Shown here: one piece after another, positions 1 through 64,000 of the stretch | How positions within the stretch are numbered: position 1 is the stretch's first letter | Layout: each line of letters begins with the position of its first letter | Assembly: GCA_025435555.1 (NCBI GenBank) | Contig: JAIWWG010000057.1 | Location: forward strand, 179,131-243,130 | Source of the DNA: Chytriomyces cf. hyalinus JEL632 | Taxonomy: Eukaryota > Chytridiomycota > Chytridiomycetes > Chytridiales > Chytriomycetaceae | Reading direction: 5' to 3' | DNA length: 64,000 bases | Notes under the pieces: generated by a model | What the model was told of the DNA's origin: nothing | Seen by the model: the letters and a program-made list of their open reading frames with translations, nothing else | Database searches by the model: none | Made by a program: the position numbers and the translations under genes

Positions 1-1380
1 ATCAGGATAAGAAATTTGTTAACTGTGTGAATGACGCACTTGCAAGTGTCGTCAATCTGAATGCTCAGAGCCCGGAATACTTGAGTTTATTCATTGATGA
101 GAACCTGAAAAAGGGTGGACAAAAAGGGGTGAGTAATTTTTATTGAAGCATTTACATCGGCACTGTCTTAATTACTGCATTTCAGAAATACGAAGCAGAT
201 GTTGACGCTATTCTTGACAACACTATCACACTGTTTCGACTACTTGTGTACAAAGACGTGTTTGAGCGGTATTACAAACAGCATTTGGCAAGGCGGCTTT
301 TGTTTGGCAAGAGTCTGAGCGAGGATGCGGAAAAAGGTTTCATTGGTAAACTGAAGGTATGACAAGTTGCAGTGGCAGTCATAACTTCTGCAGCCTAATG
401 ACATGTTGCCAGATTGAATGCGGAAGCGCCTTCACCCAAAAACTTGAAGGAATGTTCACAGACATGAAAGTTTCTGAAGATGTCATGTCTTCGTTTAAAG
501 CGTTGCCATCGTCAGTCAGCAATAGTGACCAATCAGCAATAGACTTAAACGTCAAAGTTCTCACAACAACACTGTGGCCAACATTTCCAAACCACCCTGT
601 CACATACCCACCTCAGCTCCAGTCTCTTCTTAGTCGCTTCGAAACTTATTACATGAGCGCACGTCACAGCGGCAGAAAGTTGACCTGGCAGTCGACATTG
701 GGGAACATGGACCTGCGCGCGAATTTCCCGAAAGGCCGAAAAGAAATCAACGTTTCTCTGATTGGATCTATTCTCCTCTTATCGTGCTTCAACGAAGCTG
801 ATTCTTCAGAATCAGCGGCCGCCATCCCCTTCTCAACCATTGCAGATACAACGGGCATACCCGCCCCGGAACTAAAACGCGCACTGCAAAGTCTAAGTCT
901 CGGCAAACACAAGATACTCTTGAAAAGCAGTAAAGGAAAAGAGGTGGACGAAGATCGCGATACGTTCAAATTCAACCTCAGCTTCTCAAGTCCTTTGGCA
1001 AAAATCAAAATCCTTACAATCAGCGCAACGTCAAACGCCGCTTCTGCTTCAAGCAGCGAAGCGAACGCGGAGAGGGAGGGCACGTTTTCGAAAATTGAAG
1101 ATGAGCGCAAACACCAGATTGAAGCGGCAATTGTGCGGACCATGAAGAGCAGGAAACGAATGGATCATGCGAATCTGGTTGTTGAAGTGACGGAGCAGTT
1201 GAAGTCACGCTTTATGCCTCATCCGTCCATGATCAAGACAAGAATTGAAGGCTTGATTGAGCGAGACTATTTGGAAAGAGACTCAAAGGATCGGTTTGTG
1301 TTTTGGTTTTTGATACATTTGTGGACATCAACTCAACAATTCTTTCTTGGAACAGGCGAATGTACATGTACCTTGCTTGA
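1..1380 (+). CDS. CUL3: Cullin-3-like scaffold, 3' part (5' end outside window)
   Basis: Scaffold subunit of a CUL3-type RING ubiquitin ligase, which binds BTB adaptors at its N-terminus and RBX1 at its C-terminus. Exons read as <1-128, 186-356, 413-1293 and 1356-1380, with introns of 57, 56 and 62 nt, all GT-AG. The cullin-homology signature [18 protein letters not shown] and the following [17 protein letters not shown] match the CUL3 pattern. The C-terminal winged-helix segment [17 protein letters not shown] carries the expected neddylation lysine (IVRTMK). The last intron restores the canonical cullin tail RMYMYLA; reading straight through gives an unrelated hydrophobic tail. The N-terminal cullin repeats lie before base 1. 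CUL3 rather than another cullin is family-level inference. Confidence 0.93.
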
Positions 1381-1607
1381 TGATTTGAATTATTGTTTTG
1401 GAAACTTGCTCCCTTTTGCTTTGTGGTTGCTGCTTCTAATAAAATGATATGTAAACTAATGATCTCTCATCGACCATTGTCAAGGGGTACTTTATGGCTC
1501 ATAAATGGATTTTGGAAATAATAATGACGACGTCAAGGTATCTACTATAAACAGCAACGAAAAAATAACAAGAAAGCAAGCCATGTCCAGACTTTGCTCA
1601 GGGATAT

Positions 1608-4410
1608 TCACAACAATCCAAAGGCAATCGCAACTTTTAAATTAACATGGGCTGAGGCATCGAGATAGCCTTTCATTTCTTTGAACAAGCCCCGAGAGTC
1701 GCCTCCGGTCGTAACCGCAGCACTACCATTAACAGCGACAGTTGCATTCTTGGTTTGGAAAGTGTAAGAGTCCGTCACAGCAGAAGATCCAGACACATAG
1801 CACACCATTCGGCACCACACGTTCACTGCTGGTCTTTGATCCATGTACGGTGTATGTGGAGACAATTTCCGCCCACTGATACAAGAAGTCAGCATGGCAA
1901 CCCCTTCTATATATACAAAACAAAACAATCACTTACATGGATAACACAAGATCGTTTCCGCGCAAATTCTCCGCCTTCAAGTACCACAGGGATCCGGCGA
2001 AATGGGCAACCTCCGAATATAGTTTTTCGCCTGATTTCGACAAAAAGCCTCTCACTACCGGGCCTGTAAACTCGGCTCCAATTCGCATTGGAGGCAAGTC
2101 TTCAGATTCATGAGCAAACTCTTGTCCCATAAGTAATTGCATGAAACCGTGGTTTGGGTCATCCAAATCCAGTATGGCCTTGGGGCTTTTGCTATGGAGG
2201 CTTTTTTGCGACGGTTGCGCAACCCTAATGCGCGTTTCCAGATCGTGCTGCAGTCGGAAATGCCGGTCATATATGAACGACGGAACCAGTTTTTCCTCTC
2301 GGACTGTCAGGAGCTCTTCGGGGGTCATTTGCATGTACAATATCCCCTTTGAAACAAGAGTAATGGAATCGTCAACAACTGCGGTTGCAGAATTGTCCAC
2401 CACTGCAGCGCCGGTATGAACGATGGCATTGGTATCTTGGAAGGTTCGAATAAGCCCGCTCTTGCGACTTCCTTTTGTCTTTAGAGCTGGTAGACTGGCA
2501 CCTCTGTTCATTTCTGGAATCGCAAATTCAGATGCAAAATGTTCTGCTCGCGTAGAATCGGCAGGGGGTCGCACCGGAGAGAGACCAAGCTCAACAAGTG
2601 TGGCGTTATGCTGAGCAAAAAATTGGTCTCTTGTGGGAGGATCAAGCATGGACTTTCTTCGAATTCGACTGTCGGAACTTTTGCTATACTCCATGACTAA
2701 TTTTTGAGCCTGGTATGACTGGTTAGCAGCAACTGTGTTTGCATTTTCAACGACAAGGCTGCGATGTCTGACAGTATGATAGTTTGCCAAAGGACTCTCG
2801 TAAATCAGATTCCCATGGCCGCCGAATTGGGTCTGATGGTTCCATCGAGGAGATGTAGACACCGGGCTCTCGTAAAACTGACTGGCATGCTTCGAAACCC
2901 TGGCTGGACTTGTCGGCGGACTCTCGTATGCTATATCGGGGACCATACTTGCTCTTTTCAGCCTTGGTGAGCCATCTGCCGTCAGGACCAACCCGCTCGT
3001 TTCCGCAAACACGCTGGACCTGTGTCCGCGGGGACTATCCAATGAGAATTCACTGAATGTGCTGTGTCGATACATTGCTGCTTTTGAATGGCCAAGATAT
3101 GGGCTGTCTCCTTCCGCGCTCGTTTCACTGTAGGTACTTTGACGATTGTTGGCGGCCGATGTAGCATAACTGGCCCCCGAAATACGCGCACTTGCGCGTT
3201 TTCCACCTCCAGGAAGATATGCCAACTTTCCAAGAGACAAGACATTGGTGTTCAGTCCCAACACCTGATGGAAATATCCCGCGATCAATCATAAGGACTT
3301 TGCGAAAAGACAGAGGTGAGGACAGTTACCGAAGACGTGTACTCCCCAAAATTTGGGAAACGACCTTTCAAGACCGCCACCACAAACTGAAACCTCTCAA
3401 ACTCGCTTGCCACGAAGAGCAAATCACTCTGAACCAAACGATTGAACCAGGCAAAATCCATCTTTACAAAAGTTTTGGTTCGGAGCTTCCTATTACTGAC
3501 ACCTTCACGGCAAAGATAAGTCAGCGTGTTTCGAAGGAGATCGTTGCTTGGGTTTCCGTAATGATATCGTGACGCATACTCCAGGTACGCAAGTGAGTTG
3601 TTTGGTGAATATTCAATCCGAAGAATAAATGCATGGCAGATATTCACAAGGTCATCATCTTGAAATACGTAGGCAGTGGCAAGAGTCGAGAGGAGGTTAT
3701 CGTACGTCACTTGATCCGTGAAGTCTCCATACAATCTGGAAGTTTTCATTCATCAGTGGAGCTGCAACGCCTTCGAGCAATACAAAGAAGACATTTACCG
3801 TCGCAAAATCATCTGAATTGCTTCATTGGACACATTTGGATCCAGAACAGGGATCTCGAGGGTGTGGTGGGAAAGAAAAGACTGGCTCGATTCGGCAATC
3901 TTGCGTTCAAAGAATGGATTTGCAACAAGAACAAGACGATGCAGGTTATACATGGTTCCAAGTAGAATTATGCAAATGTCCGAAAAGAGAGATTCGTGAA
4001 GCCCGATTTTAAACAACTTGTCACAGAACACTTTCTGCAACTGCGCATTCGAGCTAGTGATCGGATGGCTAATTTGCCGAGCGTGAGTCATTGAAGAGTT
4101 TTTGGGAGTGGGCGAGGTGGGCCTAAAGATGTCAGTTGGACTTTCTGGCAATGCGCCGCTGTCATGATCGCTCGGTGGTGCAGCCGGCTGACGCTGTAAG
4201 GATGTGAATACGTCCGAGATGCTGAGGCTGACGCTGAGCCGATTTGCAATACTGTTTGATTTGGCCGTTGCTGGTTTGGCTGATGCTGGTTGGCCTTGGC
4301 TCACCCATTCGCGCTTTCTGAACAAAATCTGAATTTCCAATTTGGGCAGCCAAGCAAAAGCAAAGCACTCACAATAAACCAAGAATCTTGCGCTTGCCCA
4401 TCACCGCCAT
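1608..4410 (-). CDS. BTB-BACK domain protein, candidate CUL3 adaptor
   Basis: Exons on the minus strand: 4410-4373, 4317-3799, 3735-3330, 3264-1937 and 1875-1608 (852 aa). The frame closes exactly across introns of 55, 63, 65 and 61 nt. After a low-complexity N-terminus, residues about 110-215 form a BTB/POZ fold (LFSDICIILLGTMYNLHRLV, then EAIQMILRRLYGDF spanning a splice). A BACK-like helical region follows to about residue 300. The long middle part is Ser-rich with repeated YSETS/FAETS/YESP motifs and looks disordered. The C-terminus (FAGSLWYLKAENLRGND) is ordered but not recognised. It converges on the cullin-3 gene. The start is uncertain: MAVMGKRKIL at 4410 was chosen, but the frame stays open to an ATG at 4665. 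Confidence 0.8.
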
Positions 4411-4977
4411 GAGAGAGTCGTGGGTCCCCTCATCTGTCGCACGATACAGGTCAGCATGAAGACAATAAAGGGGAGACAGAACGCAAAGGAACGCACGGGA
4501 ATCGGGGCTTGTGGCACCATGTCCCTTTATCTTCGCGGAGCCCTCAACGACGGCGGAGTGAGGTCTGACTCTGTCGAGGAGGGAAGTGTGCCCGCGTGTG
4601 CCTCTGTCGATGAGCAGCAGCTGGAGCGTGTTGGCCCTGGCCCGCTTCGTGTCCATTTCAATCAAGGGTAAAGTAATTGCAAGTTGTATAATTGAATTTT
4701 AAGGAAAAGTTTGGTAACCTTTTATCCATGTCCTGACGGACCTTTCGTGTCAGTGTCCGATAAAGATCCCTTTATTCATGCGCGCTGCTCTCGAACGTTA
4801 AACGGTGCTTAGCCAGAGCTATGGCCTGCAGAGAGAGATGTTGTTGTCCGAACGGACTTGGATGGGGACAAATGGATATACAGGATCAAATGCGGGTGGA
4901 TAAACATTTAGACAGATATTTAAATGGATGCATGAAATGGATGCATAGATGGGCAGTTCGTTCTGCGGATGCAACGG
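4411..4977. other. Spacer with possible BTB-gene 5' extension
   Basis: No independent gene is evident. The minus strand stays open from 4665 into the first BTB exon, so up to 85 extra N-terminal residues are possible; their composition is not convincingly coding. The rest should hold the promoter of the BTB gene and the 3' end of the kinase transcript. Confidence 0.4.
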
Positions 4978-6139
4978 TCACAATTCGATCGACTGAACCC
5001 AGTCTAGCAGATCAACACCAGCTCTAGCCACTTCCGTGAACCAAGCATGCTCCAGCAGTTCCTCCAAAGTAATGCGATTTTTATGCTCTCGAACAAGACT
5101 GGCAAAATCAGTTCAGTTTTCAGTGCACGGAGAAAAAGAAATGCCCACCTTCGAGCAACGGCATCTTGGAAAGAAGGCGACGCGTATCCCACTGGGAAGG
5201 TTGGAAGGACACCCTCAAACAGAATGTTAAAGTGGTCAAACACTGACACCTTCTCCGTGAGTGCTTCTGGCCGCACCCAATCAATCAGCAGAAGACCCCA
5301 GTTCCACACATCCTTGCCGCCTCGTGGTGGGGATACTTCAGATAACTCTTCAGGAGCTGGTTTTAATTAAGTGAAAGCGTTATCGATAAATATCAGGGCA
5401 AGCGGAAAGCAACACTAACTTGGACTCGTGAACATTGCCGGCTTCCCAGTCCAATCGTTATACTCGTTCATACCTTTGTGATATAGGTAACATCCATGCA
5501 GTTGCTTGCATGTGATTGTGTCTGTTAATTTGATTTGACCGCGGCTGTTAACCAGCACGTTCGAGAGTTTCAAGTCTGGGATTGAGCGTTAGACATGGGG
5601 TCAAGTGCGCGATCCAACCGAGATGCGTCACTCACTTCCGTGGTATAATCCATGCGTGCGTAAATAAGCCAGACCTCGCAGGATGGAAACCGCAATCTTT
5701 GAAGTCACAGCCTCATCAGCAACTCGATTCTTCAATCGTATATCCCACAGTGAGCCGCGATCCATGTACTCCGAAAATATGGAAACACGGGAGTTTACGC
5801 CTTCGTACACAGAGCATAAACCGACTATCTGCGCCAAGTACTCGGATTGCAGTGGAGCCAGCTGTTTCACCTCCCGCTTGAACAGACGAAGCACTTTAAC
5901 TGGGTGGAGATCATCTGGGTGCTCGTAGCTGTAAAATATCTGAGGCGCGCTGAGTGGTGCGTTTGGGGCTGGGGAGGCTAAGCTACCTTTCCCCACAGAA
6001 CCCGTCCACTTGGCTGATGTCTCACTTTGCCCAGGTCATCCGGGTCATTCGTTGGTGTGAATGCTTCCAGCTCATCTCGCTTGAACTTGACGATCTCATA
6101 CTGTTGTTGAGTGACGGCCGCAACTTCATTGTTTTGCAT
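4978..6139 (-). CDS. MAP2K-like pseudokinase
   Basis: Exons 6139-5987, 5939-5636, 5575-5420, 5356-5149 and 5098-4978 give 313 aa, essentially only a kinase domain. Its layout follows MAP2K/STE7 kinases: a beta3-like lysine in HPVKVLRLF, an alpha-C glutamate in KREVKQL, hinge SEYMDRGSLWD, ILRGLAYLRTHGLYH, and the C-lobe signature VREHKNRITLEELLEHAWF. The catalytic loop reads HGNLKLSN instead of HRDLKxSN, and the DFG site reads DTI. Both catalytic aspartates are therefore altered or displaced, and no glycine-rich loop is recognisable (HQPSGRVLWG). This predicts a catalytically dead scaffold or regulator. The reading frame is intact with five clean introns-plus-exons, so it is not a decayed gene. 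The start codon lies only 27 bp beyond the stop of the upstream EXO-like gene. Confidence 0.85.
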
Positions 6140-6166
6140 GATCTTTATTGAGTCATGACAAGCACT

Positions 6167-7551
6167 CTATACTCTTCTTGTCGTGGGTTTCGCTTTACTC
6201 GGCGTAATCTGCGCCATGCACTGTATCAGCACAGGTGGGTGTGGGTTGTTTAAGTGCAGTGCGATTGACGACAAATCAAAGCCTACTTTCTGGTTCGCAT
6301 TGCTCCACAGCTTCTGCACCGTCCATTTTTTGCCCGTGGCGTCCGTAAGCTGCTCTTGGATCGTGTTGCACCTGCCCCGAACAGAGTGTCACAAAAAGAA
6401 CACGCGCAGTTGCTTCTGAATCATAAAAACACTTGCATATCCGCGATTTCACCGCCAGAATCAGATTCCGGCGCAAACCTTGTTTCATGCAAAACGGTAG
6501 GTAACAACTTCAAAGATACATTTTGAAAACGATGCTTACCAAGCCATCGGTTGCATGGGATCCACGCTCGTCACCAAACTCATTGCCGCGTCGGTTACTA
6601 CCTCTGCAACTTCATGAGAGCTTACGCTGCACAAGTTTTCAAACGCGCTTCCCATACCGCAGCCTTTAATGGAAAAAAATCAAACAGTGTTTTAACCCAT
6701 ACGTTTCTTCAAATTGAAGACAAAAGACAGAAACCTCCAGCACAAGATCCCGTTTGGTCTGGGATGACCGCATAATACAAGTACGGCGTGTTTGGAATGC
6801 CCAACTTCGTCACATTCACAGCCCCATGATATCCGCAAAAGTTTTCGCAAGACACAAGTCCTTGGAGCGACACTGACTTGCCCGGAGGCAGATAAATTGG
6901 ATAGTACGAGTTGCGGTTCGGACTGATTCGTTTCTGCTTGGCCAGCGTTCTGTGACAAATACAAAAATGGGGTTAGAGGTCCCTGAGTTCAAGCCACGAG
7001 TAAGGCCATCTTCGCGCTAACGTGAGATAGCTCTGAATCCCGTCATCTGTGTACGCTTTCTTTGCAAGCATTTTTGCGTCTGTTTCCACATACGATCCTT
7101 TCAACGTGCCGTAGCCAATCTTTCCGTCGGGACCGCTGTACTCTGAACCTGAGACAGACTTCGACTTCAACGAACGGAAAAAGAGCAACAACCAATTGAA
7201 GGGGACGGAAACTCAACTCAAAAAGTCCATATAAGGCGACTTGACCAGAAAAGCATGAAACGCGTTTATTCCCGATTGATTTGGGTTTTTCCCCAGAAAC
7301 AGTGTCGTGACTTCCAATCTATTAAGGACGGGTCCTCCATAGTACTTTAGTGTTGCTTTGGGATTTCTCGCAACAGCGCTGAGTCCTCGCAGTTTTCGCA
7401 CGATTCGAGCGACGTTGTTTATCGGAGTCTTGGGAGCTGTTGCTGTAATCGAGGCGGCCAGGCTTCTGAGCAGTTGTACCGGTGGTGGCGGTGCCGGAGC
7501 TGCACAGCAAAGCGTTGCCAGAAGGAGGTACAGGATGAGACGCGTGATCAT
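6167..7551 (-). CDS. Secreted EXORDIUM/PHI-1-like protein
   Basis: Seven exons (7551-7218, 7148-7022, 6949-6735, 6663-6540, 6478-6431, 6371-6287, 6220-6167) give 328 aa. A signal peptide (MITRLILYLLLATLCCAAPA) is followed by YYGGPVLNRLEVTTLFLGKN, which matches the start of the phosphate-induced protein 1/EXORDIUM family. Further family landmarks are GTLKGSYVE, ENFCGYHGAV, TPYLYYAVIPD, GSCAGGCGMGSAFENLCSVSSHE, DPMQPMAW and KKWTVQKLWSNANQK. The family is best known from plant cell-wall growth regulation; the molecular activity is unknown. Acceptor choice at 7148 is ambiguous (SSEY or KY). The splice that restores TVQKLWSN uses donor 6430, and alternatives give a wrong frame. It shares a 74 bp intergenic region with the divergent WD40 gene. 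Confidence 0.82.
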
Positions 7552-7625
7552 CGAAAGTTGTTGACAAACTGTTGGAAATAATTTTACCGTTGGATGAAAA
7601 TAAATTGAAAAATAAACTGAAAATA

Positions 7626-8829
7626 ATGGCCAAGCTCCACAGCAGCTTCAGGGGACATGCACAGCCCGTTCTCAGCCTCAGCTTCGGCAAGGAGAACGGA
7701 ATGATAGCGTCAGGGTCAGGCGATGGGGTTCTTCACTTGTTTGACATCAAGACCTCTCAGAGCGCATTCAAGTTCGCATTTGACGGCACGGATGAAGAGA
7801 ACGAGGTGGCTGCACTGGCATTCATACCTGGATCCCAAGTGAGAAACAATACCCGCAAACATGATCAGCTTTTAATCGACCATTTTAAAACCATGCCAGA
7901 ATCTTCTGGTTGCCAGCGGACAGGATGCATACCTTCTGGACCCACGATCAGACTCGAAACCCGTCTTAATGGCGAAAGCAGCTGACCAAATCAACAGTAT
8001 TGTCATCCCAACATCCCAGCCTTCCCCCAACACCGCTGTTTTCGCAGACGACGCTGGAGACATCTCGACAATCGATTTTCGGAAACTCGGCGGAAAACTG
8101 CTCAAAACATGGACCGCACACACCAACATCTGCATGCATGCTGCCTTTGGCGCTACTCCCTCTGACTTGTACTCTGGGGGATTTGATTACCACATCCATC
8201 GATGGGACATCTCGAACGGGGCCCGGCTTGATTCCATCAACGTCTCCATTCTGAGCTCCAACAAGGACCAAGCGAATCCCAACAGCGAAATCGAATCCAT
8301 CAACCCTCCCTTCGTTTATAACCTTGCAATGCACCCCTCTGCATCTTCCAATAAAATGGCTGCAGCTCTAGGGAATGGAAGCGTTGTCATTGTGCAACGG
8401 GATGCTGGCCCAAAGGCAAACAAAAAAAAGAAAACTCGGCCATGCATGGTGGATGCTGTAATGCCGGTACATTCTTGGAGTTGCACTGTGGTAGAGTTTT
8501 GGAGGAGTGAGTCTTTGGAGGCGGAAACGGCCGATGTTGTTATTTCTGGTGGGCTTGATGGATGCATTGGGGTGCTTGGGGTTCCTGGTTCGGCAGAACT
8601 GAATGAAAAGTCTCAAAATCAAACGGCATACCCACTGAAGGGGAAATATTCGGTCGGTCGGAAAGTGGATGGACTCATTTGTCTGGGAGAAGGGGCGAAT
8701 TTAGATGATGGTCGTGTCACGGTTCGGGTAGCGGTTGCGGGATGCGCAACAACCAAGAAACGTGACGCTGGCGCAGTTGATGTTTGGGATGTGCCTGTTA
8801 AGCGAGATGCAAGCTTCCGAGGAAGATAA
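7626..8829 (+). CDS. WD40-repeat protein, WDR53-like
   Basis: Exons 7626-7838 and 7900-8829 (61-nt intron) give 380 aa. WD-type repeats are visible from the start: FRGHAQPVLSLSF...IASGSGDGVLHLFDI, then VASGQDAYLLDP, VFADDAGDISTIDFRKLGG, WTAHTNICMHAAF...LYSGGFDYHIHRWDI and DVVISGGLDGCIGVLGV. Length and repeat spacing fit the WDR53 family, whose members are proposed DCAF-type substrate receptors; the assignment is from pattern memory only. Translation is started at MAKLHSSFRGH, although the frame is open to an ATG at 7572. The 3' end lies 30 bp from that of the convergent securin candidate. Confidence 0.8.
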
Positions 8830-8859
8830 ATTGCGTTCTTTATTTACGGATATGTGAGA

Positions 8860-9808
8860 CTAGAAAAGAAGAGAGTCAATAGGATCCAAGCGGGCAAAAG
8901 GGTCATCTGGGAGGCTGATATCGACTAACGACACGGAAGGTAAGATCAGATCATGAAGGGGAAAATAAACTGTATCAAGATAGCGACTCACAATTTTCAA
9001 GTTCTGGAAAGCAACTCAGGGGATCTGTGACGTCGCTCAATTCATCCAAATCGATTGCTGGGCGACGGTTTGGATACAGATCTTCCCATGTCGGTGCCAA
9101 AAAGGCTTTCAAATCCACCTCCACGCACTCATCATCGCGAAAACCTCCATTCAACGAAAAAAGATTACATGGGTGTCATTAAATGAAACAATGATTTCAT
9201 TACCTAAAGCAACAACGTCATGCATGGGTGCGTATTCGATATCTTGAACCATATCTTCCAGTGAAGGTTGGGATGATTCTTCCACCTGAGCAGTCACGCT
9301 CACAACTTCCATGGGAGTGTTTTTCATGGATAGAGATGGATTCGATGGAAGAATTGAGGACTGTCTTTGGACGCGTCTTCGATGAATCGGAGGTGTGATT
9401 TTGGAAGCTGTTGGAGGAACAAAATTCGGTTTTGCTTGAGCTGATTCGTTTTTGAAGGAGCTCAGATCCATAACAGGCTTGACATGGGAGAAAACATTCA
9501 TGTTTGCTTTGGCGACAGAGCCTTTTTGTGCCTGCGAAGGCGTGTTTGTCTTGTCCTTGAGGGCCAAGGCTGCGAGTCGCTTTGTGGCCGTGGCTGCGAT
9601 AACAGAGAGGAGAAGGAGTTGTGCAAGAGAATCACACTCGTCAGCACAGACAGGGAACTGGGACAAACTGGTTCTCACCCTTCACAGTCGCCGGCCCATT
9701 TCCAGCTCCGCGTTGCAAAAGGCCCTTCGCTCCGCCCACCTTCGCTGCCAATGGAGTGCTGCTCGCGTTTTCTTTGTCGAACGCGTGCGGAAGCACCTGC
9801 AAGTTCAT
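8860..9808 (-). CDS. Candidate securin (separase inhibitor)
   Basis: Exons 9808-9679, 9593-9204, 9144-8992 and 8924-8860 give 245 aa. Securins keep separase inactive until anaphase and are degraded by APC/C; their sequences diverge very fast. Seen here: a KEN box close to the N-terminus (FDKENASSTPLAAK), a basic, Ser/Thr-Pro-containing disordered middle (PIHRRRVQRQSS, MKNTPME), then DIEYAPMHDV, which resembles the [DE]-I-E-x-x-P separase-binding segment. An acidic hydrophobic C-terminus follows (LAPTWEDLYPN, ELENFDISLPDDPFARLD). No folded domain is recognised. No perfect destruction box was found; KRLAAL is off-register. Gene order of motifs (KEN, basic, IEYxP, acidic tail) is securin-like, but homology remains inference. 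Confidence 0.6.
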
Positions 9809-9924
9809 CGTTTGGGTTGGCGTCTGTTTCTGTTGTTTTTTTTAACCGCTTTATTTACATAAAATAAATATTTTACAGTTTTACGGACTTCTTTCTTTCT
9901 TCTTTGAATTGAGAAACCTCAGCC

Positions 9925-11258
9925 ATGGCAGTGAGTATCTGATGGCCTCCACAAAGTGAGAAACGCCAAGCTCAACAAACTGTCCGTCTTTTGAACAGAC
10001 ACGAGCCCCACCTCAAGGCTTCAGACCGCCACCGCCACCACCAACAGCGTCCAACAACTTCAATCGATCCAGAAATGCACCACCCAGCAACTACTACTCC
10101 TCTCAACAACAGACATCACAACTGCACCCGTCATTACCGCAAAGACCTGGCGCCTTCGATCTCCCATCAAGACCTGACTCACAATCCTATCACGCGGGAA
10201 ATCCGCTTCAACGACGCAAGAAGGATGCAGGCATCTCCTTCACACCGCTCCATCCAACTTTCTGTTCGCACTGCAATTTAGATTTTGGCACTGAAGCGAG
10301 TCTGAATCAACACACGAAGCTGAAGCACGTTGCTTGCAATTTCTGTCTGTTTCAAGCGGAGAGGGATGTGCTGGACGCGCATGTTCAAAGCATGCATCCT
10401 GGAAAGCTGTGAGGCTTTTTTTCTTTCTTTCTGCTTGTGTTGTTGAAAATGGCCCTGTTTTTTGTTTTTGATCGTGAGTTTCCTTCATTGTCCATTTTCC
10501 AGTATTCCGCGAACAAAGTCGAACGAAGATCCAGCCGAAATATCTGCTTGGATCGCAGCAAGGCGGTCCAAATACCCTACCGAAGCAAACATTGAAAAAA
10601 AAGTGTGTAACTTTTTTTTTTTTTTTTTTTGCTGATCTTACTCAAACGGCGAACCGGCCCATACCAGAAACAAGAAAAACAAGAAAAGCTGGGAAGCGGA
10701 ATGCTCGTGTCTACGAAACCAAAATCCTTGAAGCAAGGAGAAACGCTCACCCGCAACGTTCCCAATTCAACTTCCTCCAGTATCGAAAACTCCAGCAATA
10801 AAAAGCGATCTCGGAAAGATGGGAACTCAGATGGAGAAAGCAATGGAGAAATAGAAACGGATGCTGAAGATGACAGCGATGCTGAGCGGGTTGCAGCTCT
10901 GACTGGGGGTGCGCTTGGAGTGAATGATGGAACGCGATCAGATGGTTTGCGGAAGAAGAAACAGTTTCCATGCAAATATTTTGCGGCTGGGAAATGCAAG
11001 AACGGAGATTCATGTTCATTTATGCATGTCAAGGAAGCAGTGATTCTAAAGAAAGATAGGCCAGCATTAGGTGGTGGCAAGCGAAGGAACTTGAGGAGCA
11101 TGGTGAGAGTGACTCTATTTTTGGTGCTTCTGAAATCAAAGCTGATCTTTCGTTGGCAGTTGCTCGAGTCTCAAATTCGCCGACAAAACAATTTGATCTT
11201 GCAGTGCATTCGATTTATTGTTAAGGACGCCAGGTTCGGCGTTGCGCCAAAGCAGTAA
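9925..11258 (+). CDS. NUFIP1: NUFIP1/Rsa1-type snoRNP assembly factor
   Basis: Exons 9925-9930, 9999-10408, 10503-10602, 10668-11102 and 11160-11258 give 349 aa. The first exon is only ATG GCA. The protein has a Pro/Gln-rich N-terminus, a C2H2 finger pair (FCSHCNLDFGTEASLNQHTK and CNFC...HVQSMH), then the NUFIP signature IPRTKSNEDPAEISAWIAAR followed by RRSKYPTEANIEKK. It also has an acidic/basic linker, a CCCH finger (CKYFAAGKC-KNGDSC-SFMH) and a conserved tail, RRQNNLILQCIRFIVKD. NUFIP1/Rsa1 acts with R2TP/HSP90 in box C/D snoRNP assembly. The exon-3 acceptor after the poly-T tract was chosen because it continues IEKK into KQEKQEK. Confidence 0.88.
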
Positions 11259-11314
11259 AAAGTCAGGAATCTCAACTGTGCAAATTCTGTTTATTTCAAC
11301 TGTTTATTCTTGAT

Positions 11315-12304
11315 TCACATTCTTCTACTTGAGGCTGAAACTTGGAGTCCAAACTTGTCGATTTCTTTTGTTGCAATGTCGAGCACAATTTTTAGTGCAC
11401 CTTGGCTTTTGACGCGTGTGACTGTTTGTTTTGAGTGTTTGTCAGACCAGCATCGGACCAAACCTGGTCAGTGTTCCCCACCTTCCCGGCCTTTCGACTG
11501 AGCGATGAAATTTGGATCCAGATACTCTGGAACGCGACCTGTCGCCCAAGAAAGGAATGCGTTGAACGGAGTTGTTGCGCGAGGAACCACCGTCGGAATA
11601 TAGAGAACGTGTCTGGAGCACAATGATCAGTAAGCTTTCCCTGATTCGGATTGAATCAATCCAACCTTCCAGCGGTTAAAGGTAGCCGCCTGGCGACGCA
11701 AAACAAAGTGGCTCAGTTTTCACAAAGAAATCGAGTTGGGATCAAGAGCCTCACACTGCCCCATATCCACGCACGACATCTCTCCCAAACTCATCCAGCC
11801 CATACACACACACAACAAGCTGCGGCCATCCGAATGGATTTGTCGATTTGAAGCATACGTCAATTGGGAAATTCCAAACGCACGTCCGCGAAAACGCACC
11901 GGATGAATACATTGCCTGCGGAATGCAAAATGTTGAGTTTTTGGATTTTAAATTGGCAACTTCTGAAGCTGAAAGAGTGGTGAGTTTTTCGCGCGTACCT
12001 GACTGAAGGTTGTGGAGGTTGAAGCGCGTGCCATCTGAGTCAGGCCGTCTTCAAGCCCACTGACGACCACCTTACGATGGTTGGCGTGATGTGTAAGCGC
12101 AAGTTCTAAATTATTGGAATGGCAAGTTGGACTGTTGTACCCAATCCGGCCCGTATTTGAAGTTGTATTTGCAGTAGAGGTTGTCGAAATACGGGTACTG
12201 TGAAGTGGAGTTTAAAGCCGCGCGCAAACGACGCCAGTTGAATTCAGAGCACGTACGAGCGCTGACTCGATCTGTCCCGTGACTGTGACTGAAAAGAAGC
12301 TCAT
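11315..12304 (-). CDS. B9D1: B9 domain protein of the ciliary transition zone
   Basis: Seven exons: 12304-12257, 12197-12141, 12070-11999, 11915-11755, 11689-11666, 11612-11482 and 11421-11315 (199 aa). Landmarks in order: [111 protein letters not shown] and [19 protein letters not shown]. These track the B9D1 family along its full length. B9D1 is part of the MKS/B9 complex at the base of cilia, so the organism should build flagella. All splice phases are consistent (600 nt in total). Several plus-strand open frames over this gene are shadows. Its start is 70 bp from the divergent OLA1 start. Confidence 0.95.
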
Positions 12305-12374
12305 TTTGAAAGGACTGTTTGTTTTGATCAGCAATGTTTTTACTTTTTTTACTCACATAAATCCGAAAGAAAAA

Positions 12375-13843
12375 ATGACAACCCGTTTTGGCCGAGTGAA
12401 GGCGAACCTTCGTATGGGAGTTGTTGGGTAATGAATGCAGCCCTCCTGCGCAGCAGCCTCATGCCAACCTGCCCTGCCTTGTTGTTGCTTACCGTATTTC
12501 ACTTCATTCACGCCAGTCTTCCTAACGTCGGAAAGTCCAGTTTGTTCAACCTGCTCACCGAACAATCTGTTCCCGCCGAAAACTTCCCTTTCTGTTAGTC
12601 TCATTTTTTTTTTGTATTCGGCGTCATCAATTTGTGCTGCGTAGTCCTTAACCCATGCATATCTCTTGCCAGGCACGATCGAGCCGAATGAAGCTCGTTG
12701 CGCTGTCCCAGATGCCCGTTACGACTTCTTGTGCAAGTTGTGGAAGTCACCTTCCCTCATCCCAGCATACCTGATGGTGACGGATATCGCTGGTCTGATC
12801 AAGGGAGCCGCTGGTGCGTTCAGTCTTTTGTTTTTCAATGTCTCTGACTGGATGACTCATAATTTCTCACTTTTCAGAGGGTGCCGGTCTTGGAAACGCA
12901 TTCTTGTCGCACATTCAAGCTGTCGATGGAATCTACCACTGCATTCGTATCTTTGACAACGACGATGGTAACATCTACATCCTTTTTTCTTGCCTGTCAA
13001 AGGGGCATTGGACCTTAACAAAAAACATTCCCAGTTATCCACGTCGACGACTCCATCGATCCCATCCGCGATCTCGAAACAATCCAAACCGAACTCTGCA
13101 AAAAGGATCTCGAAATCCTGAAAAAGGCTGTCGCCGCCGAAGAACTCGCCGTCAAAAAATCTGCCGGAAAAATGAAGCTCAGTCCCACGTTCATCAACGC
13201 CACAGAAAAGCTGCAAACCATGCTCTCGAAAAACATTTCAGTGCGAAGCGGCGAGTGGTCCACCACTGAAGTTGAAATGATCAACGACAAGATGCGATTC
13301 ATTACTACCAAGCCGATTGTGTACCTCGCCAACATGACCAAAGCAGACTACTTGCGTAAAAAAAACAAGTGGTTGGCCAAGATCCATGCTTGGATTCAGG
13401 CCCATGGTGGCGGTGTGTTGATTCCATTCTCCATCGAGTTTGAGGAAGAATACTGGGGCGCTGAGGACAAGGCTGCTTACTTGAAAGAATGTGGTGCCGA
13501 AGGAATTGTCTCTGCCCTGCCAAAGATTATCACGACCGGTTACAAGGAGTTGAACTTGGTCAACTTTTTCACTGCCGGAGAAAAGGAAGTGCGTTCTTGG
13601 ACAGTGTACGGTGGTGCAGTTGCGCCTGAAGCTGCATCCGTGATTCACACCGACTTTGCCAAAGGTTTCATTAAAGCTGAAGTGGCTGCGTTTGCGGACT
13701 TTAAGGAGCACCACGGAGGTTCCAAGAGTATGGCGAGTGTGAAGGCTGCTGGAAAGTACAGAATTGAAGGGAAAACGTACGTTGTCAAGGATGGTGACAT
13801 TTGCCACTTTCAGATTGGTACCATTACGCAAGGAAAGAAGTAA
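12375..13843 (+). CDS. OLA1: Obg-like ATPase 1 (YchF family)
   Basis: Exons 12375-12427, 12517-12593, 12673-12813, 12878-12967 and 13035-13843 give 389 aa, close to the usual 390-396. The P-loop GLPNVGKSS is rebuilt across intron 1. [28 protein letters not shown] and [15 protein letters not shown] are classical YchF motifs. The G4 position reads [15 protein letters not shown], the altered NxxD motif that gives this family ATP rather than GTP preference. The C-terminal TGS domain ([20 protein letters not shown]...[12 protein letters not shown]) is complete. OLA1 is a cytosolic translation/stress-associated ATPase. Confidence 0.97.
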
Positions 13844-14304
13844 TGGACCCTTTTCTTTTTCTCTTTTACTGGGGGTTAGCATTGTCATGGATGCCATGGA
13901 AATACGCGTTTCTTTTCCACTTTGATAAGCAAAATACACGTTTTCTAAGCGAAGTTTCCAAGTCAAAGCAAGAATTGTCCACTTGATAACGACATCTTCG
14001 CAACACTGTCGAACAAAATCTCGTACAAGAGCTCGATTCTGCGGGTATGGGAGATGCGCTCATGGTGGCGCGACAATGCAGCCATGCACGTTTTCTAAGC
14101 ACAGTTTAACTTATACCTTCAGACATCAAAAAGAGTGGCATAAAGAAACAAACAAACAAAAAAAAGAAACGAAATCAGCTTGCAGTTGTGAAGAGTGGAA
14201 AAAAAAGAAACAAGAGACGGCCGAGACAAAACACAGAGGTCTAGAGTCACGAAAAATAGAAGAAAAAAAAAAGCAAAAAATAAAACAGAATCCCAGCACG
14301 GTTT
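13844..14304. other. Convergent 3' spacer (OLA1 / NIPA)
   Basis: No gene seen. The segment is A-rich on the plus strand (14150-14290) and contains a 14-bp direct repeat, CACGTTTTCTAAGC, at 13937-13950 and 14097-14110. Confidence 0.5.
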
Positions 14305-17300
14305 TCACACGTGTGTCTTCTTCAGTCGGTCCCCAAGCACAAACACTCCAAAAAAGATGACCCCAATCGCAAGAATAAAAAGCCCGTACTGTCGCGGTGT
14401 GAATCCTGAAAACTCGTCAAAGTAGACACCTCCGCCCCTAAAAAATTCGCCGTCAGTGAGTTATGAGGACAATAAACAGGTATGCAGAGTAGCAATACTT
14501 ACACAACATCAAACAACGTCCACACAACAAAAAATACTGGAATCTGCAGCAAAGCGTCGTACCGCTGCAACCCCATGTTGATCCAATACACTTGCGCAAA
14601 AGCTGTGAAAACCGTCACAGCCAGAATCATCCATGAATAAATGCTGTTGAATTGGTTGTCGCCGAGAAACGAGTTTGTCAAAAGGTGAATAGTAGATTTC
14701 GCAAAGAGTGTTGTTGTAGTTCCCATGAGGCCCTGAGGAAAGAATTGCACCGACGACGTGTCAGTATTGTTGAACAATCGCAGTTGAAGGTGAGATCAAT
14801 AAAAAAAGGACGAAAAAGAAATAAACTCAACTCCTAAGGCAGCGTAAGAGATTGGCAACCCAACTGCAACCACCTTGTCAGTCACTTTATACTTTCTCTG
14901 AAACCTGGGCACCAGCTCCACCCGTTTCATCGCTTCCAACCATTTCCGCACATCTGCCGGCATGGCGTTGTACAATCGCCGCTTAAACCCAGCCATCCAT
15001 GATTCCTTCTCCTTCGCCTTCAGTCTGTCACTGAACGAGTCTTCCATATCTGGTGTTACACTGTCAGTGTCCTCATCTCGTTCCGCACGACTATCACCCA
15101 CAGTTGTTGCAGACGCAGTTCCTGATCCACCCATTAATCCCGCAACAATAGAGCGCCGCATCACTCGAGGCCCGACGTCATCTGAAATTTTAAACTCAGA
15201 GGCAGGTTCGCCACCTTTTTGGACGTTGGAATGCGGATCCACAACTGAACCTTGATTAGTGTTGGTATCTACGTGTAATCCATTGTTCTGCGCAGTTGCA
15301 TCTCCCTCTTCGCTCAGAAATTTTGATACCGCATCCTTCATTCCCAATGGTCCAACTTCATTCGAGGCAGCCCCACCAATCGACGCCCTTGAACCAGTCA
15401 TCTCATTCGCTCCCGTAACTGGCGTTCCTGCACGACTTCCAGAATTCAAAAGCCGAGAAACACGTTCTTTTATCGGGAGTGCAGCTGCAGTCGCCGCACC
15501 ACCTGCACCTGCGTTCATATACACACGGCTATAAAGACTCCCTGTCCACTCCAATACTGAGTTCTGAGATTCCAGTGCTGCACCCATAATGGGACTTTTA
15601 GGAAGTGGGTCACGATGCTGCTGTAGATGGTTCGACGAGGTCCATTGCGACCGTGTTGATGTTGCGGAGACAGGAGCTGTGGGTGTGGCGTTCAAGGGTT
15701 GAAGCTGAGTCATTTGAAATTCGTTGGTCGTGTATGACGTTGAAATTGGACGGCGAGATGGGTTTCGAGGAGATGGTGGAATCGTTACGGTTGTAGTTGT
15801 GGTCGTGATTGTGATCTCCCCTGGGGTGTCCTGGGTGTCGTCTTGCAGTGCCGTAGCGGATGGCGCGGACTGTTTGTCCACGTTTTTTTCAATAATACAA
15901 ATGTAAACAAAGAATGAGATTGCGGACGCGAGAGTCACGCAGAGGAAGATGATGGTCGGGATGCGGCGGAAGAGTTTGAGAAGGATGCAAATGTTGTAGT
16001 CTGGAAATAGTCAAGTTTCAGAGCCTGTGTTTTTGAAACCTTAATTTGTTCATAGTGATTACCTTGAGAGCTGACGCCGGCAAAGACTACCGTCATGGAA
16101 GAGCCTCCAACAATAAACACACTTCCGACGATATCTTTCCAGGTCCAACTTTCGTTATTAATGTATGGTGCTGCAATAATGTTGACAACTAAGGAGATGG
16201 ATCCAAGTGGCGCGACAAGGGATTGCGGTGCAAATTGCAGGGCCGCAAAATTGACCAAGTTGGCTAAAATGTAGACACCCATACCAAGGACCCATATCTG
16301 GTAAAAACGTTCAAGCAGAATAAATAACAGTAGAATAAATATGCCACAAGCAGCCGGGCAAGACACTGCAAACTTACTGGATTCTTGACCAAATTGCCAA
16401 AATTTAGTTTTTTATCCAAATCCGAGGCAGCTGAATCTTGAGAGTTCGCATTGACAATTGATATTGGCAGGTGCTCCTGCGATTGAGTTACGCGAGTTGT
16501 TATTTGCTCAACTGTAACCTCCCCGCTGGTAGAATTGAGCGATTCTGAACTGGTTTGTCCAGGCGCAGCAAGAGGAGAGCTGACAACATCCGTGCCAGAA
16601 AGCAAATCGGGCTTTGCGATGGCTGGAGACGACGTTTGACCTTCCACAGTGACGTCTGAGTAGGCTTTTGCTGGTCGAAGGGAGTTCCAACCCTTTTTCA
16701 AATGGCTGCTCCATGAACCCGGAAAGTTTCTGGAGATTGAGAAAAACCGTAGATATTAGAGACATGGCTGTTGGAATGCGTGCTGAAAAGATATGATGAA
16801 GTATCGATGAACCCGACAGAAATAAAAATAGACTCAACTTGAGAGCCCCAATTTTCAGTTTTTTTATCTGAGTTTCTTTCTTTTCAGCATCTTCTTCCTC
16901 GCTTCGCCTCCTTAGCGCAAGCTTTTGCAGATTTAGACCAATGTTATTTGCGGCGGCACCAAAGATTGAAATCACAATTCCGATCCACAGAGTCGATTTC
17001 TGGTCAGCAAGGGAGCAAAACAAGTCTGTCGAAGAATCAGAGGAAGCCCTGCAAGAGGTGGACGGGGAGCAAGTTGAGATAGTTTTTGGATTTGTGCCAG
17101 CAGTGCCAAACGAGGCACAAGTGTCCCCCACGGCTCCTCCTGCACAACACGCTTGATGGATGGAATATGTCTTGAGTTGAAGTGGATTTGCGGGGTTGAA
17201 GAGGGCGGTTGAGTCGGGTTCACAGTCTGATGCAATTGTGCAGTATTGCGGCGCACACAGGGCAGACAGCGACTCGTTTCCAGCATTGGAGCCGAGTCGG

Positions 17301-17627
17301 CGCTGGGTCCAGTGGTACTGTGCGCAGTCTGATGCCTTTGAGCAAGTCTGGCCTGGAAGAAACAAGGAGATTATTAATAATTGGAAGACATGGGGGCCAA
17401 AGCACAAGGAGTACGGGCCATCAAGGAAACTCACCCGCTGCGACCGCTACGGAGCAGAAGGAATCGACACATAGAAAGGCAGCGACTCCGTTTGTTCCCA
17501 AGTTGCTCGTGAGAGCGGCGCAGTCTCCGTCGCTTTTGCAGGCCACAGTCAAGTTGGAGGAGGCGGCAGCTGCATGCGTGTCTGACACTGCGACCAGTGC
17601 TGTGAGTATCAGAAGCGAGGGTCTCAT
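14305..17627 (-). CDS. NIPA-type Mg2+ transporter with Cys-rich ectodomain
   Basis: Exons 17627-17435, 17352-16839, 16729-16378, 16297-16063, 16000-14832, 14732-14503 and 14437-14305 give 941 aa, about twice the usual NIPA length. The N-terminus has a signal peptide (MRPSLLILTALVAVSDTHA) and a Cys-rich luminal/extracellular part with repeats of the type CKSDGDC, CSKASDC, CTIASDC. The transporter core is split into blocks: IFGAAANNIGLNLQKLALRR; VLGMGVYILANLVNFAALQF with PQSLVAPLGSISLVVN; LFAKSTIHLLTNSF; and a last hydrophobic helix after GGVYFDEFSGF. Two long Ser/Thr-rich insertions, probably cytosolic, separate the blocks. NIPA proteins are described as Mg2+ transporters; here that is by family only. 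Confidence 0.87.
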
Positions 17628-18661
17628 GCTGGGGGTTGCGTTGTCTCCCTTCGTTGGCGTCCAGTTCGATCAGGGGAAGTCCCTATTTTTTCTTTTGTTT
17701 AAATTTGAAATTTAACCTGGCTGTTATTAATCTTCGTCTTCCAATCCTTCCATCTCCACTTACCAACCACGTTTATTGCGAATGCTCGTCGTGCACATGT
17801 CCGAATATGGAGCAGCAAACATGCATGCATTGCGAGCATACCTGTGGATCTGGACAGCCTCACTTCGGGGGTATGCATGACATGGATACAGGTTAGTTTG
17901 GCAATGTCGATACACCCCTGCGAGGAGGAGTGCATGTTCAGACCAGATAGACATCTGCTGTGAGATATGGTTTGTTGAACACCAGTCGCTCGCTTTTGAT
18001 GTTGCAAAGGGAGCATTGAAACCCCCCTGGACACACCCACATGGAACCATGTTTCTCAGCAGCAACACCTAAACATACCCGCACTTTAGAGAATAGACTT
18101 GGAATCTGTAGATGACGGTTGATGGATGCCACGCTGGTTTTAGCCACTATTTCAGATTCAAATGTCAACACATCCTGCAGCTGGCGTGGGAAGCAGGCTG
18201 GATGACCACGCATCCATCATCCACGGGGTACTTTAGCCGCCCATGAACAATGCATCGCCCAAATGCCTCGTTGAAAGAGACTCAGCACTTCTGGAATAGT
18301 GCCTTGTTCTCAAGAATAAGCTCCGATTTTCTGGAAATGTTGTTCAACAGGAACAGCTGATTGGCAACCCTTGTTTTTTATTCTTTCGCATTTCCACCAC
18401 CGTTACGTCAGGAAGCAAACCGACCCACCAAGTGCTTCGCCGTGGTCACCAACTCTCTTCTTTTTCCCACATATCTTGCTTTATTTTATTGAGTTCAGTC
18501 TCCACGTTCTTGCCGAATCAGATAAGGTAAATCCCAGACAGTGGGCGTTGATACGAGGCGCGCGCATACCCGTTATAAGTGCCCTTTGCCTCCTTGTGTC
18601 TTGCAGCGCAGTAAGTGCCGCACCAAAAGCGGAAGTTGAGCGCCAGATAAGATGTTAAAAA
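17628..18661. promoter_or_regulatory. Divergent intergenic region, 1.03 kb
   Basis: Lies between the divergent starts of the NIPA and chorismate mutase genes, so it should hold both promoters. Open frames here are short and without recognisable motifs. No RNA gene or repeat of note was seen. Confidence 0.4.
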
Positions 18662-19921
18662 ATGTCTAATTTTCATGTGCAGAGTCCCTTGGGCACACCA
18701 TCATCCGCAACTCTGCCCGAGGTCCCCAACTTTCTATCGCTCGATAGAATTCGGCATGAACTGGTTCTGATGGAGGACACGATTGTGTTTGGTGAGTTCC
18801 CCACTGGAATGCTTGAAGCACGGTCCGTGTTTGTTGACATTCTCTTTTGTGCCCAGCCCTTGTCGAGCGCGCTGGCTTTGGTATTTACATTGCTTAAAAA
18901 ACACTTGGCGCGGCAGTTGGGGCACGGTTCTCTGATGGAACATCTTTACTTCCATATGCCCTGTTTTCTAGCGCAAAACTTGTGCATCTACACCGAAGGA
19001 CACGAAAACTTCAAATTTGCAGAGCCTGTGAAGGGATCTTTCCTAGACTACTTTTTGGCCGAAATGGAAGCTGTCCATGGTATTTGCTTGTCTCTGGTCA
19101 TGCGGCGCATCAAGCAACATTTATGTTTATGTGGTTTTTCTTCCAGCAAAAGTCCGCAGATACACATCCCCCGACGAGTATCCATTCACAAGTCCTGAAA
19201 AGCTTCCGAAACCTGTTCTACCCCCTCTGAAGTTCCCTCAGCTATTGTGCCCAAACAATATCAACATCAACAACACCATCAAGCAAATTTATGTGGAAAA
19301 GGTGCGCTGATCAGAATTGATCTTATGGATGAAAGCTTACAAGTCATACAGATCATTCCGTCTCTTTGCAGAGAGGGGGATGACTCAAACTACGGATCTT
19401 CATCGACAAAAGATATCGAAGCACTCCAAGTGCTGTCGCGCAGAATTCATTTTGGTAACTTTTGGTGCTCAAATCTGCATAACGGGTTTACAAACTCATT
19501 GCTTATTTTTTTTAAAGGCAAGTTTGTGGCTGAAGCAAAATTCCAAGACCCCAAAACGCAAGATGAATACATTCGTCTCATTGAGGCCAAAGATCGCGCA
19601 GGCATTGAGGCTCTTTTGACGAACCGTGCCGTTGAAGAACGCCTCCTGAAGCGTTTACGACTCAAAGCCTTTATTTTTGGCCAAGAAGTGGACGACACAC
19701 AAACGGATGCTAGTAACCTGAGTTCAGGAATGAATGAGTCAAGTTGGCGTGTGCCGGGGACTCCAGTGACTGGGACACCACCAAAAAAGTCACGCAAGAT
19801 TAATCCAGACCTAGTTGTGCATTTGTATGAGCAGTTTGTGATTCCCCTGACAAAAGATGTGGAAGTGGAATACCTGATGGGAAGATTGAAGTACCATCCT
19901 GAATTTACACCATCCTTCTGA
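18662..19921 (+). CDS. ARO7: Chorismate mutase (AroQ eukaryotic type)
   Basis: Exons 18662-18791, 18857-18880, 18972-19079, 19147-19301, 19352-19454 and 19518-19921 give 307 aa. It converts chorismate to prephenate on the way to Phe and Tyr. Recognisable segments: LSLDRIRHELVLMEDTIVF, GSFLDYFLAEMEAVHAKVRRY (rejoined across an intron), SPDEYPFTSPEKLPKPVLPP, CREGDDSNYGSSSTKDIEAL, QVLSRRIHFGKFVAEAKFQD and EQFVIPLTKDVEVEYLMGRL. This is the yeast Aro7 layout, including the region of the allosteric site. A Ser/Thr-rich insertion of about 30 residues (SGMNESSWRVPGTPVTGTPP) before the last helices is unusual. One 24-nt exon is included because it restores the reading frame (ALVERAGF). Confidence 0.95.
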
Positions 19922-20199
19922 AGTTTGAGTTGTCACTGAATAAAGAACTTCTGATCTGTCTGCACCAAGCTGCACAAGCAAACAGGTCGTGGTAGGAACG
20001 TGGAGGAAAGCTGGCGTGGATGTGTGAGTTGCGAAGCCAACTACATAAATAACGGTGACTGCATGCCCTCGTCACACCTTACTTGCAGCCATTCCAGCGC
20101 GTGTATGTCTGGCCAGTAGTGGCTATATTTTATGTCTTGAACTTGTGTAAATCGGGGGACATATTTTTGCTTTTTATTGACATCGAGCCAATAAAATAA

Positions 20200-22016
20200 A
20201 TGTTGCGAAGCGCAAACTTGACTGTTGCTGCGATATCCGCTCGCAGATTGCTCTCGTCAGCGTCAGTCTCTGCGACCTCCCCAGCTCCACCAGCTGCACC
20301 GGCTCCAACAGCAGCATCAACCCCAGCAGCTGCTTCAACTCCGTCCACTTCAACAGATGCAGTATCGGAATGGACTCCAGTTTAGTGCATGCCCTTTTCC
20401 GACTTCTCCCGCTACAATCGGGCGAAATCTTAACCCATCGTCACGTTCATTTCAGGCTCTGGCTGTTCCCGAAAAATTGAACTCGCTCTTTCGCCTGCCA
20501 TCTGCCTCGAATTCAATCTTCACCATCAAAAATTCATCGGCCAGCGCCTCGCAGTCCATCAAAAAGGCTCTTGCCTCCTCTCTGTTTCTGGAAAACATGA
20601 AAAGCACAGTAATGTTGAGAGATTCATGGCTCTCGTTGCTCTCTCTCATCAACTCAGAAGTTGCAAAAAGCGAATCAAAAATGAAGATTTTCCTTGGTAA
20701 ATACCTGCATCAACGAGTTTCGAAAAGCACCAGCAATTTCTGAAACTTTGCATGCGATTATGTTTTCAGATGGAGCATCTGGTGTCGGAAAGTCAACTTA
20801 CCTCACGCACATTGCAACTCACTTTAAATCCTTCGGATTTATTGTCGTTCATCTGCCCAATGGTAAACAAATGAAAACATGTACATCTGAGATCTCGTTT
20901 TTAAAGAAATGTTTTTCCTTTTTTTTATTCCCCTGACTTGCAGTTGCAAACTGGGTTTCTGGACTTGAACCATACGCGCAATCTCCGGACTCTCCCCATT
21001 TTACGCAACCTGCATTCACATCAACCGTACTCAAGCAAATCCATGACGTGAATGCTGAAGTACTGGCCAAGGCAAGTGGTCTCCTTGCTTGGACATTCGC
21101 GAATATTTAATAATTTGCCTGTCAACAGGTTGTGGTCAAAGGCAGATACGTTTTTGAAGAAACCCCTTTTTCGGGAACATTATCAGAGCTGCTCTCAGTT
21201 GGCATTGAATCCCCTGCAAAGGCCCATAAGGTTCTTGACTCTTTCATCTCGGAGTTGCTCGAACATCCCGAAAACAGGTTTGCACTTTTGATTGAAAAAT
21301 GACACACATCAGATGCTAACCAGAAGAGTTTTCGAAAAGACCAAAGGTCTTGTTTTCGTTCGATCAAGTCAATGCCCTTTACACAGCAACGTCGTACAAT
21401 GACACGAACAGTAGCCCGATTCTCTCAAGCCAACTTGAGCTCCTTCGTCCTTTCCTGCGTGTGATGTCAACTCCCGTCATTGTAAGCATCTTCAACAATT
21501 TACTGAAAACCATTCGAAGAGGAGTGAAAACTAAATGAACGTTTTACTCAGCCAAAGGGAATCGTCGTCTGTGCATGCGACAACACAAACACAAAAATTC
21601 GATCCCCTTTTCTGTCGCACCTTCTTCAAGCAATTCCTCAAGCAATAACCAAGGATCTTCAAGAATACACGCCACCAACCCCGAAGGATTTGTCACCATT
21701 CTCAGCAACGCAACCTTCCTCAATCTCGTCGCAATCATCAGCTGTTACGAATGAAAAATCACCACACGCCATTGTCTCTGAAAGCGTGTCACCGGCACTT
21801 TATGACCCATTCACATTCGATAGTGCTGCACACCCTCGTGGAGTTCTAGCGCGTTACAACGTGCCTGGTTTGCAACCAGGAGAGGCGTACGCGTTGATTG
21901 ACGGATTGCGGAAAACGGGTGCATTGCAGGTTTCGAAAGTGTCTGATGCGTTTGTGGTGAAGGCAGTTATGCTCACGAATGGAAATGCAAAGGCGCTTTT
22001 GAATTACTGTATCTGA
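20200..22016 (+). CDS. DAP3: Mitoribosomal protein mS29 (DAP3)
   Basis: Exons 20200-20379, 20456-20696, 20770-20862, 20944-21071, 21129-21277, 21340-21481 and 21552-22016 give 465 aa. The N-terminus is a mitochondrial presequence type (MLRSANLTVAAISARRLLSS) followed by an Ala/Pro/Thr tract. The P-loop DGASGVGKSTYLTH, VHLPNVANWVSGLEPYA, VLFSFDQVNALYTATSY and IVVCACDNTNTKIRSP match the GTP-binding DAP3/mS29 protein of the mitochondrial small subunit. The fourth intron (21072-21128) has a GC donor, AAG|GCAAGT. The acceptor at 21339 (tcgaaaag) was chosen because it gives HPENRPKVLFSFDQ in frame. A Ser/Thr-rich stretch near residue 360 is an insertion relative to animal DAP3. Confidence 0.92.
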
Positions 22017-22394
22017 TTTTATGAAAAGAAGGAGGCCTTTTACTACGGCTTTGATTTTACTGTTTTTTTTTTTTTCTCGTTTGCCTTTCTTGAGTCTTTG
22101 TTTTGTTTTCTGATGAACGGTCGTATGGGGGTATGTCTCCCTGTTGCCAACTCGTTGATGAAAGTTATTGGATGGGGAAAACTGACGGGAAAGTTTTGAA
22201 CCGCTTGATTCTAATATATTGTTGGCAAGCCATGTGTTCCCGTTGAAAATGAAATGAAATGAACTGACGGATACTTTCACGAAGTAAACAGAAAAAAGAG
22301 AGCGCATTCAAAGAAAAAAAGGCGATTCTGGGCATTCCGGAACCAAGCTGAGTGAAGGCTAATCAGGTAATCCCTGACCACACAGTGCAGTCTT
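22017..22394. other. Convergent 3' spacer (mS29 / septin)
   Basis: No gene seen. It contains a T-rich tract near 22060-22075 and the 3' ends of two convergent transcripts. Confidence 0.5.
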
Positions 22395-24132
22395 CTAAAC
22401 ATCCAACTGCATCCGCATTCTTTCAATTTCCTCATTCAGCTGAATTTGCTTTGCCTTCAGCGCTTCTTCACGCTCACTGCATCGATATTTGAGAGAGAAT
22501 ATATTCAGAAACCAGACAGCGTCAAGATTGCACAACCCACCGCAGCTGCTGCTCCTTTTCACGAATTTTGAGAACGAAATTGGACTTGAGCTCGTCCTCT
22601 TTGCGCTGCATTTCGGCTTTTGCATTCAATTGCGCGCCTTCGACTTGCTGGTCGTAGATTTCGTCTGAGGCAATGATGGATTCAGGACGACCAACTACAC
22701 TTCCACGGATTTTGGAAGAGCGGAAGAGTGCGTAATGGATCGTGTGGGTGGTTTCAATCAGGTCTTGCAGGTTGGTGCTAGAATTGGACAATGAATAAAA
22801 CTGCCTTGCATCTTTTGAAGAAGTAAAAACTCACCGAATCACCATGTCCCGCAAAAACACAAAGTCGTTGTGTTTAGGGTTCTCAACTTCAACAGCACCC
22901 CAGCGGTACATGCGTCCACGCACTTTTTTGCCCCCTTCAGCTTCAATGAACTCGTCACTTCCAATCACAGCAAAAGGCATGTGCTTTTCGATTTCAGCAA
23001 CGGTTTCACGCTCATCTGAGTGAAATGTTGGGTACACGCGAATGTCGTTACGTTGAAAGTCCTTCAAGATCTGCAAACAAAAGCCATTGAGTCGCTGAGT
23101 GATGTGCATCAAGCTGCAAGACCGTACCATCTTCTTGAAGGCGGAGGATTCATCAAACATGAGCGCATCTGCCTTTCCAATCACAGGAATAATGTTCACT
23201 TTTGTGCACAGGCGCTGCATGAATTCAATGTCCAAGTCACGGAGACTTCGCAAAGAGATAACATGTTAATAAGAACTTTTTTGTTTTACCAGCGCATTGC
23301 TCACCCGTTTCCTGTGGGCGGAATAAAGTACAAGAGGGCATGGACACGTGTGTCAATAATGTCTTTTCGCATTTCGTCGCTACGTTCGCATTCGTGGTAC
23401 TTTGTGTATTGCGACTCAATGTAATCGGACACAGGCTGGAAGCTGAGTCATACAACGCATGAGCGGCAGTTCGATCGTTGTCAAGGACATTAAAAAAAAA
23501 AAAAGCAAGCAGCTGCTCAACTCGTCTTGGCGGTTCAGCTTGTCTCCGAATCCGGGCGTGTCGATGACGGTCAGATGCAAAATAACGCCGTCCTCAATCA
23601 GTTCTGTATATTACGCCAATTTCACCACGGCTTAGCAAACATCGATAGGCATACACTTGATGCCAGGAACAAACCGTAAGTTTGAGGTCTGATATCGACA
23701 GTTGCAGTTTGGGAAAGAGGGGCTCTGGGAGCATCTTCGGACGAGAGAGGTGCGTTGAAGAGAGAGTTGAGGAAGGTGGTCTTTCCAAGCCCCGAGTCGC
23801 CTTCATGTTTGATTTGATGAGCAAACAGGTTTTTGCACCAAAGACACATTTCGCAGGTTACCTACGACCATGAGGTTGAAAACGTATGGCTTGCGCTTCG
23901 ATCTGCGCACTCGCTGGGCAGGGAGGTGGCCGATGCCGAGAGGCTCACTTAGGCGCACGGGCTGCGAGCGTGGCAGCTTCCAGGCTCCACTGTCGGGGAA
24001 GCGGCCGCGGAACTGTAGGGCGTGTTCCTGAGAGAGAGAAAGGGCGAGGCAGAGAGAGGGGAGGGATCATCGGTTAGCCGGTTCAGGCATTCGGATTTGC
24101 ATAATCGAGAGGGCAGAGCGCACCAGTGGCAT
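22395..24132 (-). CDS. Septin
   Basis: Exons 24027-23862, 23800-23675, 23603-23522, 23442-23305, 23245-23128, 23070-22835, 22777-22541 and 22476-22395, with a tentative 9-nt first exon 24132-24124 (ATG CCA CTG), total 397 aa. Septins are filament-forming GTPases of the cell cortex and septum. Seen: polybasic RVRRSKRKPYVFNLMVV, P-loop GDSGLGKTT, G3 DTPGFGDKLNRQD, G4 GKADAL, and the septin unique element (RMYRWGAVEVENPKHNDFVF, then LRDMVI). A C-terminal coiled coil follows (KIREKEQQLR...EEIERMRMQLDV). G4 reads GKAD where most septins have AKAD. The start exon is the weak point. Confidence 0.93.
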
Positions 24133-24542
24133 ATTTCAACGTCAAATTGAATTTCTAAATTTTAGCACCCAACAACTCCATTCCATGAACATCGACCAAA
24201 CATTTGCTCGAGTAATACAGGTGCACACGCTGCGCTGCATCATTTTCTTTTGAATGCGTCTGCGCCGTGTCAGAATTTTGCTTCACAAAGTGCCACAAAG
24301 TGGCTGTTTGCCGTATCCATCCTCCAGCATGATCCCATCACCTGTTGCGGTGTTTTAATGGCAACTGTGCACTATTCGGAGCAGCTGTTGTTTGCAATTC
24401 TCAGCGGCTTTGTTGTCGCAGAATATTGAGGAATGTGGGAAAACGCATTGTGAACCGAACACACCTCAACAGAAGAATAAATTCAGTTTGCCCAAATGGT
24501 GCTAATATCGTGTTATATATATTGAAAAGTTGAAAAGTATGT
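24133..24542. promoter_or_regulatory. Upstream region of septin gene and tRNA-Lys
   Basis: No open frame or RNA structure of note besides the flanking genes. The sequence just before the tRNA is A/T-rich (TATATATTGAAAAGTTGAA). Confidence 0.4.
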
Positions 24543-24615
24543 GCCTGGCTAGCTCAATCGGTAGAGCGTCAGACTCTTAATCTGAAGGCTGTGGGTTCGA
24601 CCCCCACGTTGGGCG
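24543..24615 (+). tRNA. tRNA-Lys(CUU)
   Basis: A 73-nt cloverleaf without intron. Acceptor GCCTGGC pairs with GTTGGGC using G-U pairs, anticodon stem TCAGA/TCTGA encloses loop CTCTTAA with anticodon CTT, and the T-arm loop is TTCGACC. Identical over its full length to the copy at 35289. Confidence 0.97.
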
Positions 24616-25167
24616 CACTTTTGCATTAGATTCGGTTTTGCTGTGGAGTTTAGACGCACCGCGAACCTCCGGTGGGCAATAAAAGGACTTCTCAAAGGAG
24701 AAACAATGCCAGCCTTCATGCGCATTGAGAATTCTGATTGACGCGTAAGAGAAAGTAAAGGCAGTTTTCTCACATATTGACCGCACAGTTCGGTTGTGCT
24801 GTGAACAGTGAACACAAACGCGGAAAAAAGGTGAATTTGGACAGTGCTCGATGCCAAGCCCAACGAGAAAGGCCGAGAGCGGGAGATCCGTTCATTCGCT
24901 ACTCATGTTTGGTTGCAACCGAATAAAGATTTACGCGGCAATCTTTGGCAATGCGCCTTGGGCAAATTCCTGTGCTTGATGGATTTTTCAACTCTGGTCG
25001 TTGTCCTCAGTCAGCAGACAGTTCAAACTCAACCTCCTGACGAGTTCCATCCGTGCGAACATTGCAGCTGGCAGATTTCATGAAGTTGGAGCCGACGCTG
25101 CAGGAGACAATGAGCCAGAATGCAGCCTATATTTATTACCAATCAAAATAACTCAAAATATATCACC
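24616..25167. promoter_or_regulatory. Spacer between tRNA-Lys and MscL gene
   Basis: Several short open frames without recognisable content. The 3' half should hold the MscL promoter. Nothing else seen. Confidence 0.35.
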
Positions 25168-26316
25168 ATGACCAGCAACTCCCCGTCAGAAGACACTCCA
25201 ATCGCCTATTCGAAACCACCGAAACTGAGACCCTCGAAATCGATGTCACCTCATTCCATCCGCTCCTCTCTGCCGGACCTCTCGCGCATCATTCCGCTTC
25301 AGGCGAGCAGCCCGTGGTTCAAGTTTAAGCTGTTTGTTCTGCAGTCAAAGGTACTCGAGAGCGGCGTCGGAGTTGTTCTCGGGAAGGCGTTTCAGGAGTT
25401 TGTGCGGAGCTTCTTGAACGACTTGCTGTAGGGTGTTTTTTTTTTATCCTTCTGTTGCGTGTGATGAAGGTTTCGAGATTTCTCAGTTGGCTGACTCGAA
25501 TGCTTCTTCAGGGCTCCTCCGATTCTGTATTTCGTATGCACGTATCGCCTTTTTTCGCAGCTTGGCGATAAGGAATGGCACTAACGTTCTTGATTCTTTC
25601 CAGCCGATAAAGCGCCGTTCCGAGTGAGCGAGCAAGTTTCCAACCGGTTTCTCTGCCTGAGCTAACCTGCGCATTTTTTTTATCCCTGGATCAGTTTATT
25701 GTTATTAAGCAAGGACGAACAAAGCAGAAGCGGTATCGAACAGTGGAAGAAGCTGCTTTCGATGGTGCGAAAATACGCCGTTTTATCAGGATATCGAAAC
25801 TGGCGCAATTCTCAAAATCTCGTTTCGGTTTTTTTTTTTTTTTTTTTTTTGTGATTCAGGCGCGCTGACGATCAATTACGGACGATTCGGACACAGCTGC
25901 GTCAACTTTTTTGTCGTGGGTTTGAGTGTGTACTATTTCCTGAACGGTAAAACATCTTTTATGCCCCCGCAACTTTTGCTTCCCATTACTAAAAATGGCT
26001 GTGCTTTTATATGGCCCAAAGTGATCAAGACCTTTTTCCAATCGCAACTGGAACACTCGCGAAAATGTCCATTTTGCATAAGCGATATACCCGTCGGTGC
26101 GTGTGCCTGTCGATGCCCTGCTGGGCTTTGTGTTCTCTCTATCCCTCTCTATTACTTACTTTCTTGACCCGTCTCTCAATTGCTGAAACAGAGGCGACAC
26201 GCTGCTCCCAGTGTACCTCCCACGTTGATCCTGTGACGCCAAAAGAGCGGACGTCCACATCTTGGAGAGACGCAAAGAAGGCTTCCAGCGATGCACAGCA
26301 GACGAACAAAGAATAA
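25168..26316 (+). CDS. MscL-family mechanosensitive channel
   Basis: Exons 25168-25427, 25512-25533 (3' end uncertain), 25695-25764, 25860-25946, 26022-26096 and 26192-26316. TM1 region: SKVLESGVGVVLGKAFQEFV then RSFLNDLLAPPIL, the bacterial-type MscL pattern. TM2 region: ALTINYGRFGHSCVNFFVVG then LSVYYFLNVIKTFF. Between them lies FIVIKQGRTKQKRYRTVEEA. The C-terminus carries a zinc-ribbon-like CPFC...CSQC pair, as in many non-enterobacterial MscL proteins. The channel opens under membrane tension on osmotic down-shock. With the chosen splice of 25534-25694 the periplasmic-type loop is short. A further mini-exon may be missed, because the frame after LYF continues only to a stop. Confidence 0.82.
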
Positions 26317-27101
26317 ATTTAAAAATCCAAAGTTGGATTGCTTTGGTTTTCCCAGCCCGTCATGCACTCCATGCAGGACTACGCGATTCATTGAAAGCAA
26401 ATTTTTACAGAGGGTATCTTGCAACTCTCACCGAAAGCAAAACAGTCTGAGGTGGCCTCGAAAAGCTTCCGTTCAAAGAAACCCAAATATATCGACCGGA
26501 AGGAAAAGTCTGTTTCTGTAAGAACGGATGCTGCTGTGGAGTTGGATGAGAAAACATGAACAACCCTCCTTTTTGCGTCGGAACTTCTACTCGCGATGGC
26601 GCCGGTTCGTCGCTTCTGTCAAACGATCGATTGCGGTGCATACTACCAAAACCCCAAAAGCTCAATACCAGCCAGTAACGTACTTTGTAAAGCGTAAAAG
26701 ATGCTTCAGACTGAAAACTGGAGCAGGGAATTCAAGCGAGTTTGGAAAATAGCGAATAGTGTGATTGTTGTTTTATTTCTGCTTTGGAAGGCATGAGAGA
26801 CTTTTCACCTCAACCAGTCGGATTTTCTTGTTCTGGTTTCAAAGGTAACTCGCTGAGAAGCCGGTTGAATGCCACTTTCCCAGCAGTGTATGTATGTGTA
26901 TCAAGAGCTTGGTGGACTCTGATTTTTTTGGAAATTTCTGTTGAGGAGGCACGGTTAATGGCCTTCCGAAGGTTAACTCATTGTAAAAATGTATTCGTTG
27001 CAAAATATTGCCAGCAACACTGTGTTCATGGACTGAGGGGGAGGAGTTGGGAAACAGCGGGATTTGCACGAAACGTTAAAAAAGAGATTTTCGTCGACAG
27101 A
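26317..27101. promoter_or_regulatory. Spacer upstream of GPCR-like gene
   Basis: The plus-strand frame of the receptor is open back to 26784, but that extension lacks protein-like composition and is treated as noncoding. Other short open frames are unconvincing. Confidence 0.35.
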
Positions 27102-28976
27102 ATGGGAATGCTAGCGTACAGCCAGGCGCTATGCTTTATGGCAGCCCTTTCCGTGCTGTTGAACCTCCTTACGATCGTGTGCTTCTCGTGCAGCGCAAGG
27201 AACCTAACAGCAAAGACGCTCGTGACAATGACTCTTGTCGCCGCCAACGCCCTCTTTGCCCTGCCGTTGCTGGCAGCGCCGGTTGTTGGCGAGAGTCAAA
27301 TCGCGTGTTCAGTCCAAGCAGCTGTAGTGCTGTTTGGGATCCTCTTGCAACAGGTCATCAGTGTCGGCCTGGCGTACGTGCGGTTTCTGATTCTAGTCAA
27401 GAAACAAAAAGTGACTGTCCCATGGGCCATACGCTTCATCATACTTGCCGTGCTTTCATCTCTGGCAGTCACTGGCATTCCAATTGGGATCTTTAACAAT
27501 GAAACGAACCTGCTCAGTATCCGCCCCAGCTACGCGTTCTGCTCCTTGGACTGGCGCGCCCACTCTGCCGCACAACTTTTTTTTCTGATTCCATCGGAAC
27601 TTCTCTTTGTCACGGCTCTGTTCTGGATCCCGTACGGCTACTCACGGATCTGCAACGTTGTGACTGCCACGTTTTCTCAGCTGGACCTGAGCCAGAGCCA
27701 CGTCATCCAAACAAACGAATCAGGCGTGTTCCAGCCAGAACTCAGTCGTCGAGAAAGCGTGCAACACTCGGCGCGAGGACAGGGCGCCACCACGAGACGT
27801 CAGAGTATGCTGCTGGGGTCCATAACAACGCCGGCCGTGACTGTTGCGGGCGATTCTTCCGGCGCCAACGCGTTTGGGTCAACCACAAAAGAAAATTTTC
27901 CAAGCTTGCAACGGCGCCGGTCGATTTCAAATGCGGGGTATACTGGTGGGCCTTTGATTGATCGCAGGCGACGCATGAGTGCCCAGATTTCAGCAACGAT
28001 CCAGCTTCCTGAGGTGAAAGAGATGAGGGAGGGAGGTGCTTCTTTGAAGCGGAATTCGGCCTTGTTACATTCAAGCCCGGCGAGGCTGCTCAAGATGGAC
28101 TTTTCCGTGTCCAAGGAAAGCATCATTACCATCGATAAGGTGCATGTCAGTCAGAGGTCTCTCCACCCACTGAGAACGGAGCGCAGCCATCAGACGATAT
28201 CAAAGTCGCGGGATCTTCAGAGTCCAGCCGAAAACGCGCCGGATCAACATCGGGACACTGAATCCCAGTCGGCCTACGCACGCGAGAGCACGCTTGAAGT
28301 AGAGACTTCCACTGCCGCTAAAAGCTTCAAAAGCTTGAACCAGTCCATGGTCTCTGTGGCAGAGAGCTTTACCAGAAGTGGTTTGAAATCTCCCGCAAAG
28401 AGTCTTGTGTCCATTGCCCAAGAAGCTTCCTTTTCTCAGTCGGGAATTCTTCCTCCGATCCCAGCCCAAGTCACAAGCCCCGGAGCGTCGCTCGCTGGCC
28501 TGGGCTCGCTGGGTCCGAGCCTCGCACGATCGTCCATGAACCCAACTCCCAAAACTCGCACGCACGAACGCCCCCGTAAAACATCGCTCGAACGCGTAAA
28601 AAGTTTTCTATCGCAGAAACCGTCATTTCTCACCGACCGGAATACAGAAGCTTGTGTCACTGAAAATGCGAAACGCCAAAAAGTAGTTTGGACTCAAAGT
28701 TTCCTGATTGTCCTGGCATACGTGCTGGGGTGGACGCCGTACTTTGTCCTTCTCATGTACGAGACCGCGTCAGGAGAATCCGCGCCGCCGGCGTTTGATT
28801 TTGTCAGCATGTTTGCGATCGTGGGGTGGGGGGCTGTGAATCCTGTGCTTGTGTGGTTGTTTGATCCTGAGATTCGTTCGACCGTTTCAAAGAGTCTTGC
28901 TGCGGTGATGCTTGCTCGGCCTTCGCTGAGTCGGAAAGGCGGCGGCGGCACGCGTCGAGCATTGTCTTTAAAGTAA
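27102..28976 (+). CDS. Class-A GPCR-like receptor with very long third loop
   Basis: Intronless, 624 aa from MGMLAYSQAL. Seven hydrophobic helices can be placed: five in residues about 5-190 and two near 535-600. Class-A hallmarks are present in place: a Cys just before TM3 (ESQIACSVQ) and one in ECL2 (AFCSLDW) for the usual disulfide, AYVRF at the DRY position, VLGWTPYF at the CWxP position of TM6, and NPVLVWLFDPEIR at the NPxxY position of TM7. The third intracellular loop spans about 340 residues and is Ser/Arg-rich with many basophilic sites (RRQSM, RRRSIS, RRESV). The ligand is unknown. An upstream extension to 26784 is possible but unlikely. Confidence 0.78.
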   Translation: MGMLAYSQALCFMAALSVLLNLLTIVCFSCSARNLTAKTLVTMTLVAANALFALPLLAAPVVGESQIACSVQAAVVLFGILLQQVISVGLAYVRFLILVKKQKVTVPWAIRFIILAVLSSLAVTGIPIGIFNNETNLLSIRPSYAFCSLDWRAHSAAQLFFLIPSELLFVTALFWIPYGYSRICNVVTATFSQLDLSQSHVIQTNESGVFQPELSRRESVQHSARGQGATTRRQSMLLGSITTPAVTVAGDSSGANAFGSTTKENFPSLQRRRSISNAGYTGGPLIDRRRRMSAQISATIQLPEVKEMREGGASLKRNSALLHSSPARLLKMDFSVSKESIITIDKVHVSQRSLHPLRTERSHQTISKSRDLQSPAENAPDQHRDTESQSAYARESTLEVETSTAAKSFKSLNQSMVSVAESFTRSGLKSPAKSLVSIAQEASFSQSGILPPIPAQVTSPGASLAGLGSLGPSLARSSMNPTPKTRTHERPRKTSLERVKSFLSQKPSFLTDRNTEACVTENAKRQKVVWTQSFLIVLAYVLGWTPYFVLLMYETASGESAPPAFDFVSMFAIVGWGAVNPVLVWLFDPEIRSTVSKSLAAVMLARPSLSRKGGGGTRRALSLK

Positions 28977-29330
28977 ATAAAGTAAAGTAAATAAAGTAAA
29001 TAAATAGTTGAATACACTTTATTTCACAGGTCACACGAACGAAGCTGCCGCTTTCTTTTTTAATCAAACCCATTCTTGCCAAGACTCCTTCCGTCTGCAC
29101 TAGCCAGCACTGCACCCACTTCTGCACCTGTTTTAGCACTGGCATGCGTCTCTTCTCTGCACTTTGCAGTGTACAGACACACTGGACAGAGTGCCGTTGT
29201 GTCTGCACATTGCGGCCAAGTCGCAACAAACCCTAACAAGAAACCCTAACATGATTAAATAGAAGGTGGCGTTAAATGGGATTTAAAATGCGACAACGGA
29301 TCAATCCACGAAAAAGTCAATTCAGAAACG
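28977..29330. promoter_or_regulatory. Spacer with AT-rich repeat and two telobox motifs
   Basis: Begins with an irregular TAAATAAAG repeat (28974-29006), likely the receptor transcript's polyadenylation zone. Two AAACCCTAA motifs at 29228-29236 and 29241-29249 lie about 90 bp before the next start codon. Confidence 0.5.
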
Positions 29331-30459
29331 ATGGGCGCTATGTGGTCCAAGTGGGTCGACCAAGGCCCTGAGCCCGTGTTTGTGCCGGAGGAAGACAGGA
29401 ACCCAGACATTCTGTACACCAAAGAAGGTAGCCAGACTGTCCTGTGTCCGGATGAATGGGATGCCTAACACCTCCCCCTGACTCCCTCCCTTCCCTTCCC
29501 CACCCCTTCCCCCCACCCTTCCAGGTTACGAAGTCACCGGCAAACTCACTCGCAACACAACCATCATCAAGGCCGGTCTCCTTGTGCTGCTCATTCTGCT
29601 GTGCAGTTGGACCGCCCAATTTGTAAGCAACCCATCTCCATCAACCCATTGACCCAGTTCTCACAACCCACTTCCCCACAAACACACACACATCCACAGG
29701 TTGCCTTTGCGCTTCCACACTGGCGTGGAGACCGATACCACACTGGTGGTCTATTCCAAGTGTGCGGCACCCAGGACCTGCTGTATGTCCCCTCCAACCG
29801 CTCCCTCGTCGCCAATCCAAACACAACCCGCCCATACTCTTGCCAGCCCATCGGAGACTATGTTGATACCTTCAAGACTTGGGTTTGTCTCCCTGGACTG
29901 CAGGACAATGAGTTCTGTCAGCAAGCCGACCACGCCTTGCACCAATTGTACATTTCTAGATGGTAACGTTGCTGCTGAAGCCCTTTTTGTACAATCCACC
30001 TCCCGTTTAACTCCTCCTCTCTCTCTCTCTCTGAAACTCAGGTTCCAAGCCTTGACAACGATTCTGGACATGTTCTTTGGCTTCACCACTGTTGCCTTCA
30101 TGTTCTGGCCAGACCGTGAACCCAAAAAGTCTATGCGTAACGGATGGATTGCATTGATTGGAATCATTCTCGCGCCATGGTTCTGCCTGATTGACTTGTT
30201 TCTGCAAAACAGTTACTGGGACATGATTGGTGTGGGATACTTTGACAGAGACGCACGCAACTTTTTGCACGGCGCTTCTCAGGCTTCCATTATCACTTCA
30301 TCGCTGGATTTGGTTGTGCAGTTTGCCTTCTTGCAGTGGGCTGTCAACAGGCATGGATGGCGGTTCATCCCACCTCCTGCCGGTGCAGCCAGTGTGGATG
30401 GAGACGGTCAGTTCCTGGGGCCCACTCGCGGTGTCAGAACCAAGAAGAACATGACCTAA
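29331..30459 (+). CDS. Four-TM membrane protein, family not recognised
   Basis: Exons 29331-29427, 29525-29622, 29700-29962 and 30042-30459 give 291 aa. Helices: IIKAGLLVLLILLCSWTAQF near residue 50; ILDMFFGFTTVAFMFW; GWIALIGIILAPWFCLIDLF; and ASIITSSLDLVVQFAFLQWA. A loop of about 90 residues between the first two carries four to five cysteines and one NRS glycosylation site, so it is probably extracytoplasmic. The cytosolic tail ends KKNMT. The topology recalls claudin/SUR7-type tetraspan proteins, but no diagnostic motif was found and no function is proposed. Confidence 0.75.
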
Positions 30460-30586
30460 GCGCGTAACTTTTTTTTATGTGAATGGGGGATGGATTTGAA
30501 GGGTCGCAAAATGGCTGATAATAAATGGGATTTTAAAAAAAAAAAAATTCAAGGAATTATATTTAACGCTGTTCTGAACACACCAC

Positions 30587-31525
30587 ATGTCCTCCACAGC
30601 CCAATCCCCGCAGTCCCAGCCTGGCATCGTACGACTGCCGCTCTCGTTATCCCAGCCACTGTTCGAACCCGACTCCGAGTCGGAAGAATGGGAAAACATT
30701 CTCCGCATCAAAGTCGAACTGAATTCCGTCTCTGCGCAGATATTTGTTGAAGACTCGCTCGTTACATGGAACCTGTTTGTCGCAAAGGTAAGAGAGGTCT
30801 CTCTCCCACTCGTTTCCTCCATGTCCCACAAAAACGCTCAGCAACACTGTTGTTGTTCCACATTTTGGTTTCAATTTACATGTGCCACCCTTGAACTCCA
30901 ACCTCATTTTTTTTGACAGGTGACGGACCTCTACCGACTCCCCACAAACTGCGAAATCGCCGCATCCTACTCAACCAGCGACGATAACGACGCAACCCGT
31001 GTCCACATCCACACGGACGCCCATCTCTCGGCCCTTCGAACGCTCAACCCAATCCCACGACTCTCCATCCACCTGCTGAACAACACCGATTCCCCAACAC
31101 TTAGTAGCAGCATCACCGATACCCTTCCTTCGAAATTAAGCCGCATTGATTCGGAACCTGTTTCTGTGGCGAGTTTGTTGCTGGATTTGGAGGAACGCGT
31201 GGACAGTGCGCAGCGCGGCGTGGAGAATCATGGACAGATTCCAGACACAGTAGAGGCGGATACCATGGAGTTTGGAGGGTTGAATGCAACGTTGGATGAG
31301 CGGCGAGCACCTGTGCCTGCACTACACTTGAAACAGCCGAGTTTTTTAGACGAGAGCGAAAGTGTCTCCAAAACACCAATCTTGGAGTCAAAAGATGAAT
31401 CTGTGTGGAGGAATTCTAGGCGAAACAAGGAGCAAGATGATGACGAAAAGAAAGGGCCGCGCGGGTTTGAGGAGGTTCTGTTTGCCGTTGTGATTGCGCT
31501 GTTTGCTTGGTGGATGCTACGGTGA
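30587..31525 (+). CDS. PB1-like, tail-anchored membrane protein
   Basis: Exons 30587-30787 and 30920-31525 give 268 aa. Residues about 38-115 look like a PB1-type fold (ILRIKVELNSVSAQIFVEDS, TWNLFVAK|VTDLYRLP, IHTDAHLSALRTL), though the acidic OPCA motif is weak (SDDNDATRVHIHTD). The middle is Ser-rich and acidic. The last 20 residues form a hydrophobic helix (EEVLFAVVIALFAWWMLR) at the extreme C-terminus, which predicts tail anchoring with the rest in the cytosol. The intron sits at the same place (after FVAK) as in the PB1 gene at 37115. Confidence 0.68.
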
Positions 31526-31997
31526 AAAGAAACAAAAAACACTGGGATGGGGGACATGTTTTTGAGGGGAGGGGGATTATTACATTTGCTATGATGAGTT
31601 TTTTTCTTGTATGTTGACTGTGTAAATGCACAAGAAAAATTCCAACACCCATGGCTGCACCACTTTGGAGCGGGGTGCCCCTTAAAGGCAACGCGACAGC
31701 CGGTAAAAGCGCCTAACTGTATAATTGTATCAACAAAATGCATCATTCAACCACACACCCACTGCCGCGTCAACTCTCAGCTTCTGCTCCCAAGACATTG
31801 GGAACTGGGCTTGGGAGAACACTCACGCGAGCAGCGCAGGTTCAAATCTCAGCGGTCCCACCAAAAAATAAGCGGCGCGTGAGGAGCCAAAACCAGCCAC
31901 ACCAAATAAATCAGGGATTAAATCGCTCAAAATGGAATGAGGATAAAAAAACGCGTTGTTTCATTCGCAGAAAAACCCCAATAGAAAACAACGGAAT
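31526..31997. promoter_or_regulatory. Spacer upstream of the Cys-rich protein gene
   Basis: No gene recognised. Short plus-strand frames overlap but lack motifs. It should hold the promoter of the gene at 31998. Confidence 0.35.
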
Positions 31998-32630
31998 ATG
32001 AAAGCCTTCTCTGTCCTTGTCGCTGCTACCCTTGCTCCCTTCGTTTTGGCCGCCGAGGCTCCCGACAAGTACATTTCCTGTGTTGACGATTCTGCCTGCG
32101 GAAAAGACCAGTGTATTCATCAGGAAAGTTACCAAGGCCGTTGTCAACCCGTTCCCACAGCTTCCAATGGCAACTGCGTCAACAACTCGACCTGCGCCGA
32201 TGGCTTGAGCTGTGTGTACGACTTCACACCCGTGACGGTCCCAATTATGCTCGGCAACTGCTGGAAAAGAGTCTACGCGCCCATTGACGGCGAATGCGGA
32301 GACCCGATCCAGGCCGCGTACAACCGGACCCTCTGCGACAAGGGCCTCAAGTGCATCCGCAGCAACCCTAGAGACGGTCTGTGGAAGGGCCTGTGCAAGG
32401 CCACCGACGAAGGTTTGGCCAAGTTGGGAGAACCTTGCGACAATGTGGTCCAAATTGATGGGTACCACTGCGGCAAAGGGTTGAGCTGTGACGCCGGCAA
32501 GTGCATCGTAGCTGGCTCCAATGCTACCACCTCTGCCGTCTTCTCCACAGCTGGAATTTACGACAAGAAGGCTTCGGGAAGTGCTGCTGTAGCTGGATTC
32601 TTTGGCCTCATTGCCGCCTTGTGGATGTAA
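31998..32630 (+). CDS. Secreted Cys-rich protein, probable GPI anchor
   Basis: Intronless, 210 aa. Signal peptide MKAFSVLVAATLAPFVLAAE, then about 16 cysteines in a regular pattern (CVDDSACGKDQC, CVNNSTCADGLSC, CDKGLKC, CGKGLSCDAGKC). At least four N-x-S/T sites are present. The C-terminus (GSAAVAGFFGLIAALWM after a small-residue stretch KKASGS) has the form of a GPI-attachment signal. Probably a cell-surface protein. The CxxDxxC repeats resemble those in the ectodomain of the NIPA-type protein at 17627. Family not recognised. Confidence 0.8.
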   Translation: MKAFSVLVAATLAPFVLAAEAPDKYISCVDDSACGKDQCIHQESYQGRCQPVPTASNGNCVNNSTCADGLSCVYDFTPVTVPIMLGNCWKRVYAPIDGECGDPIQAAYNRTLCDKGLKCIRSNPRDGLWKGLCKATDEGLAKLGEPCDNVVQIDGYHCGKGLSCDAGKCIVAGSNATTSAVFSTAGIYDKKASGSAAVAGFFGLIAALWM

Positions 32631-33076
32631 GGGGCATCCGGTGTGAAAGTGCTTGTTTCAACCATTTATCTCATTCAAATGAAAAGTACGCGACTCTGAG
32701 ACTCTGCCTAGTTGTGCCTCTTTCAAGTGCAGAACGCGATTGGATTCTCCAGTGCTGATATTCTTGTTGAAACTCGGTTGGAATAAAAATCAAGAAAAAA
32801 TAGGAATCGCTCAAAAAAAATTTCTTCACAAGGAGTCTACCCAACAATCCTTGCTGCTGCACAGTTTAACCAACCATGGATATCATATACACCCCGACAT
32901 AGCACCGAACCACTACCTCTAAAACGGGAGTTGGAGCTACCAGTAACGACCAAACATTGGTTGAACAACGGTAAAAAAACGAACAACTTGAGCAATTCAA
33001 TAAAAAGGTTAAGCTAGTTTATGACAAGTCGTTTGAAATTAGGCGGTACCATCTCTTATATCCCCCTCCGCCTCCC
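32631..33076. other. Convergent 3' spacer
   Basis: A/T-rich, no gene recognised, between the Cys-rich gene and the UPF0658-type gene, which converge. Confidence 0.4.
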
Positions 33077-34582
33077 TCAGTCGTCAAGATCGTGCACAAC
33101 TGCCTGCATCTCACCTCGTTTACGCTTTTCCTCTCCATCCAAAGCGTCCTTCAACCCTTTTCCATAGTTCAACATACACACAACACCGTACACCACACCA
33201 CAAAGCAAAATGATGAACGCTGTGGCAGCATACATCATGAATGGAAGTTTCCAATCTCCGGTATCATGCTCTCCTGCTTCCTTATCAACATGTGCGCGCT
33301 CTCGGGAAAACGCTCGATAAACTCTTTCAGCGATAAATGAAAGGCATCCCAAGCAACCGAGAACGAAAATGGACGACAAAATTTTGTTTTCCCGACGTGC
33401 GCCGTAGAATCCAAGTAATGGTAGGATTATTGCGACAGCAAGACCGGCTGCGGAGATGATGATTGCTCCATTTCTTGTGACTTGAGTGAGAACCTGGATG
33501 GAGGGTTGTTTGAATATTAGTCGCTTGGAGTCTGGCAACGAGTTTTTGCAGCTGCATAGAATGTTTCGGACAAACCAGATTGAAGACAACAAAGGCGAGC
33601 ATGAAGAATACACCAAATTTGAGTACAAGAAGGAGGATATGGTACGCAATAAACACTTGAAAAATAATAGATTAGACCAAAGCCTTCATCAGCCACGCAA
33701 AGCTTTCGAAAAAAATACGCACCTTTCTCCAAAGCAGGATTACCACTCGAAATGCGATACTGTCTCCACCCAAATTCACCGTACAACTTATACGTCAAGA
33801 ACGCAAACACAGGTGTGAAAAGTCCCAACAACACGATGAGCAAAATTTGCGCCACGAGAAACAGACCAGTATTGTCTGCGAGTCGGTCAGCCTCAACCAA
33901 CGCTTCACGCACGTCTTCCATGTGACTTTTAATCTGCTGCATTTGGAGGATCGAGTAGACGAGGAGTCCAATGTTGTAGACATTGACCGAGATGACTTGA
34001 ATCACATTTTTGTGCATAATTCCATCCCAGGTAACAATGACCCAAAATAAGAAGCCTGCGAGGTAGATTGCGTGATAACTGGTGCGTCATAAAAAAAAAA
34101 AAGGATCGAAATGTCAGTGATGCGATATTCGAGACATCCCCGCGCACGCACGTTTCGGCAACGATGAATCCGTCGTTGATGATTTGTTCAATTTCCTTGA
34201 AATGCACATTGGTCTTGTACTGGGCCATCAGATGCGCCTTAAGCCAGCTGTCGTTAATCATGATCCAAGCTTCGCAGCCAAACTGAAAAATAATAAAGTT
34301 AGGCGGCGAAAAGAATCATCGTGTCAGGAATAGTTACCGCCAAAACACCAGCAATAATAATCGCAACAAGGGTCACTTTCGACCAAAACACTGTCACATC
34401 GTCCATCTGCTGCCTAAGATAGATTCACAACCAGTTTCGAGAGATGATGCTTTTGTTCAGTTCAAAGGAGCCAGCTGCGCTGTTTATGGGCCAACTCACG
34501 GGATAATGCGTTGCACAAATTTCTTCTTTGCTGGCAACTTCACACCCGACTGATCGTAGGAAGCGTCTTGGAAACTTAACAT
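33077..34582 (-). CDS. Multi-span membrane protein, UPF0658 (Golgi) type
   Basis: Exons 34582-34500, 34413-34338, 34282-34152, 34078-33723, 33655-33576 and 33493-33077 give 380 aa from MLSFQDASYD. About eight helices are visible. The stretch YHAIYLAGFLFWVIVTWDGI, then HKNVIQVISVNVYNIGLLVY, FTPVFAFLTYKLYGEFGWRQ and HILLLVLKFGVFFMLAFVVF resembles the fungal UPF0658 family reported from the Golgi. Function is unknown. The start is uncertain: an upstream MARDTEQAFAVSANSS frame (34753 and on) could be spliced on, but no donor-acceptor pair is convincing. Confidence 0.7.
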
Positions 34583-35288
34583 ATTCGCCGACGAAGCTTG
34601 GTTTCTGTACGCCGGTTGGTTGGTGAATGCGGTGAGAAAGATCAGGCAAGAAGTTTCGCATTCACGACGTACGCATTCAAACGGCCATGGAGCGCAGTGG
34701 CGGCAGAGGAGTTGGCTGATACGGCAAATGCCTGTTCTGTGTCACGAGCCATTTTTGTTTCGTTGTTGAACACTGCGACGACTTTCCCATATTTTTATTG
34801 TGTAAAAAATATTGAACAGTTTCTTTTGCAATTGTTGAACACGTGCGTGAACACCACCCGAACTGGTTCTCACATGTGCCAGCAACTGCATAAAAATGCG
34901 CCTTGCCCGCTGATGGATGGAGAGGTCTTGCTTGTAAAGACGGCGCGAACGGCGGTTGTTGCATTGAAAATATCATGGGCGCGCAGTGATCTGGCTTGCG
35001 AGGCCCATTCATCATTCAAAAGTGGCATGCGATTCATCCATTCAGGATATTTAGTTATTCATCATTCATTGCTCCATTTGATAAAATGCGGACACTGGCC
35101 CTCTTCCATCCATGCATCTTCTTGAGAACCATCTCAGGTTACCTTTCGAGTATTCTCAAGGTCACCTCAGGGACGAGAACGATCCTTCAAGAAAAAGAAT
35201 GTTTGTGTCGCAAGAAAATGAGTATCTGCGTTTCATTCATCCAATGTAGTATTTTAAATAAAAATTTAAAAAATTTACTACGAATATC
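34583..35288. promoter_or_regulatory. Spacer between UPF0658-type gene and tRNA-Lys
   Basis: The part nearest the gene contains a protein-like minus-strand frame starting at 34753 (MARDTEQAF...) that may be an upstream exon. The remainder shows nothing. Confidence 0.35.
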
Positions 35289-35361
35289 GCCTGGCTAGCT
35301 CAATCGGTAGAGCGTCAGACTCTTAATCTGAAGGCTGTGGGTTCGACCCCCACGTTGGGCG
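35289..35361 (+). tRNA. tRNA-Lys(CUU), second copy
   Basis: Identical in all 73 positions to the tRNA at 24543, same strand, anticodon CTT. The flanking sequences differ apart from the adjacent GCA and T-rich 3' side, which can serve as RNA polymerase III terminator. Confidence 0.97.
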
Positions 35362-35516
35362 CATCTTTTTCTCGTCGGTCAGTTTGTCAAGAATCCTGTT
35401 GTCTTCTTTCTGGCCATATTGGATGCGATCCCTTTGTTCAAACGTTCAAACAGTTGGAAGACAATAGACGAAATTTCGTTTTTACTGAATCCATGCATCA
35501 TTCGGTCACAAAGTTT

Positions 35517-37115
35517 CTATTGATCGCGCTTGATTGCATTCACAATGTCCGTCTCATTTCCGTCAAACTCCACTGCCAACATCTCAATCCGACTCCGCTC
35601 CACACCCTTCGCAATGTCCATTTTGGCAATCTTTGAAACGACAGAACGGTACCCTTCCACCTGCGCGTTATGACTGCTACCCCCAGCACCAGAACCACCA
35701 AACTTACTCGCTGCCATCTGTAGCAACCCAGACCCCGCCTGACTCGCGAATTTGAACATGTTTGTGGCATCGGTTTTGAGTGTACGTGCATTTTCCTTGC
35801 CGATGAGGGGGTCAATGACGGGGCATGCAGCATTTTGCGCAGCTTGTAGTTTTTCAAGGATCCATGCTTCGTTTTTGTTGTGCGCAGATTGTGCGGAGGT
35901 GAGCGCAGATTTCAGCGAGTTTGTGAAAGCGAGCGAGGCGGGTGCCACGGTCGACGCCAGTTTCGACGGTGTCGGTGGGCCGCTCATACGTTTCGGGGGT
36001 GTTGGGCTCAACCAGGAGGAGGAAGAGGATGGTGGACGGTCTGGGAGAGGTGGGGATTGGATTGTGGGCTTGTGGTGGATGGTCACCATTTCGCCATCTG
36101 CAGGGATCGAGGCGAGTTGAACTGTAGTTTCGGGTGTTGTCGGTTCGTCGGCAAGGGGAGTTTTGACATTGTCGTCGTCCTTTTCGCTTTCATCCTTTTC
36201 GTGGACCGTGTGGGCTTTCTTTTGTGTCGGTTTTGAATAAACGGTCGTGTATCGTGGAGGAAGGTCCGTGTACTCTGGGTTATACGAGGGAAAGTTTGCC
36301 GTCAGGGTATCATTTAGTCGCAGAAACAGTTCCTTGAACGGAACGCCCGAGTTAACCGACAACTGAAAAAAAAACCGTTTCAGGGGGTTGAAGTGCACAT
36401 GGCTGATTTGTAAAGCACGCACCTCATGCAAAATCTGGATGGCTCGATCCATTTGATCCGGATCAGCCGAAACAACGTCCACGAGCATGTCAATCACGGC
36501 AGCCGTGTCGGGCCCGGTGACAGTTTCATCATGCATTTGCTGTGATTCTTTTTCGTGTTCGGCCTGTTTTGCGTCAGCGGCAGCGCTGGAAGGAGGGACT
36601 GGTGCTTCAGAGGGGAAACCGTTTCCGTTGCTGATTTTGGGCGGCGTCCAAGTAGCGATGCGAGTTGCGCCGAGTCCCGCTGAGAGTTCGACGGTGGGGT
36701 CCAAGTATTGCGGCGGTTCATTGGCGGACAGAGAAAGAGTAATATACAGTTTAGGGACCTGGTTTTAGAGATATATTGCAGCGATGAGCGGGTGACTTTG
36801 TTGGTATTTTTGTGAGCAGCAGAAGGTACCTTTTGCAGGCGTAAATGCGCTTGCAGGTCCCGATCTGAATCGAGGGTGATCTTGTCGCCATCTTGGTCCA
36901 CATACGATGTTTCAATGGTTGAATTGGGCGATAATTGGAATGCTTCTTTCGCCTGGGTGGTGAGAGTGATGAGTGTCTGCGAAGCTGAGCCACGATCCCG
37001 TCTCCTGCTCTCGACTCACCTCAGCAACAAAGTGGGACCAAGTGGCAGTGTTTACGTCGTCAAAGACAATCTGGCGCACGGTTGCGTTGTGTTCGACCTT
37101 GACACGGACTTGCAT
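35517..37115 (-). CDS. PB1-domain protein
   Basis: Exons 37115-37020, 36952-36830, 36758-36423 and 36362-35517 give 466 aa. The N-terminal 75 residues form a PB1 domain: basic strand VRVKVEHNATVRQIVF, then TWSHFVAE|AKEAFQLSP and the OPCA motif YVDQDGDKITLDSDRDL. A disordered Pro/Ser/Thr-rich middle follows (TPPKRMSGPPTPSKL). The C-terminus has a helical region (FKFASQAGSGLLQMAASKFG) and a UBA/CUE-like end (IEMLAVEFDGNETDIVNAIK). PB1 plus UBA-like suggests an adaptor in ubiquitin or autophagy signalling, by analogy with NBR1/p62; no ZZ or FW domain is present. The 60-nt intron at 36363-36422 was inferred from splice signals in an otherwise open frame. Confidence 0.78.
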
Positions 37116-38194
37116 GCTGGGGTGTGCTTTATGTGTCTTGTGAATATATTTTAAATGCCTGATTTGATGGCGGAATTAAGGGCAGGTATTGCGATTGTCA
37201 ACAGAGAACAAGGGCGCCCTTTCGAATGCTGGTTGCCACTACCGGTCTGATGCTGGTCCAAGGGATCCACAGCGAATTTGTGGCTCATGGAACTGGACAT
37301 CATCGCAGCTGTTTCCTGCCACAGCAGTGCCTGACCAGTCCATTTTACTCCAGCAGTTGCTTGCCGAGCGCAGCTTAACTGAAGTGCTGTTGACGAGAAA
37401 AGTCTTTGATTTCAAACAAAATAACGGTGCAAAAATACCGAAGAAATCCAATGGAAAAATAAAATAAGTGAAGCTGTTGATTACCGAAATGAGACGTCGT
37501 CCAATCCAATTCCCATTGTTCGCGGACAGTAAACAAACGTTGCATTCAAGCGAAACCTCTTTCCACTCTCTTTGCAGCATGTCATGTGCAATCAGTCTTG
37601 CGCACCACCTCACCTCATCTCATGTTCGAATGCCACTCCAGCGCATATGTAAGTTTGTCTCTGGGCACGAATATTGAGGCCAGCGTATGCGCTGTTTGCC
37701 GCAGAACCACACAGCACATCTCCCTCGAGCCACATACTGAGAACATTGAGGAGCACCGTTTGATTCCAACATGCAATGCTAATAGAACCAGGGCTAACGC
37801 GTGTTGCGTGTCATGGATCCGCAAGACTCGAGGATACAAAATGAGAGCGGTTCGATTTGTGTGGTTGACGATTTGTCAGGCTCTGTTTCTCTTTTGTCGC
37901 TTTATTTTACTTTCTTGTTTGTCTTTTTAAGGAGAAGCCGTGAATGTTTTGCTTGACTTGCGCCAGTCAATTGGTGCATGGCGCGCCTGATGATACGTGT
38001 GAAAAATTGTCAAATCTTTGCAAAAAAAAAACATTTGAAGTTGAAACGCGAAGAAAATAAAAACGCAAATGCACATTTTATTTGTGATGTCTGTTTATCG
38101 CACAGCTTCAAATCATTTCTCTTGGGTGGAAGCTCTTTATGTATTTAAAAGTTTAGCAAAGAAGCGAGGTGTGAAAAGAAAAAGAAAGAAAAAC
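37116..38194. other. Gene-poor spacer, 1.08 kb
   Basis: No gene or RNA recognised. It contains the promoter of the PB1 gene and the sequence where the missing C-terminal part of the pirin gene would be expected; no pirin-like frame is present there. Confidence 0.4.
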
Positions 38195-38784
38195 TCAACT
38201 CTGATTGGTATCAACCATCTTTGACTTTTTAGGCAGATTGAGCCAGATTTGGAACCATTTGATGACATTGCCATCAGGTGTTTGCTTAATCAGCGGTAGC
38301 ATTTCTCCGTGCACGACACCCTTTCCTGCAGTCATCCACTGTAAATCTCCATTTCCCTATCTGCAATAGCCCGTGATGGTATTTAGCAACATATTTGGTG
38401 CCAACACGGAAAGGAGTAACATACCGTCCAGCACATCCCGTTGAATCCGTATGATCAATCAATCCTTCAATCGTACACATGATAGTCTCGAAACCTCTGT
38501 GTGGGTGTTGAGGGAATCCCGGCACGCGGTCGCCATGGTACATCCGGTATGGAGCTGCTTCGCTCCAGTCGCTGCCGTTTCCTCGACGAGGTGCTTGCAT
38601 TTGATCACCTCCGGCTGGGTAGTGGTCTTTGTGGTAACTGCAAAGAGAAGTGGGTCTTGCGTTTCCTGAGAGTGTGGAGGGGGAAGAGGGGATAAGTTTG
38701 GGTAAGTCGAGGACGCAGTGGTTCGAATTTGTGCTTTACCATGGGTCTTGCAGCGGCGATGCCTCTGATTGTAAACTCGGACAT
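38195..38784 (-). pseudogene. Decayed pirin-family gene
   Basis: Pieces 38784-38740, 38665-38421 and 38356-38195 encode MSEFTIRGIAAARPM, ETQDPLLFA, then YHKDHYPAGGDQMQAPRRGN, GFPQHPHRGFETI, IEGLIDHTDSTG and [18 protein letters not shown]. This is the N-terminal cupin of a pirin with its metal-binding His residues. Between LLFA and YHKD the frame shifts by one base (GCAGTTACCAC) and no intron repairs it. After KMVDTNQS a stop replaces the entire second cupin domain. Both lesions indicate a dead gene, unless the shift is a sequencing error. Confidence 0.72.
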
Positions 38785-39141
38785 AATTGTAGTTGTTTTT
38801 GTTGCAGGACTTGTAATGGCAACACTCAGAAAAAATAGTGACGTAGAATCGAAAAGTCAGAGCAAAACGATGAGACAAGGAGAAAGCTCAGCTTTGGCAT
38901 GTTCTTTGCCAGAGGCAAGAGCGGGAGGTTGTTGCAATACAGCTTGTCGAGACAGTTTCGTGAGTTTTGTCTTTGTCGCTTGCATGGAAATCTGGCCAAT
39001 GTGTGATAGGGGCGGTTGGAGTGCGGTGAGTACTTTGGAAACACTGCAGAGAGACAGTTGATCAGCAAGAAGAGTTCCTCTGGACAGATACGCGCTCGTA
39101 AAAAAATTGTATCGAAAACTGTGACCAAGTGAACACGCTGT
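38785..39141. other. Spacer between pirin remnant and LRR gene
   Basis: No gene seen. Confidence 0.35.
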
Positions 39142-39852
39142 TTATTCATCAGCCAGAACTTTCCTGCGCTTTGGTTCAGGGAGCCACTTTTCTGATTCCC
39201 CACCGCGACTCCACTCGAATCGGTCATCATCATCACTAATGAGTCGCTTCAGAGTGTTGATAAATTGGATAACACCCACACCCAGCATACGCGTCAAACC
39301 CCAGTCATCCAGTATACGAACTTCCGAGTAGGAAAGTTGGTTGTTCCGCAAGGAGTACCGCTTCAGAGTTTTCATAAACTGGACAAACGCCACACTCAAT
39401 CTACCCGTTAAACCGCATCCATCCAGCATAAGAACTTCCAAGTACGCCAGTTCCATGATGGAAGCGGGGATCTCTGTGCCGTCAAACCTGTAAATTTAGA
39501 CGGTCAAAAAATAAATAAACGCGAGACAAGAAGTAAAAGCAAAAGGATGACCGCACCGATTACGTGACAGCTCCAATACCTTCAAACTCCGCAAGTGCTT
39601 GATGCTGTCTGGGATCGCACCAATCAGGAGTCCTTCGCTCAAGTGAATGGAAGTAAGACTTGTCCATGTGCCGAAGGTGGCGGGGAAGTCATTAAACGTG
39701 AGGCCCCAAAGCGATGCATACTTACGGTTGTACCAATCAATTCTTTGCAACCCATTCATGACCATTTCCAAATAGGCTGCTTGAAACGCGCGTGGTCCAC
39801 GATAGAGCATATCATCGAACCAATGTCCCTCAGTCATATTGCGGGACGGCAT
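39142..39852 (-). CDS. LRR protein, possibly partial
   Basis: Exons 39852-39557 and 39487-39142 encode about 213 aa. Plant-type leucine-rich repeats are visible: LTSIHLSEGLLIGAIPDSIK, LRSLKVLELSRNRFDGTEIP (rejoined across the intron) and LAYLEVLMLDGCGLTG. Two consecutive segments of about 30 residues ending FMKTLKR and FINTLKR are near-copies, an internal duplication. The N-terminus is unclear: the frame is open to 39936 without a good ATG, and no cap or signal peptide is seen. The gene may be a fragment or lack an upstream exon. Confidence 0.5.
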
Positions 39853-39983
39853 CAAGAGAGAGTAAAATTTGAATAAATGCCGTGGGACAGAGTCATCTTC
39901 AAATAGCGTCCAGATTCTGAAAGAAATGTGTCGCAAAAGTATGCATTCCCTTGGATGAAGCCATTGAAAGATTTGAAGGAGGA

Positions 39984-40805
39984 TTAGTATGTTGCTGCTT
40001 TTCTCGGATCTTTTGGAATGCCGTCATCACCATCCTCATAAAGAGTCCCAAGATAGTAGCATCCCATGCTGCATCCAAGGCTGATTGCTTTTTCAAAAAG
40101 CTCAACTGCCTTCTTGACATCCTTTTCCACTCCAGTTCCTTTTTGATACAGCCGACCTAATTGGCTGATGCATTCAATGCTCCCAGTATCTATTCCCAAG
40201 CGATAATGTTCAATCGCGTTGGTATGGTTCACAGGAACACCGGTCGCCTCAAAATACATGGTTCCGATCGTACTGTGGGCATCCACGAAGCCTTGATCGA
40301 TTGCAGATTGCGACCAGCGCAACGCTTCGACTCCGTTTCGTTCACATCCAATGCCTTTCGACAAACATGTGGCCAACTGGCGTTGCGCTTTGGCAAAACC
40401 GAGTTTCGCTGACTTTTCTACCCATGCAAATCCCTCGGTGCGATCAACGGCTGTAAAATTTGAACGAAGAACCCATAAAAGCAGCTTTTTTTAGAACACA
40501 TGCACGATGGTCTTGTTTTTGGTCAAGTAGTTTCAAATGAACTCACGCGTCCCTTGGCTAAACATGATGCTATAACCGTAACTGCACATGCCAGCTGCAT
40601 GTCCGAGGTATGCAAGGTATTGAAAGACTGCGAAGGCTTCCTCAGGATGCTGCCGCCTGAACTTGATCTCGTCGGCATGCTGGTGGAGGGCATCGCGATA
40701 GTTGTCGATGGTAGCTTCGTTCCCTTGCTGGGAAGACCAATCGTCATAACATGGAAAGTGTTTGAAAGCAGTGCTGTTGTTGTTGTTGCTGGGCAAGTCT
40801 GCCAT
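39984..40805 (-). CDS. Sel1-repeat protein
   Basis: Exons 40805-40547 and 40450-39984 give 241 aa, starting MADLPSNNNNS. Sel1-like (TPR-related) repeats fill the second exon: AKLGFAKAQRQLATCLSKGI, AIDQGFVDAHSTIGTMYFEA, SIECISQLGRLYQKGTGVEK and SMGCYYLGTLYEDGDDGIPK. Such repeats mediate protein-protein contacts. It ends 131 bp before the LRR frame on the same strand; a Sel1-LRR fusion was considered, but no donor connects them. Confidence 0.75.
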
Positions 40806-41812
40806 TCTGAGGCGTTTTTTCAACTGACAAAAAACATATCGGGGAATATAAAGAAAAATACTTCAGCTGACCCAGAATCAGTCTCTGCTGTGCAGTCTGT
40901 GGGAGAAAAGGATCACAGCGACAACCTCCGCGCGTCCAGGCAGATCTCCAGTTTTGGGTCGCAACTCCAATCCTACTCTCCATCGGACACTCGCGCAAGC
41001 TGAACACGACACAGCATCACGGTATCTTCAACCACACTTGTACCAAATTTAAGGTTAATTTAAAAAACTTATTCAAAAACGGATTTTTGTTTGGTTGCCA
41101 ATGTTTTGAACACAATTGGCAAGAAACGAACAATCGGGTTACGACACCCGAATCACAAAGAGTGCACATGTCGCCTAGCTTGGGGGGTTACATCAAAGAG
41201 TGACGGTAAAACGGTTGGGATTGGCGCTAGGGTTGTTCGCAGCAGTGTCGCTGGGGGTATTTCAGTTTTCACTGGCATCTTTTTTTTTCTGCTGTGGGAA
41301 ATCTGTGGGGGTCAAAAAAAAGCCACCAAGTCGACAGCGCTCTGGTCCCATCGAGCCCTCCAACCTTTTGCTCCCCCCATCGGACGCTCGCCATGCAAGC
41401 TGAAACAAATGCATGCAACCACACTTATATCGCCAAACAGGAATATCAGGCACTCAAAGGATGGCGGCGATAGCCATGCCCATTCCGAACCTTGGCCTCA
41501 AACGGGCGCAGAAACCACCTTCCCCCATCCTCACTTTTCATCCTCACTTTTCCTATCCCAACCAAGCCAAGCCTCTCCCGTTATCGCAAGAACACTGCGC
41601 GCGACTCAGATTTCATTTTAAGTATTCATACAAACAATTTTGAAGAAGTAAAATGAGAGAAGGTGTGCACATCAGGAATATAAAGAGGTCCACATAGTTC
41701 ACGCGTTTATTTATTTATGTTATAATATTCGAACAAAGATTCCCACAAAGAACAACGAAGGAGCGGGCGGATCAAGCAACGAATTCTACTTCTTACAACA
41801 ATACTTGTTCGC
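40806..41812. other. Spacer, 1.0 kb, with imperfect direct repeat
   Basis: An open frame at 41091-41621 lacks protein-like character. Segments near 40975-41033 and 41378-41433 share CCATCGGAC.CTCGC, CAAGCTGAA and AACCACACTT in the same order, suggesting an old local duplication of the Sel1 upstream region. Confidence 0.4.
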
Positions 41813-43360
41813 TTACTTCTTGACAACGGTAACGTTCTCAGAGTCAACAGCTGGCTTGTCTCCAAAGACTTCGCTAATCTCCTCAAGAGTCTTTCCCTTG
41901 GTCTCTGGGACAAAGGCCCAAGCCCATCCAAACATGATCATACAGAAGGAAAAGAAGATCCAGTAGACGGTTGGCTCCTTGTTCAAGGCAGAGAAGACTT
42001 GGGGGAAGGCGTAGGCAATGATGGCGTTCCAGGTCCAGTTGGTCATGGTGGCGATACCGGTACCTCTGGCACGAAGACGCAAGGGGAAGATTTCAGCCTG
42101 GTAGGACCAGACGACTGGACCCCAGGTGGAAGCGAAGCAGACCAAGAAGATGTAGACGGAGATGATGGCACCCCAGGCGAGGGATTGTGGGCCAGACTTG
42201 GAGAGGGTGAGGAAAGTGTAGACTCCGGCGTGACCGACGGCCATGCCGAGACCACCCCAGACGAGGAGGGGCTTGCGTCCGAAACGGTCAACGGCCCACA
42301 TACCGGGGAAGGTGGCCAAGAAGTTGACAAAGGAGTTGGCAAGTGGGAAAGCAATGATGGTGTCAGCGGAGGCGAAACCCATGGCCTTGAAAATGTCGGC
42401 AGAGTAGTAGAGAATGACGTTGATACCGGTGAGTTGTTGGAGGGACTGGTTGACGATGGCAATGACCATACGTCTTCCGTTGGGGCCACGGAAGAGCTCA
42501 GCCCAGCTGGCGTCACCAATGGCCTTGTCAGCGTCGGAACCGGCACGGATCAAGTTGTACTCGTCAATGGCGGCTTGGTCGGATGAGGTAAGTCCACGGA
42601 GCTTGGCAATGACTTCGAGACCCTCGTCGTGGCGGCCCTTTTCGGCGAGCCATCTTGGGGAGAAGGGAATCAAGGAGACGAGACCGACGAGGAGGACGGC
42701 TGGGATGATTTGCATACCGAGGGCGAGTCTCCATTCAAGGGAGCTGGTGTTGTCAACAGTCTTGATGATGATGCAGTTGATGGCGGTGGCAACAAAGATA
42801 CCGAAAGTGATCATGAGCTGGTAGATGGTGGTCAAAGCTCCACGGGTGCTAGCTGGGGCAGTTTCGGCAATGTACAAGGGGACGACCATGGAGGCGATTC
42901 CAATGGCGAGACCGGAAAAGACACGTCCAGTGAGGAGGACGGCCAGACTTCCGGCAGCGGCTTGAAGGGCACCACCGACGGCAAAGAAGCCTCCGGAAGC
43001 AATGATAGAGTATTTACGACCGATGCGGTCAGCGAGGATGGAGCAGGCGGCGGCACCGGCAATGCATCCGAGCAAGAAGGTGGTGGTGATCCAACCGTCG
43101 ATGGAAGGTCTGTTTTCGGCGTCAACGCGGACACCCTTGATGACATTGACCATTCCAAAGTCAGTCTGGAAGATTTCCATACCGAGGACTTGTCTGTTGA
43201 AATATAAGGGTCAGCAAGGGTGTGTGTGTGGTTGGATGGATAGGACAGTGGTTGCGGGGGGCAAATGGACATACCCAATGACACCGATCTCGTAACCAAA
43301 GAGGAGACCACCGATACCGGCGGCAAAGGAGACTAGCCAGTTGTAGTTGACACTGCTCAT
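41813..43360 (-). CDS. Hexose/sugar transporter (MFS)
   Basis: Exons 43360-43275 and 43193-41813 give 488 aa, usual for the fungal sugar porter family, with 12 TM segments. Hallmarks: AAGIGGLLFGYEIGVIGQVL, ADRIGRKYSI, LLTGRVFSGLAIGIASMVVP then LYIAETAPASTRG, SPRWLAEKGRHDE, QSLQQLTGINVILYY, DRFGRKPLLVWGG, GPVVWSYQAEIFPLRLRARG and FVPETKGKTLEEI. Codon use is strongly biased towards C/G-ending codons, unlike its neighbours, which suggests high expression. That bias also creates long antisense open frames, which are shadows. Confidence 0.96.
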
Positions 43361-44064
43361 GTTGTTTGTATGTGTTTGTTGGGGAGGGAGTTGGAAGGAG
43401 AGCGAGCCTTTTTATGGGAAAGCAGGAAAGTGGAGATGGCGAAATTGAATGAAATGCTCGAGAAATTAAAATTGCTTTTTTTTTTTTTTTTTAATTTTTT
43501 GTGGAATTTTTGTTGATTGGCGCCAGAAATTGGAATTTGTTTTTGTTGTTGTTTTTGTTGTTACGTCACTTTGTTGCGGGCGGCAGTGATTGGTTGTCCG
43601 GACATGGATTGTCGGACATTTGAATACAATGAATGCACTTTTTGTGTGCTCTTTGCATACACACTTGACACACTTGACAAATAACACACACTCGAAATTA
43701 CGCTCAAATTCAAATTTCAAAAAATGGCGCTTTTTTTGTCATTTTTTCGTTTCGGTTGGGTTGTTGGTTGGTTGGTTGGTTGGTGGAGATTTATCCGTTA
43801 TCATTTTAATCAAAGAGTGACTTTGATTATTATTCCCATCATCCATCTATGCAAAAGAGTGAGTGGAGTGCATGTGCATGTGCATGATGTGCACGTGCTG
43901 TGAATCATTTTGTATTCTTGTTGTAGCATTGATCCATCCATCCATCCATCCATACATACATGCATACATACATGCATACATACACATACACATACACTTA
44001 CACACTCACACCAAATACTACGTATAAATGACAATGAAGGAAGGGCGTTTGTTTCAACCGCCGC

Positions 44065-44107
<43 letters not shown>

Positions 44108-45588
44108 CCTGTCTGTCTTTGTTGCCTGCATGCAACGACGTTTAACATTGTTATCTTTCAAAAAACCACCATCTCCATCCACAATCTGCACAATCTGTAC
44201 AATCTCCCCCAAACAATCTCCATCTCAACAATCTCCATCTCCTAACTCTGTCTGTCTGTCTGTCTATCTGTCTGTTTGTCTGTCTGTCTGCATGACTCAT
44301 GGTGATTTGATTTACATGCTGATGCAGTCAGTCACACTCATTCATACACATGTATCCATATCCATACCTGCATGCATGCATGCACACACACACACACACG
44401 CACAAACACACATCAGTTGAGCAGAGTCAGTCAGTCAGTCAGTCAGTCAATTGTCTGTCACACTTTATCCTTATCTGTTTCAATCAAAGTTAGTTGCCTG
44501 ACAAAAAAACAGATTGCTCAATTTCTACAAAAAAAGCCCATTTGTCTTTTTGTGCAATCAATGGAGCCACCCTTCTTTTCCCAATTCCAATTCCAATTCC
44601 ATCCCCAATCCATTCATCCCAATCCCAATCCCAATCCACCACCCACCCACCCATTATCTATTTTATATCTTTCCTTCAATTTAGATTCGATAAAAATCAA
44701 AAATCTTGGGGTAAAAGTATTCCTTCCTTCCTTCTTCTGGCTTGCGTTACGTTCCGTTCCGTATCTGCTGCGCTGCTGGCATGCCCGCCTGCCTGCCGGA
44801 CTGGCTTCCGCACTTTCCCCGACTGAAACACACTGAGCCATCTCGATCCCAAATCCAACACTCATCCGCCTTATCCCACGCTTCCATTCAGCATGAGCCG
44901 CCAGATTTTACCCTCATCGAGCGTCCCATAACTTTGCGACAAGTTCACGTCCTCCTTCTTCGCACTTTTGTTTTCGCCCCATGAAACTGCATCATCCCAC
45001 CAGGAAAAGAAAACTCTTAAAAAACTACTAAATATTACTCAATAATACGGGGTCCTCAAATTGACCCAATCAGATCGATCGCATAGTTTTATTTTTGCCA
45101 TCCCCGACACACACATGTTCCCGTTTTCCTGAAAGAAAGTGTCACGCACGTTCAGAACCCTGTGAGTGAGACAAAGAAGTTGTGCCGCGACTGGATCCAC
45201 CCCGCCGCTTTTTGCGGAAAGGGAAGGAAGGAAAACGGAGAAAAAAAATAAATGGGGACACGGGCTTGCATTTCAAATGCATGAAAACCAATGGGACGAC
45301 TGTCTCTTGAACGATTATGAGTAGGTGTGTGGACCAAGTGAACGGGATCATCATCGGAGGTTCGGTACTTATTGTATCCAATGGATACCGTGTTTCCAAA
45401 ATGGATCCTCGCAGACATACCAGGGCATGTAAATTGTAAAGTGTACTCGACGTGTATGCCTACTTTGTCTGCATGTATGTGAGTGTGGATTGGCATGAAA
45501 TCATGGATCATAAAAAAGTGACGTGGGTTTCAAATCAACCAATTTCTGTATTTCACTATTTTTAAACTGGGAAACAACACACAACCAC
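43361..45588. repeat. Microsatellite-rich spacer, 2.2 kb
   Basis: No gene recognised. Simple repeats cluster here: poly-T 43477-43499, (GGTT)n near 43760, (CATC)n then (CATA)n at 43930-43995, (CTGT)n at 44065-44116 and 44247-44291, (CATG)n near 44371, (CA)n near 44385, (GTCA)n at 44427-44450, (CCAATT)n and (CCCAAT)n at 44580-44640. Open frames of Cys/Leu/Ser repeats are translations of these tracts. The region holds the promoters of the divergent transporter and first bZIP gene. Confidence 0.85.
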
Positions 45589-47194
45589 ATGTCCGACACA
45601 ACAACCCCTGCCGTTGAGAAAAAGAAGCGCGTGGGTCGCAGGCTCGACGATTCCGCCCCAGCATCGGTATTACCCCCCATCATTCCCAGAACCCATTCTT
45701 TGTGTGAAAACAACCAACACACCCCACCTTTCGGACACAGAGACAACAAGAACTGAACAGAGCCAACGGCAGAAAGTTTCGAGAACGGCAAAAGCAGCAA
45801 CTCACATCTCTCGAAATGCAAGTCCAAGAATTTCATCAACTCACTGATTCGCTTCGAACATCGCTTGCGCTTGTGCGGAAGGAAAAGGAGGACTTGAAGG
45901 ATACGATTCACAAACTTGAGCACTCGAATTCGCTGCTTGTCATGCAACAGCAGCAACAACAACAACAACAACAACAACACAATCAATTAATGCTAGTTGG
46001 ATCCAGTCCTTGTTTCAACTGCGCCGCAGAGGCCCTCAAGGCGCAATTCTTTCATGACGAGAACATTGTTCTGAAAGCAAAACTCGCAGCCCAGACAAAA
46101 GAGTTTGAATCATATTTCGGTCAACCTCAACAAATGGGCGACTTTGAGGTCATGTTTGACGATGTGGTCGTGACCCCGTCTCCCCCTGCTGCTGCTGTGA
46201 CTGCTCATATTAGCCAAGTGTCATTGAGCTTTTTGGATTCAAATACTGTGCCGCAAGACCCGCCGAGCACAGTTGGGAGCGTCTTGAGTGATGATTGGAT
46301 GGATGTATTTGGTTTCGAAAACATTACAAAGACTGCGGAACAAATGTACGGACCGCTAAAGGTTGAATTTGCGCGGTATTCTCTGAATCTGATTCCGCTC
46401 GTGAAAGGGAATCATCATGTCAATATTATCCTCGATTCCCTCGTCGTAAGTATCCTTGTTGCTTTTTCACCCTCAAAAACTGATTCGACTCTTTTTGTCA
46501 CCCCACAACTGAAATACAATTTGACAGGCTGCATCACGCACAAACGATCCATCCAAAGTACGAAAACTCCTAACACGCTCATTTGCAGCCAAACACAAAC
46601 TCTTTACATGTCCATTCATGCACCCGACCCAAACAACACGACGAGCCACAATCGACATTCTCAGCACTTTACAAAATTTCAACACGCAGCATCTCGATTA
46701 CATGCTCAGTCTCATTTCGGATAAGCATCGAATGGAGCAAATGTTTCGCGAGCCTTGCAGGATTCATGAAGGGATTGGGAGGACGCAGGAGGCTTTGAAG
46801 GCGGTTCCGTCGCTTTCGGGTGCGCATCAAGTGATCGATGAGTATGCGATTATTGCGTCGCAGGTGATTTTGGTTATTTGCTGCACTTGTTGGTTTTTTT
46901 TTAGTCAGCTCATTGTTTTACTTATTGTTTTCGGAACCAAACACAAAAAAACAGCCTTTCATTTCACCAGAACTGTTTCTGGAACTTCGACAGCGAATTG
47001 AGAAAATTGAGAGGTGGTGCTTGCCTGGATCGGAAGATGCGAAACGTGTGGAAGACATTTTTGTGACGCATCGTCGGGAAAACAAGGCGCTGATTGTGAG
47101 TTTGTTTATTTTTTTTTGGGAAAGAACTGACTCGTACAACAAAAATCAGACGAAACGACTTGAAGAATCCATGCGAGATTTGGATTTGAGTTGA
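45589..47194 (+). CDS. bZIP transcription factor, cluster copy A
   Basis: Exons 45589-45666, 45741-46445, 46528-46863, 46955-47095 and 47150-47194 give 434 aa. A basic N-terminus (EKKKRVGRRL) leads to the bZIP basic region NRANGRKFRERQKQQ, related to the YAP/AP-1 type NRxAQRxFRER but with NG for AQ. A leucine/aliphatic zipper follows (LEMQVQEFHQLTDSLRTSLA). Then come a polyQ tract (10 Q), a CFNCAAEALKAQFF motif, and a conserved C-terminal module with KTAEQMYGPLKVEFARYSLN, HLDYMLSLISDKHRMEQMF, AHQVIDEYAIIASQ and RWCLPGSEDAKRVEDIF. The polyQ-bearing copy of three paralogues in tandem. Confidence 0.85.
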
Positions 47195-47643
47195 AATCCT
47201 ATTTGTTGGGCTGTGGGTCATGACTCTTGTCCAATAAAGGCAACCTGTTCTGACCTTCCCTCCCCCCCCCACTTCCCACGATCCGATGAGCAGACTTACA
47301 GGATGTCCACCCGCAGACGTGCAAACAGAAAGATTTTGAACAGCGCAGTTTTTTACTTTTTTACCAAAACTGATCGATCTATCTGGGACAATTTGATTGA
47401 CATTTGATTCCAAATCATTTTCATACACTTGTCAAGACCTCGAGTGTATGCGACCGAGCGATTCAGTCAACATGATCCCAACTCAACCCCTCCCCCCCCT
47501 TTCTCGCACTGACCCCGCGTCTTCTTGAACACTTTGTTTTGGTTCAAATTCCGCCGAGGCTGCTTACGTAAATTAGAAAAAAAAGGATCGATATTTTTTT
47601 TTTTGCTTGCCCAAAAATAGCCTTTGGATTTCAAAAAAGACGG
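47195..47643. promoter_or_regulatory. Spacer between bZIP copies A and B
   Basis: No gene. C-rich tracts (47262-47271, 47488-47497) and a T-tract before the next start; should carry the promoter of copy B. Confidence 0.4.
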
Positions 47644-49244
47644 ATGTCTGATTCACAAAGCGAGGCTCCCGAGAAGAAGCGCGTTGGTCGAAAGCTCGCA
47701 CATACAACCCCTGCATCGGTATGGCCCCTCCGTACTTTCATGTTCACAAGCATCCTCATCACCAAAGACAACATCCACCCAAAACTCTATGAAACCGCCC
47801 CCATTGTTTCCCTCTAGCGACACCAAGAACTCAACAGATTGAATGGAAGAAAGTTTCGAGAGCGCCAAAAGCAGCAATTGGCGTCTCTCGAGAAACAAGT
47901 CGCCGAATTCCACGATCTCAGCCAGTCGCTGCGACTGTCTCTATCACTGCTGCAGAGGGAAAATAACGGTTTAAAGGACACGATTCAGAGTATTCAGCAG
48001 TCCAATGCACTGTTACTAGCGAAGCAACAGCAAGCAGAGCTGCGGGGCGTCGAAAACCAGTACCGTCCGAACGATTGCATCAACTGCGCCAATGAAGCTC
48101 GGAAAGCTCAGTTTTACTATCAAGACAATCTTGCGCTCCAAGCACGGCTTGAGGCTCAGACGAGGCAGTTTGAGTTGGAGCGGTATCATTTGACGCAGGC
48201 TGCTGGGACAATGAACTTGACGAATGGATTGGACATGCTCGGAATGGTTTCACCCCCACCTGCTCCGCTGCGCATCAACAATAGTCAGACGCCAATGTTC
48301 AAGTTGGAGGCATCGATGTTAAAAAACAATGATGCGAGTTTGTCTACGGGGACGCTGAGCGATGAATGGTCCGATGTTTCCGGGAATGAGAATGCCGTCA
48401 AGACTGCGGAACAAGTACATGGCCCATTGAAGGTGGAATTTGCGCGGTATTCTTTAAACATGTTTCCACTGTTGAAGGGACACCATTTCTTGAATGTGTT
48501 TTTGGATCCTCTTGTGGTACGTTTTTTTTTCTATTCGTTGTTTCATGCTCCTATTCCTCTCATCCTTTTTTTTTTTTCACATCTTTCAGGCTGCTTCTCG
48601 AACAACAGACCGTGCCAAGCTGCGGAAACTGTTGACAAAGTCGATTGGAGCACAACATAAAATCCTCGAGCTTTCTTTACTCCATTCCACCAAGGCAGAC
48701 CATGACGCCATTTTCGACACCCTCCACACCCTTCGCAGTTTCAACGCCCTGCATTACGATTACATGCTTGATTTGGTTTCGGACAAGGATGGAATGGAGC
48801 GTCTGTTTCTGACGCCGTGTGATATTCGTCCAGTGATTCGGAAAACTCAGCAGGCTTTGAAAGCGGTTCCTTCGCTTGCGGACGCACACCGTGTGATTGA
48901 TGAGTATGCAATTATTGCGTCACAAGTGAGTTTGTTGTGCTTTTTTTCCGACTTTCCTTGTTGCGGCAGTTGAAGTTGAAATGTTGACTTGACAACTCAG
49001 CCGAAACTTACGCCTGAGCTGTTTATGGAGCTGCGGAATCGATTGGGCAGGATTGAGAGGTGGTGCATTCCCGAGACGGAAGATGCGAAGCGGGTTGCCG
49101 AAATCTGGACTACTCACCGTCGCGAGAATAATGCATACATTGTGAGTGGACTGTTTGTTATGTGTGTGCTGTACGTACTGATCCTTTTCGACTGTTCAGG
49201 TAAACCGGCTGGAAGAGGCCACAAGAGGTTTAGATCTGAGTTGA
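47644..49244 (+). CDS. bZIP transcription factor, cluster copy B
   Basis: Exons 47644-47718, 47818-48516, 48590-48925, 49001-49141 and 49200-49244 give 431 aa. Basic region NRLNGRKFRERQKQQ, zipper LEKQVAEFHDLSQSLRLSLS, CINCANEARKAQFYY, KTAEQVHGPLKVEFARYSLN, YDYMLDLVSDKDGMERLF, AHRVIDEYAIIASQ and RWCIPETEDAKRVAEIW. Exon lengths 336, 141 and 45 and all intron phases equal those of copies A and C. Closest to copy A by inspection. The C-terminal module outside the bZIP is not a family I recognise. Confidence 0.86.
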
Positions 49245-49375
49245 CAAACACTTTTGCCAAGAGGGGATATTTGCATGAATGAGAAGTTAATAAATTTAAT
49301 GTTGACGTTGCTCGATTCTGATTGGCTGAACGGCACTTCCGCATTTTGGCGGAAATTGCATTTTTAAACAAAAAA

Positions 49376-50976
49376 ATGATGCACCAGATTGACCTGCCGC
49401 TCTCCGCACCAAGTCGTCCAGTGTCACACCCACCCCCCGATGAACAGCAACCCCCCAAAAAGAAGCCAAATGTCGGTCGCAAAATAGATCCAAACATTCC
49501 TCCAACGGTAACTTGCTTTCCCCCCTTCCCCCATTCCATCCGGCTTGGGAACGCTCACTCATCCATCCACACACCCAACCCCACCTACAACGATCATCTC
49601 CTACAACAGAGACAGCAGGAGCTCAACAGAGCCAACGGCCGAGCGTTTCGAGAGCGTCAGAAGCAACAGTTTGCATCCCTCCAAATGCAAGTGGCCGAGT
49701 TCCACGACTTGACCAACTCCCTTCGTCAGTCGCTCTCACAGCTTCAGGATGAGAACAATGGCCTTCGATCAACGATTTCTCAACTAGAAACAGCGAATGC
49801 GACACTATTGATGCATACACCTCCGCCTCGGATTGTAGGACCGCCCTGTACCGCTGCTGCTGCTGTCGGTGGGCACAACTGTGCTGCAGAATCAGAACGG
49901 TGCGTGATGCTTGAAACCAAAGTTGCGCAACTGGAAGCCAAGTTGAAAGAGTATGAAAAGCCGTGGGGGTACCAGCAGATGGTGTCGGCATCGACGCTCT
50001 TGGCAAGCTTTGATTTTGTGTTTGGAGCGCCGACTGACTCGAGCGTCACTTCTTCTTCGCCGGATCGATTGCGTAACGGGTCTCCTGAAAGCATTAATTC
50101 GAGCGTGGATGTGAAGAATGAGGACTTTGAAAATGGGTCTCTGAAGACGTCGGAGCAGTTGTTTGGCGGCATCAAAGTGGAGTTTGCTCGGTACTCTCTG
50201 CAAAGCATCGATTCTTTGAAAGGGAATCCGCTTATTGACCAGGCCCTGGATTCGTTGATTGTGAGTCTTTTTTGCCCCCACTTCGAAAAAACCCAAACAC
50301 TGTGGTTTACAAAAACCTGGTTCTTTTGTTTCCAGAGCGCATCCAAAACTTGCGAAAAACAAAAGCTGCGAAAATATCTCATGCGCACATTCATGGCCCA
50401 GGCAAAGATCCTCAGCACCATCACTGCCTTCATCAACCGCAAAGACCACTGCCAAATCCACGACATTTTCAACACCCTCCGCGCATTCAATCGGCAACAC
50501 TTGGACTATATGCTGGACATGATTGTCGACAAGGAAGACTTGAAGCGGCTGCTTCATGAACAGCGACCGGTATCACCTGAGACGGAGATGCTCGCCACGT
50601 CTCTCAAAGAAATTCGATCGCTGGCTTCAGCTCATGCCGTGATTGATGAGATTTGTATACTGTCATCGCTGGTGAGTCGTGCAAAATTCGTTTGGGGGGT
50701 GTTGAACCTGACACTTCTTTTTTTGCAGCCGAAAGTGACCCCCGAAATTCTGATGGAACTGCGGAAACGGAGAGAGATTCTGGAAAATCTTTGTGTGCCT
50801 GGATCCGAGGAATCCCATCGGCTCCGTTTTGCAATGAAAAAGCATCGACCTGGAAATAAGGAAGACATGGTACGCTGAATTTTATTTATTTTATTGAAGC
50901 ATGGTGTTTTAACATGTCGCATTGGTAACAGATGAGACGGCTGGAAGAGGCGATGAATGAGTTAGATGTGAATTAG
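49376..50976 (+). CDS. bZIP transcription factor, cluster copy C
   Basis: Exons 49376-49507, 49610-50260, 50336-50671, 50729-50869 and 50932-50976 give 434 aa. The N-terminus is longer and Pro-rich. Basic region NRANGRAFRERQKQQ, zipper LQMQVAEFHDLTNSLRQSLS, a shortened Cys motif (GHNCAAESERCVML), KTSEQLFGGIKVEFARYSLQ, HLDYMLDMIVDKEDLKRLL, AHAVIDEICILSSL and NLCVPGSEESHRLRF. The most diverged of the three copies, yet with identical exon sizes 3-5. Begins 131 bp after copy B ends. Confidence 0.86.
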
Positions 50977-51266
50977 TAGTAGCAGTAGCAGTAGTAGTTG
51001 TTGTAGTTTAATAAATTGGTACTTATTTTTCTTGACTGCTGAAGAGCCGGTACTGGTCGCTTCATTTGTTACCAAACGCAAGACGCGAATCGGTGGTTTG
51101 GATTGACTCGTGTGACGCACCCCTGACTCGCAATTTATGCTTCGAGAAAGAAATTCAACAGTTTCTCGCAAAACCACCTCACACCGAAAACTTGATAAAC
51201 AAACGTATTCCACCCACACCTCCACTACCATGCATTGACTGAATCAAAAAAAAAAACAACAACCAG

Positions 51267-51746
51267 ATGGCCGTATACTTCAAACCAATCGCGAACGAGT
51301 TTGACCGCTTCCTGAACGCCCACCTCAACTCCCTGAGCAGCACCAACGATCCCGAGAGCAACCAACCTGGCGCTACCGCCGAAAACCGCAACAAAATGTC
51401 AAAGTACTGGGGCGGCTCCTTCAACGCGCGCCTGGATCTCACCGAGACGCCAAACAACTACCTCGTTCATGCCGACTTGCCAGGGATCCCAAAGGATCAA
51501 GTCCACATCTCGGTCAAAGATGACATTTTGACGCTGAGTGGGGAGAGAACCCCTCAGAAGCAAGAAGGCAAGGACGTGCACAAACATATTGTGGAGAGAA
51601 GTCAGGGCAAGTTTTCGAGAAGCTTGCGCTTGCCGCCGAACGCGAATGTGGACGACATTAAAGCCACGATGGAGCATGGAGTTCTGGAGCTTGTTGTGGG
51701 AAAGAAGGAGAAGGAAGATGGCACTAAAACGATAGCGATTCAGTGA
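51267..51746 (+). CDS. Small heat shock protein (Hsp20/alpha-crystallin)
   Basis: Intronless, 159 aa. N-terminal arm to about residue 45, then an alpha-crystallin domain: FNARLDLTETPNNYLVHADL, PGIPKDQVHISVKDDILTLS, GERTPQKQEGKDVHKHIVER, FSRSLRLPPNANVDDIKATM and the closing GVLELVVGKK. ATP-independent holdase chaperone, cytosolic by lack of targeting signals. A heat-shock-element-like cluster (TTCGAGAAAGAAATTC, 51141-51156) lies about 120 bp upstream; the spacing of its third unit is imperfect. Lack of introns is usual for heat-induced genes. Confidence 0.95.
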   Translation: MAVYFKPIANEFDRFLNAHLNSLSSTNDPESNQPGATAENRNKMSKYWGGSFNARLDLTETPNNYLVHADLPGIPKDQVHISVKDDILTLSGERTPQKQEGKDVHKHIVERSQGKFSRSLRLPPNANVDDIKATMEHGVLELVVGKKEKEDGTKTIAIQ

Positions 51747-52059
51747 TTGGCATTGGCATTGGCATTGGCTGCACTGAGTGTTTGTGGGTTGAACTTGTGA
51801 TGTTGGTTATGCTGTCTCTGTCTGTCGTAGCTGTCTTTGCTGTCTTTGCTGGTGGCTCTGTTTCTTGTCTTGCACTGTATCTGTAATAAAGTCTCGCCCC
51901 ATACCAAGACGAGTCACGCTGGGTCTGTGTTCATGCACCGCGCCTCTCCGGGTCATACTTTGAACTGTTAAAACTTAAACCATAAACTATAACAATTTTT
52001 GTTGAGAACAAAGGATATCTTCTGGAAGCACCCCAGGATTCAGCCAAATACCGCAGAGT
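51747..52059. other. Spacer with short tandem repeats
   Basis: Four tandem copies of a TTGGCA unit directly after the Hsp20 stop (51748-51771) and TGTCTTTGC repeats near 51833-51850. An AATAAAG signal lies at 51893. No gene seen. Confidence 0.5.
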
Positions 52060-54071
52060 ATGTGGTCATCGGCACCGCCCTCAAAGGAGGAGGACTGGCC
52101 CATGGAGAGCAGTCCTCCGCCACAGCTGACCACCGATCTGCATCCCAGCTACTCCCACCCACCCCACTCTTCACATCCATCCCTCCCCGTCAACCCACTC
52201 AGCGAAACTAGCTCAGTCAGCAGCAATGACAGCTGCCAGATGGACGTGACCTGTCTGCAGCGGCTCCACTTTGACGTTGATAAGCGTCCGTTCCCGTCGA
52301 TTCTCCCTCTCGTCCAGCCCATGGAGACGCTCCACGAAGAGCGTTTCTCTCCGAAAGAAAGTGTCAAGGATGATTTGGATTTGACGCACTTTTGGGTTGG
52401 CTCCGCGCGGGCCTCTGTTGCAGTCTCACCCACGAACCAGCAACAAACCTTTTTTTTCAACATCATCTCGCCGTCTCCGGTGACGTCTCCGTTGCAGTCT
52501 CCTTATGTCCCGCAGTCGGGTGGTGAGTACCCAGTTCTTGGCTTTTCTGGACGAAACGAATCATATTATTTCTTTGGGTCCCTTGTTAAACGAATCTCAA
52601 TCGGGAACACTGCACAGGATTTGCAACGCAAGAACGAGTGTCCACAGTGTCAACAGAAACTCTCGTTCACGAACATCGATCCTCGCAATCCTCGCTGGTG
52701 TATTCTGGACAACAGCAGCCGCTTCTTCAATCATCTCCAAGCAAAGATGTTCGGTATCGTGATTCTGCGCAAACGCTTACGAAAGGCGGGCAAGGGTCAG
52801 TGTCAAATCGGAGCAGCAGCGCAGTAATAAATGCGGCGCACGTGACCGAAGAATGTTTGGTGGTGGCGGAGACGGCGGCGAGCGAAAGGGAACCGTCCAG
52901 TTGGAAGCGCATGTTCAAAAGGACTGTACGAAAGGATACCATCGGTTCGAAAGAAAGCGTGTCCACACTCTATTCATCGACTGCGACTGTTCTGAATCGT
53001 GACTCTGTGCAAGAGTCTGGACGAGATTCGGTCAAAACCGAAGCCGATCTCAAAGAACAGTGCCCAGAAAAGAAGCCGAAAGGTTTCAAACGATTTCTGA
53101 AAAAGACCACGGCGTTTTTTCGATCCAGCAGCAAATCCCAAAAGAAGCCGGAAACTGTGCTCAAGATGGATTCGAAATTACACGGGCCCGGATTCAATCT
53201 TTCTGACGGCAGCAACTCTGCCCTTTACTCTACACTATCATCCGAACCCACACAAACTAAAAATGTCTCCCCTCCATCAACATTGACAAAAAGTTCCAAA
53301 AAGGACTCCAATTCTTCTGCAACCACACTACCACAAGGAACACCCCGAAAATCCCCCTTCGGCTCCGTTGACAATGAATCCCGCGATCAAACACGTCTTA
53401 AACCTACCGACAGCCCCATTGTCAGCAACGAAACCATGGAAAGCCTCGACCGTGGGCGAATGACTTGGAAACTCATGGGCCAAACGAGCCACTTAAAAGC
53501 CGAATACCTCTATGCCACTGCGCTTGCTAAAAACGAGTCTCTTCTTGCAAGCTACAACAGCTCGTTATTGCATCCGAGTAATCCAAGCTCTTCATGTGGA
53601 ACAGGTGGATGCGGCGCGGGAAGTCACCGAGATTATTATGCATCCTCGGATGGCGGAGAAAGTCGCAATGCGAGTATGGATCGATTACAGATACCTACTG
53701 CGACAGATTCAGGAACCAAAACTGCGAGCAACTCACATCTCGTACCACCGAATACTACGATGCAGCGAAATCACGCTGGGCAATGCCGTGCTGGAAACGG
53801 GCTTGCATCTTTGGATCCGCGTTTATCGCTTGAACGGCCTGATTCTACCAAATCAATGTCTGCAGCAGAAAAACTTGAAACGAATGGACGTAGTCGGTCG
53901 TCACCCGCGATTGTCATAAGTATCGGCGGATTTCAGGATTTGAAGTTGACGGTTGGGGTAGAGCTGGCGAAGCTGTATTACGATATCTGTGTGAGTGGGT
54001 TGGATGTGGATGAGATTGCGGAGCGGGCTGCTTCAGGGGAGTATTTGAACGATGAGGACAAAGACGATTAG
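52060..54071 (+). CDS. Ser/Thr-rich protein without recognised domain
   Basis: Exons 52060-52522 and 52618-54071 (95-nt intron) give 638 aa. Almost entirely low-complexity, rich in Ser, Thr, Pro and charged residues, with basic patches (SSWKRMFKRTVRK, KKPKGFKRFLKKTTAFFRSS) that could bind membranes or nucleic acid. An ordered C-terminus (LTVGVELAKLYYDICVSGLD) has an acidic end (EYLNDEDKDD). No catalytic motif seen; function not proposed. Confidence 0.7.
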
Positions 54072-54256
54072 GAGTTGAAAAAAAGAAGGCGTATACTTAT
54101 TCTTGTTGTGTACATGCATCATGGGGGGCTGTTTTCTTTGAACTGGCATGAAAACTGGCATAAAGGACTTATTTGCAATAATGAAATCGTCATACAGACT
54201 CGCGGCTTGGATTGTCACTGCAGGTATGAGAGGATTGGAAGCTGCTCTAAAAAAGA

Positions 54257-54329
54257 TGTTCTCGCCCGGGATCGAACCGGGGACCACAAGTGTGTTAGAC
54301 TTGTGTGATAACCACTACACCACGAGAAC
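54257..54329 (-). tRNA. tRNA-Val(AAC)
   Basis: Acceptor GTTCTCG pairs perfectly with CGAGAAC. Anticodon stem CAAGT/ACTTG encloses loop CTAACAC with anticodon AAC. The T-arm is CCCGG-TTCGATC-CCGGG. No intron. Its 5' end is 7 bp from the LTR of a Ty3-like element. Confidence 0.96.
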
Positions 54330-54336
54330 TTTTGCT

Positions 54337-54653
54337 TGATAGGGAATTGACCAAGAGCTGCGGCGTGGCTACGTGATCAATTTAAGGAGTTTGGATTGAG
54401 TTGGAGAGTGCTAAGAACAGAGAGAAGATTGAGAGGAGACTGATCTTTATTGAAGTGATAACGTGCGCTTTAAATAGCGTTACTGAATAAAGAGGAAAGA
54501 AACGATTGGTGATGAGGCGTTGTGGAGGTGATGTCATTGTGTACAGTCAAGAAACGATTGGTGATGAGGCATTGTGGAGGTGATGTCATTGTGTACAGTC
54601 AAGAAACGATTGGTGATGAGGCATTGTGGAGGTGATGTCATTGTGTACAGTCA
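54337..54653 (-). repeat. 3' LTR of Ty3-like element 1, 5'-truncated
   Basis: Begins on the plus strand with TGATAGGG and matches 58984-59300 base for base apart from one noticed difference (GTACAGTCA against GTACGGTCA). It lacks the terminal 64 bp present in the other LTR. Contains three tandem 52-bp units (54499-54654). Preceded by TTGCT (54332-54336), the target-site duplicate. Confidence 0.9.
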
Positions 54654-57600
54654 AGAAACGATTGGTGAGGATGTCGTCCGTATTCGAGGTAGAAAGGTGT
54701 GTAGCCAGTACTTGAGTTGACAGTGTCGTTGATACCAAACTCAATCTTGGGCAAATGCTCGTCCCAGTCGTCTTGGTAAGGGGCGACAAAATGTCGGAGG
54801 GCTTGGAGGACCCAGTCGTTCTTTTGTTCAGTTTGGCCGTCAGTTTGTGGATGCGAGGAGGTAGAGATGGTGAGCTTTATCTTGAGGGAGTTGCAGAGTT
54901 CTTGCCAGAAGTTGGAGGTGAACTTGACGTCGCGGTCAGAGATGAAGTGGACTGGAATGCCGTGGTGAGGGAAGATGTGTAACTCAAACAGGTTGGCAAT
55001 GTCGCGTGCAGTAGAGGTGGTGTGGCATGGGATGAGTCTTGTGCGTTTAGTTCCAGAGTCGACGACTACCATAAGAGAATCGTATCCAGACTTGGTGAGT
55101 GGGAGCTTGGTCATGAAGTCCATTGAGCAGGTGTGCCATGGATAAGGTGGGACATCGTGAGGCTGGAGGAGTCCGTATGGAGCGTGACGAGCTACCTTGA
55201 GGCGTTGGCAGTTGTCACAGTTTTGGCAAAGGCGCTGGACGTCGCTGTGAAGCTTGGGCCAGTGGAAGTAGCGAGTGAGTCGTTCTGAGGTACGTTCCCA
55301 GTTGTTGTGGATGGCTGGACCATAAGAGTGAGCTTTTTCAAGAAGTGAGTGACGGAGAGGGGCTGGGACGTAGAGACGGGCGTGAGTCTTGTCAACGTAG
55401 TGGAGGAGTCCATCTCGTAGGCGGTAACGTGCTATCTGAGAGACTAGGTGCTTGGGAGCTTTGGATGGGTCGTTATCGAATGTGTCTGGATTCAGTGGAT
55501 CAACAAGGTATTGTGCGATTTCTAGGAACTGAGGGTCGGTAGTGTTCATGTCCTTGATGTCGGCCGTGAGGTCATCAGTGATTGTCAAGGAGGTTGTATT
55601 GAGGAGAAGGTATGATTCTGGTACTTGGAGGATGGTGTGGACAGAGTTCTTGTAGGTGTTGACTTGAACAGATGCATCTGTAGCGAAGCGGCGCCTTGAC
55701 AGTGCGTCAGCAATGGTATTCCACTCCCCCGGTGTCCACTGAATCTGGAAATCGTAGGCGAGAAGGTCAGCGAGCCAACGGTGATGGACGGGGCGGAGCT
55801 TGGGTTGCGTGAGAATGTGGCGGAGGGACTGGTGGTCTGTGAAGGCGAGGACGTTGTTTCTGAGGAGGTACTGACGGTAGTATCTGAGACATTCGACGAG
55901 GGCGAGGATTTCACCCATGTAGGGATGATAACGAGTTTCTTCTGGCTTGAGTTTGCGGGAGTAGTAGGCGATGGGCTGATCGATGCCATTGGAGTCAGGC
56001 TGAGCAATGTATCCCCCAACAGCGCGGGCGGACCAGTCAGTGTACAGGTGGACAGGAAGTTCTGGATTGAAGATGGCGAGCATGGCTGGGGATGAGAGGA
56101 GAGTCTTGATTTCGCGGAAGTGATGACGCGCTGTGTCATTCCATTTGTCGGTAAAGGAGGTTGTCTTGTGGTCTCGTAGGAGGTCAGAGAGAGGCGCGAC
56201 AAGTGAGGCGTGACTTTTGATGAAGCGATGGACAGTATTGGCAAGGCCGAGGAAGGAGCGGAGTTCTGAGAAAGAGGTAGGTTCCTCAAAATCTCTGATG
56301 GACTGAGTTCTGGAAGGAAGGACAGAGACTGATCCTCTATTGATTTGATAACCGAGATATTCGAGTTGTGTCTGGAAGAAGGAACACTTGGAGAGGCGTA
56401 GGTGGAGTTTGTGGTTTTGGAGTCGCTGGAGTACCATGTCGACATGGCGGAGATGGTCTTGTTCATTGTCAGAGAAGATGAGGATGTCGTCGATGTAGAC
56501 TATGACAAAGACGTCAATGAAGTCTTGGAAGATTGTGCTGAGTGTGGTCTGGAAAACACCTGGAGCGTTGGCGAGGCCAAAGGGCATAACAACCCATTCG
56601 TAGTGGCCGTATTTAGTGCGGAAGGCAGTTTTGGGGATGTCAGATTCTACAATCCTGATTTGATGGAAACCGGACTTGCAGTCGGCTTTGGTAAAGAATT
56701 TGGCCTTGGAGAGGCGGTCGAGGGATTCTAGGATGTTGGGAAGGGCGGCGCGGTTCTTGACGGTCAGTCTGTTGATGGCGCGGTAGTCAAATACAAGGCG
56801 GAGTTTGTCTTTCTGTTTGACAAAGAAGACAGGAGCGCCAAAGGGCGAGGTGGAAGGTCTGATGCGGTGATGCTTGAGCAGGTAGGTAAGTTCTTCTTGA
56901 AGAGCCTTCAGTTCTGGAGCGCTCATGGGATAGATGGGTCGGTAGGGAGGTTCAGCACTTGCTGTTGGATCGAGGTCAATTTTCATGTCAGTAGGTCGGG
57001 ACGGAGGAAGGCCTTCAAAAGGCGCGAAGACATCTGGGTACTTGGAGACCAGTTCTTGGACGTTAGGAGGGAGGGACTTGCGGACAGCTTCATCTTTTTT
57101 GTCGATCTCGGCTGAGGTAGTGGTGGTTGATACTTCTTGTTCTTCAGGTATTATGGCACCAAGGAAGTCATCAGGCTGTAGGGTTTCAAGGAGGTTCAGA
57201 AATTGGTTGGCAGTAAGGATCTCCGGCGTGGAGCGTGGGGAGCGGCATTTCCAGCTGTGTGGACCAATGCGGACTTGGTTTGTCGGCCAGTCGATAGAGG
57301 GATTGTGGGCGTCAAGCCAGTCCTTTCCGAGGATCAGGTCATACGCGAGTTCAGGAACGGTAGTGAAAGAGCGAGAGTCGCTAAAGGTAGTGTCATTTAT
57401 TTTCAGTTTAAGGGTTTCGGTACGCTGGCCCTTAACTATGGATCCATCAGCTAGCTTGATCTTGCAGGCCTGAGGAATGAGAGATTTATCTTGGAGGAAC
57501 GGTAGGTTGGAACGGATGAAACTGGGGTTGGCACCAGAGTCAATGAGGATGGAAACATGATGATCGTTGATGGTTCCTTGGCAGATGAGGAGGCCAGGAG

Positions 57601-57793
57601 TGTCAGAATATGGGGCATGGTGTTCAGACTTGACGTGGTACAGGGGGCGCTTGGGACGTGGGACTTGGACAGGAAAAACAGGGACGGTAACGGCAGTTAG
57701 ATTGTCAGGTGGATTATCAAAGGGCAAGGCGGAGAAACGATTAGAGTTCGTGATCGCTATCTTCTTCTTCATCTTGGGCTTGAGTTGCGGCAT
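54638..57793 (-). CDS. Pol polyprotein of element 1 (PR-RT-RH-IN, truncated)
   Basis: Reads in the +1 frame relative to gag, from about MPQLKPKMKKK. Order: protease LIDSGANPSF (about 57531-57553), reverse transcriptase with YIDDILIF (about 56484-56505), RNase H (AFTDHQSLRHIL, GEWNTIADALSRR), the integrase zinc-binding region (HSYGPAIHNNWERT...CQNCDNCQRLK) and the DDE core with SMDFMTKLP, SDRDVKFTSN and DGQTEQKN. The frame then ends HPHQSFLDCTQ by running into the LTR repeat. The integrase C-terminal domain is missing. No chromodomain remains. The frame itself has no stops or shifts. Confidence 0.93.
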   Translation of the reverse strand: MPQLKPKMKKKIAITNSNRFSALPFDNPPDNLTAVTVPVFPVQVPRPKRPLYHVKSEHHAPYSDTPGLLICQGTINDHHVSILIDSGANPSFIRSNLPFLQDKSLIPQACKIKLADGSIVKGQRTETLKLKINDTTFSDSRSFTTVPELAYDLILGKDWLDAHNPSIDWPTNQVRIGPHSWKCRSPRSTPEILTANQFLNLLETLQPDDFLGAIIPEEQEVSTTTTSAEIDKKDEAVRKSLPPNVQELVSKYPDVFAPFEGLPPSRPTDMKIDLDPTASAEPPYRPIYPMSAPELKALQEELTYLLKHHRIRPSTSPFGAPVFFVKQKDKLRLVFDYRAINRLTVKNRAALPNILESLDRLSKAKFFTKADCKSGFHQIRIVESDIPKTAFRTKYGHYEWVVMPFGLANAPGVFQTTLSTIFQDFIDVFVIVYIDDILIFSDNEQDHLRHVDMVLQRLQNHKLHLRLSKCSFFQTQLEYLGYQINRGSVSVLPSRTQSIRDFEEPTSFSELRSFLGLANTVHRFIKSHASLVAPLSDLLRDHKTTSFTDKWNDTARHHFREIKTLLSSPAMLAIFNPELPVHLYTDWSARAVGGYIAQPDSNGIDQPIAYYSRKLKPEETRYHPYMGEILALVECLRYYRQYLLRNNVLAFTDHQSLRHILTQPKLRPVHHRWLADLLAYDFQIQWTPGEWNTIADALSRRRFATDASVQVNTYKNSVHTILQVPESYLLLNTTSLTITDDLTADIKDMNTTDPQFLEIAQYLVDPLNPDTFDNDPSKAPKHLVSQIARYRLRDGLLHYVDKTHARLYVPAPLRHSLLEKAHSYGPAIHNNWERTSERLTRYFHWPKLHSDVQRLCQNCDNCQRLKVARHAPYGLLQPHDVPPYPWHTCSMDFMTKLPLTKSGYDSLMVVVDSGTKRTRLIPCHTTSTARDIANLFELHIFPHHGIPVHFISDRDVKFTSNFWQELCNSLKIKLTISTSSHPQTDGQTEQKNDWVLQALRHFVAPYQDDWDEHLPKIEFGINDTVNSSTGYTPFYLEYGRHPHQSFLDCTQ

Positions 57794-58895
57794 TGTTAAT
57801 TCTGGAAGTGGATGGCTTGGCGGAGAGCTGGGCTTGACGGGCACGGAGCTTGGGGCAGTGGTCAGTGTCGTGGTCCTTGGCTTGGCAGTAGACGCACCAA
57901 CCTCTGGAGCGGAAGTGGGCTTTCTGTTCTGGGGTGAGACGTGGGTAGGGAGACGTTTGTTGAGTGTTTCCAAGGTCCATAGGGTCGGATGAGTCGGGGA
58001 TGGAGTTCTTGAGTGTATGGCCTTGGGCTGGTCGAAAGGACTGTGTGCGTGTGGTGGAGGAAGTTGCGGTATTTTTACGAGTGTCGGCGGCGGTACGTTT
58101 ATTGTGGCGGTAGGTGAGATCATCAAGTTTCTCAGCTTCATACTGAAGGTGGTCAAGATTGTCTTCAATAGCAAAAATGGCAGGATTACTACGGATGTGG
58201 AACTTGAGACCTTGGAGGTATTTGACGCAGAGATGCCTGGCTGGGTAATCGATTCCTGAGGCGGCAATGGCAGAGACAAGTTCATTGAATTTGCAGGAGT
58301 AGGTTACTGCTGAGCTGGTTTGTTGGAGGTCCTCCATGGCTTCGATAGCTTGTTTCAAGCTCAGATGAGAACCGAAAGTTCTCTTGATCCAGGCAGCGTA
58401 TTCGTTCCAGGACATATAGAATCGTTCTGTTTCGGACAGGCGGCGCCAGTATATGCGTGCGTTACTGCATAGGCCTTCGGAGACAAAATGTACGTATGTT
58501 GGTTGGTCTTGTTTAGTAATGTGGTCAGTAGATAGAGCGAAACCATGGAGTCTGCAGGTTGAGGATGAGCGATTGAGGTAATCGTCAAGGTAGTTTTGTA
58601 TTTCGTGGGCTGGCCTATTTCGATGGTTCCCAGAGAATTCGAGAGGTTTGATTGATGGCATTCTGAAGATAGGTAGTCGACGTTGAGCTGGGACTGGGGC
58701 ATTAGATTCGTCCAGGATGGCCTGGTTGATAGTTGGGGCTGGTACTGGTGCTGGAGGGTTGAGAGGTTCACGTTCACGTAGGGTAGTTACTTCAGCAAAC
58801 AGTCTTTGGACAGCTTCAGTCAGTTGGGCCAACTGAGTTTCGTACCGCTGGATGATGTGGTCTTGATTACGGTCATTTGGGGTTTCTGGGTTCAT
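57741..58895 (-). CDS. Gag protein of element 1
   Basis: About 384 aa starting MNPETPNDRNQ, chosen to match MNPEAPSEQVQ of element 2; the frame is open to 58982. Coiled-coil N-terminus (YETQLAQLTEAVQRLFAEV), capsid region (PAHEIQNYLDDYLN, GLKFHIRSNPAIFAIEDNLD) and one zinc knuckle CVYCQAKDHDTDHC of the CX2CX4HX4C type. Packages element RNA into virus-like particles. Overlaps pol, which lies in the +1 frame. Confidence 0.92.
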   Translation of the reverse strand: MNPETPNDRNQDHIIQRYETQLAQLTEAVQRLFAEVTTLREREPLNPPAPVPAPTINQAILDESNAPVPAQRRLPIFRMPSIKPLEFSGNHRNRPAHEIQNYLDDYLNRSSSTCRLHGFALSTDHITKQDQPTYVHFVSEGLCSNARIYWRRLSETERFYMSWNEYAAWIKRTFGSHLSLKQAIEAMEDLQQTSSAVTYSCKFNELVSAIAASGIDYPARHLCVKYLQGLKFHIRSNPAIFAIEDNLDHLQYEAEKLDDLTYRHNKRTAADTRKNTATSSTTRTQSFRPAQGHTLKNSIPDSSDPMDLGNTQQTSPYPRLTPEQKAHFRSRGWCVYCQAKDHDTDHCPKLRARQAQLSAKPSTSRINNAATQAQDEEEDSDHEL

Positions 58896-58983
58896 TATGG
58901 ACGGCTGGAAGGCAAGTATTTCTTTGGGACTTAGACGGTTGGTTGGATGTTTCTTGGATGGAGGGATTTCCGATGCTACCAAT

Positions 58984-59364
58984 TGATAGGGAATTGACCA
59001 AGAGCTGCGGCGTGGCTACGTGATCAATTTAAGGAGTTTGGATTGAGTTGGAGAGTGCTAAGAACAGAGAGAAGATTGAGAGGAGACTGATCTTTATTGA
59101 AGTGATAACGTGCGCTTTAAATAGCGTTACTGAATAAAGAGGAAAGAAACGATTGGTGATGAGGCGTTGTGGAGGTGATGTCATTGTGTACAGTCAAGAA
59201 ACGATTGGTGATGAGGCATTGTGGAGGTGATGTCATTGTGTACAGTCAAGAAACGATTGGTGATGAGGCATTGTGGAGGTGATGTCATTGTGTACGGTCA
59301 AGAAAAAGAGTGTCCATTGTTCTCAATTAGAGACGCGTGACGGAATCGAGTTGATTACGTAACA
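58984..59364 (-). repeat. 5' LTR of Ty3-like element 1
   Basis: 381 bp, minus-strand start TGTTACGTAATC and end TATCA. Directly followed (minus strand) by ATTGGTAGCATCGG, a primer-binding-site candidate whose TGGTAGCATC is shared with element 2. Carries three 52-bp tandem units at 59146-59301. The right boundary is set by TTGCT at 59365-59369. Confidence 0.85.
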
Positions 59365-59369
59365 TTGCT

Positions 59370-59690
59370 TGTCACGTAATCTACAGATTCCGTCACGCAC
59401 GTCCAGAAGCTTCGCCACACCAATCAAAATTCCCACAGACACAAAATTTACTCACAGCAAATTCCAACACTCTAACACTCCCCAGACACGATCGCGTCTT
59501 CGTTATTACTTTTTCTATCATTTCAAGTGCCACTGTTGTCTTCCTTACATTTGCCACAAAGGCTATTTAAGAAGGCCTTTCTTGATTCAATAAACGGAGG
59601 TCTCTCAATAATCTCTTAACTCTCTCAACTCCTCTCAAGTCCTCTCCCAGTCTTGAAGCTGCAATCGAGCTCTTGACTACTTCCGTAACA
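59370..59690 (+). repeat. 5' LTR of Ty3-like element 2
   Basis: 321 bp from TGTCACGTAATC to CCGTAACA. Its first 30 bp are homologous to the start of the element 1 LTR (shared ACGTAATC and GATTCCGTCACGC), which creates the palindrome at the junction. CTATTTAAG near 59561 and CAATAAACG near 59589 are plausible TATA and polyadenylation signals. Followed by ATTGGTAGCATCAGC, the primer-binding-site candidate (59691-59705). The matching 3' LTR is not in the window. Confidence 0.8.
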
Positions 59691-59775
59691 ATTGGTAGCA
59701 TCAGCAAATTCCTCCAAGTAACTACCGACCTCCAAGAAAACCCCAAGAAAAACGCGTCCCATCACGAATCAAGAA

Positions 59776-60906
59776 ATGAATCCAGAAGCCCCAAGTGAAC
59801 AAGTCCAAGTCCAGTTTCAAGCAGTAATCCAGAGGTACGAAGACCAACTCTCCGAGTACCGTGAAGCCCTCCACAACCTCTACAACGAAGTAGCAGCCCT
59901 CCGCACACCTCCAGTACCAGTCCAGACCACCCCAAGCGAACCTCCTGCCACCATCCAACGTCCATTGCCTCTCTTCAGAATGCCAGCTGTCAAGCCCCTC
60001 ATCTTCTCAGGGAACCACCGCAACTGTCCCGCTCATGAAATCCAGAACTACCTCGACGATTACCTCGAACGCTCCCGTGAAATCTGTACCCTCTATGGTT
60101 TTGCTCCTTCCACCAATGACCTGACCCAACAGAACCAGCCTACCTACGTCCAATTTGTTTCCTCTGGTCTCTCTGAAACTGCACGTGTTGCCTGGCGCCG
60201 TTTCCCCGAACAAGAACGCCACCACATGACCTGGAATGACTACGCCGCCTGGATCCAGAAAGCCTTTGGTTCCCACCTCACTCTCAAGCAAGCCATTGAA
60301 GCCATGGAAGACCTCCAACAGACCAGCTCAGCCACCCTCTACACCTCCAAGTTCAATGAACTTGTCTCTGCTATCGCCGCCTCAAGTGTCCAGTACCCAG
60401 TCAAGCATCTCTGCGTCAAGTACCTCCAAGGCCTCAAGTTCCACATCCGTACCAACCCAGCCATCTTTGCCATCGACAAAGACCTTGACCACCTCCAACA
60501 AGAAGCTGAAAAACTGGATGACCTCACTTTCCGTCACAACAAACGCAACGCCGCTGAAATCCGCAAGAACCCCTCAACGGCCACCACGTCCCGCGCTTCA
60601 ACCAATCAGTCCTTTCGATCAGCCCAAGGCCACTCCTTCAAAACAGCCATCCCTGAAACCAACGACCCGATGGACCTTGGGAACACTCAGCAAACAACAC
60701 CCTACCCACGTCTCACCCCAGAACAGAAAGCACTCTACCGTTCCAATGGCTGGTGCGTTTACTGTCAAGCCAAAGACCATGATACCGACCACTGCTCCAA
60801 ACTCCGTAACCGTCAAGCCCAGCTTGCCACCAAGCCCCCAGCCAGAATTAACAATGCCTCAACTCAAGCCGAAGGTGAAGAAGCAGACAGCGAAGTCGAA
60901 CTCTAA
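59776..60906 (+). CDS. Gag protein of element 2
   Basis: 376 aa. N-terminal coiled coil (YEDQLSEYREALHNLYNEVA), capsid motifs PAHEIQNYLDDYLE and GLKFHIRTNPAIFAIDKDLD, and zinc knuckle CVYCQAKDHDTDHC close to the end. Acidic tail EEADSEVEL. Intact. Confidence 0.93.
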   Translation: MNPEAPSEQVQVQFQAVIQRYEDQLSEYREALHNLYNEVAALRTPPVPVQTTPSEPPATIQRPLPLFRMPAVKPLIFSGNHRNCPAHEIQNYLDDYLERSREICTLYGFAPSTNDLTQQNQPTYVQFVSSGLSETARVAWRRFPEQERHHMTWNDYAAWIQKAFGSHLTLKQAIEAMEDLQQTSSATLYTSKFNELVSAIAASSVQYPVKHLCVKYLQGLKFHIRTNPAIFAIDKDLDHLQQEAEKLDDLTFRHNKRNAAEIRKNPSTATTSRASTNQSFRSAQGHSFKTAIPETNDPMDLGNTQQTTPYPRLTPEQKALYRSNGWCVYCQAKDHDTDHCSKLRNRQAQLATKPPARINNASTQAEGEEADSEVEL

Positions 60907-62551
60907 TTGGTTCTCTGCCCTCCCCTTTGACAATCCACCCGACCACCTGACCCCAGTTACTGTCCCTGCTCCTTCCGTTCAAGTCCACTGTCCCAAGCTT
61001 CCCCTGTTCCAAGTCCAGACCCAGCACTCCACGCCCTACGCCGACAGTCCCGGCCTCCTCGTCTGCCAAGGTACCATCAATGAACACCCCATCTCCATCC
61101 TCATTGACTCTGGAGCCAATCCAAGTTTCATCAACTCAAGCCTACCGTTCCTCCAAAACAAGTCCCTCGTTCCTCAAGCCTGCAAGATCAAGCTCGCCAA
61201 CGGTTCTGTTGTTAAAGGCCAGCGTACCAAGCCTCTACAAGTGAAAATAAACAATACTTCATTCCAAGACTACCGTTCTTTTACTACTGTCCCTGACCTC
61301 ACATACGACCTGATCCTCGGAAAAGACTGGCTCGATGCCCACAATCCCTCCATTGACTGGCCAACAAACCATGTCCGCATTGGTCCACACAGCTGGAAAT
61401 GCCGTTCTCCGCGTTCCTCTCCGGAAGTCCTTACCGCGCAGCAATTCATCAATCTCCTCCAGACCCTCCAGCCCGACGATTTCCTCGGAGCCATCCTGCC
61501 TCAAAAGATAAAGGTTACTACGTCCGACAGTGACAGAGCCGACGAATCTATACGTACCTCCCTCCCGCCAAACCTCCAGACGATCATGGACCAATATCCA
61601 GATGTCTTTGCCCCATTCGAGGGCCTACCGCCATCCAGACCTACCGACATGAAGATCGATGTAGATCCTTCTGCTAACTCCAGCCCTCCCTACCGACCAA
61701 TCTACCCAATGAGCGCCCCAGAACTCAAGGCCCTCCAAGAAGAAATCACTTACCTCCTCAAGCACCAACGCATCAGAGCCTCCACTTCCCCTTACGGAGC
61801 TCCTGTCTTCGTTGTCAAGCAAAAGGATAAACTACGCCTTGTCTTCGACTACCGCGCCGTGAACAAACTCACCGTCAAGAATCGCGCTGCCCTCCCAAAC
61901 ATCCTGGAGTCCCTCGACCGCCTCTCCAAAGCCAAGTACTTCACCAAGATTGACCTCTCCTCCGGCTTCCACCAGATCCGCATCCAAGAATCCGACATCC
62001 ACAAGACTGCCTTCCGCACCAAGTATGGCCACTACGAATGGGTCGTTATGCCCTTTGGCCTTGCAAATGCTCCCGCCGTATTCCAGACTACCCTCGGCTC
62101 CATATTCCGTGACTTCATTGACGCCTTCCTCACTGTCTACATTGACGACCTCCTCATCTTCTCCGAGACCCTCGAAGACCACCTCAAGCACATAGACCAA
62201 GTACTGCAACGCCTCCAAGCCAACAAGCTCCACGTTCGCCTTTCCAAGTGCTCCTTCCTCCAGCAAGAACTCGAATACCTTGGCTATTGGATTGCTAGAG
62301 GTTCCATCTCTGTCCTACCATCCAGAACCAGCTCCATCACTGACTTTGAAGAACCTTCCAACTACTCCGAACTTCGTTCCTTCCTGGGACTTGCCAACAC
62401 CGTCCATCGCTTTATCAAGCACCACGCCGCCCTCATTGCGCCTCTCTCAGACATCCTCCGTGACCACAAGACTACCTCCTTCTCCAACAAGTGGAATGAC
62501 ACAGCCCGTGTCGGTACAAATGGTGGTGGCACGCAGTACGAGGGTTTGTGA
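60855..62551 (+). CDS. Pol fragment of element 2 (PR-RT)
   Basis: In the +1 frame relative to gag, continuing from MPQLKPKVKK. Protease LIDSGANPSF near 61100-61129. RT with DLSSGFHQI, FGLANAPAVFQTTL and YIDDLLIF (62138-62161). Homology to element 1 ends at KWNDTAR; the last residues (VGTNGGGTQYEGL) are translated from the inserted LTR-like segment. Not functional on its own. Confidence 0.9.
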
Positions 62552-63541
62552 CTTGAGGACTAGGTGCTACAACGATGATTTTGGTCTAAGAAGATGTTTA
62601 TTTGCCTTGTGGAAGCTCTACCATTTATACCCTTTGGAATAGAACATGAAAGAATCACTCATGGGTGGAAAATCGTGGGTATCTCCATGGTTTTCTATTT
62701 TTTCACGGTAGAAATTATAAAGAACCGAGATGGAAATCCCCCGAACGTCCCCAAAGACTGTTGGGCCTTTACCAATCCAAAAAGTTACGATTTGAATAAG
62801 AAACTATCCAACCAACGTCCAAAGTGCATATGACTGTATCCTTGGACCTCTGACGGGGACTCTCCCACCTGGGTAGGGAGCCATGGGTCCAAGTGACGGT
62901 GTACAGGTAAGCAGCGCTGCCTGCTGTCCATGTACGTTTCAGCGTGTCAGTTTGACTGTGGTGTACTAACTTTGAACTTTGCTTATGCAAGATCTGGGTC
63001 CTCAAGTGCCGCCTGTCCAGGCTCAAACCTTCGTTTCAACTACACAAGCTATGTACTGGTGTGTTTCTGCCGAATGCTTGGTGTTGCAGGTAGGTTGGCT
63101 TAGTACTGTTGGTATTCTCTAGAGTGATAGAGTCTGACACCTTATGACGACTTGGTGAGGGTGTCATGTGATGGTGTGTTATCGTGGTGGATCGTTTAAG
63201 GTCCCAACTTTGTGTAAATAAAGATTTATTGGGGTCTTGGCAGTATGCCTCACAACTTCTCATCCAGTGACCATAGATAGCCGTGGATGGCACGTGGGTG
63301 CTCGTAGGACTTGGCAGATGTGCCAGAGACCTGTGTGTGTGATCGACGGTGTGTTACCGTCCCCGTGGCTTGTCTATATTTACACGAAGTCGTGTGTATT
63401 TCACATTTTTGTTACGTATGGGGTCTGCAGGTGCTCAAACACCTGTTTCCCACATCTTCATGCATTCCAGAGATTTTGAGCTCTCCTTTATGTTGAGTAC
63501 ATGAGGAGACCACTGGTCCACCTTGACCAGGATCCGCAACA
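62509..63541. mobile_element. LTR-like segment of 1.03 kb, unrecognised element
   Basis: Bounded by TGTCGGTACAAATGG and GATCCGCAACA, so it starts TGT and ends ACA as LTRs do. It separates two pol fragments that lie in opposite orientation. It contains AATAAAGATTTATT near 63219 and no coding frame of note. The flanking pentamers GCCCG and GTGGA differ, so no target-site duplication supports a simple insertion. A solo LTR involved in recombination is the favoured reading; a noncoding DNA transposon is the alternative. Confidence 0.5.
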
Positions 63542-64000
63542 GTGGAGGAAACCGTCGCGGAGTCGATATCTTGAGATCTGAGGGAGGAGGTGCTTGGGAG
63601 CCTTGGATGGGTCGTGGTCGTAGGTTTCTGGGTCCAGTGGGTCAACTAAAAACTGCGCTATTTCTAAGAACTGGGGGTTGGCAGTGTTCATGTCCTTGAT
63701 ATCGTTCATGAGGTTATCAGTGATGGTCAGGGTCGTGGTGTTGAGCAGGAGGTAAGATTCTGGGATCTGGACGGTAGAATGGACGGTGTTTCCTTGGAGG
63801 TTGACTTGAACGGAGGCATCAGTTGCGAATCTTCTTCTTGACAGTGCGTCAGCAATGGTGTTCCACTCCCCCGGAGTCCACTGGATCTGGAAATCGTAGG
63901 CCAGCAGGTCGGCTAACCAGCGATGGTGGACAGGGCGGAGCTTGGGTTGGGTGAGGATGTGGCGAAGGGACTGGTGGTCGGTAAAGGCGAGGATTTGATT
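63542..64000 (-). pseudogene. Pol fragment of a third Ty3-like element
   Basis: Minus-strand sequence homologous to the RNase H end and connection region of element 1: AFTDHQSLRHIL-type sequence at the window edge, GEWNTIADALSRRRFATDAS, ESYLLLNTTTLTITDNL, IKDMNTANPQFLEIAQFLVD and SRYRLRDGFLH. Homology stops at CTCCAC next to the LTR-like segment. It continues beyond the window, so the element's extent is unknown. Confidence 0.85.

Follow-up and report, generated by a model that had tools for sequence, protein, structure and literature searches.

How did two Ty3/gypsy LTR retrotransposons come to lie head-to-head beside a tRNA-Val(AAC) gene of Chytriomyces cf. hyalinus JEL632, with each LTR start flush with the same pentamer, TTGCT? 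In the analyzed stretch of 64,000 nucleotides (the window), ARAGORN located the target gene at 54257..54329 on the minus strand, with its 5' end at 54329. Direct reading placed TTGCT at 54332..54336, beside the tRNA, and again at 59365..59369, between the two 5' LTR starts, as a preliminary description of the locus had claimed. Counted from the mature 5' end, the tRNA-proximal copy spans –3 to –7, which puts the outer edge of the duplication 7 bp away; the ARAGORN coordinates thus agree with the 7-bp spacing given in that description. The LTR boundaries proposed to abut TTGCT were also borne out, since the LTR ends match those of other genome copies. In the simplest history, element 2 preceded element 1, which landed between element 2 and the tRNA gene; that is, element 2 (family B) probably inserted first at TTGCT, and element 1 (family A) later re-used the tRNA-proximal copy of the pentamer.

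Element 1 lies on the minus strand. Its 5' LTR (58984..59364; 381 bp, with approximately three units of 52 bp) was delimited by LTR comparison and has the ends TGTTACG...CCCTATCA, and the adjoining primer-binding site (PBS) region (ATTGGTAGCATCGG) was read directly at 58970..58983. The gag frame, from stop to stop, occupies 57741..59015 (Pfam Retrotrans_gag), and the pol frame (PR-RT-RH-IN), likewise from stop to stop, occupies 54638..58303 and is in the +1 frame relative to gag, as judged by coordinates. In pol, the Pfam models RVT_1, RNase H and Integrase_H2C2 scored above the cut-off and rve below it. Compared with a copy at another locus (L024), element 1 has a net loss of 643 bp that extends from the integrase C-terminus through the PPT into the 3' LTR, whose first part is missing; the remnant of that LTR (54337..54668, minus strand) lacks the 5' part and contains 3.3 copies of the 52-bp unit. 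Element 2 lies on the plus strand, with a 5' LTR of 321 bp at 59370..59690 (TGTCACG...CCGTAACA), a PBS region read directly at 59691..59704 (ATTGGTAGCATCAG), a stop-to-stop gag frame at 59722..60906 and a pol frame (PR, RT) at 60230..62508, which is +1 relative to gag by coordinates; both frames were identified by reading frame and Pfam. Only the left half of element 2 is present, because another repeat interrupts it at 62508, where pol is broken; the open frame continues to 62551 inside that repeat, and the contig, 243130 nucleotides long, stops at window position 64000. Repeat comparison assigned the interrupting sequence (62509..63541, approximately 1033 bp, TG...CA) to a family designated F.

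We surveyed five LTR families in this one genome, from which all survey counts derive: A (that of element 1), A2, B (that of element 2), C and D. Because the copies were the best-scoring candidates, at most 40 per query, old copies are under-sampled. The lists contributed 44/49, 40/40, 38/46, 12/40 (the others being distant or partial) and 40/41 LTR rows, and these 174 rows were merged into 169 LTRs and then 97 groups, 18 of which had no decisive outer edge. For family D, the tRNA sides of four copies were taken from listed tRNA genes and the remaining flanks from the LTR list, and the outer-side flanks of six LTRs fell outside the sample. A tRNA 5' end was abutted by 64 of the 97 groups, with gaps of 6 bp (2 groups), 7 bp (10), 8 bp (21), 9 bp (21), 10 bp (7) and 11 bp (3); the outer edge of the duplication was accordingly 6–11 bp, and mostly 8–9 bp, upstream of the 5' end of the mature tRNA. 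The chance probability of an LTR edge at this distance is approximately 3e-4 per insertion, computed as if all 1887 tRNA candidates of a first look were genes. The target genes cover at least 15 amino-acid types, and 8 of 63 tRNAs picked independently of LTRs carried an LTR edge of this kind. Insertion occurred in both orientations (same/opposite: A, 12/5; A2, 7/6; B, 7/9; C, 2/2; D, 2/12), with family D leaning to one.

Both outer edges could be read in 62 stacks, with the window excluded. Among these, 51 had a tRNA 5' end at a distance of 6–11 bp and nine lay beside tRNA-like sequences (four at a dispersed repeat X, four at a repeat Y and one at another sequence; one of the repeat X stacks, C25, was scored as having no neighbor by the script and reassigned by hand), and two (C59 and C173:259735) adjoined no recognizable gene of RNA polymerase III (pol III). 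These counts, obtained from the best-scoring copies of five families, reveal the tRNA bias expected of other copies and support the suggestion that strict pol III targeting operates in this lineage. At loci beside stacks lacking an assigned gene, Rfam searches at E-values up to 1 returned no match in 13 loci, and at gathering scores 16 loci yielded only tRNAs and one U2. Family F, the LTR-like control family (40 of 162 candidates scored), had no tRNA near any of the 10 copies examined. The TG...CA LTRs, with a PBS behind the 5' LTR, a PPT ahead of the 3' LTR and a short duplication, conform to those of Metaviridae. The order of domains, with gag upstream and RT and RNase H preceding integrase (from the Pfam order in L024 pol and the window frames), is that of Ty3/gypsy elements, and the clustering of insertions at a set position beside pol III genes, together with the negative control family, is that of the pol III-targeting class.

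The duplicated 5 bp matched exactly in 43 of 63 groups, were shifted by one base in six and did not match in 14. Four of these 14 are explained by the deletion in the window, by two elements in C207 with swapped ends and by a mis-set edge in C25; the remaining ones are unexplained or have doubtful edges. Several elements may occupy one place on one gene, and at 18 abutting junctions with a known tRNA-proximal pentamer, the junction pentamer was identical in nine cases, related in nine and unrelated in none. The window junction was counted by hand as exact because the deletion had split its group. The proposed re-use of the same 5 bp therefore recurs, with the exact pentamer kept at eight further junctions. 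An origin of the twin arrangement by recombination between elements, rather than by two insertions at one pentamer, has some basis, since rearrangement between repeats does occur (the swapped duplications in C207 and the join at 62509–63541 in the window); however, exact retention at those eight junctions, which involve various families and orientations, makes it quite improbable. If the tRNA-proximal element is the later one, as appears to be the case in the window, then stacks would grow between the tRNA and the older elements. LTR divergence (0–1.9% in same-family pairs) resolved the age order within none of the stacks, and a full tRNA-proximal element with a distal solo LTR was found in 7 of 10 informative stacks read by hand (one-sided P = 0.17).

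We also analyzed the promoter context of the insertions. Correctly placed A and B boxes were present on 53 of 60 testable tRNA-side flanks (4 of the 64 tRNA sides being too short for this test), on 4/4 flanks at repeat X, with the fifth (C25) identified by hand, on 4/5 at repeat Y and on 1/3 at other tRNA-like sequences; in the 62-stack set, eight of the nine tRNA-like neighbors carried both boxes. None were found on 76 other outer flanks or on 16 family-F flanks, and the background rate was 20 of 107,600 positions. Repeat X, which has a tRNA-like promoter, provides an empty-site comparison within the same genome: 31 copies are uninterrupted and five are interrupted at one site, which has been filled by four families (A, A2 twice, B and D). 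Whether insertion tracks a CA-type start site instead of the tRNA end was tested as well: an initial correlation was biased by leader length, and the shuffle test that replaced it was not significant (P = 0.26).

We regard as the best reading, with a probability of about 0.88, that both elements are members of a set of related Ty3/gypsy LTR families of Chytriomyces, and that the integrase complex of these families is guided to the pol III transcription start region. The five families share a near-fixed insertion distance at tRNA genes and at tRNA-like repeats bearing A and B boxes, while the target sequence itself varies, and the twin insertion in the window exemplifies this precise landing habit near tRNA starts. 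It could be argued that insertion is near-random in a compact genome and that selection spared only harmless copies beside tRNA genes, given that tRNA flanks are considered safe places in gene-dense genomes in the available text of PMC5006619. Selection would not, however, predict base-level precision (gaps of 6–11 bp), exact re-use of a pentamer or five insertions at one position of repeat X with 31 copies left empty, and none of the 10 family-F copies examined in this genome had a tRNA nearby; we consider this account very improbable. Recognition of a DNA sequence motif rather than the pol III machinery is, in our judgment, scarcely credible: the first duplicated base leans toward A (33/64), but all 64 gap sequences differ, and the feature that they have in common is their position relative to the A and B boxes.

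Within the preferred reading of guidance to the pol III start region, the near-fixed spacing and the 5-bp duplications indicate that the elements work like Ty3. By analogy, the guide would be DNA-bound TFIIIB, which the A and B boxes would help to position, and the distance may be set by contact through the end of the integrase, namely its C-terminal domain and a putative chromodomain lacking the methyl-lysine cage. Targeting could instead be real but tethered to TFIIIC or, in the manner of Ty1, to pol III itself. Such tethers are described for Ty1 and Dictyostelium elements in the available part of PMC5911963, and docking on TFIIIB is itself proposed here from the Ty3 precedent. Nevertheless, the same source gives Ty1 a window of approximately 1 kb, and the narrow spacing in the chytrid is Ty3-like. 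Moreover, an A+T-rich stretch in 54 unoccupied tRNA genes (A+T of 0.94 at –28 and 0.91 at –26, with TATA-like words commonest at –31 and –30) fits a TFIIIB site, and the putative cage-less chromodomain is similar to the portion of Ty3 integrase in contact with Brf1, as described in the accessible text of PMC8632968; a different tether therefore seems unlikely. Of 33 rejoined empty sites, however, only 10 had a TATA-like word located 18–30 bp ahead of the duplication, which counts against the preferred reading.

The label 'Ty3-like' given in the preliminary description holds for behavior but not for membership of the Ty3 clade. A grouping of Ty3 with the chytrid clade in the RT-IN tree was rejected by the AU test (P = 1.5e-5), with the caveats that the tree was a quick one, that Ty3 is a long branch, that rows were sampled by likeness to element 1 and that the tested group was named once the first tree was available. 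The nearest group in the RT-IN trees consists of canonical chromoviruses (rows P0028, P0031–P0033 and P0038), which share an integrase C-terminal domain and, probably, a chromodomain with the chytrid clade; in the alignment, they retain aromatics at the cage positions, unlike the chytrid clade. Elements A, B and C belong to that clade, in which two of the three methyl-lysine cage aromatics are replaced: position 1 is R and position 3 is H in 18/18 rows, with W retained in 18/18, and the intact aromatic cage of chromoviruses is lacking. In the other rows, an aromatic occupies position 1 in 35/39 and position 3 in 34/39. As to a chromodomain fold behind the integrase C-terminal domain, an AlphaFold model of the relative P0019 (whole-model mean pLDDT 69, pTM 0.38) predicts three strands and a helix at 873–920, with pLDDT 66–81 in that segment. 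Pfam Chromo gave no match in L024 pol, and a search of the chromodomain sequence against PDB gave weak, mainly unrelated matches, with one chromobox chain at E = 0.76; a fold search with the P0019 model gave matches led by RT, including Ty3 chains, which do not address the chromodomain. No relatives were confirmed in viral contigs. The cage loss in the chytrid clade is probably convergent with the cage-less chromodomain of Ty3.

Ty3 of Saccharomyces cerevisiae shares with the chytrid elements the RT-RH-IN order, pol in the +1 frame, a target duplication of 5 bp, integration in both orientations at pol III start sites and, probably, a cage-less integrase chromodomain (available text of PMC8632968 and PMC5911963). 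Its site, however, is approximately 12–15 bp from the mature 5' end according to the accessible part of PMC5006619, compared with 6–11 bp here, and the chytrid elements form a separate clade in which one cage W is retained and the remaining cage positions hold R and H. Tj1 of Schizosaccharomyces japonicus, also a Ty3/gypsy element, inserts upstream of tRNA genes, 5–11 bp from the mature 5' end (PMC4600332, in part), but its inserts at pol III genes are described as having one orientation, whereas those in the chytrid have both, with a lean in family D. The dictyostelid elements DGLT-A and Skipper-2 are likewise tRNA-linked Ty3/gypsy elements; as far as the available text of PMC5006619 describes them, DGLT-A differs in inserting approximately 15 bp upstream and in lacking a chromodomain, Skipper-2 differs in lying downstream of tRNA genes, and one Skipper subgroup has diverged chromodomains. 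Ylt1, Tyl3 and Tyl6 of Yarrowia and beta/Tca8 of Candida, also compared by description, differ in host, being elements of ascomycete yeasts. Our literature search found no work on such elements in chytrids; in the accessible portions of PMC3248453 and PMC2864245, only Batrachochytrium is named for this phylum, and tRNA-linked insertion is not mentioned.

These results widen the range of LTR retrotransposons with base-precise pol III targeting to include elements of a chytrid, an early fungal branch, with five families in one genome and an internal empty-site comparison of one repeat (31 empty versus five filled copies), and they bear on the open question of whether Ty3-like targeting uses the same contacts outside yeasts. 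We tentatively propose, with the odds somewhat against it, that in a chromovirus clade present in Chytriomyces and in relatives the integrase chromodomain changed from a histone-mark reader to a pol III ruler, that two cage aromatics were replaced by R and H on the clade stem independently of Ty3, and that pol III promoters, those in dispersed tRNA-like repeats among them, are the target throughout the clade. Since the clade appears to have lost the cage independently of Ty3, comparing the two would show whether the chromodomain has repeatedly been re-used as a ruler. If the proposal is true, cage loss would be a repeatable and readable mark of pol III targeting.

The two head-to-head elements adjoin a minus-strand tRNA-Val(AAC) gene whose 5′ end lies at 54329. 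The pentamer TTGCT occupies 54332–54336 (positions –3 to –7 of the tRNA), and a single further TTGCT at 59365–59369 parts the TG ends of the element 1 5′ LTR (58984–59364, minus strand) and the element 2 5′ LTR (59370–59690, plus strand). On direct reading, all of the positions that the preliminary description had assigned to the TTGCT pair, the tRNA and the LTR boundaries were confirmed. Both elements are incomplete: compared with the copy L024, element 1 has a net loss of 643 bp that takes in the integrase C-terminus, the PPT and the beginning of the 3′ LTR, and element 2 is interrupted at 62508 by a ~1033-bp TG...CA repeat (family F). To the right of this repeat, an inverted family-B-like pol fragment runs up to the contig end (window 62509–64000; position 64000 is the right end of the 243130-bp contig), as if two elements had recombined via F or the assembly had been joined there. 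The contig belongs to Chytriomyces cf. hyalinus JEL632, to which one host protein matched at 100% identity. Elsewhere in the window, three adjacent, partly similar reading frames (45708–50878), one with a Pfam bZIP call, apparently form a small tandem bZIP gene cluster. Two nearly identical tRNA-Lys(CTT) genes (24543–24616 and 35289–35362), with A+T-rich stretches ~30 bp upstream, have no adjoining insertion of families A–D.

We searched the window's own genome (G000; 37.78 Mb, 242 contigs, numbered with C) and recovered five LTR families, scoring at most 40 candidates per query: A (element 1), its relative A2 (276-bp LTR), B (element 2), C (209 bp) and D (192 bp). The 169 LTRs with flanks were sorted into 97 insertions or stacks, and in 64 of these groups a tRNA 5′ end lay 6–11 bp from an outer LTR edge (2, 10, 21, 21, 7 and 3 groups at 6, 7, 8, 9, 10 and 11 bp, respectively); the decisive edge was absent in 18 of the 97. 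ARAGORN named 60 of the 64 target tRNAs, representing 15 amino-acid types, and the remaining four came from the Rfam list. The bias toward tRNA genes that the preliminary description had suggested from this one site is borne out across the five families: where both outer edges were read (n = 62, without the window), 51 stacks lay at a tRNA, 4 at repeat X (including one placed there manually), 4 at repeat Y, 1 at another tRNA-like sequence and 2 at neither. By chance, ~0.02 such placements per 63 would be expected, counting all 1887 first-look candidates as tRNA genes. Conversely, among tRNA genes chosen by Rfam score alone, 8 of 63 had an LTR edge from one of the five families no more than 15 bp away. 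Since 6 of the 52 outer flanks on the non-tRNA side of tRNA-linked groups open with an apparently decayed older LTR end (GAGAATAGG-like), layered insertions may, judging from these sequences, be more common than counted.

A and B boxes were found at the expected offsets in 53 of 60 tRNA-side flanks, in none of 76 other outer flanks and in none of 16 family F flanks (background, 20 in 107,600 positions). Family F, which served as a control, had no tRNA within the ~200-bp flank in any of the 10 copies examined (8 with both flanks), and its 5-bp duplications matched in two (C234 and C49) of the seven copies with both junctions readable.

Repeats X and Y, which neither ARAGORN nor Rfam called as tRNAs, are dispersed sequences with A and B boxes at tRNA-like spacing. 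Using the two flanks of repeat X joined as a query, we found 31 uninterrupted copies, an end fragment and five copies that were interrupted, in each case at the pentamer AACTC, by members of families B, A, A2, A2 and D; for the interruption in C167, a single half was visible and the edge was off by one base. For repeat Y, at least 40 copies were uninterrupted (all of the best 40 of 152 candidates), and at least seven occupied copies were identified from flanks, including one in C236 without A and B boxes in the stretch read. Conservation upstream of the insertion point extends ~65–76 bp in repeat X and ~300 bp or more in repeat Y; L034:1000–1200 and L069 are examples of these repeats. The tRNA relic ZOD1 is a known target of Ty3 (PMC5911963).

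We compared the pentamers within stacks. Among 23 abutting LTR–LTR junctions, the tRNA-proximal pentamer was known for 18 (the window being included by hand). The junction was identical to that pentamer in nine, consisted of the whole pentamer plus 1–5 extra bases in four (C57, C173, C213 and C223), kept four of its bases in three (C166 and twice in C184), and matched solely when LTR end bases were counted in two (C63 and C156); none of the 18 was unrelated. In C64, CGAAA was present four times, common to three insertions (D, A and D). If gaps were drawn independently from their observed distribution, the same gap would recur in about one quarter of cases, compared with at least half observed. 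This re-use is consistent with a complex parked at one place per gene; new elements would then land between the parked complex and the older elements, a landing order that we infer.

Insertions share a place, a duplication and an association with A and B boxes, occur in both orientations and have no fixed target sequence. Of the 14 tRNA-proximal copies of family D, 12 lay on the strand that does not carry the tRNA (P = 0.013), and family A leaned to the same strand as the tRNA (12/17; not significant alone); the seating of the integrase complex on the target may differ between families. In 54 unoccupied tRNA genes, A+T content reached 0.94 at –28 and 0.91 at –26, and TATA-like words most commonly started at –31 and –30. 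At 33 rejoined sites, such words peaked 22 bp before the duplication and fell within 18–30 bp in just 10. For Ty3, the structure places TFIIIB over –15 to –32 and integration at –6/–2 from the start site (PMC8632968); we infer that TFIIIB is also the dock for the integrase complex here. Insertion showed no significant tracking of the start dinucleotide (P = 0.26).

Several variant copies were also observed. Two family A elements in opposite orientation (L047 and L048; C207:72910–78476 and C207:116644–122209) have their duplications, AAGCA and TAACT, swapped, which points to an inversion of ~38 kb between them. A 52-bp unit of varying copy number in the A and A2 LTRs (276, 328, 381 and, once, 402 bp; window 54497–54668 and 59144–59305) is a possible promoter or enhancer repeat. 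One element (C65:27932–33410), possibly a recombinant, combines a family-A 5′ LTR (328 bp) with an A2-type 3′ LTR (276 bp).

Among the best 120 of 1019 pol rows, the closest relatives of element 1 were Chytriomyces confervae P0013 (90%) and then P0014–P0027 (48–61%). In an RT–IN tree of 41 rows, the 15 rows of this chytrid clade were united at support 100, with P0028, P0031–P0033 and P0038 as neighbours. Grouping of the clade with Ty3 was rejected (AU test, P = 1.5e-5, on a quick tree with a long Ty3 branch and a group named after the first tree). In the C-terminal chromodomain-like region, all 18 rows compared (families A, B and C plus P0013–P0027) carry R instead of an aromatic at the first cage position and H instead of one at the third, and retain the W; of the other 39 rows, 35 have an aromatic at the first position and 34 at the third, and the alignment showed the cage kept in the rows nearest to the clade in the tree. 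The predicted structure of P0019, a low-confidence model (mean pLDDT 69, pTM 0.38), has three strands and a helix in this region (pLDDT 66–81). The Ty3 chromodomain, which is without the cage, contacts Brf1 (PMC8632968). The cage-less likeness between the chytrid clade and Ty3 is thus probably a convergence.

The term "Ty3-like" in the preliminary description holds for behaviour and for membership in Ty3/gypsy, but not for the Ty3 clade. The chytrid elements work like Ty3 and also like Tj1. The known pol III-targeting cases that we took from the review table in PMC5911963 are in yeasts and dictyostelids, with no chytrid among them, and our search of the accessible literature found no account of such tRNA-targeting elements in chytrids. 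The chytrid elements add to a known kind of targeting, and convergent loss of the cage is the bold reading.
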